Translations under genes and position numbers: made by a program
Source: Anoxybacter fermentans
GTDB lineage: Bacteria > Bacillota > Halanaerobiia > DY22613
DNA length: 64,000 nt
Direction: 5' to 3'
Assembly (NCBI RefSeq): GCF_003991135.1
Contig: NZ_CP016379.1
Coordinates: 1,612,001-1,676,000 of the forward strand
The notes under the pieces: generated by a model
Seen by the model: only the letters and a program-made list of their open reading frames with translations
Databases searched by the model: none
What the model was told of the DNA's origin: nothing
Shown here: piece by piece, positions 1-64,000 of the stretch
Numbering within the stretch: position 1 is the stretch's first letter
Layout of the letters: each line of letters begins with the position of its first letter

Positions 1-130
1 ACAGGCATCATGAAGCTGACGAAACCGTAAACTTTTTTTGGAGGTTGCGACGTACATCTTTATTAAAACATTAACCAATCCAAAACTTATTGAACCTTTC
101 CAGATACTTCTCATCTCTAAACCTCATCCC

Positions 131-343
131 TTAGGCTTCCTTTTTCTTCTGTTTAGCCTTTTCTTCTTCTTTTTTCATCTTTCGAATCCGTTGCGTAATA
201 AGTCCACCCAATCTTCCTGCCTCTTTGGCACTCAGACCACTCCAACCGTATTTACGTATTTTATCTGCCAAACCAATTTCATGTGCCACTTCCAATTTAA
301 TCTCCAGTAATGTTAAATCATCTACTAACTTTCCTTTAGACAA
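131..343 (-). CDS. small acid-soluble spore protein, alpha/beta type
   Basis: This 70-residue protein resembles alpha/beta-type SASPs, which coat and protect spore DNA. The segment KLEVAHEIGL matches the conserved region around the germination-protease cleavage site, and SAKEAGRLGGLITQRI matches the family's second DNA-contacting segment (consensus close to SxxxGxxGGxxxxR). The C-terminus is a basic Lys/Glu-rich tail. The start is TTG at 343, chosen because a strong GGGAGGTGA ribosome site lies 7 bases upstream and no ATG fits. It stands alone, downstream of the EamA gene on the same strand. SASPs are normally made in the forespore under sigma-G; I did not identify a promoter. It is good evidence that the organism forms spores. 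Confidence 0.85.
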   Translation of the reverse strand: MSKGKLVDDLTLLEIKLEVAHEIGLADKIRKYGWSGLSAKEAGRLGGLITQRIRKMKKEEEKAKQKKKEA

Positions 344-433
344 AAAATCACCTCCCTTTTTATCGGTATTCTTTGCAAAAGGAGGTGAGAATATTCCTTC
401 CTCAGTTCTTTTTGTCTCAAAAATCAGTTCCGG

Positions 434-1351
434 TTAACCACTAACCTCCAGATAACTTTTCTCTTCCAGAGAATCATCAAACTTCTCAAGTTTCAAACTT
501 GTCAGACAGATTCCTCCAAGAATTAATATTCCACCAATCAAAGTAAAAACCTGTGGCTTTTCATGCAAAATCAACCAGGCTAACAATGTTGCTCCTACCG
601 GTTCTCCCAATATACTGGCTGAAACCACAGAAGCATGCAAATATTTCAAAGCCCAATTAAGTGAAGTATGGCCAATAATAGTTGGCACCAAAGCCAGCAT
701 CACCATACTAAACCAGGTCAATGAATCATAACCTAAAAGGTGAATCTGGTTAATAAGGATATAAAGAAGCAAAAATAGAGAACAAAATCCATACACTGAT
801 AAAATATATACTCCCAGGGATAGAGATTTACGCAGATGGCGGCCAACAAGAAAATATCCTGCAGCCATAATTGAACCACCCAGGGCCATTAGATCACCAT
901 ACAAATTGGTAACACTTAATGACAAATCACCGGCTCCAATCACAAGACTACCAACACAAGCCAGAGCAATCCCGGAGAGTAGAAAAAGACCGGGCTTTTC
1001 TTTTAAAATCAAAGCTGCAGCAACAGCCACAAAAATGGGCTGGGTAGTAACAAAGATTACAGAACTTGCCACACTGGTATGGGCAAAAGATGAAATCCAG
1101 AAGATAAAATGTAAAGAAAGTAATAATCCCCCAAGAACAAGAAGAAAGATTTGTCTTTTAGTAAGAGTTCTAAATTCCTTTCCTCTTTTAGCTATAGTAA
1201 AAGGTGCAAGAATCAAAGTAGCAACACCCATTCGATAAAAGGCAACTACTGCTGGCGGTGCAGAAGCAAGTTTGATAAAAATAGCAGCAAAGGAAACTGC
1301 AGCAACACCAATCACTAAAGCAATATAAGGAGGAATTTTGGGGCGCATCAC
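434..1351 (-). CDS. EamA/DMT-superfamily membrane transporter
   Basis: A 305-residue, very hydrophobic protein made of two tandem EamA (DUF6) repeats of about five membrane helices each, the usual length and layout of drug/metabolite exporters such as RhaT or YdcZ relatives. The second-repeat signature GHTSLNWALKYLHASVVSASILGEP (split here as GHTSLNWALKYL then ILGEPVGATL) is typical of the family. Substrate cannot be read from sequence. The start is GTG at 1351, directly followed by ATG at 1348; the SD-like AGGGGGTGA upstream fits the GTG slightly better. The start codon overlaps the TAG stop of the upstream acetyltransferase gene, so the two are probably co-transcribed and translationally coupled. 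Confidence 0.85.
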   Translation of the reverse strand: MMRPKIPPYIALVIGVAAVSFAAIFIKLASAPPAVVAFYRMGVATLILAPFTIAKRGKEFRTLTKRQIFLLVLGGLLLSLHFIFWISSFAHTSVASSVIFVTTQPIFVAVAAALILKEKPGLFLLSGIALACVGSLVIGAGDLSLSVTNLYGDLMALGGSIMAAGYFLVGRHLRKSLSLGVYILSVYGFCSLFLLLYILINQIHLLGYDSLTWFSMVMLALVPTIIGHTSLNWALKYLHASVVSASILGEPVGATLLAWLILHEKPQVFTLIGGILILGGICLTSLKLEKFDDSLEEKSYLEVSG

Positions 1352-2253
1352 TATTCATCACCCCCTCTTAACTTCAGTTCATAAACAAAAACGTTAGCAT
1401 CTATACCTTCTTCCCAATGTTTAAAGCCCTGATCTAAATAAATCGATTTCAATCGGGAATCGTTGGGAATCATAGCTGCCAAAGTCTTAAATCCCCGTCT
1501 TACAGCATCCTCATAAACCCATTGTAAAAGAGCTGTAATAGCTTCATCTGTTCCTGTTACCATTGGGATATAATAGCTATTATCTTTTTTATGATCTGGA
1601 TAAATGAAAATACCCCCAACAATCTGACCATCTTTTTTCAAATAGTAAATATGACCTCTCTTTATTGCATTGTTAAGTTCTTCTTTTTTAAGTTTTTTAA
1701 AAAACCATCCCAATCCTATAAAACCATTTACTACTTTCTGCTCTGGCGCATTTAAGAAAAGCTGAACCAATTCTTCATAGTCCACCCCATTTAAAGTAGC
1801 CTGCATAACTTCATCTCTAAAAAGATTTTTTGTAGGATTTACTTTCTGTTCAGCATAATAAAAATCAGCAATCCGCTTAAATCCGTAACTCTCAATTATA
1901 TGAATACTGGCATCGTTTTGATAATATGTACTTAACTGTAATCGATCAAAACCCATCTCCCGTCCTTTTCGAATGAAATAGCGGGTTATTTCTCTGGCAT
2001 AACCGCGACCACGGGCCTCTGGAGCAACCCGTAACCCCTCTAACCATCCCACACCGGGTTCAGCAAAGGTTAATTTGCCCATGCCCATTATCTGACCATC
2101 TTCAACCAATACAGTAAATTCTCCTTTATCATCTGCTATCCACTGATCCAGAATATTGGGGATGTAATCATCCCCTTCCCAGATATTACTGCAAATCTCA
2201 ATTATCCTTTTTTTATCAGTAAAAGTAGCCCTACGAAATTGCACTTTTATCAT
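1351..2253 (-). CDS. GNAT-family N-acetyltransferase (two-domain)
   Basis: A 300-residue protein. Residues about 5-135 form a GNAT domain: LEGLRVAPEARGRGYAREI carries the acetyl-CoA binding motif R-G-x-G-Y-A, and YQNDASIHIIESYGFKRI is the usual C-terminal part of the fold. Residues about 165-295 look like a second, degenerate GNAT-like half without a clear R/Q-xx-G-x-G/A motif. The acceptor is unknown. It overlaps the downstream EamA permease gene, so the pair may handle or detoxify one amine substrate, but this is inference. The ATG at 2253 is crowded by its GGGAG; the GTG at 2244 has better spacing and may be the real start. A palindromic repeat lies 31 bases upstream. Confidence 0.85.
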   Translation of the reverse strand: MIKVQFRRATFTDKKRIIEICSNIWEGDDYIPNILDQWIADDKGEFTVLVEDGQIMGMGKLTFAEPGVGWLEGLRVAPEARGRGYAREITRYFIRKGREMGFDRLQLSTYYQNDASIHIIESYGFKRIADFYYAEQKVNPTKNLFRDEVMQATLNGVDYEELVQLFLNAPEQKVVNGFIGLGWFFKKLKKEELNNAIKRGHIYYLKKDGQIVGGIFIYPDHKKDNSYYIPMVTGTDEAITALLQWVYEDAVRRGFKTLAAMIPNDSRLKSIYLDQGFKHWEEGIDANVFVYELKLRGGDE

Positions 2254-2283
2254 CTCCCAGATAAAGATTTCATTAATACTCTT

Positions 2284-2457
2284 ACTGCAAAAAGCTAATT
2301 TTTCGCTTAAGGAGAAATTTTTCGAACTATCTAACGTTCGATTTCAGTGACTTGATTAGCTCATCACATCCTGTGATGAGGCCTTATTTCAACTGAAATC
2401 TCACTGAGATGGTTTAACGAAAAATTTCTATATCGCTCAAAATTAGCTTTTTGCAGT
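2284..2457. repeat. palindromic intergenic repeat, copy R1
   Basis: About 174 bp, starting ACTGCAAAAAGCTAATTTTT and ending in AAATTAGCTTTTTGCAGT. The two halves are related in inverted orientation, and the centre holds a small perfect hairpin CTCATCAC-ATCC-TGTGATGAG (approximately). It lies between the terminator of the next upstream gene and the acetyltransferase start. Confidence 0.9.
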
Positions 2458-2507
2458 TTAATCATTAATTTATATTCTTCTCTAATTCAAAATTACCTTT
2501 TTTTAAT

Positions 2508-2540
2508 AAAAAAAGTGATGAAAAAGTTCATCACTTTTTT
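2508..2540 (-). terminator. intrinsic terminator for the small membrane/coiled-coil gene
   Basis: The inverted repeat AAGTGATGAA-AAA-TTCATCACTT followed on the minus strand by a T-rich run lies 6 bases beyond the stop at 2546. Confidence 0.75.
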
Positions 2541-2545
2541 AACAT

Positions 2546-2962
2546 TCAATTATTATTTTTTCGACCATTAAGAACAAATTTTAAAATATCACGGAACTCC
2601 GATCGAAATTGATTAAAATCATCACGGAGAGATTCAAACCAACCCCGCTGATCAACTTTAGTTTCTTCTATAATCCGATTCAAATCATCCAACTGCTGAA
2701 GTTCCCTTTCCATCTGACGTAATGAAGAGTACATATCCTCTTTAATCATTTGCCGTAAATATTTAAGTTCTTCTTCAATCTCACTATAGCGATATTTATT
2801 CTCCTTAAACCAATTTTTTAGCTCAATCCATCGCTCATCCATAACCTTACTCATCTGATGCTGCTGATAAATAAGATAACCTAGCAAAATAGACATAATT
2901 CCCCAGACAAAGGAATACTCCTGATTAAAAAGAAGTTCGGGGATTTTTTCAATCAAATACAT
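2546..2962 (-). CDS. small membrane-anchored coiled-coil protein, unknown function
   Basis: Not recognised as a named family. The start is ATG at 2962, with GGAGGGG six bases upstream; an in-frame TTG at 2977 lies before that ribosome site and is unlikely. The 138-residue product has one N-terminal membrane helix (about residues 15-35, FVWGIMSILLGYLIY) followed by about 90 residues rich in Glu, Lys, Arg, Leu and Gln with heptad-like spacing, which should form a coiled coil in the cytoplasm or periplasm. The C-terminus ends in a basic/Asn tail. Single gene with its own terminator. The layout recalls small scaffold or hemolysin-XhlA-like proteins, but there is no specific match I can defend. 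Confidence 0.65.
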   Translation of the reverse strand: MYLIEKIPELLFNQEYSFVWGIMSILLGYLIYQQHQMSKVMDERWIELKNWFKENKYRYSEIEEELKYLRQMIKEDMYSSLRQMERELQQLDDLNRIIEETKVDQRGWFESLRDDFNQFRSEFRDILKFVLNGRKNNN

Positions 2963-3024
2963 CTTCTTCCCCTCCAATTTAATGTATCATTAATATAGTA
3001 TATGAAGGGAAAAGAAGATTGTTC

Positions 3025-4635
3025 TTAAAGATAGATCAAATAGTGACAGTTAAAGGAAAGCAAATCAAGTTTAAGAAGTTCCTGGATTAAGGTTTGTTGA
3101 TACTTAAACAAATACGGGAAAATGTTAAACCGCCTTTCCTGAAAATTTCCATTTGGATACATGTTCATTTCGATTTTATCCAGCCGCCGTAAAAGAATTT
3201 CAGAATTTTTCCGATGTTGATGGAGAGCCTTATTTTCCAGATAGTTAATCTCGTCAATAATCCGCTTGAGATTGTCAGAACCCAGCTTTTTAAATTTCGA
3301 ATCTAACTGCTGTAAGTCTTTGATCAATTTTTGATACTCTGGAATAAACTTTTTCTTGATTAAATTAAACTTAGCTTTAATGTTCAGTTGGTCAACTTCT
3401 GAAAGGTGTTTATCACGAATTTCATCAAATCTCACAAAAACATCTATTGGCCGTATGTCATATTTCTTTAAACTTCTAAAAATAGTGTTCTCAATAAGAG
3501 TCATACTCACCCTGGGATAGATAATGGGCATTTCCATATCAAAAAGAGAATAGATCTTCCGATATTGAGCAAAATAAGCAATCTCGCCTGGCCCACCAAC
3601 ATAAGCTATAGTAGGAAATAAAAGATCCTGAAGTAGTGGTCTGGTTACAACATTGGTACTGACAGTCTCGGGCTGTTTTTCAATCCAGGTTTTAATCTCT
3701 TCAATGGAATAAACTCTATCCTTTCCCCTTAATTGATAACCACCATCGATCTTTTCCAATGGATAGCGAGCATCTTCTTCGATAAGAAAAAGATGTACTT
3801 GATCATCATTTTTCTGAATCTGAACCGGATAGCCAGCTTGAATCAGTCGTTTTCCAGCATCCTTCAGTAAAACAGTAATCTGATTACTTTTCTTAAGAAC
3901 CTGAAAGAAAAACTCTTTCCCCAAACGACGAAGTTCAGGATCCAGTGCATCAACAAATATAATTCCTGTATCTTTTAAAAGCCAGGTCATTATTCGCCCA
4001 AACCATTGAGCTAGATCGGTAGATTCTTTCGCCATTTCCTTTAGTTTCTCAATCATCTCAGGTTTAAATTCGGTATCCGGACTTTTCTTTTCAAATTGAT
4101 TTAAAAACTGCTGGATCTCATTTTGCATATTTAATTTACCAATAGGTTGACGATACACCTCTCCAGTTAGCCTTACTTCTATCTCTTCATGATCCCGGTT
4201 TAAAAAATATATTCTGGAAATCTCATAAAAGTCATGATCTTCGCTGGCAATCCAGAAAACAGGTACAGTCGAAATTCCCCTCATTGTTAACCGGTCAGCC
4301 AGTTGGATCACTGTCAGAGCTTTATAAATAGTGTACAGGGGCCCAGTAAGAACCCCTGCCTGCTGTCCGGTTATAACAACAACCGCTTCTCCTTTAGCCA
4401 GACGTTGAATATTTTCAAAAGTCTTCTGAGATGCTCCCAAAAGTCGATTATAACTCATCAGGGCATCTGCTAGCTCTTTTAAAGGATAACTTTGATTCAT
4501 CAGATACTGATAACGTTGGTCAAAAGAAAATGGATTGTGTGGATTATATTGAAAAAATTCTTTCACCTTTTTAAAATTATATCGATAATCATCAATTAAA
4601 GGCCTTTCTGAAATCCGAATCTCTTCAACTTTCAT
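3025..4635 (-). CDS. bshC: bacillithiol biosynthesis cysteine-adding enzyme BshC
   Basis: A 536-residue protein, the usual BshC length. BshC joins cysteine to glucosaminyl-malate in the last step of bacillithiol synthesis, in the cytoplasm. The segment VVITGQQAGVLTGPLYTIYK is the family's hallmark glycine-rich site, followed by FWIASEDHDFYEI in the Rossmann-like core; the C-terminal third is helical and charged, as in the known coiled-coil dimerisation domain. The ATG at 4635 has AGTGGAGG upstream. It starts 3 bases past the stop of selD, so it is probably the last gene of a selA-selD-bshC transcript. No bshA or bshB lies in the window. Function assignment rests on motif and length. Confidence 0.88.
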   Translation of the reverse strand: MKVEEIRISERPLIDDYRYNFKKVKEFFQYNPHNPFSFDQRYQYLMNQSYPLKELADALMSYNRLLGASQKTFENIQRLAKGEAVVVITGQQAGVLTGPLYTIYKALTVIQLADRLTMRGISTVPVFWIASEDHDFYEISRIYFLNRDHEEIEVRLTGEVYRQPIGKLNMQNEIQQFLNQFEKKSPDTEFKPEMIEKLKEMAKESTDLAQWFGRIMTWLLKDTGIIFVDALDPELRRLGKEFFFQVLKKSNQITVLLKDAGKRLIQAGYPVQIQKNDDQVHLFLIEEDARYPLEKIDGGYQLRGKDRVYSIEEIKTWIEKQPETVSTNVVTRPLLQDLLFPTIAYVGGPGEIAYFAQYRKIYSLFDMEMPIIYPRVSMTLIENTIFRSLKKYDIRPIDVFVRFDEIRDKHLSEVDQLNIKAKFNLIKKKFIPEYQKLIKDLQQLDSKFKKLGSDNLKRIIDEINYLENKALHQHRKNSEILLRRLDKIEMNMYPNGNFQERRFNIFPYLFKYQQTLIQELLKLDLLSFNCHYLIYL

Positions 4636-4637
4636 TA

Positions 4638-5696
4638 TTAAACCTCCACTTTCAATTTCTGAGGATGTTCTGCTACTACATCACCTATTATCGCAGTAGT
4701 AATAACACCCTTCCGTGCTTTAAGTGCCGTAATCAATTCTTCAACCCGTTCTTCCGGTACAGAGATGAGAAGACCACCAGAAGTTATGGCATCACTCAAA
4801 ATTAGCTGTTCCATCTCACTGATTCCTTCTGCAAATTCCACCTTATCAGCAAGATATTTTAAATTAGCACGGGTCCCACCAGGGAAAACATTCTGAAGAG
4901 CATATTCATAAGTAGCTGGAAGTACAGGAACCTTATCTTTATAGATCCGAATCCCAACATCGCTGGCCTTTGCCATTTCATAGGCATGACCTAATAGACC
5001 AAAACCTGTAATATCTGTACAAGCATTGACACCCACTTCCTGCATCGCCTCTGCAGAATCTTTATTTAAAGTAGTCATAACCTCAACTGCTTCTTCAATT
5101 ACATCATCTGAAGCCAGCCCCTTTTTGATGGCTGTTGTTATAATACCAATTCCGAGAGGTTTAGTTAAAACCAGTTTATCACCAACCTTGGCCCCGGCAT
5201 TAGTTAAAACTTTTTTGGGATGTACTAAACCCGCTACTGAAAGACCATATTTGGGTTCCGGGTCATCTATAGTGTGTCCACCAGCAATACAGGCCCCCGC
5301 TTCTGCCACTTTATCAGCTCCCCCAGCCAAAATCTGAGCCAACACTTCCAGAGGGAGTTTTTTCGGAGAGAACCCAACAATATTCAAGGCAGTGATAGGA
5401 TAACCTCCCATTGCGTAAACATCACTTAAAGCGTTAGCCGCTGCAATCTGTCCAAAGGTATAAGGGTCATCAACAATGGGAGTAAAATAGTCCAATGTTT
5501 GAATCAAAGCCATCTCTTCATTTAAGATAAAAACTCCTGCATCATCAGCAGTATCTGGGCCAACAATCAACCGTTTATCTACAGGTAATTGGGGTAATTG
5601 GCACAGAACCTGTGCCAGGGTCTCAGGACCCAATTTACAGCCTCAACCAGCTTTAGTAGAATAACTTGTTAACCGAATCTTTTCATCAATAGTCAT
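4638..5696 (-). CDS. selD: selenide, water dikinase, selenocysteine-containing
   Basis: SelD makes selenophosphate from selenide and ATP for selenocysteine-tRNA synthesis. An automatic start at 5633 misses the N-terminus: reading on from ATG 5696 gives MTIDEKIRLTSYSTKAG, then TGA at 5645-5643 (codon 18), then GCKLGPETL. The TGA sits exactly at the catalytic Cys/Sec position of SelD, followed by the lysine of the G-C-K motif. Two small hairpins follow the TGA, one suitable as a bacterial SECIS. With Sec the protein is 352 residues, the normal length. VGPDTADDAGVF, AGGHTIDDPEP and ITGFGLLGHAYEMA are conserved SelD ATP/metal-binding segments. Upstream selA is 33 bases away; downstream bshC follows by 3 bases. 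Confidence 0.95.
5599..5631 (-). promoter_or_regulatory. candidate SECIS hairpins for the selD UGA codon
   Basis: Two adjacent perfect stem-loops follow the UGA in the mRNA. The nearer (5618-5631) is GGGUC-CUGA-GACCC, loop 17-20 bases after UGA. The farther (5599-5617) is UGGCACAG-GUU-CUGUGCCA, loop about 34-36 bases after UGA with G as its first base. Known bacterial SECIS elements have a loop within roughly 16-37 bases and a G at the start of the loop, so the farther hairpin is favoured. Confidence 0.7.
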
Positions 5697-5728
5697 ATCT
5701 ATATTCCACCTCCAGAGTTATTCTCATA

Positions 5729-7126
5729 TCACCTATTTACTTTAAGCAAAGCCTCAAGAATCTCATCTTCCTGATCAGGAAAAACTGTTCTCAAATCAAA
5801 GAGCAGTTCATCATCCTGAATCCGGCAAATAACCGGTACTTCCCCCTGTCGAAGCTGAATTTCGGCATCAGTAGTAGAAATTCTATTAAATTTAACCCCA
5901 ACAAGCCAGGTAGGAATTTCTTCTAAAGGAAGACTTCCCCCTCCCACCATAGATCGTCCTTCAACGACTCGAATTTCTACCTCATTAAGTGTCTCCTTTA
6001 AACGTTGAGCAAATTTTTCTACTCGTTTTTTAATTACATCAGCAGTTAGTTTAAGCATTCTTAATGTGGGTATCTCATTCATCGCCTCTTCCTCTCTTAA
6101 ATAATGCTTGAGGGTTACCTCTAAAGCTGCCAGAGTAAATTTATCAACCCTGAGAGCACGGAGCAAATGATTCCGTTTTAAACGCTGAATGTATTCTTTT
6201 TTTCCAACAATAATCCCTGCCTGGGGTCCCCCCAGAAGCTTATCTCCACTAAAAGAAACCAGATCAACTCCATGAGAGACGGCTTCCTGTACTGTCGGCT
6301 CATGGGCAATTCCATATTTTTCTAGATTAATCAAAACTCCACTACCCAGATCTTCAAAAACGGGAATTTGATACTTATGTGCCAGTTCCACCAGTTCCTT
6401 ATTTTCTACTGACTTACTGAAACCTACAATTTGATAATTGCTGGTATGTACTTTGACTAAAAGTCCGGTCTCAGAAGTGATGGCATTTTCATAATCATAT
6501 AAATGTGTTTTATTAGTTGAACCTACCTCTACCAGAGTACAGCCGCTGATTTTCATAACTTCGTGCATTCTAAATGATCCACCAATCTCCACCAATTCAC
6601 CGCGGGAAATAATCACTTCTTTACCCTTAGCAAGAGTACTCAGCACCAAAAGAACAGCTGCTGCGTTATTATTAACAACAAGGGCATCTTCAGCACCGGT
6701 CAAACGGCAGAGAAGATCAGTTACCAGTGTATAACGGCTACCCCTTTTCCCTTCTTTTAAGTCATATTCTAAGTTGGAATATGTCCTTGCAATCTGGGCC
6801 AGCGCATCTGCAGCCTTTTCACTCAAAACCGCTCTCCCCAGATTAGTATGGAGAACTGTACCAGTGGCATTAATAACCTTTTTTAAACGGGGAGCCATAT
6901 AAGCAAGAATAGCTTCTTTAGCTTCTCTGGCTAGCCCCTCTATCGAAAGATCAAGTTTTTCTGGATCAGTAGTTTCTTCTAAAATATCCCTTCTTTTCTT
7001 ATCTAAAACCTGATTTATAAGATCAACCACCAAATCATGGGGATATTCAGTCAGAATATTTTGTATCTCTGTCGTCTGTAACAGACGATTTACCGCCGGA
7101 ATTTTTCGTAAATACTCCTGTTTCAC
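5729..7126 (-). CDS. selA: L-seryl-tRNA(Sec) selenium transferase
   Basis: A 465-residue PLP enzyme that converts seryl-tRNA(Sec) to selenocysteyl-tRNA(Sec). The N-terminal 60 residues (LRKIPAVNRLL) are the family's tRNA-binding domain. VINATGTVLHTNLGRAVLS and TGAEDALVVNNNAAAVLL belong to the PLP-binding core, and the PLP lysine lies in SFSGDKLLGGPQAGII. Length matches bacterial SelA. ATG at 7126 is preceded by AGGTGA. It is the first gene of a selA-selD-bshC group. selB and tRNA-Sec are not in the window but must exist elsewhere if the selD UGA is read. Confidence 0.95.
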   Translation of the reverse strand: MKQEYLRKIPAVNRLLQTTEIQNILTEYPHDLVVDLINQVLDKKRRDILEETTDPEKLDLSIEGLAREAKEAILAYMAPRLKKVINATGTVLHTNLGRAVLSEKAADALAQIARTYSNLEYDLKEGKRGSRYTLVTDLLCRLTGAEDALVVNNNAAAVLLVLSTLAKGKEVIISRGELVEIGGSFRMHEVMKISGCTLVEVGSTNKTHLYDYENAITSETGLLVKVHTSNYQIVGFSKSVENKELVELAHKYQIPVFEDLGSGVLINLEKYGIAHEPTVQEAVSHGVDLVSFSGDKLLGGPQAGIIVGKKEYIQRLKRNHLLRALRVDKFTLAALEVTLKHYLREEEAMNEIPTLRMLKLTADVIKKRVEKFAQRLKETLNEVEIRVVEGRSMVGGGSLPLEEIPTWLVGVKFNRISTTDAEIQLRQGEVPVICRIQDDELLFDLRTVFPDQEDEILEALLKVNR

Positions 7127-7332
7127 TCTGAAGTCACCTCACATTGATTAGCATACCCACAAATATTATAACTTCTACAAAGTTTATATCTCTCCTGCTG
7201 GAATTAAATATTTTTATTATGATTATAAATAATTTTATATGGAAACTAACAGGAACGAATAAATCCCGTTAAACTCCCTGTCCAATCTCACAATAGATCT
7301 GCAAAAAATTAATAACTTTCCATAAAGAAGAA

Positions 7333-8939
7333 CCCGAATTCGACAGCTCATAGGTAAAAAAATATCTAATAAAAGCCGTTATTACAGCATCCATAAAGGT
7401 TTGACTCCTTTTTAGAGCTGTACCTATGATTTTGGCTCAATTTTTGGATACCCTGAAGGCTTCCTGATTCCCACCATTTCAATGATCTTAAGCTGTTTGT
7501 TGGTTAATTCTGTACATTGATATACCTCTCCAGAATTAAAAATAAATTTTCCTATTTTGATCTTATCTAATTCATGGCGAAGGTTTCTCCAGGTCATCTT
7601 TGTAGCATTTTCTGCAACCCTGACTAACAATAAAGCCAACCATGATAGTAATACATGGGCTCTGATTCTTTCTTCTAATCAATGATATACCGGCCTTATC
7701 TCCAAGTCATTTTTTAGTGTCCTAAACGAGTTTTCTATCTCTACAAGCTGTTTGTACCCTAAAGCTACATCTTCGGCTGAAAGGGTATCATCTGATGTGG
7801 TAATTAGATATTTGCCGTCATATTTTTCTTCTTCCCTGACCTTCATCCTGTTAAGCTTTAAACGACCATCTTTTAATTGCCTGATATACTTGCCATAAGT
7901 AGGGTGAGACCTCAAATTACACATAGCTTTAGTATGTGCTTTACCGGATAATTGTCTTAGAGACTTTAACTGGCTTTCTATTTCTTTGATAATCTGTTCT
8001 CTTTGTCCTTTCTGCCTTCTGGCTTCTAAAGGATTATAGGCTAAAAAACATAACGCTTTCTTGCTTCACCATCACCAACTATGATTTCTTTTATCTCAAG
8101 GTTATCTTTAATCTTTTGATAACGTCCTGAACGGGCCAGGGCTTCTTTTACTTCTTTCTTGCTGGAGCGAAGTTTTTCTCCCATTATGTAATGGCCGCCT
8201 GCTCTCTGTAAATAGCGTTTATTTTCATCTGAAGCAAACCCACAGTCCATAACTGAGATGACTCGACCTAATTTCCAACCCACCAGGTCATCTTTAACTT
8301 CCTGAATAACAGACATATCAGAAATATTACCAGACCAGACCCAGTTTTTAATTGGAATACCATCTCTAGTGACAGCCAGTCCTATAACCATTTGGACTAA
8401 ATCAGGCCTTTTATTTTTAGAAAACCCTAATTGTCTGAAGTTGTCATCTTCAGGCACCTCGCCTGGCTGAACTTCAAAATAGCAGGAAGTGGTATCAAAA
8501 AAGAGAAGATCTACTTCCAGATTTAATAAATGAGCAACCGAATTAAATACCTGTTCTTCCAGTTCATCTTTTACCTCTAAAAGAAAATCCATAGCACACG
8601 TCGAAACAGAAGAATCGCCACAGTTGATCCAGCGCCCAGACACCACCAAATTTTTTGGCAAGGACAAAAGAAAAGTCAGCTGCTCTGACAATTTTATCTT
8701 TAGCAAACATTGCCTCTTCAGGATTCAGGTAACGGTTAATGCTATCTACCAGACGTTCTAAAACCTTTCGATCTAATTGATCCTCCCTTCCAAAAGAATA
8801 GATAACTTTGGTTTTGGAATACCCGGCTTCTGAATCCCAGTAATTATGGCAAAGCTGGAGATATGAAATTAATGTTGATATATCAGGATTCTTACTCAAA
8901 AACAAGTCTAAATATACCTATTTACTGTCGAACTCGGGT
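7333..8939 (-). mobile_element. degenerate IS1634-type insertion sequence
   Basis: A 1607-bp element with imperfect terminal inverted repeats: CCCGAATTCGACAG at the left end and CTGTCGAACTCGGGT at the right. It is flanked by a 5-bp direct repeat, aagaa, at 7328-7332 and 8940-8944, which fits the 5-6 bp duplications of this family. The single transposase gene inside is broken, so the copy is dead. Confidence 0.8.
7424..8905 (-). pseudogene. IS1634-type transposase, broken into four pieces
   Basis: Reading from 8905, the N-terminal piece (8905-8564, TLISYLQLCHNYWDSEAGYSKTKV then IYSFGREDQLDRKVLERLV) resembles the start of IS1634 transposases. The frame then shifts to 8706-8041, which holds the first DDE aspartate region (LLFFDTTSCYFEV) and VISVMDCGFASDENKRYL, the probable second. 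A stop follows; 7924-7679 carries VEIENSFRTLKNDLEIRPVYH with the catalytic glutamate region typical of IS4-like enzymes. Another break precedes 7639-7424, the C-terminus. At least three disabling changes are needed to explain this, so it cannot make active transposase. Confidence 0.85.
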
Positions 8940-9180
8940 AAGAACAAATCTAGTTCACCCAGCACAAACATAAAAAAACAATCACTTGCAACAAAGGCTC
9001 CTAAAGCCAAAAATACCAAAATAAGACCTATAATTTTCCTTGAATATTTTATTAGGCATGTGGTTAGTATTCATTAATAATCTCAAAGTATTCTTCAAAG
9101 TTTTCACGATTAAATTCGTAAAGAGTTTCAATATTATTCATTACTACTGATACTATTTTTTCAGGACCATTTGTATAAAT

Positions 9181-10351
9181 TTTAACTTAGATTCGGCAAG
9201 TAAAATGCCTAATGCCTGATATTATGGACTTTGATAACATAAATTATTGAAAAATTTTTTATAAAAAATAAAAGGGATAACTCCTCTTTTCTGGCAAATA
9301 ATTAGCAGGAAAAAAATTCCAGAAAGGGGTATCCCTATTATGAGTTTAGCGGAAAAAATAAAGTAGGTAAATAACTTAATCGCAAAAGTTACATTTGATA
9401 ATAAACAGTATCTTTAAATGTAGCCTTTACATACATTGAAGCTTTTAAGAATATCATTGGTTTCAAAGATTTAATTAAGAATACGATATCATATAACAAG
9501 GCGCCAAATTCTGTATTTTCTACTGCTGACATAATAGATTTTATGGTTGACGCTGTAATACAGGGTTATTCAAGATTTTCACATATGGAATCTCTTAGAG
9601 AAGATCAAATTTATGCTAACTTCTTTCAAAGAAAAGCTGGGAATTATTTCTAATACTAATGAAATTCTTGACCTGACACTTGAAAACAGAAAATATCATA
9701 CTAACCATAAATTTCTTGATTTCTTCATAAGCTGTGAAAAAATAGTTCCTTCTAACTGGTATATAAAGCGTATCTGTGGTGACCGTGGTATATTTGACCA
9801 TAATAATTTCAAATACTTTGAAGAACGAGGAAATTTTCCATGAATATAATCAACGTTGTGATATTGAAAACAGGATTGATGAACTAAAAGAAAGATTTGC
9901 CTTCTCCCAAAACAGTTAGCAAAACAAAAAGTGTAATGAACTCTTTCTGTTAATTAAACTGGAAGACATGTAGAAGCATGAAATAACCACATTAAGAAGG
10001 ATACTATATAATCTGCCAGGCAACCTAGTTGGTAATAGTTATTACCGACATATTAGATTTGCTCCGAGTAAATGGCTTGAAAGAGTAATCAATTATATTC
10101 ACCACAAGCTTAAATACTTCTTTAAAACTATTGTTTTTGCATAGAAAAATAGTTGAACAATATTTATTTTGAAAGCCCCCTAATGGAGGCTTAGTTTCTT
10201 ATACCCAAAAATCGCATCAATATGGATGTTTGCTTTACATTAGTCATTAATATGCAGTTTTTAAAGATTAAAAAGTGTAAAACTGGCTTTAGGACATCTA
10301 TTTAGGAGAAAATTCCATTTATTTTGGTTTACTTGCCGATTTTAAGTTAAA
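9181..10351 (+). mobile_element. degenerate insertion sequence (IS1380-like remnant)
   Basis: Bounded by 24-base inverted repeats matching at 22 positions: TTTAACTTAGATTCGGCAAG at 9181 and its complement ending at 10351. The interior is decayed coding sequence on the plus strand from the ATG near 9342. Recognisable pieces include DIIDFMVDAVIQGYSRFSHM (about 9530), TNEILDLTLENRKYHTNHKF (about 9655), a CDIENRIDELKERFAFSQN piece (about 9860) and a C-terminal YYRHIRFAPSKWLERVI (about 10040). The end pieces resemble IS1380-type DDE transposases, but family naming is tentative. No clean target duplication was found. Confidence 0.65.
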
Positions 10352-10556
10352 AACTAATTAGAGTTTAAGCAGCATTATTTTGTTGGCGAATAAAAAGCCT
10401 GGATTGTCCTTCATTCATTTCTATTGCTATTTTGATTGGTTGTTCAAAATTATTAACTAGTCTTTTTGATTGAGAAAGTAATGCTTGTGCTTTCTGTTGA
10501 CTTTTTTCCTTAATTTCACTTTGATATTTTAAATACTCATGATAATAATAATTTTT

Positions 10557-11951
10557 GGGTCTATAATTAATGTTGTGAAGAAAAAATTATAAAAAATAAA
10601 AAGGCATTTGCTGGCCCCGTTGAATTAATTAGTTGCGAACTAAAAACCAAAGAAAGGAGTCCAGCAAATGCAATATAATAATATCATAAAATTTCTTGAT
10701 TTGCCAGACATTATTGCAACTGAAATTATTTCAACGGAGGACAGATATATTTTTATCGCTGAAGCAAAGAAAAATCACATTGTGTGTCCTCAGTGTGGTA
10801 ATATCACTAATAAAATCCATGATACAAAATGGCAAAATATTAGAGACATCCCCATAAGAGGTAAACTAGTAATCATTAGACTTCTAAAGAAAAGATATCG
10901 TTGTCCTTATTGTCATAAGAGGGGTATCCCTGAAAAATATGAAAGTATTGATAAATATGCCCGTAAAACCAAACGCTTTGATAAATATCTTGCTAAAGAA
11001 ACTGTCAGCAAGGATTATTCTAAAGTTGCTAGAGAAAACGGGTTAAGTTATACAGCTGTTAATAATGCAGTTAAAAAAGTAGTTGACCCTCTCATTAAAC
11101 AACAAGTTTCAAAACTTAGTCAATTAAAAGCCATCAGTATCGATGAATTTGCAGTTTTAAAACGCCATAAATATGGAGTTAGCATTACAGATCCAATTAA
11201 TCGGGAGTTAATTGACATTTTACCTACTCGCAAAAAGGATGATTTAATTGACTACTTTAATTGTTGGGAAGATGAACAAAGACGACAGATTCAATCGATC
11301 TCTATGGATATGTGGCGGCCGTTCAAAGCAGTAGCAGATGCAGCATTTACTCATGCAAAAATTGTTATAGATAAATTTCATCTTGTAACTTTAATGAACA
11401 GAGCCCTTGATGAAGTTAGAAAACAAGTTCAACAAACAGTAAATAATCATCAGAGAAGAAAGTTTTTTCAAAGTCGTTTATTACTCCAAAAACGAGCTGA
11501 AGAATTGACAGATGAAGAACATGAAAAGCTCATCAAATTATTTGAACTCAGTCCAGCTCTAGAAAAGGCCTGGGAATTAAAAGAGGAATTCAGAGACTTA
11601 TTGCAGCTAGATGATGTGAAAGAAGCCACCAGAGCTCTAAAAAGGTGGTATAAAGAAGTAATAAAAAGCAAGCTGATGCCTTTTTACCAGGTAAAAAAGA
11701 TAATACAAAGATGGGAAGAAAAAATACTAAATTATTTTAAGACTAAGATAACCAATGGCTTTGCTGAGGGTATCAATAACAAGATTAAATTGATCAAAAG
11801 GATTGGATATGGTGTTCCAAATGTTATGAATCTAAGGAGAAGAGTATTTAATGCAATGTTAAGTTATTAAATTTAAATGTTTATTTCAAAATCAATTTAC
11901 CAATCAATTCAACGGAGCCAACTTATCTTTCACAACATTTGACGGAGAGCC
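10557..11951 (+). mobile_element. ISL3-type insertion sequence, copy 1
   Basis: A 1395-bp element with one intact transposase gene. The ends share an imperfect inverted repeat (GGGTCTATAATTAATGTTGTG at the left; the right end reads CACAACATTTGACGGAGAGCC). It is flanked by a perfect 8-bp duplication, taattttt, at 10549-10556 and 11952-11959, the duplication size of ISL3. The boundaries are confirmed by copy 2 (37028-38422), which has the same length and a different 8-bp duplication. It interrupts the pseudogene on the opposite strand. Confidence 0.93.
10668..11870 (+). CDS. ISL3-family transposase, intact
   Basis: A 400-residue transposase, normal for ISL3. The N-terminal zinc finger is HIVCPQCGNITNKIHD followed by KRYRCPYCHKRGIPEKY (C-x2-C pairs), then a helix-turn-helix region (TVSKDYSKVARENGLSYTAV). 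The DDE catalytic core has SIDEFAVLKRHKY (first Asp), SMDMWRPFKAV (second Asp) with FTHAKIVIDKFHLVTLMN, and the glutamate in NGFAEGINNKIKLIKRIGYG. ATG at 10668 follows GAAAGGAG. Because the reading frame is intact and copy 2 is nearly identical, the element may still be mobile. Confidence 0.95.
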   Translation: MQYNNIIKFLDLPDIIATEIISTEDRYIFIAEAKKNHIVCPQCGNITNKIHDTKWQNIRDIPIRGKLVIIRLLKKRYRCPYCHKRGIPEKYESIDKYARKTKRFDKYLAKETVSKDYSKVARENGLSYTAVNNAVKKVVDPLIKQQVSKLSQLKAISIDEFAVLKRHKYGVSITDPINRELIDILPTRKKDDLIDYFNCWEDEQRRQIQSISMDMWRPFKAVADAAFTHAKIVIDKFHLVTLMNRALDEVRKQVQQTVNNHQRRKFFQSRLLLQKRAEELTDEEHEKLIKLFELSPALEKAWELKEEFRDLLQLDDVKEATRALKRWYKEVIKSKLMPFYQVKKIIQRWEEKILNYFKTKITNGFAEGINNKIKLIKRIGYGVPNVMNLRRRVFNAMLSY

Positions 11952-13202
11952 TAATTTTTTAATTTTTTTGCTTCTTCTTTATTAAGAATTGCTCCTTCAT
12001 ATATTTTTTCAACTGTATTTAGAACTTTATTGTAATAGTCTTGGAACAATTGTTTACCAATTCTGTTAAAATAGAATTGGTCTTCATTCCAATTCCTGAG
12101 TTCATCAATTAATTCTATTATTCTTGCGCTTCTGCTTTCCAAATTATCTTTCATTAGACTATTTAAGTATAATTCAAGAAAAATTCCAAGGTGATATAAT
12201 TCATCAGCTAATATCGCTATTTTAATTTTATAAATAAAGTTGTCTATTTTAATCCTATTTTTAAGTTCTCTAATTTTGCTTTTTGTCCGCATTTTGTTAA
12301 GTACATCTTTTATATTATTAAAATCAATATTTGTTAGAAGTTCAGAATATTACTCGTGAATAACTTTTAGTTCAAACATGGCTTGTTTTAATTGGATCAT
12401 ATCTTCAATATTTGCAGTTTTTCTTTTACTTAAATCTCTTAATACATGAATACATGCTTTTATTTTAGCTGATCTTTCAACATGATTTAATCTTATTAAT
12501 TCATCCAATTTTTCATTTATAATATTTAATTGTTTGTTTATACCGTGTAGGTAATATTGGCCTGTTATTATTGACATTACTTGGAACATTAAAATTGGAG
12601 CGAGTACTGCACTTCCTGCTGGTTTAAATCCAGCATGTGCTTCAAAAAGACCTCTTTGGCCCCTTACAATGGAACCTAAAGTCCCATTTGAATATTTTAT
12701 TAATGAAGCTGGATTTACTGTTGCAGTGTAAAGCCCGTTAAGTGTAAATCGTGCCACTCCTAAGTTTGCAGCTAAACCTACAACTTGACTAGCTAGACTC
12801 TTGAAAAAGAGATTATTCCAACAATCATGACTTTCTTTATTTAAAGGGATTTCTAGCCAGTCTTCTTTGTTAATTTTCAACTCATCTTCTCTTTTAAATT
12901 CAAGTATAGTTTCTTTTTTATCTGTTTCAATTAAACTTAAACTATCAAGATGTATATTTTTTTTTACCTTTGTTTACAATTTTATTGTCAAACCACTTTC
13001 GAAGTAATTTAAACATAATATAACCTCCTTGTAACTTTACTGTTCCGTCAAATTTTCTCCCTTTTCAAAGGGACAAAAGCTTGGTTTTTCCTTGTAGAGT
13101 CGGGATTTTCCTAAAAAAGAAGGAATCCCTCCCCCTGGAGTAGTAGGTAGTAGTTGACCAAACCAAAACTCACTACACCCAGAATGGAGGGATTCGTAAG
13201 TT

Positions 13203-14270
13203 ATGATTCGTCAACCACTACTCAATATCCTCTTAAATTCTTTATTAAATTTTCTTCTTAATCTCTTTTTAATTCTTTCACAATATTTCCGTATTGATTT
13301 TAAACCATCTAACCAGATTGATGACAGCTACTCTAAACTAAACAACCTTGATGATCCTTTACCTCTTATAAAACCTGTTTACAAAGATTATCAAACATTA
13401 CTCGCTGAAGCTGAAAAAAATGGACAACCAATCAAACCTGTACGCAGAATTAAATCTTTAAATGTTGATGTCGATGAATGCCCACACTGTGGAGCCCCTT
13501 TGAAGACTATCTCAGACTCTTTGGACGTGATCCAGATGGATATCAAAAACTTCAGTGTAAAGTTTGTAAATATCAATAGGCTCCAAAAAAGCCTCATCAA
13601 CCTAAAACACATCCTACTTACTATTGCCCATTTTGTGGCCATGCTCTCTCTAAAGAAAAACATAGAAAACATTACACCAAATACAAATGTAAAAACAATA
13701 ACTGCCCTAAACGGGTTAATCAACATAAAAGATATCGTTATCGTGCTTTTGATTTTGATCCAGATGAGTTAGAAATCTCATCTCCACAAAAAACACCAGT
13801 TAACCTGGCTAACAGCCATTACGGAACTTTTATAATCTCTAAAGCTATTGGATTTCTACATCGGATTAGGTCTCTCTTTACAACAAACTGTCCAGGCTAT
13901 CAAACTAACCTGGCAAGTTTCTCTCTCAAAAGAGATCATTCAAAAATGGACAGTTTCATTAGCTGCTAAATTGGCACCCTTGATTCCAAAACTGCCTTTA
14001 CCTTTATCTGGTATTGTTGCTATCGATGAAACCTATATCAGAGTTAAAGGCAAATGGCACTACTTATTTACAGCCATCGATGGTAAACATGGTTTTGTCA
14101 TCACTCAACATCTTTCTAAACATCGTGATGCTAAAGCTGCCCTTACAATCCTACAAAGGATCATCAAACAATACGACGGTAAAAAATTCACTCTAATAAC
14201 CGATAAAGCTCCAATCTATGAAGTTGCTGTACATGCTGCTGAGGAAATAATAACTTTACAGCATATATGA
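13203..14270 (+). pseudogene. zinc-finger/DDE transposase, broken and 3'-truncated
   Basis: Starts at ATG 13203. A short Cys motif (ECPHCGAPL, about 13477) marks a zinc finger. The frame then shifts: YLRLFGRDPDGYQKLQCKVC continues in another frame, hits a TAG at about 13577, and resumes with HPTYYCPFCGHALSKEKH and KCKNNNCPKRVNQHKRYRYR. A second shift at about 13850 leads to YIGLGLSLQQTVQAIK, and the DDE core begins with VAIDETYIRVKGKWHYLF and a second Asp in FTLITDKAPIYEV. The gene stops at 14270, before the part that should carry the catalytic glutamate, right beside the ABC transporter gene. About a third of the protein is missing. The IS family is uncertain. Confidence 0.8.
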
Positions 14271-14286
14271 TCACTCCCTTCATAAA

Positions 14287-16017
14287 TCAACTAACTTTAC
14301 TATCTTCCAAGTATGCAAAATAGCTTTCCTCCTGCTCTAACTCTGCAAAAGATGAAAATTTAATAATTTTATTATTTTTTACCAGGCAAAAAGAATCAAA
14401 ATAATTAGGCTCAACAATTTTATGAGATATAAACAATGCAGTTTTATCTTTAATAAATTTTTTTATATTGTTCCAAATATATTTTTCCGTTTCTAAGTCT
14501 AAACCAGTAAATATTTCATCAAAGATAATAATTTTAGGATTTTGCAAAAATAGTCGTGCAATTGAAATTCTCTGCCTTTGACCACCTGATAGTGAGCTAC
14601 CATTATTACTTAATACTTCATCTAAACCATTTTTAAGTTGAGTACGAATATAATCCCCAATCTGTGCCTGATCTAAAGCCCACCACATTTCTTCCTCAGT
14701 TGCATCTTCTTTAACACATGTTAAATTTTCCCTGATTGTACCATCAATTATAAAAGCTTCTTGTGGTAAATACCCAATATTTTTCCTTAAAGATACCAAA
14801 TTAATTTGTTGAATATTATAACCGTCTAATAGGATTTCTCCCCTTTGAGGTTGATAAAAACCCTTAAGCAGATACGCTAAAGTGGTTTTTCCCTGACCAC
14901 TTTTGCCTAAAATTAAGATTTTTTCTTTTGGTTTTATTTGCAGGTTTACTCCAGTGTAAATTGGTTCATCAATATATTTAAATGACACATTCTCCAACTT
15001 TATATCACCAGTAAATGGTACTTCTATCCCTTTGTCCTTTTCTTCTAATTCGTCCAATTCAAAATACTCGAAATACCGTTCCATACCAGCAATCGTCCGG
15101 TTAATTAGAGCAGTACTTCTAGTTAAATCTAAAATCGGGTCATAAATAAGTTTCAAGTAAGTATAATAAGCAATAAGTTCACCAACTGTTAATTTCCCTT
15201 TTAAAACCATATAGCCACCTAATGTAAGAATTATAACACCACTAAAATTAGTTACTAACCTGGTTACTTCCATTACTAAATAGCCAAGAATCTCCCCACG
15301 TATCATCGAATGCCTTAATTTCTTACTAATTACATTATGCTTCTCTTTTTCCTGGTTTTCATAACAAAAATTTTTAATTAATATTATTTTGCTAAAGCTA
15401 TTCATAAAGAAACTCATTAAATCCGCAAAATACTGTCTAGTAATGTGGGACTGTTCTCTTAATTTTTGACTGAAAAAATTATTTACAAATATGAAAATTG
15501 GTATAGTTATAATTGATATTAGTGCCAGATAGAAATTCATTTTGAAAAGTATAATAAAAATAATAATCACTTTGACAATGTTTATAAGAATTTTATCTAA
15601 AATAAAAGATAGTAAAGAATGTATTTCTGCTGCATCATCTCTTAATCGACTTACAATATTTCCTACTTTTTCCTTAATAAAAAAAGACATTTTCATATTT
15701 AATAATTTATCATACAAAAGGTTTCTGGCATCTATTACAAAACTTTCTGCAAAGTTGGCGTATATATAATTAGATAAGAAAGCAAATACATTAGAAAGCA
15801 AATATATACCAAACATAGCAATTCCAAATAAGATTAATTGATTAAAGTTTTGTGTCATAAGAATATCATCCACTAAAATTTTTATTAAAAGTGGAACTAA
15901 TAAAACTAAAACCATAGATAATTGGTTTAATACAATAGCTATTATATTTCTCAACATATACGGTCTCATGAACGGATAACTTTTTTTCACTAATTTAATA
16001 ATTAATTTTAAATCCAT
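14287..16017 (-). CDS. ABC exporter, fused permease and ATPase
   Basis: A 576-residue half-transporter: about six membrane helices (residues 20-310) followed by an ATPase domain with Walker A (LGKSGQGKTT), Q-loop (IGYLPQEAF), signature SLSGGQRQR, Walker B (KIIIFDEIF) and the switch histidine in FISHKI. It works as a dimer in the inner membrane. No C39 peptidase domain precedes the permease part. ATG at 16017 has GGAGGTATAAAAT upstream. A strong hairpin and a tiny Cys/Gly-rich peptide ORF (16186-16275) lie directly upstream on the same strand, which suggests it may export that peptide; multidrug or lipid export is equally compatible with the domain structure. Its 3' end abuts the truncated transposase. 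Confidence 0.92.
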   Translation of the reverse strand: MDLKLIIKLVKKSYPFMRPYMLRNIIAIVLNQLSMVLVLLVPLLIKILVDDILMTQNFNQLILFGIAMFGIYLLSNVFAFLSNYIYANFAESFVIDARNLLYDKLLNMKMSFFIKEKVGNIVSRLRDDAAEIHSLLSFILDKILINIVKVIIIFIILFKMNFYLALISIITIPIFIFVNNFFSQKLREQSHITRQYFADLMSFFMNSFSKIILIKNFCYENQEKEKHNVISKKLRHSMIRGEILGYLVMEVTRLVTNFSGVIILTLGGYMVLKGKLTVGELIAYYTYLKLIYDPILDLTRSTALINRTIAGMERYFEYFELDELEEKDKGIEVPFTGDIKLENVSFKYIDEPIYTGVNLQIKPKEKILILGKSGQGKTTLAYLLKGFYQPQRGEILLDGYNIQQINLVSLRKNIGYLPQEAFIIDGTIRENLTCVKEDATEEEMWWALDQAQIGDYIRTQLKNGLDEVLSNNGSSLSGGQRQRISIARLFLQNPKIIIFDEIFTGLDLETEKYIWNNIKKFIKDKTALFISHKIVEPNYFDSFCLVKNNKIIKFSSFAELEQEESYFAYLEDSKVS

Positions 16018-16107
16018 ATTTTATACCTCCATTTAAAATATCTACAAAAAAATACCCATTCTTCTCTTCTTTCATCAGTCTTTTTTAAAAAATAAATAAT
16101 ATTTTGA

Positions 16108-16143
16108 AATGACTAGTACTGACAAAAGTCAATACTAGTCATT
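16108..16143 (-). promoter_or_regulatory. intercistronic RNA hairpin between peptide ORF and ABC exporter
   Basis: AATGACTAGTA-C-TGAC / GTCA-A-TACTAGTCATT around an AAAA loop: about 15 pairs with one mismatch. There is no T-run after it on the minus strand, so it looks like a processing, stabilising or partial-attenuation hairpin rather than a full terminator. Confidence 0.55.
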
Positions 16144-16185
16144 CAGTGTTCTCCATTCATTTATTGGTAAAACTAAGTAATCTTA

Positions 16186-16275
16186 TTACATGTTAATATT
16201 TTGGTTACACCCTCCACTACATCCACCCATAGCAATGACGTCTTGCTCAATCACTTTAAAATTTGGTAATTTTAT
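16186..16275 (-). CDS. candidate Cys/Gly-rich peptide (possible RiPP precursor)
   Basis: A 29-codon reading frame upstream of the ABC exporter. It reads IKLPNFKVIEQDVIAMGG then CSGGCNQNINM, stop TAA. The first half looks like a leader peptide ending in a Gly-Gly, and the last 11 residues hold two cysteines in a Gly/Asn-rich core, the layout of a small secreted, modified peptide. AGAGGTG stands 8 bases before the first codon, but that codon is ATA (16275-16273), preceded by an in-frame TAG. So either ATA is used as a rare start, or the start was lost by an ATG to ATA change and the gene is silent. GTG at 16254 is an alternative, without a clear ribosome site. No modification enzyme is adjacent. 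Confidence 0.4.
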   Translation of the reverse strand: MKLPNFKVIEQDVIAMGGCSGGCNQNINM

Positions 16276-16455
16276 CTAATTAACACCTCTTTTTGTCATA
16301 TTATATCGCATTTAAATATATTTTTCAAGTAAAATTTATAATTTATATAATAAAAATGATTTTTATTCAAACTTTTATTTTTTATAATTTTTACAAAACT
16401 AATCTAACTATATTACTACCTGAGTTGATTTTTCTAAAAACAATGCGATGATTAT

Positions 16456-16653
16456 ACTGCAAAAAGCTAATTTTGAGCAACATAGAAATTTTTCACCAAA
16501 TCATCTTAGCGAGATTTCCGACGAAATAAAGCCTCATCACAGGAGGTGATGAGCTAAGAGGGTCCTTTGATTAGGAAACCTTATTTCGGCGGAAATCGAG
16601 CTTTAGATGATTCGAAAAATTTCTCAAGAAGCGAAAAATTAGCTTTTTGCAGT
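16456..16653. repeat. palindromic intergenic repeat, copy R2
   Basis: About 198 bp, long form, in the opposite orientation to R1 (the arm with GAGCAACATAG is on the left). The centre differs from other copies (CTCATCACAGGAGGTGATGAG hairpin in pieces, then a GGGTCCTTTGATTAGG stretch). Confidence 0.88.
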
Positions 16654-16705
16654 TTAACCATATATATAATCATTTCAATTCTGTAAAAATTAATAATTGA
16701 TTCTG

Positions 16706-16793
16706 CTGCAATAAGCTAATTTTTCACTTCAAAAGAAATTGTTCAAACCATCTAAAGTTCGATTTCAATATTCAAAATCAGCTTTTTTAAGTT
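16706..16793. repeat. palindromic intergenic repeat, decayed short copy R3
   Basis: About 88 bp just beyond R2. Only the outer parts of both arms remain (CTGCAATAAGCTAATTTTTC and AATCAGCTTTTTTAAGTTTA), with the centre and most of one arm deleted. R2 and R3 fill the gap between the peptide ORF and the protease gene. Confidence 0.7.
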
Positions 16794-16821
16794 TAATCAT
16801 AGCTTTCTATAAAAAACAAAA

Positions 16822-16843
16822 AGCTCACCCAAAAGAGTGAGCT
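16822..16843 (-). terminator. intrinsic terminator of the HtrA-type protease gene
   Basis: AGCTCAC-cCAAAAGa-GTGAGCT overlaps the TAG stop at 16842-16844 and is followed on the minus strand by TTTTTG. Confidence 0.8.
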
Positions 16844-17951
16844 ATTCTTTTTCTTTTGCTCCTTTAAGAACTTCCTGTTTTTCTCCAATCTCTACTGTCA
16901 ATACCTCAAGACCTTTTTCGGTAAGAACCAACATTTTAACCTTAGTACCGATTCCCTTCTCCTTAATAACTCTAATCAAATCATCCATCCCTTTAATTTT
17001 ATGACGATCAACTTCAAGAATGATACTTCCAGCTTTAAGTCCTGCTTTATCAGCAGGTCCATCAGGAATTACCCGGGCCACATAAACCCCGCCATCGCCA
17101 TTATATCCAAAATAATTATTAAGAGCTTCTTTAGAAACATCTTGACCAGCGATACCGATAAAGGGACGTCTCACATGACCATATTCAATCAACTCATCAA
17201 TGATAGCTTTCGCAGTATTAATTGGAATAGCAAATCCCATACCCTGTGCATTGCCAAGTATAGCAGTGTTAATACCAATAACCCGGCCCTGGCTATCTAA
17301 AAGCGGACCACCACTATTTCCAGGGTTAATTGAAGCATCAGTCTGGATTACATTATTAATTCTGATTAATCCATGCCGTCCTTTGCCCTGAATGGAACGG
17401 CCAAGAGCACTTACTACACCGGTAGTTACTGTATTTTGAAATTTGAGATCATAGGGAGTACCAATAGCAATAGTTAACTGACCTACCTGTAATTTGTTTG
17501 AATCTCCTAAAACTGCTACTGGTAGATTTTTAGGTGCCTTTTTTAACTTCAAAACTGCCAGGTCGTTTTCTGGATCCGCCCCAATCACCTCACCTTCAAA
17601 TTCACGACCATCTGTTAAGATAACTTTAATCTCATGAGCTCCCTCGATGACATGGTTGTTTGTCAGAATGTACCCGCGTTTATCAAATATAAAACCTGAA
17701 CCCAATCCTTCTACTTCCTGAGAATATGGTTCAAAAAAGAAATCATAACCCTGAACAATATTTTTTACTACAATACTGACCACAGCCGGACCTACCTTCT
17801 TGACTGCATTAATAACTGCCTGTTCCTGTGGAACGATAATCTGTGCAGTATTCTCTCCTTCACTTGCCTGCAAAACAGAATTACCTACAAAACCTAACAC
17901 CATTAAACCAACTAAAAACAATCCGAAAATCTGGACTCTTCGATTCCTCAT
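16842..17951 (-). CDS. HtrA/DegP-type serine protease with PDZ domain
   Basis: A 369-residue trypsin-like protease. Residues about 7-28 are a membrane helix or signal segment (IFGLFLVGLMVLGFVGNSVL), so the enzyme acts outside the cytoplasm on misfolded proteins. The catalytic triad is visible: His in LTNNHVIEGA, Asp in ADPENDLAVLKL, Ser in NPGNSGGPLLD. One PDZ domain (residues about 262-355, GIAGQDVSKEALNNYFGY onward, with GPADKAGLKAGSIILEVD) follows, so it is a one-PDZ DegS/HtrA layout, as is usual in Firmicutes. ATG at 17951 has AAAGGAGTTG upstream. Single-gene unit with its own terminator. Confidence 0.95.
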   Translation of the reverse strand: MRNRRVQIFGLFLVGLMVLGFVGNSVLQASEGENTAQIIVPQEQAVINAVKKVGPAVVSIVVKNIVQGYDFFFEPYSQEVEGLGSGFIFDKRGYILTNNHVIEGAHEIKVILTDGREFEGEVIGADPENDLAVLKLKKAPKNLPVAVLGDSNKLQVGQLTIAIGTPYDLKFQNTVTTGVVSALGRSIQGKGRHGLIRINNVIQTDASINPGNSGGPLLDSQGRVIGINTAILGNAQGMGFAIPINTAKAIIDELIEYGHVRRPFIGIAGQDVSKEALNNYFGYNGDGGVYVARVIPDGPADKAGLKAGSIILEVDRHKIKGMDDLIRVIKEKGIGTKVKMLVLTEKGLEVLTVEIGEKQEVLKGAKEKE

Positions 17952-18163
17952 TCAAATTCAACTCCTTTCCACTATATTGATCATTCTAATTAAAGTATAA
18001 TTAGATTTTTTCACAAAAATATAACGAAAAAGAAGATTTTTTTATCTGACCAACGAAAATTTTTTAAACTGTATATCCAACAATTTCTTTTAGATTTTCA
18101 GCATAAAGAAGCCCTTAGATAATTAATACTAATATTGAACCTAATCTTGAAAGGAGGGAAACA

Positions 18164-18328
18164 ATGCAAAGATCCAATAACCCCATCGGCCGTGTTAAAT
18201 GTGTAGTTAATACCTGTAAATATTATGAAAGTGGTAATTACTGTATGGCTGAATCCATAGAAATTCAACCACCCAATGCCCATGATACTCAGGAAACTGA
18301 CTGTGCGACTTTTGAATCTAAAGCCTGA
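18164..18328 (+). CDS. DUF1540 small Cys-containing protein
   Basis: A 54-residue protein. VKCVVNTCKYYESGNYCMAE and DTQETDCATFE give the conserved Cys pattern of DUF1540 (C-x4-6-C-x8-C and a final C), thought to bind a metal, possibly zinc; members are common in spore-forming Firmicutes and some are spore-associated, but the role is not known. ATG at 18164 follows an ideal AAAGGAGGGAAACA. It is a monocistronic gene with a hairpin after it. Confidence 0.88.
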   Translation: MQRSNNPIGRVKCVVNTCKYYESGNYCMAESIEIQPPNAHDTQETDCATFESKA

Positions 18329-18375
18329 ATTATGCTGATTTACAATCATTAACTAAAATGACTTTCAAATAAATA

Positions 18376-18399
18376 GAATCTCCCTCATCAGGGAGATTC
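18376..18399 (+). terminator. terminator-like hairpin after the DUF1540 gene
   Basis: GAATCTCCCT-CATC-AGGGAGATTC is a perfect 10-bp stem 48 bases after the stop. The following sequence is only moderately T-rich. Confidence 0.65.
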
Positions 18400-18422
18400 C
18401 TAAACTTTATATAAATGATTTT

Positions 18423-18596
18423 ACTGCAAAAAGCTAATTTTTTGCTTCAAAAGAAATTTTTCGAACCATCTAAAGTTCGATTTCAGTGACTTGATCAGCT
18501 CATTACATCTTGTGATGAGACCTTATTTCGACTGAAATCTCACTAAGATGGTTTAACGAAAAATTTCTATGTCGCTCAAAATTAGCTTTTTGCAGT
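18423..18596. repeat. palindromic intergenic repeat, copy R4
   Basis: About 174 bp, the closest relative of R1 in length and centre. It lies between the convergent ends of the DUF1540 and YeiH-type genes. Confidence 0.9.
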
Positions 18597-18607
18597 TTAA
18601 TAATAAA

Positions 18608-19603
18608 TTATATAAATAACATCCTTGACATGAAAAATCCGATAGTTCCAATAAATAACCATGTTACAAGACCAACATAAAAAGGTTTTATTCCTACTTT
18701 TTTCATTTTTTCTAAACTGGTCTCCAGGCCCATTCCTGCCATAGCCCAGGTGAGTAAGAAACCATCTAAAGAAACTAATCCATTAACCATATTTTTCGGT
18801 AAAACATCAATAGAATTGATAATGACAACCGCTAAAAAGCCGAATACAAACCAGGGAATTGTAACTTTTTTAAGTTTTCCTGCTGCCCCTTCTTTTTTCA
18901 TTTGCCTAATCCCCAATAAAACTGCTATAGGTATTAATAATAAAACCCTGGTTAACTTCACTAAAGTGGCAAACTGTCCTGCCTGTTCTCCTGCTGCAAA
19001 CCCAGCTGCAACTACCTGTGCCACTTCATGAATTGAAGAACCTGCCCAAACTGCATAAAAAATATTGGGCAAATGGAAAAACCTATAAAATAATGGATAT
19101 AAGAACATAGCAATAGTACCAAAAATCGTCACTGTAGCAATAGCAAAGGTTGTATCCTTTTCTTCTGCATCAATTATTGGACCTACCGCAGCGACTGCAG
19201 AAGCTCCACAAATCGAAGTCCCTGCTCCAATTAATAAAGATAATCTCTCACCAAGTTTTAATTTTTTTCCTAACAATACTGCAAAAATCATCGTACAGGT
19301 CGTAACAATAATAACCAGTACTAAACCTCTTCCTCCAATTTGCGCAACTTCTGCAAAACTCAATTTGAACCCTAATAAAATGATAGCCAACCGCAATATC
19401 TTTTTTAGAGTAAAATGAATACCTGCTTCAAAAACCTGTGGTACTTTGAAAATATTCTTGATGAAAATTCCTAATAAAATAGCTATAATTAAAGAACTAA
19501 AATGCATTTTTGCTATAAAATCAATCTTTTGAATCTGCATAGAAATCCAGGCTAGAATAGCTGTAAAAATCAAGCCGGGTATATATTTTATCAACTTGTC
19601 CAT
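18608..19603 (-). CDS. YeiH/UPF0324-family membrane exporter
   Basis: A 331-residue integral membrane protein with about ten helices. LIGAGTSICGASAVAAVGPI and the WAGSSIHEVAQVVAAGFAAG stretch are hallmark segments of the YeiH family (also called PSE or putative sulfate exporters). Some relatives in this family export sulfite or sulfonate-derived anions; the substrate here is not readable. ATG at 19603 follows AAAGGAGATAAACT. It is transcribed divergently from a LysR-type regulator, the same arrangement seen for yeiH-yeiE and Bacillus cysL neighbours, so regulation by that protein is likely. Confidence 0.88.
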   Translation of the reverse strand: MDKLIKYIPGLIFTAILAWISMQIQKIDFIAKMHFSSLIIAILLGIFIKNIFKVPQVFEAGIHFTLKKILRLAIILLGFKLSFAEVAQIGGRGLVLVIIVTTCTMIFAVLLGKKLKLGERLSLLIGAGTSICGASAVAAVGPIIDAEEKDTTFAIATVTIFGTIAMFLYPLFYRFFHLPNIFYAVWAGSSIHEVAQVVAAGFAAGEQAGQFATLVKLTRVLLLIPIAVLLGIRQMKKEGAAGKLKKVTIPWFVFGFLAVVIINSIDVLPKNMVNGLVSLDGFLLTWAMAGMGLETSLEKMKKVGIKPFYVGLVTWLFIGTIGFFMSRMLFI

Positions 19604-19711
19604 AGTTTATCTCCTTTCTTTAAAATGCTTTTTTACTTAACATTCAAAATCTGTTTATAATATGCCCCTCCTTTCTTTTTTATTTGGTATATTATCTTAC
19701 TCCCATATAGT

Positions 19712-19742
19712 ATTTTACTCATTTTGCTTGCATTAGTAAAAT
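19712..19742. promoter_or_regulatory. candidate LysR-regulator operator
   Basis: A perfect inverted repeat ATTTTACT-N15-AGTAAAAT in the 187-base gap between the divergent YeiH and LysR genes. LysR-type proteins usually bind interrupted palindromes in such gaps; no binding data are available. Confidence 0.5.
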
Positions 19743-19790
19743 AATATGATATTATAAAATATATAATCATATACTTATGAGGTGAATGTA

Positions 19791-20675
19791 ATGAACTTAA
19801 GAAAACTTAAAATTTTTCTGACAGTCTGTGAATGTGGCAGTATGTCTGGAGCAGCAAAAAAACTTTATATGACACAACCAGCCATAAGTCAGGCCATTTT
19901 AGAATTAGAAGATGAACTTAAGGTAAATTTATTTGATAGAATAAAGAAAAAACTTGTTCTAACATACCCGGGGGAAATCCTTTATGAATACAGTAAACGA
20001 ATACTTATGCTTATAGATGAAGCCCAAAATACTATTAAAGATATTTCACATATGAATATGGGAAGATTACGTATTGGTGCAAGTACAACCATCGGTACTT
20101 ATTTATTACCAGAATTAATTGGTGAGTTTAAAAAGAAATATAAAAATATTGAAATACATTTTTTAATCGATAACACAGGTGTTATAGAGAAAAAGATATT
20201 GGATTATGAAATTGACATTGGACTTGTAGAAGGCCCCATCCATTCAAAGGAGATAATCGTAAAACCCTTCTTTGATGATGAACTTTATCTTATCTGTTCA
20301 AAAGACCATCACTGGGCCAGCAGAAAATCTGTTAAACCTGAAGAGATTAAAGATGAAAATTTAATCATTCGGGAACCGGGAAGTGGAACAAGGGAAGTTA
20401 TTGAAAATACTATGGCAAAATATAATTTATCATACCACATAAAACATGTTCTAAATAATACAGAAGCAATTATCAAAGCTGTTGAAGCGAATATAGGTAT
20501 TTCGATTGTTCCAAAAATAGCAGTTAAAGAAAAAATTAAAAGTGGAAACCTTATAAAAATAAATTTAGAAAATATTTGTTTTAAAAGAAAATTTAATATT
20601 ATATACCATAAAGATAAATATAGACCAACATTATTTAACGAATTCATAGAATATCTGAATAGTTTTGGAAACTAA
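19791..20675 (+). CDS. LysR-family transcriptional regulator
   Basis: A 294-residue LysR-type regulator. The N-terminal helix-turn-helix is MNLRKLKIFLTVCECGSMSG then AAKKLYMTQPAISQAILELE, followed by the substrate-binding domain (GRLRIGASTTIGTYLLPELI; LIIREPGSGTREVIE). The second motif resembles CysL/CbbR-type regulators. The start is ATG at 19791, with GAGGTG six bases upstream; the GTG at 19782 overlaps that site and is less likely. Divergent from the YeiH-type exporter, which it probably controls. Confidence 0.92.
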   Translation: MNLRKLKIFLTVCECGSMSGAAKKLYMTQPAISQAILELEDELKVNLFDRIKKKLVLTYPGEILYEYSKRILMLIDEAQNTIKDISHMNMGRLRIGASTTIGTYLLPELIGEFKKKYKNIEIHFLIDNTGVIEKKILDYEIDIGLVEGPIHSKEIIVKPFFDDELYLICSKDHHWASRKSVKPEEIKDENLIIREPGSGTREVIENTMAKYNLSYHIKHVLNNTEAIIKAVEANIGISIVPKIAVKEKIKSGNLIKINLENICFKRKFNIIYHKDKYRPTLFNEFIEYLNSFGN

Positions 20676-20676
20676 C

Positions 20677-20717
20677 AAATTACCCTTTATTTCTAAAAAA
20701 GAGATAAAGGGTAATTT
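20677..20717 (+). terminator. terminator-like hairpin after the LysR gene
   Basis: AAATTACCCTTTATTTC pairs with GAgATAAAGGGTAATTT across a short A-rich loop, starting two bases after the stop. The following tract is only weakly T-rich. Confidence 0.65.
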
Positions 20718-20887
20718 ATTAAGTATATTCTACAACTCGATAGCTTCAGTAAAATTTTCAAGTCAAGCCAAATGTTCAACAATCTTAGCAAACGACCGTT
20801 CTTCAATCCTGGTAATCCGCAAGCAAAACAGCAAAAACCAGGTTATAGCTAAAAAAAGACATAACCTCGCTTATTTTATAATAAAAT

Positions 20888-22870
20888 TTATTTAACTATC
20901 TTTTCTAACAATTCAAATAAATTAGGAGTCTCCAACCACAAATGTAGGTTTTTTGTCACATAATAGATGGCTTCATCCTCACCGCCAGGTGATATATATA
21001 GCGGTGGAAATAGAGGAAGTTGTTTCACTCCAAGTAAATAATCTGGAACAAAAGGATTGTAAGCTATGGCTTCTTTAAATAATTTTTTAGTAATATTACT
21101 TGCTCCAGAAAGTTTATATTCTAAAACACATTTGTTATATTTAAATTCTGCTGAAATATCATTATTATATTTTTCCAAAAGATTTTTGGCTTCTGTAAAC
21201 CTATTTTCTTCTAATAATAAAGTAAGTAAATTATATCTGACTCCCTGATTGTCATTGGGATTTAATTCTAACATCTCTTTATAATGTTTGATCGCTTCAT
21301 TTTTATAGTTTAAAAATTCAAAAGTTTCTGCTAATCCTAGCTTTGCCCGCATATAAGGCCTGGTTTCAATTAATCCCCAAAAATGGCCTTTATTTTCTTC
21401 AAAATATCTTTTGCCAAACACTCTCTCACCCGCTTCAACTCCTTTACGGTACAAATATAAGGCTTCCTCAAAAGTAGTGGCAGTCTCCTGAGCCAAAATT
21501 ACATAAGCATCAGGACTATCGGGATAAATTTCCAAAGCCTTCTTCGCTAATTCTACTCTTTTTTTACCCGTAGTTTCCCAGGCATCATAAAGTAAATTCT
21601 GTGCTTTATCACGTAAAGAAATATTAGCTTTAGCAAAAGAATTTATTTTTCCAAAATTTTCATTTATAAGTTGGTTAATTTCTGCAGGATCATCTATCCA
21701 TATCTTTTTTAAAGATTTACTTATAGCAAGTAAATTTCTCTCAAGGCTAATCCTCTGACCAACAGGATCTACCGCACATCCCTCCACAATCTCCATAAAT
21801 TCTTTATAACGTGAAGATATACTGTTAGGTGATACACCGTATTTTAAAGCAATTTCCTTTTGGGTAACAAACCTTCCCAATTTCAGAGCAATAACATATT
21901 CTATCGCTGCTATTATGGTTTCAACTTTATTAATTTTGGGTTTTTTCAATTCACAATACCTATACCAAAGTGCAATTGCAATAACTACATCCTCATTAGG
22001 ATAATCTTCTATTAAATTAATCCTGATAAGCCGGGCAACTTCTTTCTGTTTATCATTAATCCAATCAAATTGATCTTCGATAGCACCTCCAAAAAAGTCA
22101 TACTGATTATCTAATATAGCTATACTGATAATAACTTCATATCCATATTTTTTAAGAAACTTTCTCCAGTCATTGTCCTGAACACCGATAATTTTTTGAT
22201 TTTTTAATTCTGTTATCCGATCAATCAATTCCTGTTTTAATATTCCAGAAAGAAGAATAAATCCCAAGGTTTCATATACCTCACCCTTAGAGAGAAGCCT
22301 TGCAATAAATAGATTACCAACTTCTATTTCTGTAATGGGTATTTCCATTAAATTCACTTTTGATCTGGTGTTCAATAAAATATCTTTCAAAATAATTATT
22401 TTTTCCTCATAACAAATCTCTTCTACTTCATAAATAGATATATAAGAATCTCCCCATTGGCTTAAAACTTCTACAACTAAATTTCGTAAATTTTTCTTTT
22501 CATTCTTCAAAAATTTTTGAAAAAATGTTTCTCCCTCCGGTGTAAAATAGTCAAAGAGAACACATTCTATCAAAAGAAGTAGATCCGCATTTTCATTTTC
22601 ATCCAGAAATTCCACAACCATATTCTTAATTCTTTTTTCTAACTCAGGTACTTCTTTAATGGAGTCACCTAAAAATTCAACCAGTATCCCGGGAATCTCA
22701 TTAGACCAATTAAAAATAAAATTGGTAAAAAGTTTATTCTTTATTTGATGTATTTCACGTTCAAGTATTTTTTTTCTAAATAAAGCTAAACTTTCTGTTT
22801 TTCCACAACAATTCTTATACTTTTTTCCACTTCCACAGGAACAAAGCTGGTTTCTTTCAATCTTATTCAA
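20888..22870 (-). CDS. SEC-C motif/TPR protein, unknown role
   Basis: About 660 residues. The N-terminus carries a SEC-C zinc motif, CSCGSGKKYKNCCG, as found at the end of SecA and in many adaptor proteins. The middle has a helix-turn-helix-like segment (GRFVTQKEIALKYGVSPNSI SS region, residues about 335-360). The C-terminal third (from about residue 430) has helical TPR-like repeats: YPDSPDAYVILAQETATTFE, KHYKEMLELNPNDNQGVRYN and IAYNPFVPDYLLGVKQL. I chose TTG at 22870 as start because GGAGGTG lies just upstream; the ATG at 22888 lies before that site. SEC-C plus helical repeats suggests a protein- or nucleic-acid-binding adaptor; no enzyme activity is visible. It stands alone between hydA and LysR. 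Confidence 0.8.
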   Translation of the reverse strand: MNKIERNQLCSCGSGKKYKNCCGKTESLALFRKKILEREIHQIKNKLFTNFIFNWSNEIPGILVEFLGDSIKEVPELEKRIKNMVVEFLDENENADLLLLIECVLFDYFTPEGETFFQKFLKNEKKNLRNLVVEVLSQWGDSYISIYEVEEICYEEKIIILKDILLNTRSKVNLMEIPITEIEVGNLFIARLLSKGEVYETLGFILLSGILKQELIDRITELKNQKIIGVQDNDWRKFLKKYGYEVIISIAILDNQYDFFGGAIEDQFDWINDKQKEVARLIRINLIEDYPNEDVVIAIALWYRYCELKKPKINKVETIIAAIEYVIALKLGRFVTQKEIALKYGVSPNSISSRYKEFMEIVEGCAVDPVGQRISLERNLLAISKSLKKIWIDDPAEINQLINENFGKINSFAKANISLRDKAQNLLYDAWETTGKKRVELAKKALEIYPDSPDAYVILAQETATTFEEALYLYRKGVEAGERVFGKRYFEENKGHFWGLIETRPYMRAKLGLAETFEFLNYKNEAIKHYKEMLELNPNDNQGVRYNLLTLLLEENRFTEAKNLLEKYNNDISAEFKYNKCVLEYKLSGASNITKKLFKEAIAYNPFVPDYLLGVKQLPLFPPLYISPGGEDEAIYYVTKNLHLWLETPNLFELLEKIVK

Positions 22871-22951
22871 AAAAACACCTCCTAACATTTTGATTTAACG
22901 TAATAACTGAATCTTATATACCAACGGACAAAAAAAAATAACTAGTATTTT

Positions 22952-23034
22952 ACTGTAAAAAGCTAATTTTTCGCTTCATAAAAAAATTTTTCGAACCATC
23001 TAAAGTTCGATTTATAAAATTAGCTTTTTATAGT
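22952..23034. repeat. palindromic intergenic repeat, short copy R5
   Basis: About 83 bp. The left arm is complete to the AACCATCTAAAGTTCGATTT block, then jumps directly to the right terminus AAATTAGCTTTTTATAGT. It lies between hydA and the SEC-C gene; the rest of the gap (23035-23256) shows nothing further. Confidence 0.8.
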
Positions 23035-23256
23035 TTAATCAACTAATTAATTATTTCCACTCCAAATATACCCTTATAGTTAAATTCTGTTATATAAAAA
23101 TTCTATACTTATTTTAAATTTCCTCTATAATTTCTTCGGAAAACGAACTTTCCAACGTATTAAAGTTTTCAAACTAAGTTTTTTTGTAAAGAGGATTCCA
23201 GGGCAGGGACATCCTAGATAACTTTAAAGATATCACAAATAAGCCAAACCCCACAA

Positions 23257-25047
23257 CTAATATACTAACTGTTTTTCTTCCAAATTATGTCTCATCCGTC
23301 CATACATCGGTCTCTTTGTATAGGTAGTATGGAAAAGCTGCCGGGACCGTTCACTCATAGGTTCACCTAAATATTCTCGATAAAGTTTTTGAATCCATGG
23401 GTTTTCATGAGCTGTATGGATCTCTTTAGCCTCATCGGCCTTAAAAAGTGCATTACCCCGGTGATTTCCCGCATCTACCTGCATATACCACCTGTCTTTG
23501 TGACTGTAAATCGGCTGACCACCACCGCCAACACAGCCACCTGGACAGGCCATAATCTCAACCAGATGATACTCTACCTCACCTTTTAAGATTCGATCCA
23601 ATAAATGACGAGCATTACCTAAACCGCGAACTACAGCAAACCGTAACAGTTCACCATTGATCTCAATTTCTAACTCTCGATAACTATCGGACCGGATAGA
23701 CTTATATTGAATAGGCTTCATCTTTTCACCGGTTAATTTTTCATATACCGTTCTCAAAGTTGCTTCCATTACACCTCCACCCGCACCAAAAATTACACCA
23801 GCACCACTGGCATATCCCATAGGCTCATCATATTCTTCGTCAGGTAGATTTTTTAAATCCAATCCTGCCTGTTTGATAATCTGACCTAATTCACGGGTAG
23901 TTAAAACCGCATCAACCGCCCTCATTCCATTAACCACCATTTCGGGACGACGTGCTTCAAATTTTTTAGCTATACAGGGCATTGTCGAAATACAGAAAAT
24001 TTTTTCCGGATCTATCCCAGCTTGTTCAGCATAGTAGGTTTTAGATAAAGCACCAAAAACCTGCTGCGGCGAACGAACTGTTGAAAGATGTGGTAATAAT
24101 TCATGATAATAATTTTCTGCAAATTTTACCCACCCTGGACAACAGGATGTAAATTGGGGTAACCGCTGACCCTCTTTTAAACGGTGGATAAACTCTGCTC
24201 CTTCTTCCATGACTACTACATCTGCACCAAAACAGTCATCAAAAACTTTATCAAATCCTAACCGTTTTAAAGCAGCAACAACTTTTCCCGTTACCAATGA
24301 ACCAATTGGCATACCAAACATCTCACCTAAGGTGGCCCGGATAGAAGGCGCAGTTTGAATGATTACATGTTTATCAGGATCAGCTAAAGCTTCCCAGACC
24401 ATTTCGGTATCTTGACGCTGCTCGTGTAATGCTCCCGTTGGACAGACCAGGATACATTGTCCACAATAGGTACAGGGAGTATCAATCTGGCTATCATTCA
24501 TGGCAGGCGCTGCAAAAGAGTGAAAACCCCTCTCATTGATATCATAGATTCCTGCAGTTACAACCTTTTTGCAGACAGTTATACAGCGACGACAGAGGAT
24601 ACATTTTTCGGGTTCACGTACAATAGATGGTGAAAGATCATCAATGGGAATCCGGCGGCGTTCTCCCCTATATTGTAATCCCCTAATATCATATTCTTTT
24701 GCTAAACTCTGAAGTTCACAATTCTGGTTTGCTATACAAGTTAGACAGTCAAATGGATGATCTGATAAAAGCAGTTCGATTATCTGTTTTCTTGCTTTAA
24801 TCACCCTGGGAGTTGCCGTTTTTACTTTCATCCCTTCTTTTATTTCATAAATACATGAAGCTTTTAATCCGGGTTCGCCTTCTACTTCTACAAGACAGAC
24901 CCGACAAGCTCCTTCGACATTAATATCTTTTAAATAGCATAATGTAGGAATATCTATTCCTATTTTTCTGGCTGCTTCTAAAATAGTCGTGCCCTCTTCT
25001 ACTTCGACCCTATGACCATCAATCTCTAAGGATACCATTTTTTTCAT
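23257..25047 (-). CDS. hydA: [FeFe]-hydrogenase catalytic subunit, NADH-linked type
   Basis: A 596-residue group A [FeFe]-hydrogenase that makes or consumes H2. Domains in order: N-terminal [2Fe-2S] ferredoxin fold (PTLCYLKDINVEGACRVCLV), His/Cys [4Fe-4S] site (HPFDCLTCIANQNCELQ), two [4Fe-4S] ferredoxin motifs (CILCRRCITVCKKV and CTYCGQCILVCPTGAL), then the H-cluster domain with its three signatures: TSCCPGWVKF, MPCIAKKFEARRPE and EIMACPGGCVGGGGQP. All cluster cysteines are present. Its start overlaps the stop of hydB by four bases (ATGA), so it is the last gene of hydCBA. With subunits of this type the enzyme is usually cytoplasmic, and trimeric members often bifurcate electrons between NADH and ferredoxin; bifurcation is inferred from family only. 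Confidence 0.96.
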   Translation of the reverse strand: MKKMVSLEIDGHRVEVEEGTTILEAARKIGIDIPTLCYLKDINVEGACRVCLVEVEGEPGLKASCIYEIKEGMKVKTATPRVIKARKQIIELLLSDHPFDCLTCIANQNCELQSLAKEYDIRGLQYRGERRRIPIDDLSPSIVREPEKCILCRRCITVCKKVVTAGIYDINERGFHSFAAPAMNDSQIDTPCTYCGQCILVCPTGALHEQRQDTEMVWEALADPDKHVIIQTAPSIRATLGEMFGMPIGSLVTGKVVAALKRLGFDKVFDDCFGADVVVMEEGAEFIHRLKEGQRLPQFTSCCPGWVKFAENYYHELLPHLSTVRSPQQVFGALSKTYYAEQAGIDPEKIFCISTMPCIAKKFEARRPEMVVNGMRAVDAVLTTRELGQIIKQAGLDLKNLPDEEYDEPMGYASGAGVIFGAGGGVMEATLRTVYEKLTGEKMKPIQYKSIRSDSYRELEIEINGELLRFAVVRGLGNARHLLDRILKGEVEYHLVEIMACPGGCVGGGGQPIYSHKDRWYMQVDAGNHRGNALFKADEAKEIHTAHENPWIQKLYREYLGEPMSERSRQLFHTTYTKRPMYGRMRHNLEEKQLVY

Positions 25048-26909
25048 CTAATCCCTCCTATCAAAGCTGCTTCTCCTTTACCTCTAGAAATAGCATTTAC
25101 CGGACATTTCTGATAACAAAGACCGCATTTTTTACAGATTTCAGGATCTATGGTATGGGGTTTTTTTGCCACTCCTGTGATAGCCTCAACAGGACAGACC
25201 CTGGCACAGATACCGCAGCCAATACATTTTTCTAAATCGATATAATAATGCATTAAAAATTTACAGACTCCTGCGGGACAGTACTTGTCCATAATGTGAG
25301 CCTCATATTCATCACGAAAATATTTCAAAGTACTTAATACCGGATTTGGTGCAGTCTGGCCCAATCCACACAATGATGTCTCCTTTATTAATTTAGCTAA
25401 ATCTTCCAACTCTTCTATATCTCCTTTTTTACCATCACCACTAACAATCCGTTTTAAAATCTCCAACATCCTTTTAGTACCTACTCGACAGGGAGTACAT
25501 TTCCCACAGGACTCGTCCTGAGTGAAATCCAGATAAAATTTGGCAATATCCACCATACAGGAGTTCTCATCCATGATAACCAATCCACCAGAACCTACCA
25601 TAGCTCCAATTTCACTCAAACTATCATAATCTAAAGGTATGTCCAGGTACTCCTCACTCAAAACCCCTCCTGAAGGTCCGCCAATCTGAGCTGCTTTAAA
25701 CTTTTTGCCATCAGGAATTCCACCTCCCAGTTCATAGACAATGGTCCGCAAAGTTGTCCCCATTGGTACTTCAATAAGACCGGTATTGTTGATATCACCT
25801 GCTAACGCAAAGACTTTGGTTCCCTTACTATTTTTGGTTCCATATTGGCTATACCATTTTCCACCCTTTAAAATGATGGCAGGAATATTGGCAAGGGTTT
25901 CAACATTATTGATAAGGGTTGGTTTATTCCAGAGTCCCTTTGTTACAGGGAATGGCGGTTTGGGCCGGGGTTCACCGCGCTGGCCCTGCACTGAATGAAT
26001 CAAAGCTGTTTCTTCACCGCAAACAAAGGCCCCAGCACCAACCCGAATCTCTAAATCGAAATCAAATCCAGAATCAAAGATGTTTTTACCTAAAGCACCA
26101 TAATCCCGTGCCACTTTGATGGCTGCTTCCAGTCTTTCCACAGCCAATGGATATTCAGCCCGAACATAGACATAACCCTGTCTTGCTCCAATGACATAAC
26201 CGGCAATTACCATAGCTTCAATAACACTATGCGGGTCACCTTCAAGAATTCCCCGGTCCATAAAGGCTCCCGGATCACCCTCATCTGCATTACAGATAAC
26301 AAATTTGGTATCATCTTCAGACTTCAATTCTGAATTACGTGCCAGCTCCCACTTAATACCGGTCGGAAAACCACCTCCACCCCGCCCACGTAAACCAGAA
26401 ATTTTAATCTCCTCAATTACCTCTTCTGGTGTCATCTCATGCAATACTTTAGATAGTGCTTGATAACCACCTCTAGAAAGATAATCTTCAATTTTGATAG
26501 GATCAATAATTCCACAGTTACGCAAAGCAATTTTTACCTGATTTTTAAAAAACGGAATCTCATTAATAGTTTGGATCTTTTTTTCTATCTCTGGAACCTG
26601 ATATAATAATCGTTCAACAACTTGACCACCTAGAAAATGATTTTCAACAATCTCTTTTATATCTTGAGGTTTTAAGCTGTGATAAAAGATTCCTTTTGGT
26701 GAAACAACCATAACAGGACCTAGATCACAGCTTCCAATACAACCAGTTTCCACAATTTTATATTTAAAAGCAAGATTATGCCTGGCTAATTCTTTCTTTA
26801 GTACTTCTTTTATTTCATTAGCTCTTCCAGAAAGACAAGCTGCACCTGAACAAACTAACAATTGGGCTCGATCTGTCAAAAATATTTCCTCCCTTCTGAT
26901 AAGTTTCAT
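25044..26909 (-). CDS. hydB: NADH-binding hydrogenase subunit (NuoF-like)
   Basis: A 621-residue flavoprotein subunit. Residues 1-95 are a thioredoxin-like [2Fe-2S] domain (LLVCSGAACLSGR and ETGCIGSCDLGPVMVV). The NuoF core follows, with FMN/NADH sites GLRGRGGGGFPTGIKWELA and GAGAFVCGEETALIHSVQG, an SLBB region, and the [4Fe-4S] motif ESCGKCTPCRVGTKRM. The C-terminus has two [4Fe-4S] ferredoxin motifs (CIGCGICARVCPVEAI; CKKCGLCYQKCPVNAI). This is the HydB layout of trimeric NADH/ferredoxin hydrogenases. It overlaps hydC upstream and hydA downstream by four bases each, showing tight coupling. Confidence 0.96.
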   Translation of the reverse strand: MKLIRREEIFLTDRAQLLVCSGAACLSGRANEIKEVLKKELARHNLAFKYKIVETGCIGSCDLGPVMVVSPKGIFYHSLKPQDIKEIVENHFLGGQVVERLLYQVPEIEKKIQTINEIPFFKNQVKIALRNCGIIDPIKIEDYLSRGGYQALSKVLHEMTPEEVIEEIKISGLRGRGGGGFPTGIKWELARNSELKSEDDTKFVICNADEGDPGAFMDRGILEGDPHSVIEAMVIAGYVIGARQGYVYVRAEYPLAVERLEAAIKVARDYGALGKNIFDSGFDFDLEIRVGAGAFVCGEETALIHSVQGQRGEPRPKPPFPVTKGLWNKPTLINNVETLANIPAIILKGGKWYSQYGTKNSKGTKVFALAGDINNTGLIEVPMGTTLRTIVYELGGGIPDGKKFKAAQIGGPSGGVLSEEYLDIPLDYDSLSEIGAMVGSGGLVIMDENSCMVDIAKFYLDFTQDESCGKCTPCRVGTKRMLEILKRIVSGDGKKGDIEELEDLAKLIKETSLCGLGQTAPNPVLSTLKYFRDEYEAHIMDKYCPAGVCKFLMHYYIDLEKCIGCGICARVCPVEAITGVAKKPHTIDPEICKKCGLCYQKCPVNAISRGKGEAALIGGIR

Positions 26910-27403
26910 TTATATTTTTGCAAAATATTACTAATCTTATCAGGTGTCAGATTTCCATAGACATCTCTATCAATCGAGATAACCGGGGCCAGGCTACATG
27001 CACCCAGACAGCGGGTAGTTTCTATAGTAAACTTTCCATCTTCTGTTGTCTGGCCCGGTTCAATATGCAATTTTTCTTTCAACTTATCTAAAATTTGCTG
27101 TGCTCCTTTCACATAACAGGCTGTCCCCATGCAGACTTCAATAGTATATTTCCCACGGGGTTCCATAGAAAACATAGAATAAAAACTAACTACTCCATAG
27201 ACTTCTGGAAAGGGAATTCCAAGATGTTCTGCAATATATATCTGAACTTCACGCGGCAAATATCCAAAAATTTTCTGCGCCTGATGAAGAATTGTAATTA
27301 AAGTTCCTTCTTTGTCCTTATATTCATGAATTACTTTATCCAATTGATCATAACGTTTATCTCGTACCATCTCATCCTCTCTTTTTTGCTCCTCTACTTT
27401 CAT
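26906..27403 (-). CDS. hydC: NuoE-like [2Fe-2S] hydrogenase subunit
   Basis: A 165-residue NuoE-like subunit carrying one [2Fe-2S] cluster. The four ligands are seen as C-x4-C in CMGTACYVKGAQ and C-x3-C in TTRCLGACSLAPV. LPREVQIYIAEHLGIPFPEV then YGVVSFYSMF is the usual NuoE core. The start is ATG at 27403 with AAAGGAGGAAAATCA upstream. A longer frame reaching to 27451 would begin inside the palindromic repeat and past the ribosome site, so I rejected it. First gene of hydCBA; its leader is separated from the repeat R6 by only about 20 bases. Confidence 0.94.
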   Translation of the reverse strand: MKVEEQKREDEMVRDKRYDQLDKVIHEYKDKEGTLITILHQAQKIFGYLPREVQIYIAEHLGIPFPEVYGVVSFYSMFSMEPRGKYTIEVCMGTACYVKGAQQILDKLKEKLHIEPGQTTEDGKFTIETTRCLGACSLAPVISIDRDVYGNLTPDKISNILQKYK

Positions 27404-27424
27404 TGATTTTCCTCCTTTCAATTT

Positions 27425-27631
27425 CTGCAAAAAGCTAATTTTTCGCTTCAAAAAAAATTTTTCGAACCATCTAAAGTTCGATTTCTGTCGAAATAGGGCA
27501 CACTAATCAATGGGCCTTCCTGGCCCTTGATTAGCTCATCAATCCTCATATGAGACCTTATTTCAACTGAAATCTCACTAAGATGGTTTAACGAAAAATT
27601 TCTATGTCGCTCAAAATTAGCTTTTTGCAGT
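27425..27631. repeat. palindromic intergenic repeat, long copy R6
   Basis: About 207 bp, long form with the GGGCCTTCCTGGCCC stretch at its centre. It occupies nearly the whole space between the hydC ribosome site and the terminator of the next gene upstream, so the hydrogenase promoter must lie inside or before it. Confidence 0.92.
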
Positions 27632-27663
27632 TTAATCATAGTATATGTATTAAAAAAAAATAA

Positions 27664-27696
27664 AACCATTCTAAAGCAAAATGCTTTAGAATGGTT
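27664..27696 (-). terminator. intrinsic terminator of the HExxH metallopeptidase gene
   Basis: AACCATTCTAAAGCA-TTT-TGCTTTAGAATGGTT, a perfect 15-bp stem, followed on the minus strand by TTATTTTTTTTT. It lies 8 bases after the stop. Confidence 0.92.
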
Positions 27697-27704
27697 CTTT
27701 AAAA

Positions 27705-28376
27705 TCACCAACAAAGCCGTGCATTATCTATATCATACCCTAATCTCTGTAAAAATTCAGAAATTCTTAACCACTGCTCTTCAGCAGAAATCTGGTGAGA
27801 GGGATAGACAAGTAATTTTTCACCAATCTCAAAAGACTCTTTTACCTTATCCGATAATTCCAAAAGCTCTTCTATTCGCTTTTTATGCTTTTTAGCGGTT
27901 AAGAATAAATCAAGAAGATGCAATCCTATTCCGTGTAACATAACATACTCTTCACTATATTCTTCAATCATCTGTTGACCATTAGTTAAAATGCTCTCTC
28001 TAAGACTGATATGCAAATTACTACCGATTCCATAATCTTTTTTTAATCTCGTAATAATAAAATGATGTGAAATTACATTATTTATTTCCATAGCAAGATA
28101 ACTCTCTGGCCAATCTTCTCCAAGACTGACAGAATATAACCCTTCGCCTTTAAGTAGTAAATGAGCTAATTCGTGAGCGGCAACTTCTGCCTGTTGGATA
28201 GTATTTAAATCCTTTGATATATAAATTCGCCATCCCCCGGGAATCCGTTCACAAAATGCAGGATTTTTCTCCGAAATGTAATAACCTACCATAGCCGCTT
28301 CTTCCGATGATAGCTTAAAAAATTCTACAGGCTCTTCAAGTATTTCTAAAACATCTTTTTTCAAATCTCTTTGCAT
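27705..28376 (-). CDS. HExxH zinc metallopeptidase-like protein (ImmA/IrrE type?)
   Basis: A 223-residue soluble protein. QAEVAAHELAHLLLKGEG contains HELAH, an HExxH zinc-binding motif, in the setting typical of ImmA/IrrE-like (DUF955) peptidases. The glutamate of the third ligand may lie in SYLAMEINNVISHHF. There is no signal peptide. The C-terminal half (residues about 120-220) is helical and not recognised. ATG at 28376 has GAGGAGGAATAAA upstream; the ATG at 28391 overlaps that site. No antitoxin/repressor partner gene is adjacent, which is what an ImmA would usually have, so the assignment to that family is uncertain. Monocistronic, with a strong terminator. Confidence 0.7.
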   Translation of the reverse strand: MQRDLKKDVLEILEEPVEFFKLSSEEAAMVGYYISEKNPAFCERIPGGWRIYISKDLNTIQQAEVAAHELAHLLLKGEGLYSVSLGEDWPESYLAMEINNVISHHFIITRLKKDYGIGSNLHISLRESILTNGQQMIEEYSEEYVMLHGIGLHLLDLFLTAKKHKKRIEELLELSDKVKESFEIGEKLLVYPSHQISAEEQWLRISEFLQRLGYDIDNARLCW

Positions 28377-28425
28377 TTTATTCCTCCTCATACTATAAAA
28401 TAGAATTAGTTAACATCATCCATCT

Positions 28426-28695
28426 CTAACTCTTATAAAATTCATTATCGATCATATATGAAAGAATCCATGTAAAAATTGCTGCAGGGATAGCAATTCG
28501 TCCTAAAAGAACCCCGCCAATTCCCGCAACTAAAAAAGGAATAACAACCCGCTCATTTTTAAAATAACTTCCCCAATATTCTACCAGATATTTAACAGCT
28601 GCCCCTCCAACAATGAACATAAAGAAAAAGCCTAAAATAAGAAAAAAAGAAATCCCAAAAGGAGTAATATCTCCTCCCCAAATAAATGGCATCAT
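28426..28695 (-). CDS. small membrane protein, unknown function
   Basis: An 89-residue protein starting at ATG 28695 (MMPFIWGGDITPFGISF), with AAGGAGTGAG six to seven bases upstream. Two or three membrane helices: FFLILGFFFMFIVGGAAVKYL (about 18-38), a middle VIPFLVAGIGGVLLGRIAI (about 52-70) and AAIFTWILSYMI (about 70-82). The charged segment YWGSYFKNER separates them. I do not recognise a family. It lies 49 bases upstream of the metallopeptidase start on the same strand and may be co-transcribed with it. Confidence 0.65.
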   Translation of the reverse strand: MMPFIWGGDITPFGISFFLILGFFFMFIVGGAAVKYLVEYWGSYFKNERVVIPFLVAGIGGVLLGRIAIPAAIFTWILSYMIDNEFYKS

Positions 28696-28771
28696 ATTTA
28701 ACTCACTCCTTCCCTGATTAATTGACAAACCTTTCATTCACTTTTACTTTAACAGAATCTTTAATATTTGT

Positions 28772-28978
28772 CTACCTTATTAAATAAACTCCTGTTAAAA
28801 TACCTTCAAAAATCCTCACGCTTTTAAAAAAATAGATAGACAGAACAGAAGTGAGAAAATATAATACAAAAATAATCAGTTCAATGATAATAACTGCAAT
28901 CCATGTCATTGGAATTTCATCTTCCAGAAAAACCAAAAGTGACTTCAATTTTTTTACCATATTTATAAAACAGTACAA
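28772..28978 (-). CDS. possible small membrane peptide (weak)
   Basis: A 68-codon frame, or 62 from the inner ATG at 28960 (MVKKLKSLLVFLEDEIPMTW). One or two hydrophobic helices (WIAVIIIELIIFVLYFLTSV). No convincing ribosome site precedes either ATG, and it is in an AT-rich gap where hydrophobic frames arise by chance. Listed because of the tight stretch of helix and its place just upstream of the 28426-28695 membrane protein. Confidence 0.25.
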   Translation of the reverse strand: MYCFINMVKKLKSLLVFLEDEIPMTWIAVIIIELIIFVLYFLTSVLSIYFFKSVRIFEGILTGVYLIR

Positions 28979-29079
28979 AAAACAACTCTATAAAAAAACT
29001 ATAACTGATACACCATATAGAAAAGCAAACACTTCCTCAATTTCTCCAGTTGTAATAAATGATTATACTGCAAAAACAT

Positions 29080-29510
29080 AGATTTTTGATCTTCTAAGTT
29101 TGAATAAACATAATAAAAATTTCACAACAAATTGTAAACATGTTTTCATATACTGATTCAATCTCCAATAATTTAAGAACTGATAGACTATACGTCTTTT
29201 TTTTATCCCCTTTAATATCTGTTTGAAGTTATAACCCATAATTTTAAGCAGTACAAAATAACGGACCTTGAGTAAGCCACGAACTAATAAACGTTTTAAA
29301 CCAAATGCCCTTTTTAATGCAGATATAGTACCTTGCTATGGCTGCCCTCAAGAAGGAACTATTTCTTCACAGTTTCTGAAGAAATCAAGAAATTTATGGT
29401 TAGTATGATGTTTTCCATTTTCAAATGTCAGGTCAAGAATTTCATTAGTATTAGCGATAATTCTCAGCTTTTCTTTGAAAGAAGGACGGTCTTTATACCG
29501 GGGGTTATAA
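29080..29510 (-). mobile_element. composite remnant of two transposases
   Basis: On the minus strand, 29330-29085 encodes a transposase C-terminus (ALKRAFGLKRLLVRGLLKVR, then FVLLKIMGYNFKQILKGI) of IS1182-like appearance. It is joined at about 29335 to a segment (29340-29500) that matches the middle of the remnant at 9620-9760 (TNEILDLT, HHTNHKFLDFF, EEIVPS). The junction suggests deletion or nested insertion between two dead elements. A 20-base terminus of the palindromic repeat family (29060-29079) abuts the end. Confidence 0.5.
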
Positions 29511-29716
29511 AAACGGTGAAGAACTACCCGAGTACTGAAAAGCTTTCTACCTGTGATGTGAAAAATCCAAATACAGTATCAGTAACCATCAATGGTTGGA
29601 AGAACATTCCCCTGAAGGAATACCTATCATCTTATTTTTGCCAGTTGAAGAGTAATATTTGCCCTTTTTTATTTACCTGTAAGACCTGGCTCATTATGTA
29701 ATAATTAAAGAAATAA

Positions 29717-30588
29717 TTATTTTTGACCTCTCGCAATAATCATAACAGAAAGAGTCATATTAGGACTCTTTAATAGTAACCCGGGATTTTTCTTAAAACG
29801 CTCTAAAGTTTTTTCCCAATAATCAAAATACAAATTGTATTCTTCATCAGTTAATACTCCACTTTCCTTAAGGCCCTGGAAACGTCTTTTATTTCTTTCC
29901 ATCATAATTTTACGGCTTTCAATAGTTTTCTCTACATCATCTTTATTAACTGCACAATCTAAATGTATGTTGGTTTTACCAAAAACGTTTACATTTTTTA
30001 AGCCTTCCTTGATAAAAATCTCTGGTAATTTCATACCCAGCTGTTTATTGTACCCTTTTTCTTCAGCAGCTTGATTAATTGCTTTAAGTGTTTTTATTTC
30101 AATATCATAAACCTCTTTAGGAACATTAGGCCAATTATATTGTCTTTCCTTTAGCCCTGCATCAATACACACAACTAAACCTCCAGGTTTTGTTACTCTA
30201 ATCATTTCCCGCAAAACTTTTTGGGGATTTATAGTGTTGCCCAAAACAAATTGACAAACCGTTAAATCAAATTGATCATCAGAAAACTCCAGATTATAAG
30301 CGTCTTGAACATCATTATCTTAAGTTTATTTTCTTTTGATATCTCCTTGGCTACACTCAACAAATTTCTATCTATATCAATACCGTAAAAATCCCCTTCC
30401 CCAATATGACTGGCAATCATTCTAATCATCCACCCAGTTCCACAACCCACATCCAAAATTTTCTGGCCTTTTTTTACATTAATAAAATCAAAAAACTGAT
30501 CTACTAAATACTTATCCCAAAGTTTTTTTCTCGATATTTCCAGTTGCTGAGCATTAAACTTTAAAATCTTTTCATTTTGTGAATACAT
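29717..30588 (-). pseudogene. SAM-dependent methyltransferase, frameshifted
   Basis: Class I methyltransferase. The first part starts at ATG 30588 (AGGGAGTG upstream) and contains the SAM site GQKILDVGCGTGWMIRMI and the acidic residue motif FYGIDIDRNLL. At about 30316 the frame is lost after KENKLK; the correct frame continues as DVQDAYNLEFSDDQFDLTVC and GNTINPQKVLREMIRVTKPG (29717-30244), the motif near the end of the fold. No long homopolymer is at the break, so this looks like a true mutation. The rebuilt protein is about 290 residues, normal for UbiE-like enzymes with an added C-terminal domain. The substrate is unknown. Confidence 0.8.
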
Positions 30589-30593
30589 AATTT

Positions 30594-30940
30594 TCACTCC
30601 CTTATTCTTGTTAATATATTCTGATTCTGAATTTTTGTTAATAACCCATTAACATATAGCGATACTCTTTCGATAATTTCCATATAATCCCATAAAGCAA
30701 GACCCGTGGAAATATAATAATTAATATACTTAACCAAACTATCAAGATCACTAATAAATTTACTTTGCTAAAATCTTTGTATAGCATTTAATTTATAATT
30801 CGAGATTTTAAACTCTAACCATTGAAGGCATTTTATCAATTTTTCTAAATTTAAAGATGTTTTGATGAACAAAAAACCACAGTTCTTTTCAACATAAAAT
30901 TGGTAGAAAAAATTTGTATCAACCTTCCTCAACTCATCTA
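30594..30940 (-). pseudogene. degenerate reading frame upstream of the methyltransferase
   Basis: A frame ending at TGA 30596-30594 reads SDLDSLVKYINYYISTGLAL then WDYMEIIERVSLYVNGLLTK; further up, across one TAG, it reads KVDTNFFYQFYVEKNCGFLF and SLNLEKLIKCLQWLEFKI. The even amino-acid mix over about 110 codons suggests a decayed protein gene that ended next to the methyltransferase ribosome site. I do not recognise it. The rest of 30940-31037 shows nothing. Confidence 0.35.
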
Positions 30941-31037
30941 ATTACAGCCCTTTCTGGGATTTTTGTGATTCTAATAATATTACACAATCATTAAGGGCTT
31001 TTGATAAATATATAGTTTTATGTTTTGGGTGGAAACA

Positions 31038-32262
31038 ATCTAGCCCCCTAATCGATTTGGATAAAGAATACGACGATGATATAATGGTAATCGAAGGGGG
31101 TTTTTAATTTATAAAACGCAGAAAATACTCTGATGAATTCAAACAGCAAAACGCTGAATCAAGGTACTCCGAAGTAGTTAGTAGACTTGAATACTGAAAA
31201 TGATAGGCTTAAAAAACTCCCTGCTGAAAAGGAGTTAGAATTAGCAGTTTTAAGAGATTTGAGGGATAAGGTAAACCCTCAGTAGCCGACAAAGTTGCTA
31301 TAGCTAAAAAGTGAATAGATAAGGGATATTTAGCTAGAGGTAGCCTTATCCTCGGTTTTGTCGGCTTAACTCCTTCCACTTATTATGAGAATATATCCAA
31401 AGAACCCAAACATCAAGAAATAAAAACATTCAAACTACCCGGTAAACCCATTCCGGGTTATTCCTTAACCATCCAGGGAATAAAAATTTCGGACGGCCAA
31501 ATCAAAGAATGGCTTTTGGAGCTGGTCGAAGGTGACGGATTCCCTTATGGATATGGGAAATTAACAGTTTGTCTCAGGGAAGATTATAGCCTTAGAATAA
31601 ATCACAAAAAAGTTTATAGATTGTGTAAGGAATTAAATATATTAAAACCCCAACGTAAGCTTAAAAAAGGTCGTCTCGCAAGATAGCTAAACAAACGAAA
31701 GTAACCTCACCAAACCAACTGTAGGAAATGGATATTAAATTATAGATACATAAGCGGTACAGATCAGTTTTTCTTTTAACTTCTTTAATTGATGTTTTTA
31801 ACCGTTCAATTATAGATTATCAGATAGGTTTATCCTGTACTGCTGATAATGCTTGTAGAGTACTAAAAAATGCACTGAGAAAAAGATAAATCGCGAAGGG
31901 AATGAATATACCTGTAATCAGAACGGATAATGATCCGCAGTTTATATCAAATAAATTTGCAAATACATTTAAGTTTCTAGGGATAAAATATGAAAGAATA
32001 CCAGTTAAAACATCGAATATGAATACTCACATTGAATCATTTCATTCAATCCTGAAGAAAAAATGTTATGGAATAAATGAATTCAGCAGTTTTATGGAAG
32101 TTTATGATATAGTGACAAATTACACAAAATATTATAATCGTCGGAAACGGCATGAAAGTTTAAACTTTATAACTTCAAATCAGTATTATGAAGCAGCAAC
32201 GAGCAACTCTATGAATGCAAAATCTTTTGTTGCATAATCTCCAATTTTAGGGGATCAGACCG
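31038..32262 (+). mobile_element. degenerate IS3-family element
   Basis: Imperfect inverted ends (TCTAGCCCCCTAA near 31040, complemented by TTAGGGGATCAGA near 32257). Inside, on the plus strand, orfA begins RRKYSDEFKQQ (about 31120) and is broken by stops. orfB pieces include SLTIQGIKISDGQIKEWLLE and YGYGKLTVCLREDYSLRINH (31460-31630), and the rve domain end at 31902-32237 (IRTDNDPQFISNKFANTFKF, then HIESFHSILKKKCY with the catalytic glutamate, and YYNRRKRHESLNFITSNQYY). The order and motifs are those of IS3/IS150-type elements; several stops make it inactive. Confidence 0.8.
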
Positions 32263-32373
32263 GAAAGATTTGAATGTGTGGATTAATAATATCTGTTTTA
32301 ATATTTTCTAAATATTAATCTAATTAATTACATTATTTTATTTATTGTACTATATTTTGTGTTGAATATCAAT

Positions 32374-33677
32374 AGATGATGTCAAGAATTTTGTATAAAT
32401 AAATTCTCAAGATCCATAACGCTCTTTGAAAAGTTGTTGTAATTGTTCTTTAGCACTTAAAAATCCTTTCATGTTTCGGTTACTCCATTTGGCATTATAG
32501 TTAATAACTTTCAAATAAATAATCCTCTCAGCTACTGTCTCAGTTGATAAGCTGTTAACTAGATTTAACCTTTTACGAAGCTCTTTAATAGCTCTTTCTA
32601 TCCAGTTGGTAGTATAGATTGCCCTACGAATCGCAGATAGATACTTATTTCGTTTTGTCCATCCCACCAACTTTGAGTAACTTTAGGGTAAATTTGTCCC
32701 CATTTATTGCAAAATTCCTCTAATGCCTTTCTGACATATTCCATGTCAGGAGCATTATAAATGGTTTTTAAATCTTCTGTTATCTCGTTTACATGCTTTT
32801 TACGTACTTTAGTTATAGTGTTTCTAACCTTATGCACAATACACCGTTGTATGTCAGCTTTAGAATAAACTTTGAGAAATGCATCCTTCAATCCCAGAAG
32901 ACCATCCATGACACCCAATAAAACTTCTTCCAGTCCCCTGGACTTTAAACTTAACAAAACTTCTTCCCAGAGAGCAGAAGATTCTGAAGCTCCTATATAG
33001 AAATCAAAAATCTCTCTATAACCTTCTTCATCGATGCCAATGATCACATATACAAATTCATTGTCAACATACTCACGACGCAACTTTACACTCATACCAT
33101 CAGTGTATAGAACGCTATAACGCCTTTTGAATTTACGTTGATGCCATTTATTCAGTTCTTCTAAAGCAACATCTGTTAAATTGCTGACAGATGATGCGCT
33201 ATATTTAGTACCGTACATTTTTTCAATAGTTTCAGCAATATCTCTGATACTGAGACCTTTGGCATACAATTTCTTCCAACCAATTGTCACAACGCTGATA
33301 AAGCTCAAAAAGAACAGTTTTAAATTCACCATTTCTATCTCGTGGTACCTTTAAATCCCGAATATTGCCATATTTGGTTTTAAAACTGCGAGTGTAATAA
33401 CCATTACGACTATTACCTGAATTTCTTCTTGTAGGGTCATATTTTTTCATAATTTTAAAAATTCATTCAATTCAGCCTTAAAGAGCGTTTGAAAAAATTC
33501 TTTAATCAAATCAGTTAATAAACTATCTAAATCTACTTGACCTGCCATTGAAGTATACTATTCATAAGTGGAATCTTCCTTTAGGTTGAGATTTTTGTTC
33601 GGCAAACAATTACTTCAACCTTTCAAAGAGGATTCTCTTTTTTATTTATGTGAGATTTACACAAAATATTATACACT
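32374..33677 (-). mobile_element. degenerate IS256-family element
   Basis: Encloses a broken Mutator-type transposase gene. Approximate ends are set by a partly inverted TTTTGTATAAAT (near 32390) and its counterpart ATTTACACAAAATA near 33655-33668. No clean 8-9 bp duplication was identified, so the limits are approximate. Confidence 0.6.
32407..33548 (-). pseudogene. IS256-type transposase, broken
   Basis: Begins ATG 33548 (MAGQVDLDSLLTDLIKEFFQ) and meets an in-frame TGA just before KKYDPTRRNSGNSRNGYYTR. Two further frame changes (around 33240 and 32650) separate RGLSIRDIAETIEKMYGTK-like DNA-binding parts and the catalytic core (VLYTDGMSVKLRREYVDN, VMDGLLGLKDAFLKVY with the first and second Asp, and IQRCIVHKVRNT) from the C-terminus (AIYTTNWIERAIKELRKRL with the catalytic glutamate region). 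At least one stop and two shifts make it inactive. Confidence 0.88.
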
Positions 33678-33715
33678 ACTCTTTAAAAAATCCACCAAAA
33701 CTCATAAATAATCAA

Positions 33716-33797
33716 ACTTCAAAAAGCTAATTTTGTAAATCGAATTTTAGATGGTTTGAAAAATTTCTTTTGAAGCGAAAAATTAGCTTTTTGCAGT
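33716..33797. repeat. palindromic intergenic repeat, short copy R7
   Basis: About 82 bp, with one arm nearly intact (AAATCGAATTTTAGATGGTT, GAAAAATTTC, GCGAAAAATTAGC) and the other reduced to its outer 15 bases. Sits between the IS256 remnant and the hcp terminator. Confidence 0.8.
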
Positions 33798-33815
33798 AAA
33801 ATCATAAAAAAAGAA

Positions 33816-33852
33816 AAACCTCCGTCTCTCTTTTTAGAGAAACGGAGGTTTA
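33816..33852 (-). terminator. intrinsic terminator of hcp
   Basis: AAACCTCCGTTTCTC pairs with GAGAGACGGAGGTTT (one mismatch) around TAAAAA, followed by TTC TTTTTT on the minus strand. It lies 31 bases past the stop. Confidence 0.88.
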
Positions 33853-33882
33853 AAATTACATGACCAGGATTACTATTAGTAA

Positions 33883-35172
33883 TTATTCACCCAACATTTC
33901 TTTCAAATCTTCCTTAACATCACCTGTCAATTTCAGACCAAAGTTTTTAACCAGTGCATCAACTACACCAGGAGTTAAAAACTCAGGTGCTTTAGGCCCG
34001 ATATAGATATTCTTTATACCCAGGCTGAAGAGACCCAGAAGAATTGCAACGGCTTTTTGTTCAAACCAGGAAAGTACAATATTTAAAGGCAGATCATTAA
34101 CAGAGCAATCAAAAGCTTCTGCTAAAGCTACTGCAATCTTGACTGCAGAGATAGAGTTATTGCACTGACCAAGATCAATATAGCGTGGGATATTGGTTCC
34201 TGGTACAGTACCATAATCTATATCATTAAATCTAAACTTACCACAGGAAGTAGTAAGAATTACACAGTCTTCTGGTAGAGATGTTGCCAATTCTCTGTAG
34301 TATTCGCCACCTTTACCAGGAGCATCGCAACCAGCAATTACAAAGAACTTACGAATCTTACCACTCTTTACAGCATCAATGATCTCTGAAGCAATAGAGA
34401 GTACTGTCTCATGATGGAAACCGGTTACAAGGGTCTTATCAGAATCCATATTGGCCTCTGGTAAAGAAAGAGCTTTTTCGATAATAGGAGTAAAATCATC
34501 ATTTTCAATCTTTTGCACACCCTCTAAACCTGCTACATCATAAGCAAAGAAACGATCAGAATAGCTACCTTTAATTGGCATGATACAGTTTGTTGTACCC
34601 AAAATTGCTCCAGGGAACTCCTCAAAGAGTTTACGCTGATCATACCATGCTTTACCTACATTTCCTTTAAGATGCTTATATTTACGCAATTCTGGATAAC
34701 CATGAGCTGGCAGCATTTCTGAGTGGGTATAGATATTAACACCTTTACCTTCACTTTGTTCCAACAATTTCTTTAAAGCATACAGATTATGACCAGTAAC
34801 CAGTATACAATGTCCTTCAACTTTGTCTTCGGTTACAGTAACCGGAGATGGTACACCAAGTTTTGAAGTATGAGCTTTATCTAAAAGATCCATTACCTTT
34901 ACAGTTGCCTGACCCACTTTCAGAGCCATATCGATATGCTCCTGTAAGTTAAAGTTTACATTGGTTAATGTAATATAAAGTGCTTCCTGAATAATAGCAT
35001 CAATTTCTGGATCAGTATAACCCAATTGACGTGCGTGCGTTGCGTATGCAGCTACACCTTTCAAACCGAAGATAATAGTATCCTGCAGACTTGCAATATC
35101 CTCATTCTTACCACAAACACCTACTTTTGTACAGCCACCCTTTGGAGTCTGTTCGCATTGATAACAAAACAT
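33883..35172 (-). CDS. hcp: hybrid-cluster protein (hydroxylamine reductase), short class
   Basis: HCP is a cytoplasmic iron-sulfur protein linked to reduction of NO or hydroxylamine and nitrosative-stress defence. The N-terminal cluster ligands are C3, C6, C14 and C20 (MFCYQCEQTPKGGCTKVGVC). The hybrid-cluster region is present: ILVTGHNLYALKKLLEQ, IYTHSEMLPAHGYPEL, NCIMPIKGSYSDRFF, FVIAGCDAPGKGGEYY and ILTTSCGKFRFNDID. At 429 residues it is about 110 shorter than E. coli-type proteins; the missing part follows the N-terminal cluster region, as in class III HCPs of thermophiles and methanogens. No hcr reductase is adjacent. Monocistronic, with a palindrome upstream that could be a Crp/Fnr-type operator. 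Confidence 0.94.
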   Translation of the reverse strand: MFCYQCEQTPKGGCTKVGVCGKNEDIASLQDTIIFGLKGVAAYATHARQLGYTDPEIDAIIQEALYITLTNVNFNLQEHIDMALKVGQATVKVMDLLDKAHTSKLGVPSPVTVTEDKVEGHCILVTGHNLYALKKLLEQSEGKGVNIYTHSEMLPAHGYPELRKYKHLKGNVGKAWYDQRKLFEEFPGAILGTTNCIMPIKGSYSDRFFAYDVAGLEGVQKIENDDFTPIIEKALSLPEANMDSDKTLVTGFHHETVLSIASEIIDAVKSGKIRKFFVIAGCDAPGKGGEYYRELATSLPEDCVILTTSCGKFRFNDIDYGTVPGTNIPRYIDLGQCNNSISAVKIAVALAEAFDCSVNDLPLNIVLSWFEQKAVAILLGLFSLGIKNIYIGPKAPEFLTPGVVDALVKNFGLKLTGDVKEDLKEMLGE

Positions 35173-35333
35173 CCTTAACTCTCCTCCTTTGGTATTTTTT
35201 GATTTTTGATATTCTAAATCTTTTCCCCTAAATTTATTGAGTCGGGATTAATTAAAATGGGGGACTTTCACCTTACACCTCCATTATAGTTTCAGAAAGG
35301 GATAACTAGCGATGATATATGTCACTTTTTACT

Positions 35334-35347
35334 GTGATTATTATCAC
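35334..35347. promoter_or_regulatory. candidate Crp/Fnr-type operator upstream of hcp
   Basis: GTGAT-TATT-ATCAC, a perfect 5-bp inverted repeat about 160 bases before the hcp start, close to the TGTGA-N6-TCACA consensus of Crp/Fnr-family regulators (HcpR is one such regulator of hcp in other anaerobes). The rest of the 437-base gap (35173-35609) holds nothing else I can support. Confidence 0.4.
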
Positions 35348-37027
35348 TCTTTCAAATCTTTTTCAAAGCATTTAACCTTTAATCTTAAAGATAAACTACT
35401 GAAGAAAAAATTAAAATAAATTTTACTATTTAAGTTGAATTTCCTAAATATTCAGTATTCACCTATTTTAAAAAGTTTTATCAGATGATGCATATTGATT
35501 AATTTACTCCTATTTTTTAATTATTCTTTGAACTATTTGAAGGAAAAGTTTAATATATGCGAATATATTCACAATATATATTTTTTACTAAATAAGGGAG
35601 TGGTTTAAATTGAAAAGTAAAATTGGGTATTTGCTGATAATTCTAACTTTAATTTTGGGAGGGTGTATTAATACAACAAATACATTGAAATCAATCGAAC
35701 TATCTCCCACTCAAATCACATTACACCCCGGTGAAACCCAGGAATTTTTAGCAATCGGTAAGGATCAAAATGGAAATGTAATAAAATTTAATCCATCCTG
35801 GACTCTAAGCTCCAATATTGGAACTCTTAGTTCAACCACTGGAAGTACTACCACTTTCACCGCTACAAGTCCGGGTAAAGCTACTTTAACTGTAAGTTCA
35901 GGAGTATTATCAGCAAGTGCATCTATAACTATTGTGGAAAATAATGTTTTAACAAGTTTAAGCATTACACCTTCTTCTGTAAGAATAGGACTAAACCAGA
36001 CACAAGAATTTCAAGTTGTTGGAAAAGATCAATACGGAAATGAAATAGAAATAAATCCCACATGGGTTGTGACAGGTGAAATTGGAACAGTTAATCCTGA
36101 AAGTGGAGTTTGTACTACTTTTACAGCAACTGCTGCTGGAACTGGAACACTAACAGCAAGTGTTGGTGATATTTCCTGTAGTGTAGAAATAACCGTTGAA
36201 TCTCCTGTAGAATTCGCTGATCCAAATCTAGAAGCTGTTATTCGTGAGGAACTGCAAAAATTTGAAGGTCCTCTCTATCCTTTTGAACTGGAATCTCTAT
36301 ATTCTCTTTCTGCCGATGAAAAAAAAGATTTTTAATTTAGCCGGAATAGAATATTGTACCAATTTATCATACTTAAATCTTGATGACAATTATATCTCTG
36401 ACTTGACTCCTTTAGCCAACCTTACAAAATTGGAATATTTATATCTGAATTATAATCAAATCCAAAATATCAGTCTATTAGCAAATTTAACAGAATTAAT
36501 ACTTCTGGGACTGGGTGAAAATCAAATCACAGATATTACACCTCTAAATAATTTAGTAAAATTAGAAACACTTTATTTATATAACAACCCCATTGTTGAT
36601 CTTTCACCCATTTCGGAATTAGTTCAGCTAAAAAAACTTGATGCAGAGTATCTTCAAATTTCAGATATAAGTTTTCTATCAAATTTAACCCAACTTACTG
36701 AATTATATTTATCTTATAACCAAATTTCTGACCTATCTCCTTTACAAAACCTGACTAATTTAGAAATTCTCTGTTTGGATGAAAATCCAATCAGTGATAT
36801 AACTCCTTTGGCAAACTTAACAAAAATGGAAATTCTAAATTTATCTGATACTTCTGGAATTAGTGACATTCAACCATTAGAAGGGATGGTTAATCTAAAG
36901 ACATTACGGCTTAGTGATAATAAAATAACAGACATTTCTCCTTTGAAAAATATGTTATATTTAGAATATTTAGACCTTTCTTATAACTTGATTTCCGATA
37001 TTTCTATCCTTAGCAACAAAAAATATT

Positions 37028-38422
37028 GGCTCTCCGTCAAATGTTGTGAAAGATAAGTTGGCTCCGTTGAATTGATTGGTAAATTGATTTTGAAATAAAC
37101 ATTTAAATTTAATAACTTAACATTGCATTAAATACTCTTCTCCTTAGATTCATAACATTTGGAACACCATATCCAATCCTTTTGATCAATTTAATCTTGT
37201 TATTGATACCCTCAGCAAAGCCATTGGTTATCTTATTCTTAAAATAATTTAGTATTTTTTCTTCCCATCTTTGTATTATCTTTTTTACCTGGTAAAAAGG
37301 CATCAGCTTGCTTTTTATTACTTCTTTATACCACCTTTTTAGAGCTCTGGTGGCTTCTTTCACATCATCTAGCTGCAATAGGTCTCTGAATTCCTCTTTT
37401 AATTCCCAGGCCTTTTCTAGAGCTGGACTGAGTTCAAATAATTTGATGAGCTTTTCATGTTCTTCATCTGTCAATTCTTCAGCTCGTTTTTGGAGTAATA
37501 AACGACTTTGAAAAAACTTTCTTCTCTGATGATTATTTACTGTTTGTTGAACTTGTTTTCTAACTTCATCAAGGGCTCTGTTCATTAAAGTTACAAGATG
37601 AAATTTATCTATAACAATTTTTGCATGAGTAAATGCTGCATCTGCTACTGCTTTGAACGGCCGCCACATATCCATAGAGATCGATTGAATCTGTCGTCTT
37701 TGTTCATCTTCCCAACAATTAAAGTAGTCAATTAAATCATCCTTTTTGCGAGTAGGTAAAATGTCAATTAACTCCCGATTAATTGGATCTGTAATGCTAA
37801 CTCCATATTTATGGCGTTTTAAAACTGCAAATTCATCGATACTGATGGCTTTTAATTGACTAAGTTTTGAAACTTGTTGTTTAATGAGAGGGTCAACTAC
37901 TTTTTTAACTGCATTATTAACAGCTGTATAACTTAACCCGTTTTCTCTAGCAACTTTAGAATAATCCTTGCTGACAGTTTCTTTAGCAAGATATTTATCA
38001 AAGCGTTTGGTTTTACGGGCATATTTATCAATACTTTCATATTTTTCAGGGATACCCCTCTTATGACAATAAGGACAACGATATCTTTTTTTTAGAAGTC
38101 TAATGATTACTAGTTTACCTCTTATGGGGATGTCTCTAATATTTTGCCATTTTGTATCATGGATTTTATTAGTGATATTACCACACTGAGGACACACAAT
38201 GTGATTTTTCTTTGCTTCAGCGATAAAAATATATCTGTCCTCCGTTGAAATAATTTCAGTTGCAATAATGTCTGGCAAATCAAGAAATTTTATGATATTA
38301 TTATATTGCATTTGCTGGACTCCTTTCTTTGGTTTTTAGTTCGCAACTAATTAATTCAACGGAGCCAGCAAATGCCTTTTTATTTTTTATAATTTTTTCT
38401 TCACAACATTAATTATAGACCC
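37028..38422 (-). mobile_element. ISL3-type insertion sequence, copy 2
   Basis: 1395 bp, same length and almost the same sequence as copy 1 at 10557-11951, in the opposite orientation. Flanked by a perfect 8-bp duplication, aaaatatt (37020-37027 and 38423-38430). Confidence 0.95.
37109..38311 (-). CDS. ISL3-family transposase, intact (copy 2)
   Basis: 400 residues, differing visibly from copy 1 at one position (FKNKITNG here, FKTKITNG in copy 1). It has the same zinc-finger pairs and DDE core, with the first Asp in SIDEFAVLKRHKY, the second in SMDMWRPFKAV and the glutamate in NGFAEGINNKIK. The frame is complete and carries a normal ribosome site (GAAAGGAG), so the enzyme should be made. Confidence 0.95.
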   Translation of the reverse strand: MQYNNIIKFLDLPDIIATEIISTEDRYIFIAEAKKNHIVCPQCGNITNKIHDTKWQNIRDIPIRGKLVIIRLLKKRYRCPYCHKRGIPEKYESIDKYARKTKRFDKYLAKETVSKDYSKVARENGLSYTAVNNAVKKVVDPLIKQQVSKLSQLKAISIDEFAVLKRHKYGVSITDPINRELIDILPTRKKDDLIDYFNCWEDEQRRQIQSISMDMWRPFKAVADAAFTHAKIVIDKFHLVTLMNRALDEVRKQVQQTVNNHQRRKFFQSRLLLQKRAEELTDEEHEKLIKLFELSPALEKAWELKEEFRDLLQLDDVKEATRALKRWYKEVIKSKLMPFYQVKKIIQRWEEKILNYFKNKITNGFAEGINNKIKLIKRIGYGVPNVMNLRRRVFNAMLSY

Positions 38423-38842
38423 AAAATATTTAAAGAAATTAGTCCTGGATTACAACCGTATTACTGATATTAGTCCATTAGCTGAGTGTACATCACTTGA
38501 ATATTTACGTCTTGTTGAGATTCAAATTAAAGATATTACACCACTAACTAACCTAATATTTCTATCATCACTTGATTTAAGTTCCAATCTAATCGAAGAT
38601 ATAACCCCCCTTAAAAACCTGAATTACCTTGAATGGCTCAATCTTAATTCCAATCAAATTAATGACCTGACTCCTTTAGTAGAAAATACAGGTCTAAATT
38701 TCGGTGATTATCTTGACATTCGTTACAATTCACTGGATTTAACAGAAGGCTCTCCAGATTTAGAGGCAATCAACACCTTAATCGAACGTGGAATAGAAGT
38801 AGATTATTAATCTTTAATCCTTCGGAAAGATTAAACTCTAAG

Positions 38843-38867
38843 GGCCAGGCATTCTGCCTGGTCTTTT
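38843..38867 (+). terminator. intrinsic terminator after the LRR lipoprotein gene
   Basis: CCAGGCA-TTC-TGCCTGG followed by TCTTTT, 35 bases after the stop. Confidence 0.85.
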
Positions 38868-38873
38868 GAAATG

Positions 38874-38903
38874 TTGACAACCCCTATAATTTTCCGGTAG
38901 AAT
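38874..38903 (+). promoter_or_regulatory. sigma-A type promoter of the acyltransferase gene
   Basis: TTGACA at 38874-38879, 18-base spacer, TAGAAT at 38898-38903; the start codon is 33 bases beyond. Confidence 0.7.
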
Positions 38904-38935
38904 AACTATAACAAAATCTTTAAGGAGAGTTTATC

Positions 38936-39790
38936 ATGAATTCAGCCAAAATTATTCACAAAATTACAAATCTATTACCATCATCTTCTATCCCCATCTT
39001 AAGTTCTCTATTAAGCCGCCTGGCTTACTCTCTTCATGAAAAAAGCCATCATAGACAGGAAATTCATAATGCAATTGCTTCTGCCTTGCACTTACCTTTA
39101 GATAATCCTCAAGTAGATAAACTGGTAAAAGCCAACTTTAAACACCTACTTCAGACCATCTTTGAAATAGCCCGTTTTGATCAATTAAAAAAAGAGTGGT
39201 CTAATTTAATCAAAATTGAAGGTATAGAACACTATCAGAAAATTCACAAATCCGGACAGGGAATAATTTTATTAAGTGCCCACATTGGAAACTGGGAACT
39301 TTTGATCAGTGGATTACCCCTTTTAGGTATTAAAAAACCTTATGCTCTGACATGGAAACAACCAGAATCAGATTTGAATAATCTCTTAAACCACCAGCGT
39401 ACCCTCTGGGGAACCCGTATTTTATGGACACAGGAATTGGACAGAGAAAAGATAAAAGAAATACTCACCAATAATGGTACACTTCTTATCTTCGCCGATC
39501 ACTATCAATTGGGCAAAACTACGGTGAATTTCTTTGGCCATCCTACCAGAATTCCTGCCGGACCAGTACTTTTTGCCCGAAAATATAACGCGGCTCTACT
39601 ACCAATCCATACATACAGGAAAGGTAATAGACACCACATAATTATCGAACCAGCTTTAACTTTAAAATCTTCTACTGAAGATTTAACTCCTGATCTACAA
39701 AAATGTATCAATTTTATTGAAAGATGGATTCTTAAAAATCCTGAACAATGGATGTGGATTTTTAAACGGGGAGAATGGTGTCTGGAATAA
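38936..39790 (+). CDS. LpxL/HtrB-type lipid A acyltransferase family protein
   Basis: A 284-residue member of the lysophospholipid/lipid A acyltransferase family, which adds secondary acyl chains to lipid A at the inner membrane. The catalytic H-x4-E is in LLSAHIGNWELLISGL; LIFADHYQLGKTTVNFFG and AGPVLFARKYNAALLPIH are the later conserved blocks, and EQWMWIFKRGEW is the typical C-terminus. ATG at 38936 follows AAGGAGAG. It has its own promoter and stands alone. Such an enzyme implies an outer membrane with LPS-like lipid; another acyl acceptor cannot be excluded. Confidence 0.88.
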   Translation: MNSAKIIHKITNLLPSSSIPILSSLLSRLAYSLHEKSHHRQEIHNAIASALHLPLDNPQVDKLVKANFKHLLQTIFEIARFDQLKKEWSNLIKIEGIEHYQKIHKSGQGIILLSAHIGNWELLISGLPLLGIKKPYALTWKQPESDLNNLLNHQRTLWGTRILWTQELDREKIKEILTNNGTLLIFADHYQLGKTTVNFFGHPTRIPAGPVLFARKYNAALLPIHTYRKGNRHHIIIEPALTLKSSTEDLTPDLQKCINFIERWILKNPEQWMWIFKRGEWCLE

Positions 39791-39988
39791 AACTTCTTTT
39801 GAAATTAATAACCATTTTCAATAACGCTAAAAAGAAAAAAACACCGGTAAATCCGACTTTTTACATCTATCTGAATATTATTTGTAATTTCATTGAAAAT
39901 AATTATTATTGTTAAAAATGTTGAAAAATTCTTTAAAAAATTATCTCCTTTCCCAGATCAATAATCTTTTTATAATTTCTTCAAAATT

Positions 39989-40063
39989 CTATTTTATCAA
40001 GCCACTATCTAACTTTTTTCTTTTCCATTCAATCTCATAGGTAAATATTAACTCCTGTAACAT
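39989..40063 (-). CDS. possible 24-residue peptide behind a consensus promoter
   Basis: ATG 40063 with an AAGGGGGTG ribosome site seven bases upstream, encoding MLQELIFTYEIEWKRKKLDS plus GLIK. It has no membrane helix and no known family. It is the only frame with a good ribosome site downstream of the strong promoter at 40184-40212. The transcript might instead be a small RNA. The rest of 39791-40326 shows nothing I can support. Confidence 0.35.
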   Translation of the reverse strand: MLQELIFTYEIEWKRKKLDSGLIK

Positions 40064-40183
40064 TTTAAACACCCCCTTAATATATAATTACTTTAATTTT
40101 TTTAATCTTTTTAACCCCTATATGTAACTATTTCTCATTCAATCTTTAATTTTTTTAATATAAAAATCAACTTTGTTAATTTT

Positions 40184-40212
40184 ATTATATTTTTTTCTCT
40201 CCCCCTTGTCAA
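40184..40212 (-). promoter_or_regulatory. consensus sigma-A promoter, minus strand
   Basis: TTGACA (40212-40207), exactly 17 bases, TATAAT (40189-40184): a perfect match to the consensus. It points left into the gap before the acyltransferase gene's 3' end, toward the short frame at 39989-40063. Confidence 0.65.
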
Positions 40213-40326
40213 TAGATTTCAAGAAAAATCTTTAAAATTTTAAAAGTTAATATTAAAATAATTGATTTTTACCTTGATAATTTTAATATTTTTCACTTAA
40301 GTACTTCACTCAGATACAATATAAAA

Positions 40327-40360
40327 AACCTTTCGCCCTTGTTATCTCAGGCGAAAGGTT
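40327..40360 (-). terminator. intrinsic terminator of the moxR-bat operon
   Basis: AACCTTTCGCC pairs perfectly with GGCGAAAGGTT, followed by TTTTTTAT on the minus strand, 29 bases past the batE stop. Confidence 0.9.
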
Positions 40361-40388
40361 AAACAAATAAATCCGGGCCAGGCCGAAT

Positions 40389-41186
40389 TTATTTTTGAAA
40401 TTTTAGCCACAAAGAATCAACCTCTTTATCCTGTACCCAACCTTTTTTCCCATCATATCGCCGAATTAAGAACCATCCATTACGGATAGTCTCAACCTCA
40501 ACAGAATCTCCTTCAGTTAAAGTATAATGAACTTCCCCCATCAAAGATGGCTCAAAACGGGCTACTGTCTCTTTAACCACAACAATGGCTGGATTTGTAA
40601 AATAACGCCAGTATGCACTGAGTCCTGTTCCGACAGAGAATAAAATAAAACATAGTAAAACTATAAATACCGGAATTTTGAGATACTGCCTCAGTTTGGG
40701 AATAAATAACCACAGCATAATCAATATTACTATTAAGGTATAAAAGACACTGGTCAATAAAGCCAGCTCACGTAAAGTTAAATAATCCGTCAACCAATTA
40801 GTAAACCGTATCAACCAGCCCTTTCCTGCATCTGATAATTGTAACTCCTTTTTAAGATATTCCAGATTTGAACGAAGATCAGGATCGCGGGGAATGAAAT
40901 ATCTGGCTCTTAAATAATTTAAATAAGCTTTTCCCTTTTCCCCCATTCTGTAGTAAGCATTGGCCAAATTATAATAAAGCTCTCCACTGACATAACCGGT
41001 ATTTAAAATATGCTGATAAGTCTGAACTGCTTTTTCAAAGTTACCATCTTCATAATAACTGTTGGCCTTATAAAATAATGAATGAAGATTAGAATATATT
41101 TCATCATTTTCAGCATAACTACTGGAGATGGCAAAAAATAAGAGAATCACTATAACCAATGATAATATTTTTACTGTTTTTAACAT
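40389..41186 (-). CDS. BatE-like TPR/SH3 membrane protein
   Basis: A 265-residue protein. Signal/membrane segment (residues about 4-25), a TPR pair (LFYKANSYYEDGNFEKAVQT and GELYYNLANAYYRMGEKGKA), two membrane helices (about 145-165 and 172-195), then a C-terminal SH3-like domain (EGDSVEVETIRNGWFLIRRY and KKGWVQDKEVDSL). This order is that of BatE in Bacteroides/Leptospira aerotolerance operons. ATG at 41186 is chosen because GGGGAGGTGG lies just upstream within the end of batD; the gene begins 2 bases before the batD stop is passed. Last gene of the operon. Confidence 0.82.
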   Translation of the reverse strand: MLKTVKILSLVIVILLFFAISSSYAENDEIYSNLHSLFYKANSYYEDGNFEKAVQTYQHILNTGYVSGELYYNLANAYYRMGEKGKAYLNYLRARYFIPRDPDLRSNLEYLKKELQLSDAGKGWLIRFTNWLTDYLTLRELALLTSVFYTLIVILIMLWLFIPKLRQYLKIPVFIVLLCFILFSVGTGLSAYWRYFTNPAIVVVKETVARFEPSLMGEVHYTLTEGDSVEVETIRNGWFLIRRYDGKKGWVQDKEVDSLWLKFQK

Positions 41187-41187
41187 C

Positions 41188-42957
41188 TTACGCCACCTCC
41201 CCTTTTTCAATCTGTGATATGATAGTACGGGCTTTCTTTAACATTCGCTCCATATCAGCCTCAGTACTAAAAGAACCGGCAAATCTTTTTTCATCTATCT
41301 CGCGATAAAATTCTTTAATCTCCTCAATTAACTCTAATGATAAGCCAGCCTTTAACAAACGATCAGTCTCATAATCAGAAATCCCTGTAATTGCAATCTG
41401 GAAATATTCCTTAAAATAATTCTGTACTGCCTGATAAATAGTATTATAAAATTCATCTTTCTCTCCTTTTTTAAGCAGCTTTTCTCCTTCTTTTAAAAGT
41501 TTTTGTATTCTAGCCTTAGCTTCTTTTCTCTTCCGCTCCGCCAAAGTCTCCCGATTTAGTTTCCAATATAATATCACTCCAACAATCAAAACTATTAAAA
41601 CAGCCAGATTATAACCCCAAAAATAATAAGAGGTTAAAATAGTTTGACCCACCGGCATAAATCGCCCAGTATTACTTTTAATGTAAAGAATATCCTGACC
41701 AACAACCTGCTCTTTACCTTCTTTCTTACTATAATCCATCACCTGGCTTGTCTTTTCACCTGTTCCAATAACCTGAATAGGAATAGGCCCGTGCTCAATG
41801 GTATGGTACTTTTCTTCCTCAGGATCAAAATAACTGAAAGAAATTACGGGCAGAGCTTTGACTTTTGATTTTGGAATCACCACTTGTTCAAATACTTTCT
41901 CCCCAATCCCTGATTCGCCTGATTTTGTACTTACCGTTTGAGGATCATAATATTTAAATTGGGAATTTTTTTCAAGTTCAGGAGCAGTAACAGTGTTAAA
42001 ATTACCCTTTCCAGTAATTCGAGTCCGTATAGTTACCGGTTCTCCCAGTTTTACCTGATCTGGAGTTATCGTAACTTCCATGTTAAAGCGGCCAATAGCC
42101 CCTTTAAAATTGGCAGGCCTCCCCTCAAGAGGAAAATCCAGAACCTTAAGAGTTATTTCTTCTGAAAGTAAATTTAACGGATACAGATCATAATCTGTAC
42201 TGAAAAAACTATCAAAAAAACTAGTACTTCTGCTTCGCCGCGGTATTACCACATCTGCTTTTAATATCACAGGGCCAATCTTATACTCTCCCTTAGAGAT
42301 AGGTTGAATAGTAGTTTTAAATGGATAAACATAATAATATTGACCATTTCGTATCTCCATACTTTTAACCGGCTCTCTAAAAGGCTTTAAAAGAAAATTT
42401 TTCAAATCTAATTCCGGGTAATGGATATTTGTAAGTTCAATATCCCTATGAAAGAAAAGTTTAATGGTCAGCGGAATCTCTTCATTGATATAAACCCGTT
42501 TCCGGTCTAATTCAACCTCCAGAAAAATTAAATCTTTCAATTTCTCTTCTAAAGTCCTATTCTTCCCCTGGCCCCGTTCCTCTACAATAATCTGAATTGG
42601 CTGAGTATAATATTTTTTTCCCCTGACTTTTACCTCAATAGGTGGAATCTCTAACTTTCCGGTCTTTAAAGGGATCAATGAATAGAGATGACTCACCGAT
42701 TCGGTTTTTTTTCCATTAACGATGGAAACCTGGGTACTGGGGCCATAATATTGAACCTTAAAATCTGGAATCTGAATATCAGGGGCAGGAGAATTCAAAT
42801 CCCCCTGAATTTGAACTGTTAAAGTCAGAGACTGACCTACTTCAACTCTACTCTCACTTACAAAGGCATTGACCTGGATTTCTTTTGCTAACACAGGTAG
42901 GCTTAATAATAGAATAAAAATACATATTACTAGTAGTACCATGTAATTTTTCTTCAT
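41188..42957 (-). CDS. BatD-like membrane protein
   Basis: A 589-residue protein with a signal peptide (VLLVICIFILLLSLPVLAKE), a long extracytoplasmic beta-rich region beginning QVNAFVSESRVEVGQSLTLT and repeating the pattern (DQVKLGEPVTIRTRITGKGN), and one membrane helix near residue 455 (YYFWGYNLAVLIVLIVGVIL), followed by a cytoplasmic helical tail. This is the BatD/oxygen-tolerance layout. It is expected to work with the vWA proteins BatA/BatB, possibly as a chaperone-like complex; the exact job in this family is not settled. Repeat R8 lies between batC and this gene. Confidence 0.85.
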   Translation of the reverse strand: MKKNYMVLLVICIFILLLSLPVLAKEIQVNAFVSESRVEVGQSLTLTVQIQGDLNSPAPDIQIPDFKVQYYGPSTQVSIVNGKKTESVSHLYSLIPLKTGKLEIPPIEVKVRGKKYYTQPIQIIVEERGQGKNRTLEEKLKDLIFLEVELDRKRVYINEEIPLTIKLFFHRDIELTNIHYPELDLKNFLLKPFREPVKSMEIRNGQYYYVYPFKTTIQPISKGEYKIGPVILKADVVIPRRSRSTSFFDSFFSTDYDLYPLNLLSEEITLKVLDFPLEGRPANFKGAIGRFNMEVTITPDQVKLGEPVTIRTRITGKGNFNTVTAPELEKNSQFKYYDPQTVSTKSGESGIGEKVFEQVVIPKSKVKALPVISFSYFDPEEEKYHTIEHGPIPIQVIGTGEKTSQVMDYSKKEGKEQVVGQDILYIKSNTGRFMPVGQTILTSYYFWGYNLAVLIVLIVGVILYWKLNRETLAERKRKEAKARIQKLLKEGEKLLKKGEKDEFYNTIYQAVQNYFKEYFQIAITGISDYETDRLLKAGLSLELIEEIKEFYREIDEKRFAGSFSTEADMERMLKKARTIISQIEKGEVA

Positions 42958-43042
42958 ATAATCATCTCCTTCAGGAGTGATTTTTCAATGTTTAGGAAAT
43001 TATACTTTTTCGCAGGTTGCGGATAACATTTGGTATGATTAA

Positions 43043-43250
43043 ACTGCAAAAAGCTAATTTTGAGCAACACAGAAATTTTTCGTTAAACCATCTTAGTGAG
43101 ATTTCAGTCGAAATAAGACCTCATATGAGGATTGATGAACTAATCAAGGGTCAGGATGACCCATTGATTAGAGTGGCTTATTTCGACCGAAATCGAGCTT
43201 TAGATGGTTCGAAAAATTTCTCCTTAAGCGAAAAATTAGCTTTTTGCAGT
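43043..43250. repeat. palindromic intergenic repeat, long copy R8
   Basis: About 208 bp, inverted orientation relative to R1. It occupies the only sizeable gap in the bat operon, between batC and batD, so it should be part of the polycistronic RNA as a very long hairpin. Confidence 0.92.
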
Positions 43251-43292
43251 AAAATAAGATTTAGTGCCGAAGGGCATTTTATTCTTTTATAA

Positions 43293-44189
43293 TTACCAAT
43301 CTTTATCAGTAGAATACTGGCTTTTATCCTGATATAGTTGAATTGGAATAAATTCTCCATTCTGATTTTTAAACTGTTCTAAGAGCTTAAGTACTTCTTC
43401 TTTTGTCAATCCCTGCATTGGAATAAATTCCTGTTTTTCTTCAGCCTCTTCCTTTTGATTAGCACCAACTGATTCTTTATCCTGTTTTGATTGATCTTTA
43501 GAATCTTCATTCTGCAGTTGAGTATCTTGGCTCTCCTCTTTTTTTGAATTTTGCTGGTTATTATGAGAATTTTGCTGATTTTTAAGTTGTTCTTTCTTCT
43601 GATCATTTTGGTTCTTTTGGTCTTTTTGACCCTGGTGGTCATATTGATTCTGTTTATTCTTTTGGTTTTGCTCTTTATTTTGATTCTGTTCCCGATTTTT
43701 CTCCATCTGATCCTTCAACTCTTTAAGTTTCTTTTTTACAAATTCATAGTTAAATTTGGCATCTTTATCTTTAGGGTTAGCTTTGATTACATTCTGATAG
43801 TGCTGTAACGCTGTCTCAAACTTATTTATAGCTTCTAGAGGATTTTCTTTAAGGAAAGCTTCTCCCTGACGATAAACCGTATTTCCCAAATTATATTCGG
43901 CTCGATTTTGGAGTTCTTTATCCTTACTCAAATTTAGTACTTTCTTAAAGTGGTCTTCAGCACCAGCAAAGTCTTCTTTTTTATAGAGTACATGACCTAG
44001 ATTATAGTGAACCACAGGTTCATCAGGGGCGTCCACTAAAGCTTGTCTATAGGCTTCGATTGCTTTTTCAAGCTGGCCCCGGGCCAGTTCCTTATTACCC
44101 CGGGTCAACTCATTTTGCCAGCTATTAAAGGTAAAACCTGTTCCCAGTAATATTAAAATCAAAACAACCGGGATAAATTTTCCTCTCAT
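43293..44189 (-). CDS. BatC-like TPR protein
   Basis: A 298-residue protein with an N-terminal signal/anchor (FIPVVLILILLGTGFTFNSW), then TPR repeats (LARGQLEKAIEAYRQALVDA; EPVVHYNLGHVLYKKEDFAG; RAEYNLGNTVYRQGEAFLKE) up to residue about 150. From about 165 to 260 the sequence is a very low-complexity Gln/Asn/Lys/Glu run, and the C-terminus (TKEEVLKLLEQFKNQ) is conserved-looking. BatC-type TPR proteins of aerotolerance operons have this shape. It overlaps batB by four bases. Confidence 0.82.
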   Translation of the reverse strand: MRGKFIPVVLILILLGTGFTFNSWQNELTRGNKELARGQLEKAIEAYRQALVDAPDEPVVHYNLGHVLYKKEDFAGAEDHFKKVLNLSKDKELQNRAEYNLGNTVYRQGEAFLKENPLEAINKFETALQHYQNVIKANPKDKDAKFNYEFVKKKLKELKDQMEKNREQNQNKEQNQKNKQNQYDHQGQKDQKNQNDQKKEQLKNQQNSHNNQQNSKKEESQDTQLQNEDSKDQSKQDKESVGANQKEEAEEKQEFIPMQGLTKEEVLKLLEQFKNQNGEFIPIQLYQDKSQYSTDKDW

Positions 44190-45187
44190 GAGTGAACCCC
44201 CTTTTTTACTCCTATCAACATCTCAGCACCAATTAAGATGATCCCCATCAAAAGAAAGATTTGATACCGCTTATGATACTTCTTTTTCCGGGTAGTACTA
44301 AACTCTGTCTTTTTCAACTTTCCGATAAATCTATCATAAATAGAATCCAGTCCAGCAATATCTGCACCTGAAATATAAACACCACCAGCACCAGCAGCCA
44401 TCTCTTTTAAAAGCTTTTCATTTAACTTAGACTTAACCACATTACCATTTTTATCTTTCAAAAATTGACGATGACCATCCTCAACTATAGGGATTAATTC
44501 TCCAGAAGTTGTCCCCATGCCAATAATAATTAACTGAATTCCTTCTTCTGCTGCTTTTTCAGCCATCTTAACAGGATCACCCTGATGGTTCTCTCCATCT
44601 GTAATGAGAAACAGAACTTTGTTTTCCGCCCCTGCATTGGTAAAAGCCTCAAGAGCATTTTTAATTGCTTCCCCAATAGCTGTTCCTCCCTGGGGCATTA
44701 TTTCAGGTGAAAGAGCTTGAACTCCCTGCATAAACGCATTATAGTCAATTGTTAAAGGCACCTGTAAAAAACTGGTTCCTGCAAAGGTAACCAGACCCAC
44801 CCGGTCTCCTTCCAACCGGTCAAGCAAGTCCTGAATTAAAAGTTTGGCCCTTTCCAGCCGATTAGGGCGCACATCTTCTGCCAGCATACTTTTGGAGGCA
44901 TCCACAGCAATGATAATATCAATTCCTCGATGGGTCACCGTTTCCCAATGGAAGCCCCACTGAGGTCCTAAGAGAGCTATAAGCAAGAATAAAATTCCCA
45001 TAATTAACAATCCAGCTCTCAATTTCTCCTCCCAGGGGCGATAATTGATTAATAATTTTTCCAATAAAGGTGAATTAGCTAAATAGTTAAGATCTTTACG
45101 ACGTTTTCTTAAACTCCAGACAAAAAAGCCAATCAAAATAGGTATTAAACTAAATAAATATATATATTGTTGGTTTTCAAATCTCAT
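44186..45187 (-). CDS. BatB-like von Willebrand A membrane protein
   Basis: 333 residues: two N-terminal membrane helices, a vWA domain with a complete MIDAS (DASKSMLAED, threonine in GGTAIGEAI, and aspartate in LITDGENHQG), then a C-terminal membrane helix. Metal-dependent protein binding outside or at the membrane is the family role. Overlaps both batA and batC. Confidence 0.88.
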   Translation of the reverse strand: MRFENQQYIYLFSLIPILIGFFVWSLRKRRKDLNYLANSPLLEKLLINYRPWEEKLRAGLLIMGILFLLIALLGPQWGFHWETVTHRGIDIIIAVDASKSMLAEDVRPNRLERAKLLIQDLLDRLEGDRVGLVTFAGTSFLQVPLTIDYNAFMQGVQALSPEIMPQGGTAIGEAIKNALEAFTNAGAENKVLFLITDGENHQGDPVKMAEKAAEEGIQLIIIGMGTTSGELIPIVEDGHRQFLKDKNGNVVKSKLNEKLLKEMAAGAGGVYISGADIAGLDSIYDRFIGKLKKTEFSTTRKKKYHKRYQIFLLMGIILIGAEMLIGVKKGVHS

Positions 45188-46191
45188 GGTAATCGCCTCA
45201 TCACCGTATTTTTTAAAATTATCTCAATACTAAGGAATATCAATGCCCAGAGGATAAAATATGGATAAAATTCTTTATAACGATAGAATTCCGTCATCTC
45301 AATCTTTGATTTTTCCAGTTTATCTATCTCTTCATAAACCTTATAAAGTTCTTCCGTATCTGTCGCCCGGTAATAATGCCCTCCTGTTTTTTCAGCAATC
45401 TCTGTTAAAAGTTCATCATCAATATCAATTCTGACTTTTTGATAGAATTTACGTCCAAAGGAATCCTGTACCGGATAGGGGACAGGGCCTCTGCTCCCAG
45501 CCCCTATAGTATAAATTCTAATACCCAAAGCTTTAGCAGCTTCGGCTGCAACTTCAGGCTGAATCTCTCCTCTATTATTTTTACCATCAGTAAGTAGAAT
45601 GAGAACTTTACTTTTTGCTTCAGAATCTTTCAGCCTGTTTAGGGATGTCATAATAGCTGAACCAATGGCAGTTCCATCCTCAACCATACCTATTTCAAGT
45701 TCTGCAAGACGTTGAAGCAACCAGTCCTGATCCCAGGTCAATGGTGCTACAGTATACGGTCTACCAGCAAATACCACCATTCCCAATCGATCATTAAATC
45801 GTCGTGGGATAAAATCCTCAAGCACCCGCTTTACTATATCTAATCGATTATATCGCTTACCATCTATCGTAAAATCTTCAGCCAGCATACTGGTAGATAC
45901 ATCAATAGCAAGGATTATATCAATCCCTTCTTCTATCACCCGCTCTTTTCTAACACCCAACTGAGGACGGGCCAGTGCAATAATAAGTAAAATCAATACC
46001 AATGCCCTAAGTAGAGGTATTAAGGGCTGAAACCTGACTTTTAATGAGCGGGGCATCTGTTTTAAGTGAACTAAAGATGGAAAATGTAAACTGGCTTCAT
46101 TTTTTCTTTTCTGACTCAACCAGAAAATTAGGGGAATGAGGAGAATCAAGAGCAGAAAAAGTGGATTTTTAAAGATCAGATTCCTATACAT
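45184..46191 (-). CDS. BatA-like von Willebrand A membrane protein
   Basis: 335 residues with the same fold as its downstream neighbour: N-terminal helices (LFLLLILLIPLIFWL; LLRALVLILLIIALARP), vWA MIDAS (DVSTSMLAED; DGTAIGSAI; LLTDGKNNRG), and a C-terminal helix. ATG 46191 overlaps the stop of the upstream gene. Paralogous to batB, as in other Bat operons. Confidence 0.88.
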   Translation of the reverse strand: MYRNLIFKNPLFLLLILLIPLIFWLSQKRKNEASLHFPSLVHLKQMPRSLKVRFQPLIPLLRALVLILLIIALARPQLGVRKERVIEEGIDIILAIDVSTSMLAEDFTIDGKRYNRLDIVKRVLEDFIPRRFNDRLGMVVFAGRPYTVAPLTWDQDWLLQRLAELEIGMVEDGTAIGSAIMTSLNRLKDSEAKSKVLILLTDGKNNRGEIQPEVAAEAAKALGIRIYTIGAGSRGPVPYPVQDSFGRKFYQKVRIDIDDELLTEIAEKTGGHYYRATDTEELYKVYEEIDKLEKSKIEMTEFYRYKEFYPYFILWALIFLSIEIILKNTVMRRLP

Positions 46192-47152
46192 CTTCCTCTC
46201 CCCCTTCTTCTACAAATCTAGTTTCATCTACAAAACGTCTGGCTGTCTTAAAGGCCTGTTCGATCTCCTCATATGCGGGGATATGTCGGGCATATTTAAC
46301 CAGATCGGATTGGTATAAAAATTTTTTAAGTAACTCCTGATGCTCCAAAGCCAATTCCAATTTTCGTATGGCTTGTTCTAAAAACTCCTGAGTAGTCATC
46401 TCCCGGGCCTTAGCCCCAAAACGATTTTCAATATATTCCCGGACAATCTCAGAAAGAATTGTAAAGTAGCGGTCAATCTCTCCCTTTTCCAATAAATCTG
46501 AAGCTTCAAGCTCTGCCAGACGTTGATAAGCAATCTCATGGGCCGGTAAAGAAGTTTCTTTAACTATCTCTATATCGTTCTTCTTTTTCAAATGGCGGAA
46601 AATTAAATAACCAATCATACCTAGAAGAATCAAACCTGCCAAAAGGTAATAAATAAGTTGATTTGACGACACATTTTCCACCGGTTTTAAATCCCGAATA
46701 TCTTTAGCATCTTCAGATAATAAACTCTCCACCACCAGAGTTAAACCTGGTACAATCCATTCTTTTTTTTCACCTTCAGGAGTTGTGTATTTAACTACAA
46801 TTTCTGGTAGTTGATACTTCCCAGGTTCAAAAGTCATAAAACAATATCTATCTTCATAATGGACTATTCCCCATTTTTTATCTGGCCCTTTTTTCTCTTT
46901 TCTTTTAAGTTCAACACCTTTAGGTGGAGAAATCACCGGCATCTCTACAGTATAGCCTGGTTTTGTTAAAACTGTGAGGGTTACAATCATCTCATCACCA
47001 ATCAAAAAAGCTTCCCGGTTTAATTTTAAATCTGCCTGAATTGGCCCTTTAAATTTTGGTTTTCTTAAGAGATACATTCCACCAGAAAAAAGCAGAGCAA
47101 TCAGGCAGATAAGTAAAATTATAACCAATGATTGTTTTGTAAGTCGCATCAA
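46184..47152 (-). CDS. membrane protein of the MoxR-bat operon (BatD-like N-domain)
   Basis: 322 residues. An N-terminal membrane helix (VIILLICLIALLFSGGMYLL), a beta-rich domain (ADLKLNREAFLIGDEMIVTL and FMTFEPGKYQLPEIVVKY) like one BatD repeat, a second helix (LIYYLLAGLILLGMIGYLIF) and a cytoplasmic helical domain (FTILSEIVREYIENRFGAKA, REMTTQEFLEQ) similar to DUF4381-type or BatD tail regions. TTG at 47152 and ATG at 47149 are both possible starts behind GGGAG. It sits between the DUF58 gene and batA. It is probably a small relative of batD. Confidence 0.75.
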   Translation of the reverse strand: MMRLTKQSLVIILLICLIALLFSGGMYLLRKPKFKGPIQADLKLNREAFLIGDEMIVTLTVLTKPGYTVEMPVISPPKGVELKRKEKKGPDKKWGIVHYEDRYCFMTFEPGKYQLPEIVVKYTTPEGEKKEWIVPGLTLVVESLLSEDAKDIRDLKPVENVSSNQLIYYLLAGLILLGMIGYLIFRHLKKKNDIEIVKETSLPAHEIAYQRLAELEASDLLEKGEIDRYFTILSEIVREYIENRFGAKAREMTTQEFLEQAIRKLELALEHQELLKKFLYQSDLVKYARHIPAYEEIEQAFKTARRFVDETRFVEEGGEEDV

Positions 47153-47164
47153 TCCCCAACTCCC

Positions 47165-48052
47165 TCACTGCATCCAATTCTTCCGTGCTTTAAAAAACTT
47201 CATTAAAACATCAACATAATCCCTATCGGTTCTTAAATCAATAGAACTAACTCCAGCAGAAGCAAAGACTTTTTTACGAAATTCTACCATTTCAAAAAAG
47301 CGCCGTTTATACTCTTCCCGTACCTTTTGATTTGAACTATCAATCAAAATCTCCTCCCCGGTCTCTGCATCTTTAAGGTTTATTAACCCAACAGAAGGTA
47401 ATTCTTCTTCTTTAGGGTCTGTTATGGTTACGGGAATTAAATCATGACGTTTACTAGCAATTTGAAATGCTTTTTCATAACCACTATCAATAAAGTCAGA
47501 AATCAAAAAACAGATGGTACTTCGATGAGTTACTTTGTTTATATATTCCAATACACCGCTAATATCTGTTCTATAATGAGTTGGCTTAAAATAAAGAAGT
47601 TCTCTAATTACCCTTAGAACATGCCTTCTTCCTTTCCGGGGTGGAATATGTTTTTCTATCTGGTCAGTAAATATAACAAGTCCAACCTTATCATTATTTT
47701 CAATGGCAGAAAAGGCCAAAAGAGCACATATTTCTGCTGTCAATTCATTTTTTAATTGATTGACAGTACCGAACCTGAAAGAAGAACTGGCATCGACCAA
47801 CAACAGTATAGTTTGTTCCCGCTCTTCTTCAAATTCTTTTACATAGGGCTGACCCATCCGGGCTGTCACATTCCAATCTATGGAGCGAATCTCATCACCG
47901 GGAAGATATTGGCGTACTTCGCTAAATTCAATCCCTACTCCCTTAAAAGCACTGGCATACATACCAGCAAGCAGATTATCTGCCAGTCGATTGGTTTTGA
48001 TCTGAATCTTCCGTACCTTTTTTAATATCTCTTCATTAACCATAGTCCTCAT
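47165..48052 (-). CDS. DUF58 (vWA-like) protein
   Basis: 295 residues, soluble. The DUF58 signature is GVGIEFSEVRQYLPGDEIRS followed by IDWNVTARMGQPYVKEFEEE; the vWA-like core continues TILLLVDASSSFRFG. DUF58 proteins are the standard partners of MoxR ATPases. Six bases separate it from moxR. Confidence 0.9.
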   Translation of the reverse strand: MRTMVNEEILKKVRKIQIKTNRLADNLLAGMYASAFKGVGIEFSEVRQYLPGDEIRSIDWNVTARMGQPYVKEFEEEREQTILLLVDASSSFRFGTVNQLKNELTAEICALLAFSAIENNDKVGLVIFTDQIEKHIPPRKGRRHVLRVIRELLYFKPTHYRTDISGVLEYINKVTHRSTICFLISDFIDSGYEKAFQIASKRHDLIPVTITDPKEEELPSVGLINLKDAETGEEILIDSSNQKVREEYKRRFFEMVEFRKKVFASAGVSSIDLRTDRDYVDVLMKFFKARKNWMQ

Positions 48053-48058
48053 CCTTCC

Positions 48059-49051
48059 TTAGGGAACAGGAATCTCGTCAAAAATAGTCTGAATTATATC
48101 CTCTGGGGTCAACTCTTCTGCTTCAGCTTCATAAGTAATAGCAATCCTATGGCGCAGTACATCCATTCCGATAGTCTTCACATCATGTGGAATCACATAA
48201 CCCCGGCCCTGGATAAAAGCATAGGCTTTTGCTGCAAGACAAAGACTAATGGTGGCTCGAGGTGATGCACCGCATTCAATTAAATTTTCAAGGTTTTTAA
48301 GCCCATATTCCCCAGGTTCACGGGAAGCAAAAACCAGATCCAGAATATAATCTTTGATCTTTTCATCCAGATAGATCTGATCCACAATACTACGCAGATC
48401 CATGATCTCTTCAGGGCTAATAACCGGTTCTACTGTTAAATCCCTTTTTGTATAAGCCATCCGGTTTAAAATCTCTTTCTCTTCAGATTTTTTAGGATAA
48501 GTTATCTTTACCTTCAACATAAATCGATCCAACTGAGCTTCAGGTAAAGGATATGTTCCCTGCTGTTCTAAAGGATTCTGGGTCGCCAGCACCAAAAATG
48601 GTCTGGGTAGTTTAAATGTTTCCTCACCGATAGTCACCTGTTTTTCCTGCATAGCTTCCAAAAGAGCACTTTGAACTTTAGCTGGAGCACGGTTAATCTC
48701 ATCTGCAAGGACAATATTGGCAAAAATTGGCCCCTTTTTAGTTATAAATTCTCCTCTTTGTGGGTTATACACCAAAGTTCCTATCAGGTCAGCAGGTAAA
48801 AGATCGGGAGTAAACTGAATTCGCTGATATTTTGCATTGATACAGCGGGCCAGGGTTTCTACAGACAAAGACTTGGCCAGACCCGGTACCCCCTCTAAAA
48901 GAATATGTCCATTGGCTAAAAGTCCTACCAAAAGTCTATCCACAAGTTCTTTTTGTCCTACAACAACTCTCCCAATCTGTTCTTTCAATCTTTCAATAAG
49001 TTGACTTTTATTTCGTACCATTTCTTGAATAACAGTTACTTGATAATCCAT
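48059..49051 (-). CDS. MoxR-family AAA+ ATPase
   Basis: 330 residues. Walker A in LLEGVPGLAKSLSVETLA, Walker B in IVLADEINRAPAKVQSALLE, sensor 1 in VLATQNPLEQQGTYPLPEA, and an arginine finger in EAQLDRFMLKV. C-terminal lid domain with CGASPRATISLCLAAKAYA. MoxR ATPases act as chaperones that load or remodel their vWA partners, here DUF58 and BatA/B. First gene of the operon; repeat R9 lies about 57 bases upstream. Confidence 0.94.
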   Translation of the reverse strand: MDYQVTVIQEMVRNKSQLIERLKEQIGRVVVGQKELVDRLLVGLLANGHILLEGVPGLAKSLSVETLARCINAKYQRIQFTPDLLPADLIGTLVYNPQRGEFITKKGPIFANIVLADEINRAPAKVQSALLEAMQEKQVTIGEETFKLPRPFLVLATQNPLEQQGTYPLPEAQLDRFMLKVKITYPKKSEEKEILNRMAYTKRDLTVEPVISPEEIMDLRSIVDQIYLDEKIKDYILDLVFASREPGEYGLKNLENLIECGASPRATISLCLAAKAYAFIQGRGYVIPHDVKTIGMDVLRHRIAITYEAEAEELTPEDIIQTIFDEIPVP

Positions 49052-49107
49052 TTACCAACACTCCCTTACCCTAATTCTATTTTACCAATGAAATTATACA
49101 TGATTTT

Positions 49108-49316
49108 ACTACAAAAAGCTAATTTTTCGCTTAAGGAGAAATTTTTCGAACCATCTAAAGCTCGATTTCAATCGAAATAAGGTTCCCTAATCAATGGGCC
49201 CTTCTGGCCCTTGATTAGCTCATCAATTCCAGTGATGAGGCCATATTTTGACTGAAATCTCACTAAGGTGGTTTAACGAAAAATTTCAACATCACTCAAA
49301 ATTAGCTTTGTGCAGT
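49108..49316. repeat. palindromic intergenic repeat, long copy R9
   Basis: About 209 bp, same orientation as R1, with the GGGCCCTTCTGGCCC centre. Termini slightly altered (ACTACAAAAAGC, GCTTTGTGCAGT). It fills the gap between the moxR start and the Hsp20 terminator. Confidence 0.92.
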
Positions 49317-49430
49317 TTAATCATACATGAAAAATTTCACGAATTTGTGACAACCACAAAAAGTTATTCTCTAAAATGTAACAACTTCCCTGCTTTTAGT
49401 TGATTATGTTAGCAAGCAAATCTATAATAT

Positions 49431-49464
49431 AAAAAGCCTCTTAAAATTTAGTTAAGAGGCTTTT
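49431..49464 (-). terminator. intrinsic terminator of the Hsp20 gene
   Basis: AAAAAGCCTCTTAA pairs with TTAAGAGGCTTTT; followed by TTATATTATA on the minus strand. It lies 28 bases past the stop. Confidence 0.85.
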
Positions 49465-49491
49465 AGCTAAGAAAAAAATTTTGATACAAAC

Positions 49492-49923
49492 TTATTGAAA
49501 CTTAACATCAATTCTTTTTCTTGTCTCTTGTGCAGCTTTTGGCATACGGACTTCAAGAATACCATTTTTATAAGTTGCAGTAGTACCTTCAACAGAAACC
49601 CGGGTAGGTAATGCAACAGAGCGTTGGAACCTTCCGGTAAATCTCTCACGTCTATGCATTTGATCTTCACGAATTTCATTATACCTGTTAATAGTACCGC
49701 TAATTGTAACAATGTTCTCATCAACATCAATATTAATATCTTCTTTCTTTTCAATTCCAGGAATTTCACATTCAACTACAACTTCATTATCTGTTTCATA
49801 AACATCAATCCGGGGCAAATTAAAATCCCGTCCAAAAGGATTGGGGAAGTCAGTAAAAAATCTGTCCAAATCTCTTCTCCACTGTTCTAATTGACGGAAA
49901 GGCTCATAGGGGATTAATGCCAT
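49492..49923 (-). CDS. Hsp20/alpha-crystallin small heat-shock protein
   Basis: 143 residues, a chaperone that holds unfolded proteins. N-terminal arm (FRQLEQWRRDLDRFFTDF), alpha-crystallin domain (residues about 38-140: PRIDVYETDNEVVVECEIPG to GILEVRMPKA), and the C-terminal IxI-like end (RIDVKFQ). ATG at 49923 follows AGGAGGTAAGAGAAT. Stands alone. No CIRCE element was found upstream; the promoter region borders repeat R10. Confidence 0.95.
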   Translation of the reverse strand: MALIPYEPFRQLEQWRRDLDRFFTDFPNPFGRDFNLPRIDVYETDNEVVVECEIPGIEKKEDINIDVDENIVTISGTINRYNEIREDQMHRRERFTGRFQRSVALPTRVSVEGTTATYKNGILEVRMPKAAQETRKRIDVKFQ

Positions 49924-50094
49924 ATTCTCTTACCTCCTGAGATTTTTTTTCATTATTATTTTGCCTACTCTTCAACAGTCTTATTCAATGTATTTGGACT
50001 CAAAAATACTATAAAAGAATTATCTCTACTACTTTATCCCAATAAATCAACTGTTAAACTATTTCTGTAAAATTAAACAAAATGCCCTTCGAGC

Positions 50095-50304
50095 ACTGCA
50101 CAAAGCTAATTTTTCGCTTTAATGTGAAATTTTTTGAACCATCTAAAGTTCGATCTCAGTCAAAATAAAGTATACTAATCAACGGACCCTACTGGCCCTT
50201 GATTAGCTCATCACTTCCTGTGATGAGATCTTATTTCGACTGAAATCTCACTAAGATGGTTTAATGAAAAATTTCAACATCGCTCAAAATTAGCTTTGTG
50301 TAGT
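50095..50304. repeat. palindromic intergenic repeat, long copy R10
   Basis: About 210 bp with several substitutions relative to R9 (ACTGCACAAAGC start, GCTTTGTGTAGT end) but the same centre. Both ends carry the same A-to-C type change, so the terminal pairing is kept. Confidence 0.9.
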
Positions 50305-50368
50305 TTTTTATAAATTATCTATACAACTTACGAAAAAGTATAATTTCCCTGGTATTAAAAAATTAATT

Positions 50369-50391
50369 CCCCGCCCATTTTACGGGCGGGG
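50369..50391. terminator. strong terminator hairpin after the DUF1028 gene
   Basis: CCCCGCCC-ATTTTAC-GGGCGGGG, a GC-rich 8-bp stem in otherwise AT-rich DNA, 7 bases beyond the stop of the DUF1028 gene. Usable in either direction. Confidence 0.85.
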
Positions 50392-50397
50392 TTTTAC

Positions 50398-51294
50398 TTA
50401 TTTTACCAATCCAGCTTTATACCTCATATAATCCAGTATTTCACTGTCAATATACTCATCTTCCCGCATACGGCCTTCAAAATTCTCTTTCATGTAAAAA
50501 GTCTTTAAAGATTCTTTGAATTCCTCATTCCATTCTCCGGTAATCTCACCCTGATAGAAATCCAGTTTCTTCAACATCTGTTGAATCTCTTTTAATTGTT
50601 CACCTTCTATTTTAACCAATTTATCAGGGTCAGTCTCTCTAAAATAGAGATAGAAGAGGTTTAAAAGCCGCTTTAATTCTTTAATCGGGGTAGGATGGTC
50701 ATCAACTCGAAGATCAATATAGCGGTCATTAAATCCACTATAACCCCCTTTCTCTTTTACAACCAAAAGAGCTGCCGATTGACGTCCGCGGCTATCTCCA
50801 CCAGCTGCCTGTCCTGCCGCCAATGCCTCAACTAACCGATCAGCAAGAGGCCCTTTGACATTGACAAAGGTATCAGCCATAGCCTTAACAGTTTCTTCAC
50901 TTACCAAAATATTTCCCTGAGCTGCAAAATTGGGCCCAGCAATTCCCCCTGCCCATTCAAAACAATCTTCTCCGGTAAAGGTCGCAGAGTTCCCTTTAGC
51001 ATCTACAATACCCACCTGGCGAAGATTTTTATTTTCATCAGCAGAAGTCAGTTTCTCCAACACTTCTTCAACACTATACCCCTCTTCTAAAAGACGCAAA
51101 CCTTCAGGGCCATAGGTGGTATTGGCCCAGGATTGGGTTGCTATAGCACCTACACCGGCCCTAGCCCAGGGTACAACTGCTCCCACTGCTAAAAATTTGG
51201 ATTGAACTGCAATTCCTAACTCACCCGTTTCTGGATCAAAGCCTACAATAGAAAAAGTAGCTACAAGTTCCTTTTCTTTCATCTTACTACTCAT
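50398..51294 (-). CDS. DUF1028 (Ntn-hydrolase-like) protein with C-terminal helical tail
   Basis: 298 residues. Residues about 10-215 match DUF1028: ATFSIVGFDPETGELGIAVQ, PWARAGVGAIATQSWANTTY, and AAGQAAGGDSRGRQSAALLV. The fold is similar to Ntn hydrolases, and the reaction is unknown. The last 75 residues (EIQQMLKKLDFYQGEITGEW) look like a peptidoglycan-binding type 1 repeat, a fusion seen in other members. The start ATG 51294 (MSSKMKEKE) has GGGGTGAGAG upstream. No export signal is visible, which is odd if the tail binds cell wall. Single gene. Confidence 0.88.
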   Translation of the reverse strand: MSSKMKEKELVATFSIVGFDPETGELGIAVQSKFLAVGAVVPWARAGVGAIATQSWANTTYGPEGLRLLEEGYSVEEVLEKLTSADENKNLRQVGIVDAKGNSATFTGEDCFEWAGGIAGPNFAAQGNILVSEETVKAMADTFVNVKGPLADRLVEALAAGQAAGGDSRGRQSAALLVVKEKGGYSGFNDRYIDLRVDDHPTPIKELKRLLNLFYLYFRETDPDKLVKIEGEQLKEIQQMLKKLDFYQGEITGEWNEEFKESLKTFYMKENFEGRMREDEYIDSEILDYMRYKAGLVK

Positions 51295-51441
51295 CTACTC
51301 TCACCCCTTTTACTCTTTTTATTATTATTTCGCTAACAAAAATATTTTTTCCTGCTAAAACTTAAAAGGAAAAACTAAACCCAATAAATTTAAAAAGGTT
51401 CTAATCTGAAAGCTTATCTCAAAAATTATTTAAATGATAAT

Positions 51442-51565
51442 ACTGCAAAAAGCTAATTTTGAGTGACATAGAAATTTTTCGTTAAACCATCTTAGCAAGA
51501 TTGAAGTCGAGCTTTAGATGGTTCGAAAAATTTCTCCTTAAACGAAAAATTAACTTTTTGCAATA
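51442..51565. repeat. palindromic intergenic repeat, mid-size copy R11
   Basis: About 124 bp, both arms present but the centre deleted (joined at GCAAGATTGAAGTCGAGC). Located 148 bases upstream of the DUF1028 start. Confidence 0.9.
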
Positions 51566-51581
51566 TAACCTTAAATATAAA

Positions 51582-51615
51582 AAGAGCACAAACCCAGATA
51601 GGGTCTGTACTCTTA
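51582..51615 (-). terminator. terminator of the sugar-utilisation operon
   Basis: AAGAGtACAgACCC / GGGTtTGTgCTCTT with loop TATCT, followed by TTTTATATTT on the minus strand. It lies 138 bases beyond the HAD gene stop, leaving a 137-base untranslated stretch (51616-51752). Confidence 0.85.
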
Positions 51616-51752
51616 AATTACATAGAATCCAATTCTAAGATCAGGTTCAGTTAACAGAGCCCCATAGTGGTGATAAACCTATTTGCTCCTACCCGATTTG
51701 ATTCAGCATGATACTTACTAGATTTCGAAATATATCCAATATGCCGGTATCC

Positions 51753-52355
51753 TTATAACACCTTCAATTTTTTTAATTCCTGACACAAATCTGAAGAAGA
51801 TATAAAATGAATTGTTTTAATACCAAATTTTTTGGCAGCATCCAGATTCTCTCTTGTATCATCAATAAAAATTGTTCTCTCAGGATCAATTTTAAAGTGT
51901 TCAATTAAATACTGATATATTTCCGGTTCCGGTTTAAGATATCTTACCTTTGCCGAAATAATCATCCCATCAAAGAGTTGAAAAAATTCATTTTCAGTTG
52001 AAACCTTTTCAAAAGCCCGAAGGTGAAAATTTGATAAAACATATAGGTTAAAATTTTTTTCTTTAAGTTGTCGTAAAATCTCAACAGAACCTTCTATCGG
52101 GGTAAGAATCTTTTCCCAATCATATAGGATTTCTTCTATCAACTTTACTTTTTCCGGATTTCGCAAACAAATTCTTTTAATTGCCTCCTCAATTGTAATC
52201 ACACCCCGGTCAAGCATAACCCATTCTTCACTACAAAAAATCTGCTGATAAAGATCATTAACCAATTCTAAATCTGAAACTTTTTGAGTTAAATACTCTA
52301 AAGGTTTAAAATTTAGCAAGACATTGCCTAAATCAAAAATAATATTATGGATCAA
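51753..52355 (-). CDS. HAD-superfamily hydrolase, subfamily IA
   Basis: 200 residues. Motif I is IIFDLGNVLLNF (D-x-G-N variant, as in YihX-like enzymes), motif II is YVLSNFHLRAF (Ser/Asn), Lys in RYLKPEPEIYQYL, and motif III TIFIDDTRENLDAAKKFGI. A cap domain of about 80 residues lies between. It is probably a small phosphatase or mutase acting on sugar phosphate, which would fit as the last gene of a phosphorylase operon. TTG at 52355 is chosen because GGGGAGGG lies seven bases before it; the frame open to 52406 precedes that site. Confidence 0.85.
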   Translation of the reverse strand: MIHNIIFDLGNVLLNFKPLEYLTQKVSDLELVNDLYQQIFCSEEWVMLDRGVITIEEAIKRICLRNPEKVKLIEEILYDWEKILTPIEGSVEILRQLKEKNFNLYVLSNFHLRAFEKVSTENEFFQLFDGMIISAKVRYLKPEPEIYQYLIEHFKIDPERTIFIDDTRENLDAAKKFGIKTIHFISSSDLCQELKKLKVL

Positions 52356-52398
52356 TCGAATACCCTCCCCAGTAAAAAAGATCTCCGTTACCACTATA

Positions 52399-53340
52399 TT
52401 ATTCATATTTCAGGAACGGGTCAGAAATTACTATTTTATGGGCTTCTGCGTCACTTACACCCACATATAATTCTGCTCTTCCATCCTCCATTCTTATTAG
52501 ACCACCACTAAATAATACATCTACTAAATCAGGTCTTTTTGCCGGGCCAGGAGGAAAGTTATCCCTGGTTGCTATAATTTCCATTGATGACGCCGTCTCT
52601 GTCAAAGGATCAAATGCAAAAACCATGGGATAATAATGTCTATTTCCCTCTTCATCAAAGCGTGCTATATGTCCCAAAACTCCAACTAAACCATTAGATA
52701 GAAGATGCAGTTCATTCGCGCCTCCCCATTCTTCTTCAATAAATTGTTCTGTGAGTAACTTTGCATTATTTATTACTTCAATATTCAGCTGGTCAAGAGA
52801 ATCAATTTTTATAAAGCCAATTTGACCTCTTCCTCCAATTTTCCCCTGTGGTCTTGTAAAAACCCCAATTTTTCCATCAGCTAGCTCTACAAGTCGTATA
52901 TCCTTCATACCATCTGGCCCGATGGCAAATTTCTTCAAGCTATTGATATCTATTCCGCGATAAAATATAGTTCTATAGCTCAATGCTCCTTCAATCTCCG
53001 GATGTGGAAAAATTTCTACACCTCCAAAGACCAGTTCGCCTGAAATTTTTGTTACAAAGGGATCCTGTAATCTAAATTTTGGGGCATTTTTTCTCGGTCT
53101 CCAATACCCATCTTCCTGAACAAAAAAGAAAACCTCAGAATCTTCACTATCTCTTGCTTCAACTCTTCCTGCAATAACCATTTCCCCTGCATCTTCAAAA
53201 GGAGCAGTTATATTGTATACATCTCTTCCATCGACATCTACAAAATGAAGTTTTTCTCCTTTCAGTTGTTGCTTTTTACTTTTAAAATCCAAGAGTAGTT
53301 CTTTACATGTTTGCTTTTTTCCTGATTCAAAAATTGCCAT
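52399..53340 (-). CDS. DUF1861 beta-propeller protein
   Basis: 313 residues, cytoplasmic. EMVIAGRVEARDSEDSEVFF, RLQDPFVTKISGELVFGGVE, GKIGGRGQIGFIKIDSL and GLVGVLGHIARFDEEGNRHY match the DUF1861 family, whose repeated beta-strand pattern resembles the five-blade propellers of glycoside phosphorylases (GH130/GH43-like). No catalytic activity is proven for most members. It follows the two sugar permeases by 23 bases and is likely to handle the imported oligosaccharide. Confidence 0.78.
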   Translation of the reverse strand: MAIFESGKKQTCKELLLDFKSKKQQLKGEKLHFVDVDGRDVYNITAPFEDAGEMVIAGRVEARDSEDSEVFFFVQEDGYWRPRKNAPKFRLQDPFVTKISGELVFGGVEIFPHPEIEGALSYRTIFYRGIDINSLKKFAIGPDGMKDIRLVELADGKIGVFTRPQGKIGGRGQIGFIKIDSLDQLNIEVINNAKLLTEQFIEEEWGGANELHLLSNGLVGVLGHIARFDEEGNRHYYPMVFAFDPLTETASSMEIIATRDNFPPGPAKRPDLVDVLFSGGLIRMEDGRAELYVGVSDAEAHKIVISDPFLKYE

Positions 53341-53363
53341 ACTTTATTCCCCCTTTATCCTAT

Positions 53364-54215
53364 TTATCCTTTCATTCCTGTCATAGTAATCCCTTCGATG
53401 AATTGACGTTGGAAACAGAAAAAGAGTATCAGTACTGGAAGCATTACAACAACTGAAGCTGCCATCAAAAGATTCCACTGGGTTTTAAACATTCCTTGAA
53501 ACATTTTCAAACCCAGAGCAAGAGTAAATTTTGATTTATCATTGAGATAAATCAAAGGACCCATAAAGTCATTCCAGTGGCCTTGAAAAGAGAAAATAGC
53601 TATAGTCGCTAAGGCCGGTTTGGATAAAGGCAAAATAATTTTATAGTAAATTTGAAAAGCATTGCAACCATCGATTTTGGCTGCATCATCCAACTCTCGG
53701 GGAATAGTCATAAAAAACTGACGCAAGAGAAAGATATAAAATGCTCCACCACCAAAATAAGCTGGTATTGTCAAGGGTTTAAAAGTATTAATCCAACCAA
53801 AATTTCTAAACATGATAAAGACAGGAATCATAGTTACCTGACCAGGTAGCATCATTGTAGATAATAAAATTAAAAAGAGAATATTTCTTCCTTTAAAGTC
53901 AAATCTGGCAAATCCATAGGCAACAAGTGATGCTGTCAAAATCTCACCAAACATGGCAACTACTGTGATAAACACTGTATTTTTTAAAAAAAGTCCAAAG
54001 GGTTCTACGGTCAAAGCTTCAATATAATTAGACCACTTAATTGGATCCGGTATCCATTTCGGAGGAAATTGAAGTACTGCGGCTTCACTCTTTAATGATG
54101 TGGAAACCATCCAGAAAAAGGGTAATAAAAAGATCAATGCTCCAATACTTACCACTATATACCATATAATCTTAGTCAATTTTTTTTGCTTTTTTTGGCT
54201 GGATTTAAGGCTCAT
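53364..54215 (-). CDS. carbohydrate ABC importer permease (MalG type)
   Basis: 283 residues, six membrane helices, and the EAA loop DDAAKIDGCNAFQIYYKIIL PLSKPA. MalG/LacG family; length typical. It overlaps the MalF-type gene by four bases. The matching ATPase (MsmX type) is not in the operon, as is common for this class in Firmicutes. Confidence 0.93.
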   Translation of the reverse strand: MSLKSSQKKQKKLTKIIWYIVVSIGALIFLLPFFWMVSTSLKSEAAVLQFPPKWIPDPIKWSNYIEALTVEPFGLFLKNTVFITVVAMFGEILTASLVAYGFARFDFKGRNILFLILLSTMMLPGQVTMIPVFIMFRNFGWINTFKPLTIPAYFGGGAFYIFLLRQFFMTIPRELDDAAKIDGCNAFQIYYKIILPLSKPALATIAIFSFQGHWNDFMGPLIYLNDKSKFTLALGLKMFQGMFKTQWNLLMAASVVVMLPVLILFFCFQRQFIEGITMTGMKG

Positions 54216-55132
54216 TCTTTCTTGCCTCCTTTTTTATTCTCATTAAACGCTCCCTGATAAAATACCCACGCATCTGAAGATTTGAAAACTAACAGAGTTA
54301 GCACAAGGATAATCAGAAAGAGAATCCAGGCCTGAGCTGAAGCATATCCCATCTTAAAATCACTGAAGGCATTCTGAAAAAGGTATAATACATAAAAAAG
54401 CCCGGCATTACCAGCGCCTCCCATAATATATGCTTGAGTGAAGGTCTGAAACGCACCAATGATTCCCATTATTAGATTAAAGAAAATCACCGGAGAGAGC
54501 ATGGGTAAAGTAATTTTAATAAACTTTTGCCACCTATTAGCCCCATCAATCTCTGCCGCTTCATACAATTGAACCGGAATATCATTAAGTCCAGCTAGAT
54601 AAATAACCATACCGCCACCTACTCCCCACAGGCTCATGATAATATAAGCTGGTAGAGTCCAGGCAGGATCAGATAGCCAACCAGGGCCTGTAATGCCAAA
54701 TTTAGATAATACAAAGTTTATAAGACCAAAATCGGGACTAAAAATCCATTTCCATAATAAAGATACAGCAACTCCTGAAACAACTGCAGGTAAGTAATAA
54801 ATTGTTCTGAAAATATATACCCCTTTAAATTTCTGATTTAGTAATAAGGCTACACTCAAAGAACCTAAGATTCCCAATGGGATACTGAAAATAGAATAAA
54901 TAGTAGTAACCTTTAAAGACTGCCAGAACTTAGGATCCTCAGTTAACAATTTCACATAGTTATCAAATCCTACCCATCTGGGGGGGGTAAATAAATTCCA
55001 CTTTGTAAAACTCAACCATATAGAATAACCCATAGGGAAAACAGTAAAGATGAGAAATCCTAAAATCCACGGCAGTATAAATAAATAGCCCAATAGATTT
55101 TCTCTTCTGCGGAGTTTGGAGTATTTAGCCAT
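54212..55132 (-). CDS. carbohydrate ABC importer permease (MalF type)
   Basis: 306 residues, six membrane helices, EAA loop YEAAEIDGANRWQKFIKITL. The N-terminus (ENLLGYLFILPWILGFLIF) is the family hallmark. Preceded by an intercistronic hairpin. Confidence 0.93.
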   Translation of the reverse strand: MAKYSKLRRRENLLGYLFILPWILGFLIFTVFPMGYSIWLSFTKWNLFTPPRWVGFDNYVKLLTEDPKFWQSLKVTTIYSIFSIPLGILGSLSVALLLNQKFKGVYIFRTIYYLPAVVSGVAVSLLWKWIFSPDFGLINFVLSKFGITGPGWLSDPAWTLPAYIIMSLWGVGGGMVIYLAGLNDIPVQLYEAAEIDGANRWQKFIKITLPMLSPVIFFNLIMGIIGAFQTFTQAYIMGGAGNAGLFYVLYLFQNAFSDFKMGYASAQAWILFLIILVLTLLVFKSSDAWVFYQGAFNENKKGGKKE

Positions 55133-55154
55133 ATTATAACCTCCCTGAATTATT

Positions 55155-55186
55155 AGGGACTCACTTTCTGTTGAAAATGAGTCCCT
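55155..55186 (-). promoter_or_regulatory. intercistronic hairpin before the permease genes
   Basis: AGGGACTCA-c/t-TTT pairs with AAA-TGAGTCCCT (about 12 pairs) with no T-run after it. It lies between the 596-residue gene and the first permease gene, where it could reduce read-through or protect the upstream message. Confidence 0.55.
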
Positions 55187-55193
55187 ATTCTAA

Positions 55194-56984
55194 TTACTTC
55201 TGCAGAGAATAAATCTCCAATTTTTCTTGTTCGAAATCTTTACAGATCTGGATTCTTTGTCCATACTTATTCTTCAAAGTTACAGTTTCAACAACTGGTT
55301 GTAAAACAATTTGATCTATTTTGGCATTTTGAAAACTTTTATCAGTATTACCAATCAGAGAAAGAACATGGTTTCCCCGTGTCAAACTGACTGACTTTTT
55401 CAGTCCTGACATCCAGAGATAATTACTATCTGGCGAACTTCCTTGATCAATGGCGCCAATTAACTCACCATCAATATAGATTTCTACTTCAATCTCGCCT
55501 TTTGCAACAGCCTGTTTTTCATAGATCAGATATATTAGATATTTTTGATCATTTTTAAAATATAAATTATATTTAACCTCATCCCCATCACCCAGAGCTA
55601 TAAATTGATTACCACTAAATTTACCCTGCCCTCCACCTGAATTTCCGTATCTAACCCGTGGCTGACCTTTTTCTGCTATACCCAATTCACCTTCAATATA
55701 AATGGAAAGCTCACTTACAACCTTTTGAGTATACTGTAAATACTCCCGGGCAATCGGGTTATTCTCTACTTCAATAATGCTCAAAAGTGCTTCTATTGTT
55801 GACTCAGCACCTGAATTGGCATTATATGTCTCTGGACTATCAATACCATCATAACATCTACCGGTAGCAGGGTCATACATTTGTACCTTAACCGGATTGT
55901 TACCCAGATACCACGTAGCAGCCAGTCCTGCCAATTGTGCATATTTCTCCTCACCAGTAGCATTATAAAGTTCAATATAACCCTGAACCACTACATTAAC
56001 AGCATAGGCGATCTGTTCATAACGAACCGGAGCAGGAGTTGATTCGTAAAGAAACCCATCCATAATAAGTTGGCTAAACCAACCTTCAGCTTCTAATCTG
56101 GCAGATTGAATCCAGTCATCATTATTGAGCACCCTCCCGGCCAATGCCAGAGCTTGTGTCTGCCTACTACCCCAACCATGCCATTCAGACAAGGAATTAC
56201 AACGACTTGAATGCCTTCCAAAGGGGTAAGTATTAATGCTTCCATACTGAACTTTAGCTATTCCCTCGGCCAGTTGATATATCATTTCTTTAATGGCAGG
56301 GTCAGATTTGACCTCATAATACCGTGTCAGTCCCAGTAAAGTTATTGCCGAGATATCTGCTTCCCCTCTAATTAACCAATTGGGAATTTTATAACCGTGA
56401 AGATTTATATAAGTATTATATTTACCCCGATAAAAATCAGCAGCTTTAATAGCCAATTTTAATGCCTGCTCTAACCGGGTTGCAAATTGTGGATCTAACT
56501 TGTGAAATACTTTATAGCCATAACCCAATGCCCAAACAGCCCTGGCTGCCCACCAGGAGTAAGTCTTAAAACTGGTAGGCCCATCTTTATTAATACTTAA
56601 ATCTTTATTTACAAAATTATAAAACTCTCCATCCGGAGCCTGCATATACAGGACAAATTCCAGAGTTAATCTGGCCATCTTTAAACTGTGCTGATCCTGA
56701 TACTTTTCATAATGTTTTAGATAAACCACTGCTGCTCTGGCAGTATCATCCAGACAGGCTACTCCTTCCCCTTTTGCATCAGTCCATTTATAATCTGGAG
56801 CATCTGCATAAATGTGAGTAATTGCCATCTCAATGCCTTCAATGGTAACTCTCTCATTCAAATAATTTAGATGAGAAAGGTTAACCAAAGATGGCTCTTC
56901 TGCCAGAACTTTATCAATAAATCCCGGTGTCAACATCGCTGCCAAAACGATAATAACAGCTATTATGACATAAACTATGTCCAT
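55194..56984 (-). CDS. secreted or membrane-anchored six-hairpin glycosidase-like protein
   Basis: 596 residues. The N-terminus is a hydrophobic anchor/signal (IVYVIIAVIIVLAAMLTPGF). Residues about 45-430 form helical hairpins rich in Trp, Tyr and Asp typical of (alpha/alpha)6-barrel sugar enzymes (GEGVACLDDTARAAVVYLKH; GPTSFKTYSWWAARAVWALG; SLSEWHGWGSRQTQALALAG). The last 130 residues (SGGGQGKFSGNQFIALGDGD) are a beta-sandwich, probably carbohydrate-binding. I cannot assign a GH family or reaction. It follows the binding-protein gene by 12 bases, so it is expected to cut or bind the same glycan outside the cell. Confidence 0.75.
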   Translation of the reverse strand: MDIVYVIIAVIIVLAAMLTPGFIDKVLAEEPSLVNLSHLNYLNERVTIEGIEMAITHIYADAPDYKWTDAKGEGVACLDDTARAAVVYLKHYEKYQDQHSLKMARLTLEFVLYMQAPDGEFYNFVNKDLSINKDGPTSFKTYSWWAARAVWALGYGYKVFHKLDPQFATRLEQALKLAIKAADFYRGKYNTYINLHGYKIPNWLIRGEADISAITLLGLTRYYEVKSDPAIKEMIYQLAEGIAKVQYGSINTYPFGRHSSRCNSLSEWHGWGSRQTQALALAGRVLNNDDWIQSARLEAEGWFSQLIMDGFLYESTPAPVRYEQIAYAVNVVVQGYIELYNATGEEKYAQLAGLAATWYLGNNPVKVQMYDPATGRCYDGIDSPETYNANSGAESTIEALLSIIEVENNPIAREYLQYTQKVVSELSIYIEGELGIAEKGQPRVRYGNSGGGQGKFSGNQFIALGDGDEVKYNLYFKNDQKYLIYLIYEKQAVAKGEIEVEIYIDGELIGAIDQGSSPDSNYLWMSGLKKSVSLTRGNHVLSLIGNTDKSFQNAKIDQIVLQPVVETVTLKNKYGQRIQICKDFEQEKLEIYSLQK

Positions 56985-56996
56985 AATGTTCCTCCT

Positions 56997-58235
56997 TTAC
57001 TCCTGATTCTCTTTTAAGACTTCATTGATTTTTCTGGCAGCGATTTTTACAGCCTCTTCAGGAGTCTTTTTACCCAACCAGATTGGCTGCGACATCTCTT
57101 CCCACAAAATCCGACTAATCTGACTTTGTCCAACAACATTAGTAAAACCGCGGGCATATGCCATAGAATTTCTAATTGCTTCTTCCCGATCAGGTGTTAA
57201 TCGAGGTTCAATCTCTTTTAACTTCGCCATAAGAGATTTTCTTGGTGGAGCTATCTTCCAGTGTTGGATACCATCCAATAACTCTTTCCATGCCTGATAG
57301 GCCAGTTTCTTGTGCTTGGTACTGGAGCTAATTACCAATGAAGCAGTCCAACTAAAAGTAGCTTTTACTTTTCCCTGCGGTACTTCAACTGCACCCACAT
57401 TGAAATTAAGATCATAGAAACCATCTGCAGCACCCCCAATGAACATTGCTACTTTACCGGTTTTAAAAAGATCTGCAAAACCTTGTTCCGAGATAGTTGC
57501 CATAGATGGGGTGATCTTATATTTGTGAATAATATCATGGAAAAATTTCACACCACCCAGAGCCTCTGGTTGGTCCAGAAGGGCAGTTTGACGATCCGAA
57601 CTAATAATATGACCACCATTTTGCCAGATCCAAAGTTCAGGTGTGCCCTGTTGAACAAAACCATAATAATCTATCCGGCCATCATTATCCACATCTTTAG
57701 TCATTTTCTGAGCTAAGTCCACAAACTGTTCCCAGCTCATACAGCTTTTTGGATATGGTACATTGAATTTATCAAAAAGATCTTTATTATAATAGAGAAT
57801 AAAAGGCTGATAGATCCAGGGTAAACCATATAATTGACCTTGATATCGGCTGGTTTCTAAAGCTGCTGAATAATAATCATCCAGGTCAATTTCAGGATCT
57901 TTTTTAAGAATCGGAGTTAAATTCATCAAAACCCATTTGGAAGCATAATCGGGAACAAATTCCTGAGAGAGATAAAAGATATCTGGTGGTGTACCACCGG
58001 CAATCATAACCTGTAATTTGGTATAATAATCACCAGGAATATGAATAGTTTTGATCTGGAAATCCTTATGTCTGGCATTTATTTTGTCAACAATTTGCTG
58101 TAATTCCTTTCCTTCCTCAACACCGGACCAAGTTGCAAAAGTAATAGTTACTGGTTTTTTGGCAGCAACTGTTAAAGAACAGAGATTAAGTAGTAAAACC
58201 AAAAAAATGATCAGGCCTATTATTTTTTTATGCAT
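56997..58235 (-). CDS. sugar ABC transporter solute-binding protein
   Basis: 412 residues, family 1 extracellular solute-binding protein. Signal peptide KKIIGLIIFLVLLLNLCSLT (ending near AAKK; it contains a Cys, but not in a clear lipobox). Binding fold: VTITFATWSGVEEGKELQQI, IAGGTPPDIFYLSQEFVPDY, YGLPWIYQPFILYYNKDLFD. ATG 58235 follows AAGGAGGTTAGATAG. Delivers the oligosaccharide to the two permeases. Confidence 0.92.
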   Translation of the reverse strand: MHKKIIGLIIFLVLLLNLCSLTVAAKKPVTITFATWSGVEEGKELQQIVDKINARHKDFQIKTIHIPGDYYTKLQVMIAGGTPPDIFYLSQEFVPDYASKWVLMNLTPILKKDPEIDLDDYYSAALETSRYQGQLYGLPWIYQPFILYYNKDLFDKFNVPYPKSCMSWEQFVDLAQKMTKDVDNDGRIDYYGFVQQGTPELWIWQNGGHIISSDRQTALLDQPEALGGVKFFHDIIHKYKITPSMATISEQGFADLFKTGKVAMFIGGAADGFYDLNFNVGAVEVPQGKVKATFSWTASLVISSSTKHKKLAYQAWKELLDGIQHWKIAPPRKSLMAKLKEIEPRLTPDREEAIRNSMAYARGFTNVVGQSQISRILWEEMSQPIWLGKKTPEEAVKIAARKINEVLKENQE

Positions 58236-58262
58236 CTATCTAACCTCCTTCTAAATTTGATA

Positions 58263-58288
58263 GCAGGGCAATATTGCTATTGCCCTGC
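58263..58288 (-). promoter_or_regulatory. intercistronic hairpin before the binding-protein gene
   Basis: GCAGGGCAATA-GCAA-TATTGCCCTGC, an 11-bp near-perfect stem in the gap between the 448-residue gene and the binding-protein gene. It lacks a T-run. Confidence 0.6.
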
Positions 58289-58298
58289 GAAAAATCAA

Positions 58299-59645
58299 TT
58301 ACTTAAAAATTATCCCGGTCAAATCTGCTCTTCTCGTATTTAAGAAACGAATGGCATCAGCCTCATTTTTAGCGCGGAATGGAATATAGTAGAAACTAAA
58401 TACTTCTCTGTCGCCAGGTATATAGTGAACTACTGTATCTTCAATTCTGGTCTTGAGATCAGCTGTACCGGGGAAAGCATTGAATTCGCCAGCAATCCAC
58501 TGGAATTGCCCGGTTCTAAATTCACTACTTTCATAAACCCAGGTCCTACCTTCTACAAATTTTTGTAAATCAGATGGGATTTCCGGTATATCCAGATTGA
58601 TCTCACCAATACCAATTCCCGCTGATGGAGAATAGTTAGCACGCCATTTTTCAACACTGGCAAAGATGTAGGTAGCACCCCAGAAGAGAGGTTTCATTTT
58701 ATCAGTTGCCGGAAAAATAATATAAGGAGTTCCATCGACAGTTTGAACTGCCCCTCGTTCCTTCCAGTATTCTTCCGGAGTGTATTGTTTGGCATCTGCC
58801 CAACCCATTCTCCTAAAGACAGGAAGAATATGAACAGTATCTTCCTCTTCTACCAATGGATGAGTCATCTGACTTTGTACTTTGGCCATATCAGCATAAC
58901 CCCTAAACTCAAACACATTATCGATTTTTACTTCACCATTCGGATAAATTTTTGTGTACAAAGTCTGTTCCAGCCCGGGAAACATTTCAGAAGCCATTTG
59001 AGCGACAATAGTTAAGCGAACCGGGCCATCACTAAAGATTTCCATATTCTTGACTCTAAAAGCATAGGAAACTACTTCATTATATGGACCAAGGTTCTTA
59101 TCAGCCCACCAGGTACTTTTGTTAAAACCACCGGTCCTGGCCAGACCAAGTTCAGCTGCAATAACTTTGTTGTATCCATCAAAACCTTTTATATCAACAA
59201 TGCCGTTAGAACGAACAGAGAAAACAGTTTTCTTATCACTGGTTGCTACTTCATAACCTCCATTCTCTGCTTTTTCAACAACAAAGAGATTACCTTTATA
59301 TTCCGGTTTACTGGCAAAGGGATCATCAGATACAACAATCTTATACTCACCGGGTTTTGGAGCTACAAAAACCAACTCATCATCACCGGATAAGATTCCA
59401 TTCAAATCCAGATCATCAATTTGATAAGGTAATTCTTTATCTTTAGAATCGTAAACCCTGATACTATCCCAATTTGCACCAAAGTTAACACCAATCCGCT
59501 GTTTTAAATTCTTAATGGTCATTTCCACAGGTACATTCATACCGGATACTGAAACTGTTACAGTCTGCTCCTCAGCATAACTAATACAAGTAATAATTAA
59601 TAGTATTAATAAAACAGAAAGTGCAAAAAAACTTTTTCTCCTCAT
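58299..59645 (-). CDS. secreted protein of unknown function in the sugar operon
   Basis: 448 residues with a clean signal peptide (FFALSVLLILLIITCISYAE). The mature protein is beta-rich: PVEMTIKNLKQRIGVNFGAN, YQIDDLDLNGILSGDDELVF, and FNKSTWWADKNLGPYNEVVS. The early segment with D-D-L-D-x-N-G resembles the start of DUF4861-type and related polysaccharide-associated proteins, but I would not name it on that basis. Located between GH130 and the binding protein, so it may be a carbohydrate-active or glycan-binding protein. Confidence 0.7.
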   Translation of the reverse strand: MRRKSFFALSVLLILLIITCISYAEEQTVTVSVSGMNVPVEMTIKNLKQRIGVNFGANWDSIRVYDSKDKELPYQIDDLDLNGILSGDDELVFVAPKPGEYKIVVSDDPFASKPEYKGNLFVVEKAENGGYEVATSDKKTVFSVRSNGIVDIKGFDGYNKVIAAELGLARTGGFNKSTWWADKNLGPYNEVVSYAFRVKNMEIFSDGPVRLTIVAQMASEMFPGLEQTLYTKIYPNGEVKIDNVFEFRGYADMAKVQSQMTHPLVEEEDTVHILPVFRRMGWADAKQYTPEEYWKERGAVQTVDGTPYIIFPATDKMKPLFWGATYIFASVEKWRANYSPSAGIGIGEINLDIPEIPSDLQKFVEGRTWVYESSEFRTGQFQWIAGEFNAFPGTADLKTRIEDTVVHYIPGDREVFSFYYIPFRAKNEADAIRFLNTRRADLTGIIFK

Positions 59646-59697
59646 TAGTTTTCGCCCCCCTAATTAAAATTGTTAATATTTATAGGTCAGCTTTTTT

Positions 59698-60639
59698 TCA
59701 CCTCCCTCTACCTATTTTCATCTCATTTAATTCTTTTTTTAAATCATTTTTATCTAAACTGGCTACACCAATCACTGTATCCGCTCCACCATAATAGACA
59801 TAAATTTTATCTCCTAAATCTACCGCTCCACAACTAAAAACTACATTTGGTACCAGACCATTAATCTCCCAATCTAATTCAGGTTCCAGAATCGGTTCAG
59901 CCTGCCGATATAAAACCTTTGTCGGATCATTTAAATCCAAAATAGCCAGGCCAAGACGATAAACATTATTATCATCAACCCCATGATAGATTAAAAGCCA
60001 TCCTTCATCGATTTTTATGGGAGGACCAGCAATCCCAATTTTCTTTGATTCCCAACTTTCCGGAATCGGGGACATTATAATTTGATGATTTTCCCACTCT
60101 TTTAAGTTTTCGGAAAATCCAACCCAAATATCGGGCAGCCTACGGTGTAATAATACATATTTACCCCCAATTTTTTCTGGAAATAATGCTGCATCCTTAT
60201 TTGGCTCATCCAATACTACCCCTTTACGCTTCCAATCTATTAAATTCTTAGAAGTAGCCATACAAATTCTGAAATCATTCCAATCCCTACCACCAAAACC
60301 AGTATAGAGCATATAATATGTATCACCAAGTCTGGTTATCCGGGGATCCTCTACCCCCCAATCCTCCTGTTCACCTTCACCGGTATATACCGGTTCGGTT
60401 AAACGATTAAAATGGATTCCATCTTTACTTACCGCATAGCCTATTGAAGAAGTAAATTTTTTTTCTTGAAGGGGTTTCTCGCTATCCAGATAAAATGGTT
60501 GATCAGAAGCGCGATAGAAAAGATGAAATAAGCCATTTTCATATAAAACCGCTGCATTAAAAACCGCCTCTTTTTCCCATATGTGTTCTTTTACAGGACG
60601 CAAAATAGGTTCATTTGTAAGTCTGGTTAATTTTATCAT
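59698..60639 (-). CDS. GH130-family glycoside phosphorylase (beta-mannoside type)
   Basis: 313 residues. Five-blade propeller with GH130 signatures: EAVFNAAVLYENGLFHLFYR, WGVEDPRITRLGDTYYMLYT (the catalytic Asp lies in EDPR), NKDAALFPEKIGGKYVLLHR and LVPNVVFSCGAVDLGDKIYV. GH130 enzymes split beta-mannosides with phosphate to give mannose 1-phosphate; the exact linkage cannot be read. There is no signal peptide, so it acts inside the cell on imported sugar. ATG at 60639 is chosen because AGAGGTGG overlaps the earlier GTG at 60648. Confidence 0.9.
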   Translation of the reverse strand: MIKLTRLTNEPILRPVKEHIWEKEAVFNAAVLYENGLFHLFYRASDQPFYLDSEKPLQEKKFTSSIGYAVSKDGIHFNRLTEPVYTGEGEQEDWGVEDPRITRLGDTYYMLYTGFGGRDWNDFRICMATSKNLIDWKRKGVVLDEPNKDAALFPEKIGGKYVLLHRRLPDIWVGFSENLKEWENHQIIMSPIPESWESKKIGIAGPPIKIDEGWLLIYHGVDDNNVYRLGLAILDLNDPTKVLYRQAEPILEPELDWEINGLVPNVVFSCGAVDLGDKIYVYYGGADTVIGVASLDKNDLKKELNEMKIGRGR

Positions 60640-60680
60640 TAATACCACCTCTTTTTGTTATAAATTATAGCCTGATTATA

Positions 60681-61721
60681 TTAACTGGATACAATTGGAC
60701 CTGTCGATTCCCGGATAACCGGTTCAACCGACACTACAACTTTAATTGGCTTAGTAAAGACTCCATTAATCAATTCAATCAATCGCTTACCTGCCAAAAA
60801 TCCCATTTCATGCTTAAAAATTCTTACAGTAGTTAAAGCCGGCATTGTATGCTGGGCCATCTGGATATCATCAAAACCAGCAATAGAAATATCTTCTGGA
60901 ATGGAATAACCCATCTCCTTAATCGCCTTCATAACTCCAATTGCAAGCATATCATTGGCAGCAAAAAAAGCAGTTGGCCTATTTTCTTTCTGGTTTAAAA
61001 TTGCCATTGCAGCCCGGTAACCATCCTCAGGATTAAATGTAGGTTCACAGAAGACAATCAAATTGGGATCCTTTTCTATATCTGCTTCTTTTAAAGCCTG
61101 CTTATATCCCATATATCTCTCATCTAAAGAAATATGGGTCAGGGGACCTCCTATAAAAGCAATCCTCTTATGTCCCAACTGAATCAGATGACTGACAATT
61201 TTCCTGGCACCGGCAATATTATCATTAACAATACAGTCAATATTCTCATCCCAGAGATCATTATCCACTAAAACCAGGGGAAAGTTGCTCTCTTTAATCT
61301 TCATAATGATCTTACGATCAATTTCATATCCAGTTAGAATAAGTCCGACATGCTCTTCTACATTAATTAAATCATCAATAATTTCTAAATCCTGTTCTAA
61401 CTTCCCAGTAATAGTTTTAAAAAACAATTGATAATTATGTTCCCTTAAACTTTGCTCAACTCCCTCCATAACTTGACCATAAAAGGGATCTCCCGTCAAA
61501 TTATTTAATAACCGGTTACTGAAAATAATTCCTATACTCTTTGTCTTTGAATTTTTATTCTTACTTTTATACTCACGAGGTTGGTATCCCAACTCCCTGG
61601 CTATAGCCAATACCTTATCTCTAGTTTCTGGAGCAATTCTTCCTTTTTGATTAAATACTCTGGAAACAGTAGAAGGGGAAACATTAGCTCTTTTTGCGAT
61701 ATCATAAATAGTAACCCCCAT
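60681..61721 (-). CDS. LacI-family transcriptional regulator
   Basis: 346 residues. The helix-turn-helix is MGVTIYDIAKRANVSPSTVS then RVFNQKG; hinge RELGYQPRE; sugar-binding domain IGIIFSNRLLNNLTGDPFYG to PEDISIAGFDDIQMAQHTMP. ATG at 61721 follows GTAGGTG; the GTG at 61730 overlaps it. First gene of the operon; it probably represses or activates it in response to a mannoside. A clear LacI-type operator palindrome was not identified. Confidence 0.93.
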   Translation of the reverse strand: MGVTIYDIAKRANVSPSTVSRVFNQKGRIAPETRDKVLAIARELGYQPREYKSKNKNSKTKSIGIIFSNRLLNNLTGDPFYGQVMEGVEQSLREHNYQLFFKTITGKLEQDLEIIDDLINVEEHVGLILTGYEIDRKIIMKIKESNFPLVLVDNDLWDENIDCIVNDNIAGARKIVSHLIQLGHKRIAFIGGPLTHISLDERYMGYKQALKEADIEKDPNLIVFCEPTFNPEDGYRAAMAILNQKENRPTAFFAANDMLAIGVMKAIKEMGYSIPEDISIAGFDDIQMAQHTMPALTTVRIFKHEMGFLAGKRLIELINGVFTKPIKVVVSVEPVIRESTGPIVSS

Positions 61722-61982
61722 CAATTTCACCTACTTTCTAACTAGTAATATATGGTAGTCTGTATGAATTTTGTGAATTTTTTAGTCCTTTCTATATGCT
61801 ATAATAATAAAACACTGGCAAACTATCCTGGGCTATAAATATATATACGATGTTTCATGTAATATTCCTGCTTGTTTTATTAAATTTTAAGAAACTTTTT
61901 ATGCAACTTTTTGTTTTTATTGCGCATGAATTTTATCTTGCAATCAATATCCTCAAAAAAAGCCATATCTTTATCTTTACTT

Positions 61983-62105
61983 CTTGTAAAAAGCTAATTT
62001 TTCGCTTCAGAAAAAATTTTTCAATTCATCTAAAGTTCGACTTCAATCTCGCTAAGATGGTTTAACGAAAAATTTCTATATCGCTCAAAATTAGCTTTTT
62101 GCAGT
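61983..62105. repeat. palindromic intergenic repeat, mid-size copy R12
   Basis: About 123 bp with both arms and no centre, R1-like orientation. Left terminus decayed (CTTGTAAAAAGC). Confidence 0.88.
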
Positions 62106-62334
62106 ATTATCATTAAATTAGTTATGTTTATCTTCCTATTCCTCTTCTATACCTTCTTTACATCTGTGATAATTTTTTCTTTAAATTATCTTTTTTAAGG
62201 AAGGAATTTGATAATGAATAAAGAATATGAAAAAGAAAAGAAATTATTATAATTATTATCGAATATTTCATAATATCTGATGCTATAAATAAATACATTT
62301 AAATATTTTATCGATAAAATAAAATTATAATTTT

Positions 62335-62479
62335 ACTGCAAAAAGCAAATTTTTCGTTTCAAAAGAAATTTTTCAAACCATCTAAAGTCAGATTTTAGTC
62401 GAAATAAGACACACTAATCAATAAACCCTCCTGACCCTTGATTAGCTCATCACATCCTGTGTGGAGGGAGTTTAATCAT
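62335..62479. repeat. palindromic intergenic repeat, truncated copy R13
   Basis: About 145 bp. The left arm and centre match R6/R9, but the right arm is deleted and the sequence jumps to GAGGGAGTTTAATCATA. R12 and R13 are the only things recognised in the 826-base gap 61722-62547. Confidence 0.85.
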
Positions 62480-62547
62480 ATATATAATTTTAAGAACCTT
62501 TTATAAATTAATAAATTTAAAAATTTAAAAAAGGAGGTGAAATAATC

Positions 62548-62811
62548 ATGTTGCAACCAGAAAAAAGAATAACTACCAATTTACTTATCTTCAAAAAAGA
62601 CATTACTCCCGAAACAAAAAAACGAGGTATATTCTGGTTCTGCTATTTCCTGATTTGCCTGTTGGCTCAAATATGGCCCATCTATCTGATTGGTAACAGA
62701 CTTTATCCCTTCGTATTGGGTATGCCCTTTAGCATGTTCTGGGTTGTACTCTGGATTGTAATTATCTTCATAGGCCTTCTTATCAAATTTAACCAAGAAT
62801 ATCGGAGGTGA
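62548..62811 (+). CDS. DUF3311-type small symporter subunit
   Basis: 87 residues with two membrane helices (GIFWFCYFLICLLAQIWPIY and MFWVVLWIVIIFIGLLIKF) separated by NRLYPFVLGMPFSM. This is the pattern of DUF3311 proteins that sit before sodium:solute symporters and probably assist them. ATG 62548 follows AAAGGAGGTGAAATAATC. Six bases separate it from the symporter gene. Confidence 0.85.
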   Translation: MLQPEKRITTNLLIFKKDITPETKKRGIFWFCYFLICLLAQIWPIYLIGNRLYPFVLGMPFSMFWVVLWIVIIFIGLLIKFNQEYRR

Positions 62812-62817
62812 AATTAG

Positions 62818-64000
62818 ATGGTCCTGTTTATCGTCTTTTTATATTTAGTCATTGTGCTATTTATGGGCATCCGTGCAGGACTTAATAAAGAAAATAGTAT
62901 TGAAGAGTATGTGGCTGCCAGCAGAAGTTTAAATCTCTTTGTTATGTATTTCTTAATGGGCGGTGCCATATTCAGCGCCTTCGCCTTTCTCGGTGGACCC
63001 GGTTGGGCATATTCAAAAGGTGCAGCTTCTTTTTACATTCTGGCCTATTGTGCAATGGGACTAGTTCCCTGGTTAATCTGGGGTCCACGTGCCTATCGAA
63101 TGGGCCATCGCTATAATTATGTAACTCAGGCCGAATTAATCTCCGATCGATTTGAATCTAAAACTCTTTCTGCTCTCATGGCAATTGTCAGTATCCTCGC
63201 CTTTATCCAATATATTGCACTCCAACTCAAAGGTATGGCTTATGTACTTAACGTAACAACTGATGGACTTATTCCATTCTGGTTAGGTGCATTGATCGCT
63301 TACGGTGTTGTATTAGTTTATGTATTGACCAGTGGAGTTAGAGGTGTAGCCTGGACCAACGTGTTACAGGGGCTATTTATGATGATTATGGCATGGACTT
63401 TGGGTCTTTGGCTTCCGTTTAAATTTCACGGTGGTATAGCTCCAATGTTCAAAAAAATCATTGAATCAAATCCTACCCATTTATTGGTGGGGAAACCGCA
63501 GATGTCCTGGGCCGCTTTCTCCTCTGCTATATTGGTCTCTGTACTTGGATTTACCATGTGGCCACATTTATTTATGAAAGCATATACCACCAAATCCGAA
63601 AAAACATTGAAACAAACCATTACTTTATATCCAACTTTTGCTATCTTTATGGTTCCAGTTCTTTTCATTGGATTTGCCGGAATCGGTGTAGTTTCTAAAG
63701 AAAGCCTTCAGACAGCCGACCAAATTCTCCCTATAATGTTAACCAAACTTGGCCTTCCTCCTGTAATCATGGGACTTGTAGCAGCAGCTACTCTGGCAGC
63801 AGCTATGTCTTCATCCGATACCATTACCCACGGTGCCGCTTCTGTCTATACACTGGACTTCCATAAAAAAGTAATTAACAGAAATTTAACAGACCGTCAG
63901 GCAGTTGTTGTTACAAGAATTGCGGTAATCGTCTTCTGTAGTGTAGCTTATTATATCGCCGTATTTGGTGCCAAATCTTTAGTAGCACTTCTTTTAGGAG
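62818..64000 (+). CDS. sodium:solute symporter (SSS family), cut by window end
   Basis: The 394 residues visible start at ATG 62818 (ATCGGAGGTGAAATTAG upstream). They match SSS transporters: EYVAASRSLNLFVMYFLMGG, FLGGPGWAYSKGAASFYILA, YRMGHRYNYVTQAELISDRF, AFIQYIALQLKGMAYVLNVT, TSGVRGVAWTNVLQGLFMM, GFTMWPHLFMKAYTTKSEKT and AATLAAAMSSSDTITHGAAS. The sodium-site residues of the family (helices 1 and 8, including SSSD) are present. The substrate is not readable. It forms an operon with the DUF3311 subunit. Confidence 0.93.
   Translation, partial: MVLFIVFLYLVIVLFMGIRAGLNKENSIEEYVAASRSLNLFVMYFLMGGAIFSAFAFLGGPGWAYSKGAASFYILAYCAMGLVPWLIWGPRAYRMGHRYNYVTQAELISDRFESKTLSALMAIVSILAFIQYIALQLKGMAYVLNVTTDGLIPFWLGALIAYGVVLVYVLTSGVRGVAWTNVLQGLFMMIMAWTLGLWLPFKFHGGIAPMFKKIIESNPTHLLVGKPQMSWAAFSSAILVSVLGFTMWPHLFMKAYTTKSEKTLKQTITLYPTFAIFMVPVLFIGFAGIGVVSKESLQTADQILPIMLTKLGLPPVIMGLVAAATLAAAMSSSDTITHGAASVYTLDFHKKVINRNLTDRQAVVVTRIAVIVFCSVAYYIAVFGAKSLVALLLG

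Follow-up and report, generated by a model that had tools for sequence, protein, structure and literature searches.

A selenocysteine-containing SelD of Anoxybacter fermentans with two selected hairpins after its UGA codon, a possible compound bacterial SECIS element

The selD locus and its in-frame UGA codon

The window, a stretch of 64,000 nucleotides from the genome of Anoxybacter fermentans, carries on its minus strand a selD gene (4638..5696) of 352 codons with selenocysteine (Sec) at codon 18, which matched the SelD profile TIGR00476 with 410.7 bits (cut-off 125). A GGAGG on the same strand (5709..5713), 12 nt before the AUG at 5696, reads as the likely ribosome-binding site. The selA gene (5729..7126, minus strand; 634.9 bits, cut-off 267.9) lies 32 bp upstream, and selA and selD probably form one operon. 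Directly after selD, on the same strand, follows bshC of bacillithiol synthesis (3025-4635; 536.9 bits). Upstream of selA, pieces of an IS1634-type transposase are found in separate short frames (7679-8905, minus strand; 71.8 bits, under the cut-off, and 156.6 bits, over it), which are probably a broken insertion element. An ISL3 transposase of 400 aa is encoded at 10668-11870 on the plus strand (339.5 bits), and an ORF of the same length, perhaps another copy, is located at 37109-38311 on the minus strand.

The selD frame, running from 5696 to 4638, contains a single TGA (5643..5645, minus strand) and is otherwise open, which bears out the original prediction, made from the sequence alone, that codon 18 is read through with STKAG-U-GCKLG spanning it. 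The prediction also held that automatic annotation would truncate the gene by 22 N-terminal residues; the truncation stands, with the number corrected to 21, because the ORF list starts the frame at TTG 5633 (331 aa). The stretch STKAGUGCKLG contains the N-terminal loop motif of SelD, which we take to be Sec or Cys followed by x-C/A-K, and this motif accompanies the profile score in assigning the protein to the SelD family. Searching the genome with the same profile gave five matches, only one of which, selD with its one internal TGA, exceeded the cut-off. Another frame (L018, G000:C1:3320533-3321288), SelD-like, 331 aa long and free of TGA, scored 93.7 bits, below the cut-off of 125.

The genome, a single contig of 3.56 Mb, contains selA, selB, selC and selD. 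One selB match exceeded the cut-off (436.6 bits, cut-off 242.25), and a tRNA-Sec gene about 2.2 kb past the end of the window scored 76.2 bits (gathering score 47) and was reported by ARAGORN as SeC (tca), so that the check for selB and selC that had been proposed with the prediction found both. The ORFs adjoining selB (L001) presumably encode XdhC/YqeB-type proteins of selenium-dependent molybdenum enzymes, to judge from their sequences.

In the host's class, SelD was matched at E ≤ 1e-40 in 41 of 59 genomes, with 42 genes in all. One in-frame TGA was present in 40 of these 42 genes, and the selD of the nearest relative likewise has a TGA. Of the 39 genomes in the class that encode a Sec-SelD, 36 had a selB match over the cut-off, versus 3 of the 20 others; the three Sec-SelD genomes with no selB match are all draft assemblies (57, 95, and 77% complete). 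The Cys-SelD genomes of the class, G057 and G058, had no selB match, and the genus sister G056, with Sec, had one. Because Sec-SelD goes with selB and the Cys-SelD genomes are without it, the distribution of the machinery argues for Sec. Among the 287 SelD loci listed, codon 18 was TGA in 240 and a Cys codon in 47, numbers that describe score-ranked matches and not population frequencies; two of 261 loci tried (L097 and L203) were left out with codon 18 not placed. Of the Cys genes, 28 come from a single order, that of one Bacteroidales genome, and most of these differ in peptide over the hairpin stretch. The in-frame UGA is thus conserved in relatives and replaced by Cys in others, within a context conserved on both sides. 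The orthologues do not start after codon 18, and the residues before the TGA are conserved.

These observations bear on the alternative that the TGA truly terminates translation, is an error or marks a pseudogene, with a shorter SelD starting at TTG 5633. The frame from this TTG is indeed open for 331 aa, but the TGA recurs in the nearest relative and across the class, where it is tied to selB, the residues before it are conserved, and Cys takes the place of Sec in orthologues; we regard this alternative as negligible and Sec at residue 18 as practically certain. The selD gene is itself a selenoprotein gene, as is already well known and ordinary for Sec-containing SelD. In the respective papers, RNAz found bacterial SECIS elements in Sec-SelD genes (PMC4561486), and SelD is listed as one of the most widely distributed selenoproteins, with conversions of Sec to Cys (PMC1794560). 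The present gene shares with Sec-containing bacterial SelD the protein family, the position of Sec and a bacterial SECIS (bSECIS) inside the coding region.

Two hairpins after the UGA and RNA-level selection on both stems

As had been predicted, two perfect hairpins follow the UGA directly adjacent to each other. The proximal hairpin, h1, occupies nt 12-25 after the UGA (5618..5631, minus strand) and has the sequence GGGUC-CUGA-GACCC, a 5-bp stem with the loop CUGA; we propose it as a spacer. The distal hairpin, which we propose as the SelB-binding SECIS, occupies nt 26-44 (5599..5617, minus strand) and has the sequence UGGCACAG-GUU-CUGUGCCA, a perfect 8-bp stem closed by the loop GUU. A GGU at nt 33-35 (5608..5610, minus strand) is, by its likeness to grdB and fdhF, the proposed SelB contact. 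Both hairpins are contained in the minimum-energy fold. The 81-nt stretch as a whole was only modestly more stable than its dinucleotide shuffles (z -1.76, 8 of 200 as good), and each hairpin segment exceeded in stability all 300 synonymous recodings of the same peptide.

According to a figure legend in PMC13188914, bSECIS elements have a loop of 3-9 nt with a G in its first two positions, an upper stem of 4-16 bp, a spacing of 16-37 nt and a minimum free energy of at most -7.5. The distal hairpin, with its loop GUU from nt 34 and a segment energy of -12.4, lies within every one of these bounds of the consensus bSECIS (the Zhang and Gladyshev model, as given there) and is the hairpin that accounts for the predicted agreement with the spacing and loop-G rules. 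The proximal hairpin, at -7.8, passes all of them except the loop G, as neither of the first two bases of CUGA is a G. A covariance search, suggested along with the prediction, returned no SECIS family for the selD hairpins: none of the Rfam families reached its gathering score in the window, and the six weak matches around the UGA at E ≤ 10 included no SECIS family.

To assess selection at the RNA level, we set every gene against random synonymous versions of itself, drawn according to its own codon frequencies, over nt 9-27 for h1 and nt 25-45 for the distal segment, with a threshold of p ≤ 0.05. A distal stem of 5 bp or more was present in 137 of the 240 Sec genes versus none of the 47 Cys genes among the matches listed, and the same set of listed matches underlies the counts that follow. 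In the 137 genes with a distal hairpin, h1 was more stable than expected in 91 (and not significantly so in 46) and the distal segment in 127. The corresponding numbers were 66 and 4 for the 103 Sec genes without a distal hairpin, and 8 and 0 for the 47 Cys genes. The h1 stem fell short of 4 bp in both main registers in 43 of the 240 Sec genes. When 20-nt windows were scanned across nt 1-98 with the same null, genes with the distal hairpin gave 90-94 of 137 at the windows from nt 7 and 9 and 128 of 137 at nt 25-44, with 21 and 22 in intermediate windows, 3-14 elsewhere and no other strong place. Genes without it gave 55-72 of 103 at the windows from nt 7, 9, and 13 and 2-10 elsewhere, and the Cys genes reached a maximum of 10 of 47 at nt 9-28, a slight excess at the position of h1. 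There is thus RNA-level selection on both stems in genes with the distal hairpin, on the proximal stem only in the other Sec genes, and little in Cys genes.

Covariation was measured in 135 Sec genes picked by peptide alone, a fairer set than an alignment of 88 rows selected for the distal hairpin. Pair 30-40 was Watson-Crick in 130 of 135 (shuffles: mean 65.5, maximum 78) and pair 33-37 in 129 of 135 (mean 69.1, maximum 87), the latter silent on both sides in nearly all. Codons 29 and 31 were CAG with CTG in 75 genes, CAA with TTG in 53 and other combinations in 7, with the residues unchanged. The peptide [AST]QVL occurs in only one of the 47 Cys genes (L057), whose sequence breaks pairs 30-40 and 33-37. 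Codons 28 and 32 were mostly complementary (GCG with CGC or CGT, GCA with TGC or TGT, GCC with GGC, GCT with AGT, TCG with CGA, ACG with CGT, and ACA with TGT), and residue 32 is therefore mostly Arg, Cys, Gly, or Ser. The RNA pairing here seems to steer the protein, the residue at position 32 mostly depending on which codon can pair with codon 28. In both couplings, of codons 28/32 and of codons 29/31, an RNA signal clearly constrains the sequence of the enzyme itself.

A FastTree phylogeny was built from the part after residue 37, whose length differs among loci (from 113 residues upwards). It shows at least 18 changes of codon 29 and at least 20 of codon 31. Over supported independent pairs, the two codons changed in the same direction in an average of 7.3 of 8 and in opposite directions in 0.0, although a few of the 200 random pairings had one opposite pair. 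Pair 30-40 gave 7.9 of 10 and 0.0, and pair 28-42 gave 2.8 of 7 the same way (median p 0.25). Two counters applied to the 88-row alignment agreed with the covariation; distal pairing in these 88 non-redundant genes (96.9%) is inflated because the rows were selected for the distal hairpin. RNAalifold did not recover h1 as a consensus in the same 88 genes because its register varies, pairing by a single register being 70.5% (register 38) or 61.6% (register 37), and h1 therefore rests mainly on the synonymous-codon tests. In genes with the distal hairpin, the wobble base of Gly23 was T in 58 of 65 with Asp or Thr at residue 26 versus 1 of 22 with Ala26 (supported independent pairs, 3.6 of 5; median p 0.125).

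Architectures among relatives

The loops differ between Sec genes with and without the distal hairpin. Among the listed genes that have it, the distal loop was GUN in 131 of 137. Considering h1 stems of at least 4 bp, a GG at the start of the h1 loop was seen in 5 of 115 genes having the distal hairpin versus 40 of 81 lacking it, and a G stood in the first two positions in 38 of the 115. In the 103 listed genes without a distal hairpin, the first GG of the apical loop, counted with the closing pair included, was at nt 18 in 68 and at nt 19-21 in 26, and in the remaining genes it was elsewhere or absent. The codons of the proximal stretch follow the same division: Pro24 was CCG in 30 of 132 genes with the distal hairpin versus 74 of 102 without. 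Over the remainder of these genes, CCG accounts for 31% of Pro codons in either group. Within the class, we read from the sequences four genes of family f2 with a proximal hairpin only, bearing a GGA loop, and six genes of family f6 with an intermediate hairpin whose loop lies near nt 20-24.

These loops bear on the alternative that h1 is the SECIS, or a second one, and the distal hairpin an enhancer. It is true that h1 sits at the usual distance and that, where the distal hairpin is absent, a GG loop is usual in the proximal one; but in the present gene its loop CUGA fails the G rule, loops starting with GG or with a G in the first two positions are in the minority where a distal hairpin exists, and it is the distal loop that is so uniformly GUN. 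We therefore hold this alternative improbable.

With weak branches counted as well, the tree shows no fewer than 34 changes of the distal-hairpin state. On supported independent pairs, loss of the distal hairpin was not significantly associated with gain of the GG loop or with CCG at Pro24 (median p 0.0625 in each case). Such frequent interchange of the two forms would suit the idea that h1 is what remains, in decay, of an earlier proximal SECIS in genes now relying on a distal one, as would the Cys-SelD genes L036 (G057) and L041 (G058), in which, by reading of the sequence, the distal hairpin is lost and a 5-bp h1 stem is still possible. We consider this idea very improbable, even more so than a SECIS role of h1, given that h1 exceeds the synonymous null (p ≤ 0.05) in 91 of 137 genes. 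Moreover, where residue 26 is Ala, the codon of Gly23 is GGC in 20 of 22 genes that have the distal hairpin and GGG in 14 of 15 that lack it; a one-base shift in the register of a retained stem would produce this difference. By record title, the distal-hairpin loci belong to Bacillota, Methylomirabilota, Chloroflexota, Myxococcota, Latescibacterota, Armatimonadota, Sysuimicrobiota, Actinomycetota, and Nitrospinota, five of these nine phyla being represented by a single record each and many records being assembled metagenomes.

Loop position and a possible compound SECIS

The formate dehydrogenase profile TIGR01591 found no match in the genome, and the selD loops were therefore compared with those of two GRDB-family genes of the same genome with an in-frame TGA, L325 (G000:C1:1213983-1215023) and L328 (G000:C1:3427599-3428000), one of which we take to be GrdB-type and the second PrdB-like. 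In the GrdB-type frame, the TGA at codon 358 is followed by CGUUGC-GGU-GCAACG, which places GGU at nt 19-21, and Rfam SECIS_4 (RF01990) matches it with 61.6 bits, starting right after the TGA. The second frame can be read as CUCUGC-CGUGAUUGU-GCAGAG, with G22 and U23, a reading from which the program's fold differs. This genome, with its single selB match, thus has a GGU loop in the grdB element; selD, unlike grdB, matches neither SECIS_4 nor any other SECIS family. In the E. coli fdhF gene (MG1655 sequence), GGU again stands at nt 19-21 after the UGA. The selD hairpin resembles the fdhF SECIS in the GGU of its apical loop and differs from it in that fdhF has one hairpin and the GGU of selD lies 14 nt further on. 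The review PMC8659212, in its accessible text, describes loop positions G23 and U24 of fdhF as important and a bulged U17 in its stem; this fdhF-type bulge is absent from the perfect 8-bp distal stem of selD.

The span of h1 is 14 nt, and subtracting it from the position of the selD GGU (nt 33-35) gives 33 - 14 = 19. We extended this count to the 120 of 137 distal-hairpin genes with one proximal helix in nt 1-26, leaving out 15 with two proximal helices and 2 without any. Position 34 minus the proximal span was 18-23 in 99 of the 120, with a mode of 20 (40 genes), and fell outside this range in 21.

The arrangement suggests the following model. The UGA at codon 18 would be decoded as Sec by the cell's own SelA, SelB, tRNA-Sec, and SelD. 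The distal hairpin (nt 26-44), with G-G-U at nt 33-35, would serve as the SelB-binding SECIS, and binding of SelB to the distal loop is, in our judgement, very likely. About 11 nt of the mRNA downstream are covered by the ribosome (PMC4513850), and h1, starting at nt 12, just past the covered stretch, could for this reason stay folded at decoding. It would then take 14 nt out of the path and so bring the distal GGU to where such loops usually stand, effectively at nt 19-21. Lineages that lack the distal hairpin would instead use as SECIS a proximal or intermediate hairpin with its GG loop at nt 18-21. The geometry of h1 and the distal hairpin in relatives suggests that the two have different roles; whether h1 acts specifically as a spacer, a role that we infer from this geometry, is in our estimate evenly balanced. 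We hold similarly level expectations for a general compound bacterial SECIS, in which a distal SelB-binding hairpin and a proximal spacer of about 14 nt set the loop at the standard position and interchange with one-hairpin forms. The account for this gene, comprising Sec-SelD, the distal SelB-binding SECIS and the h1 spacer, seems to us, taken as a whole, somewhat likely.

The most serious competitor is that the distal hairpin is an ordinary bSECIS that tolerates a spacing of 33 nt, with h1 kept for another reason, such as ribosome pausing at the UGA, prevention of mispairing by the distal strands, or hindrance of the release factor. The published rules allow 16-37 nt, h1 is selected whatever its loop, and the present measurements do not separate spacing from pausing; the agreement of 33 - 14 with 19 would be left as a coincidence, and we consider this explanation possible but doubtful.

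Compared with known elements, the consensus bSECIS of PMC13188914 (accessible text) comprises one hairpin and a wide spacing, whereas in selD a second selected hairpin fills most of that spacing. The Epsilonproteobacterial SECIS covariance model (PMC4607533, accessible text), which includes SelD genes, is likewise a hairpin with an invariant loop G, but a single one of 5/6 bp a few nucleotides after the UGA, versus two here. The accessible accounts of Sec-SelD in PMC4561486 and PMC1794560 do not mention two hairpins, and a second hairpin between the UGA and the SECIS is not described in the accessible parts of these two papers or of PMC13188914, PMC9312934, PMC12013277, PMC4513850, PMC8659212, PMC1242214, and PMC4607533. 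Among the titles and abstract openings surveyed, none pointed to one. A signal of two hairpins, one of them a likely spacer, is less ordinary than Sec-SelD itself, and it may have been described before. If the spacer role is true, part of the 16-37 nt range of bSECIS spacing would reduce to one effective distance plus a folded spacer, which would sharpen selenoprotein gene prediction and provide a simple, testable rule for Sec insertion.

Two Sec-SelD genes (L139 and L140) were found in genome G025, which has two selB matches, as does G023. Many of the Cys-SelD matches L294-L311 and others, from the order of G442, lie in frames of about 720-760 aa, and SelD in these frames is therefore probably fused to another domain.
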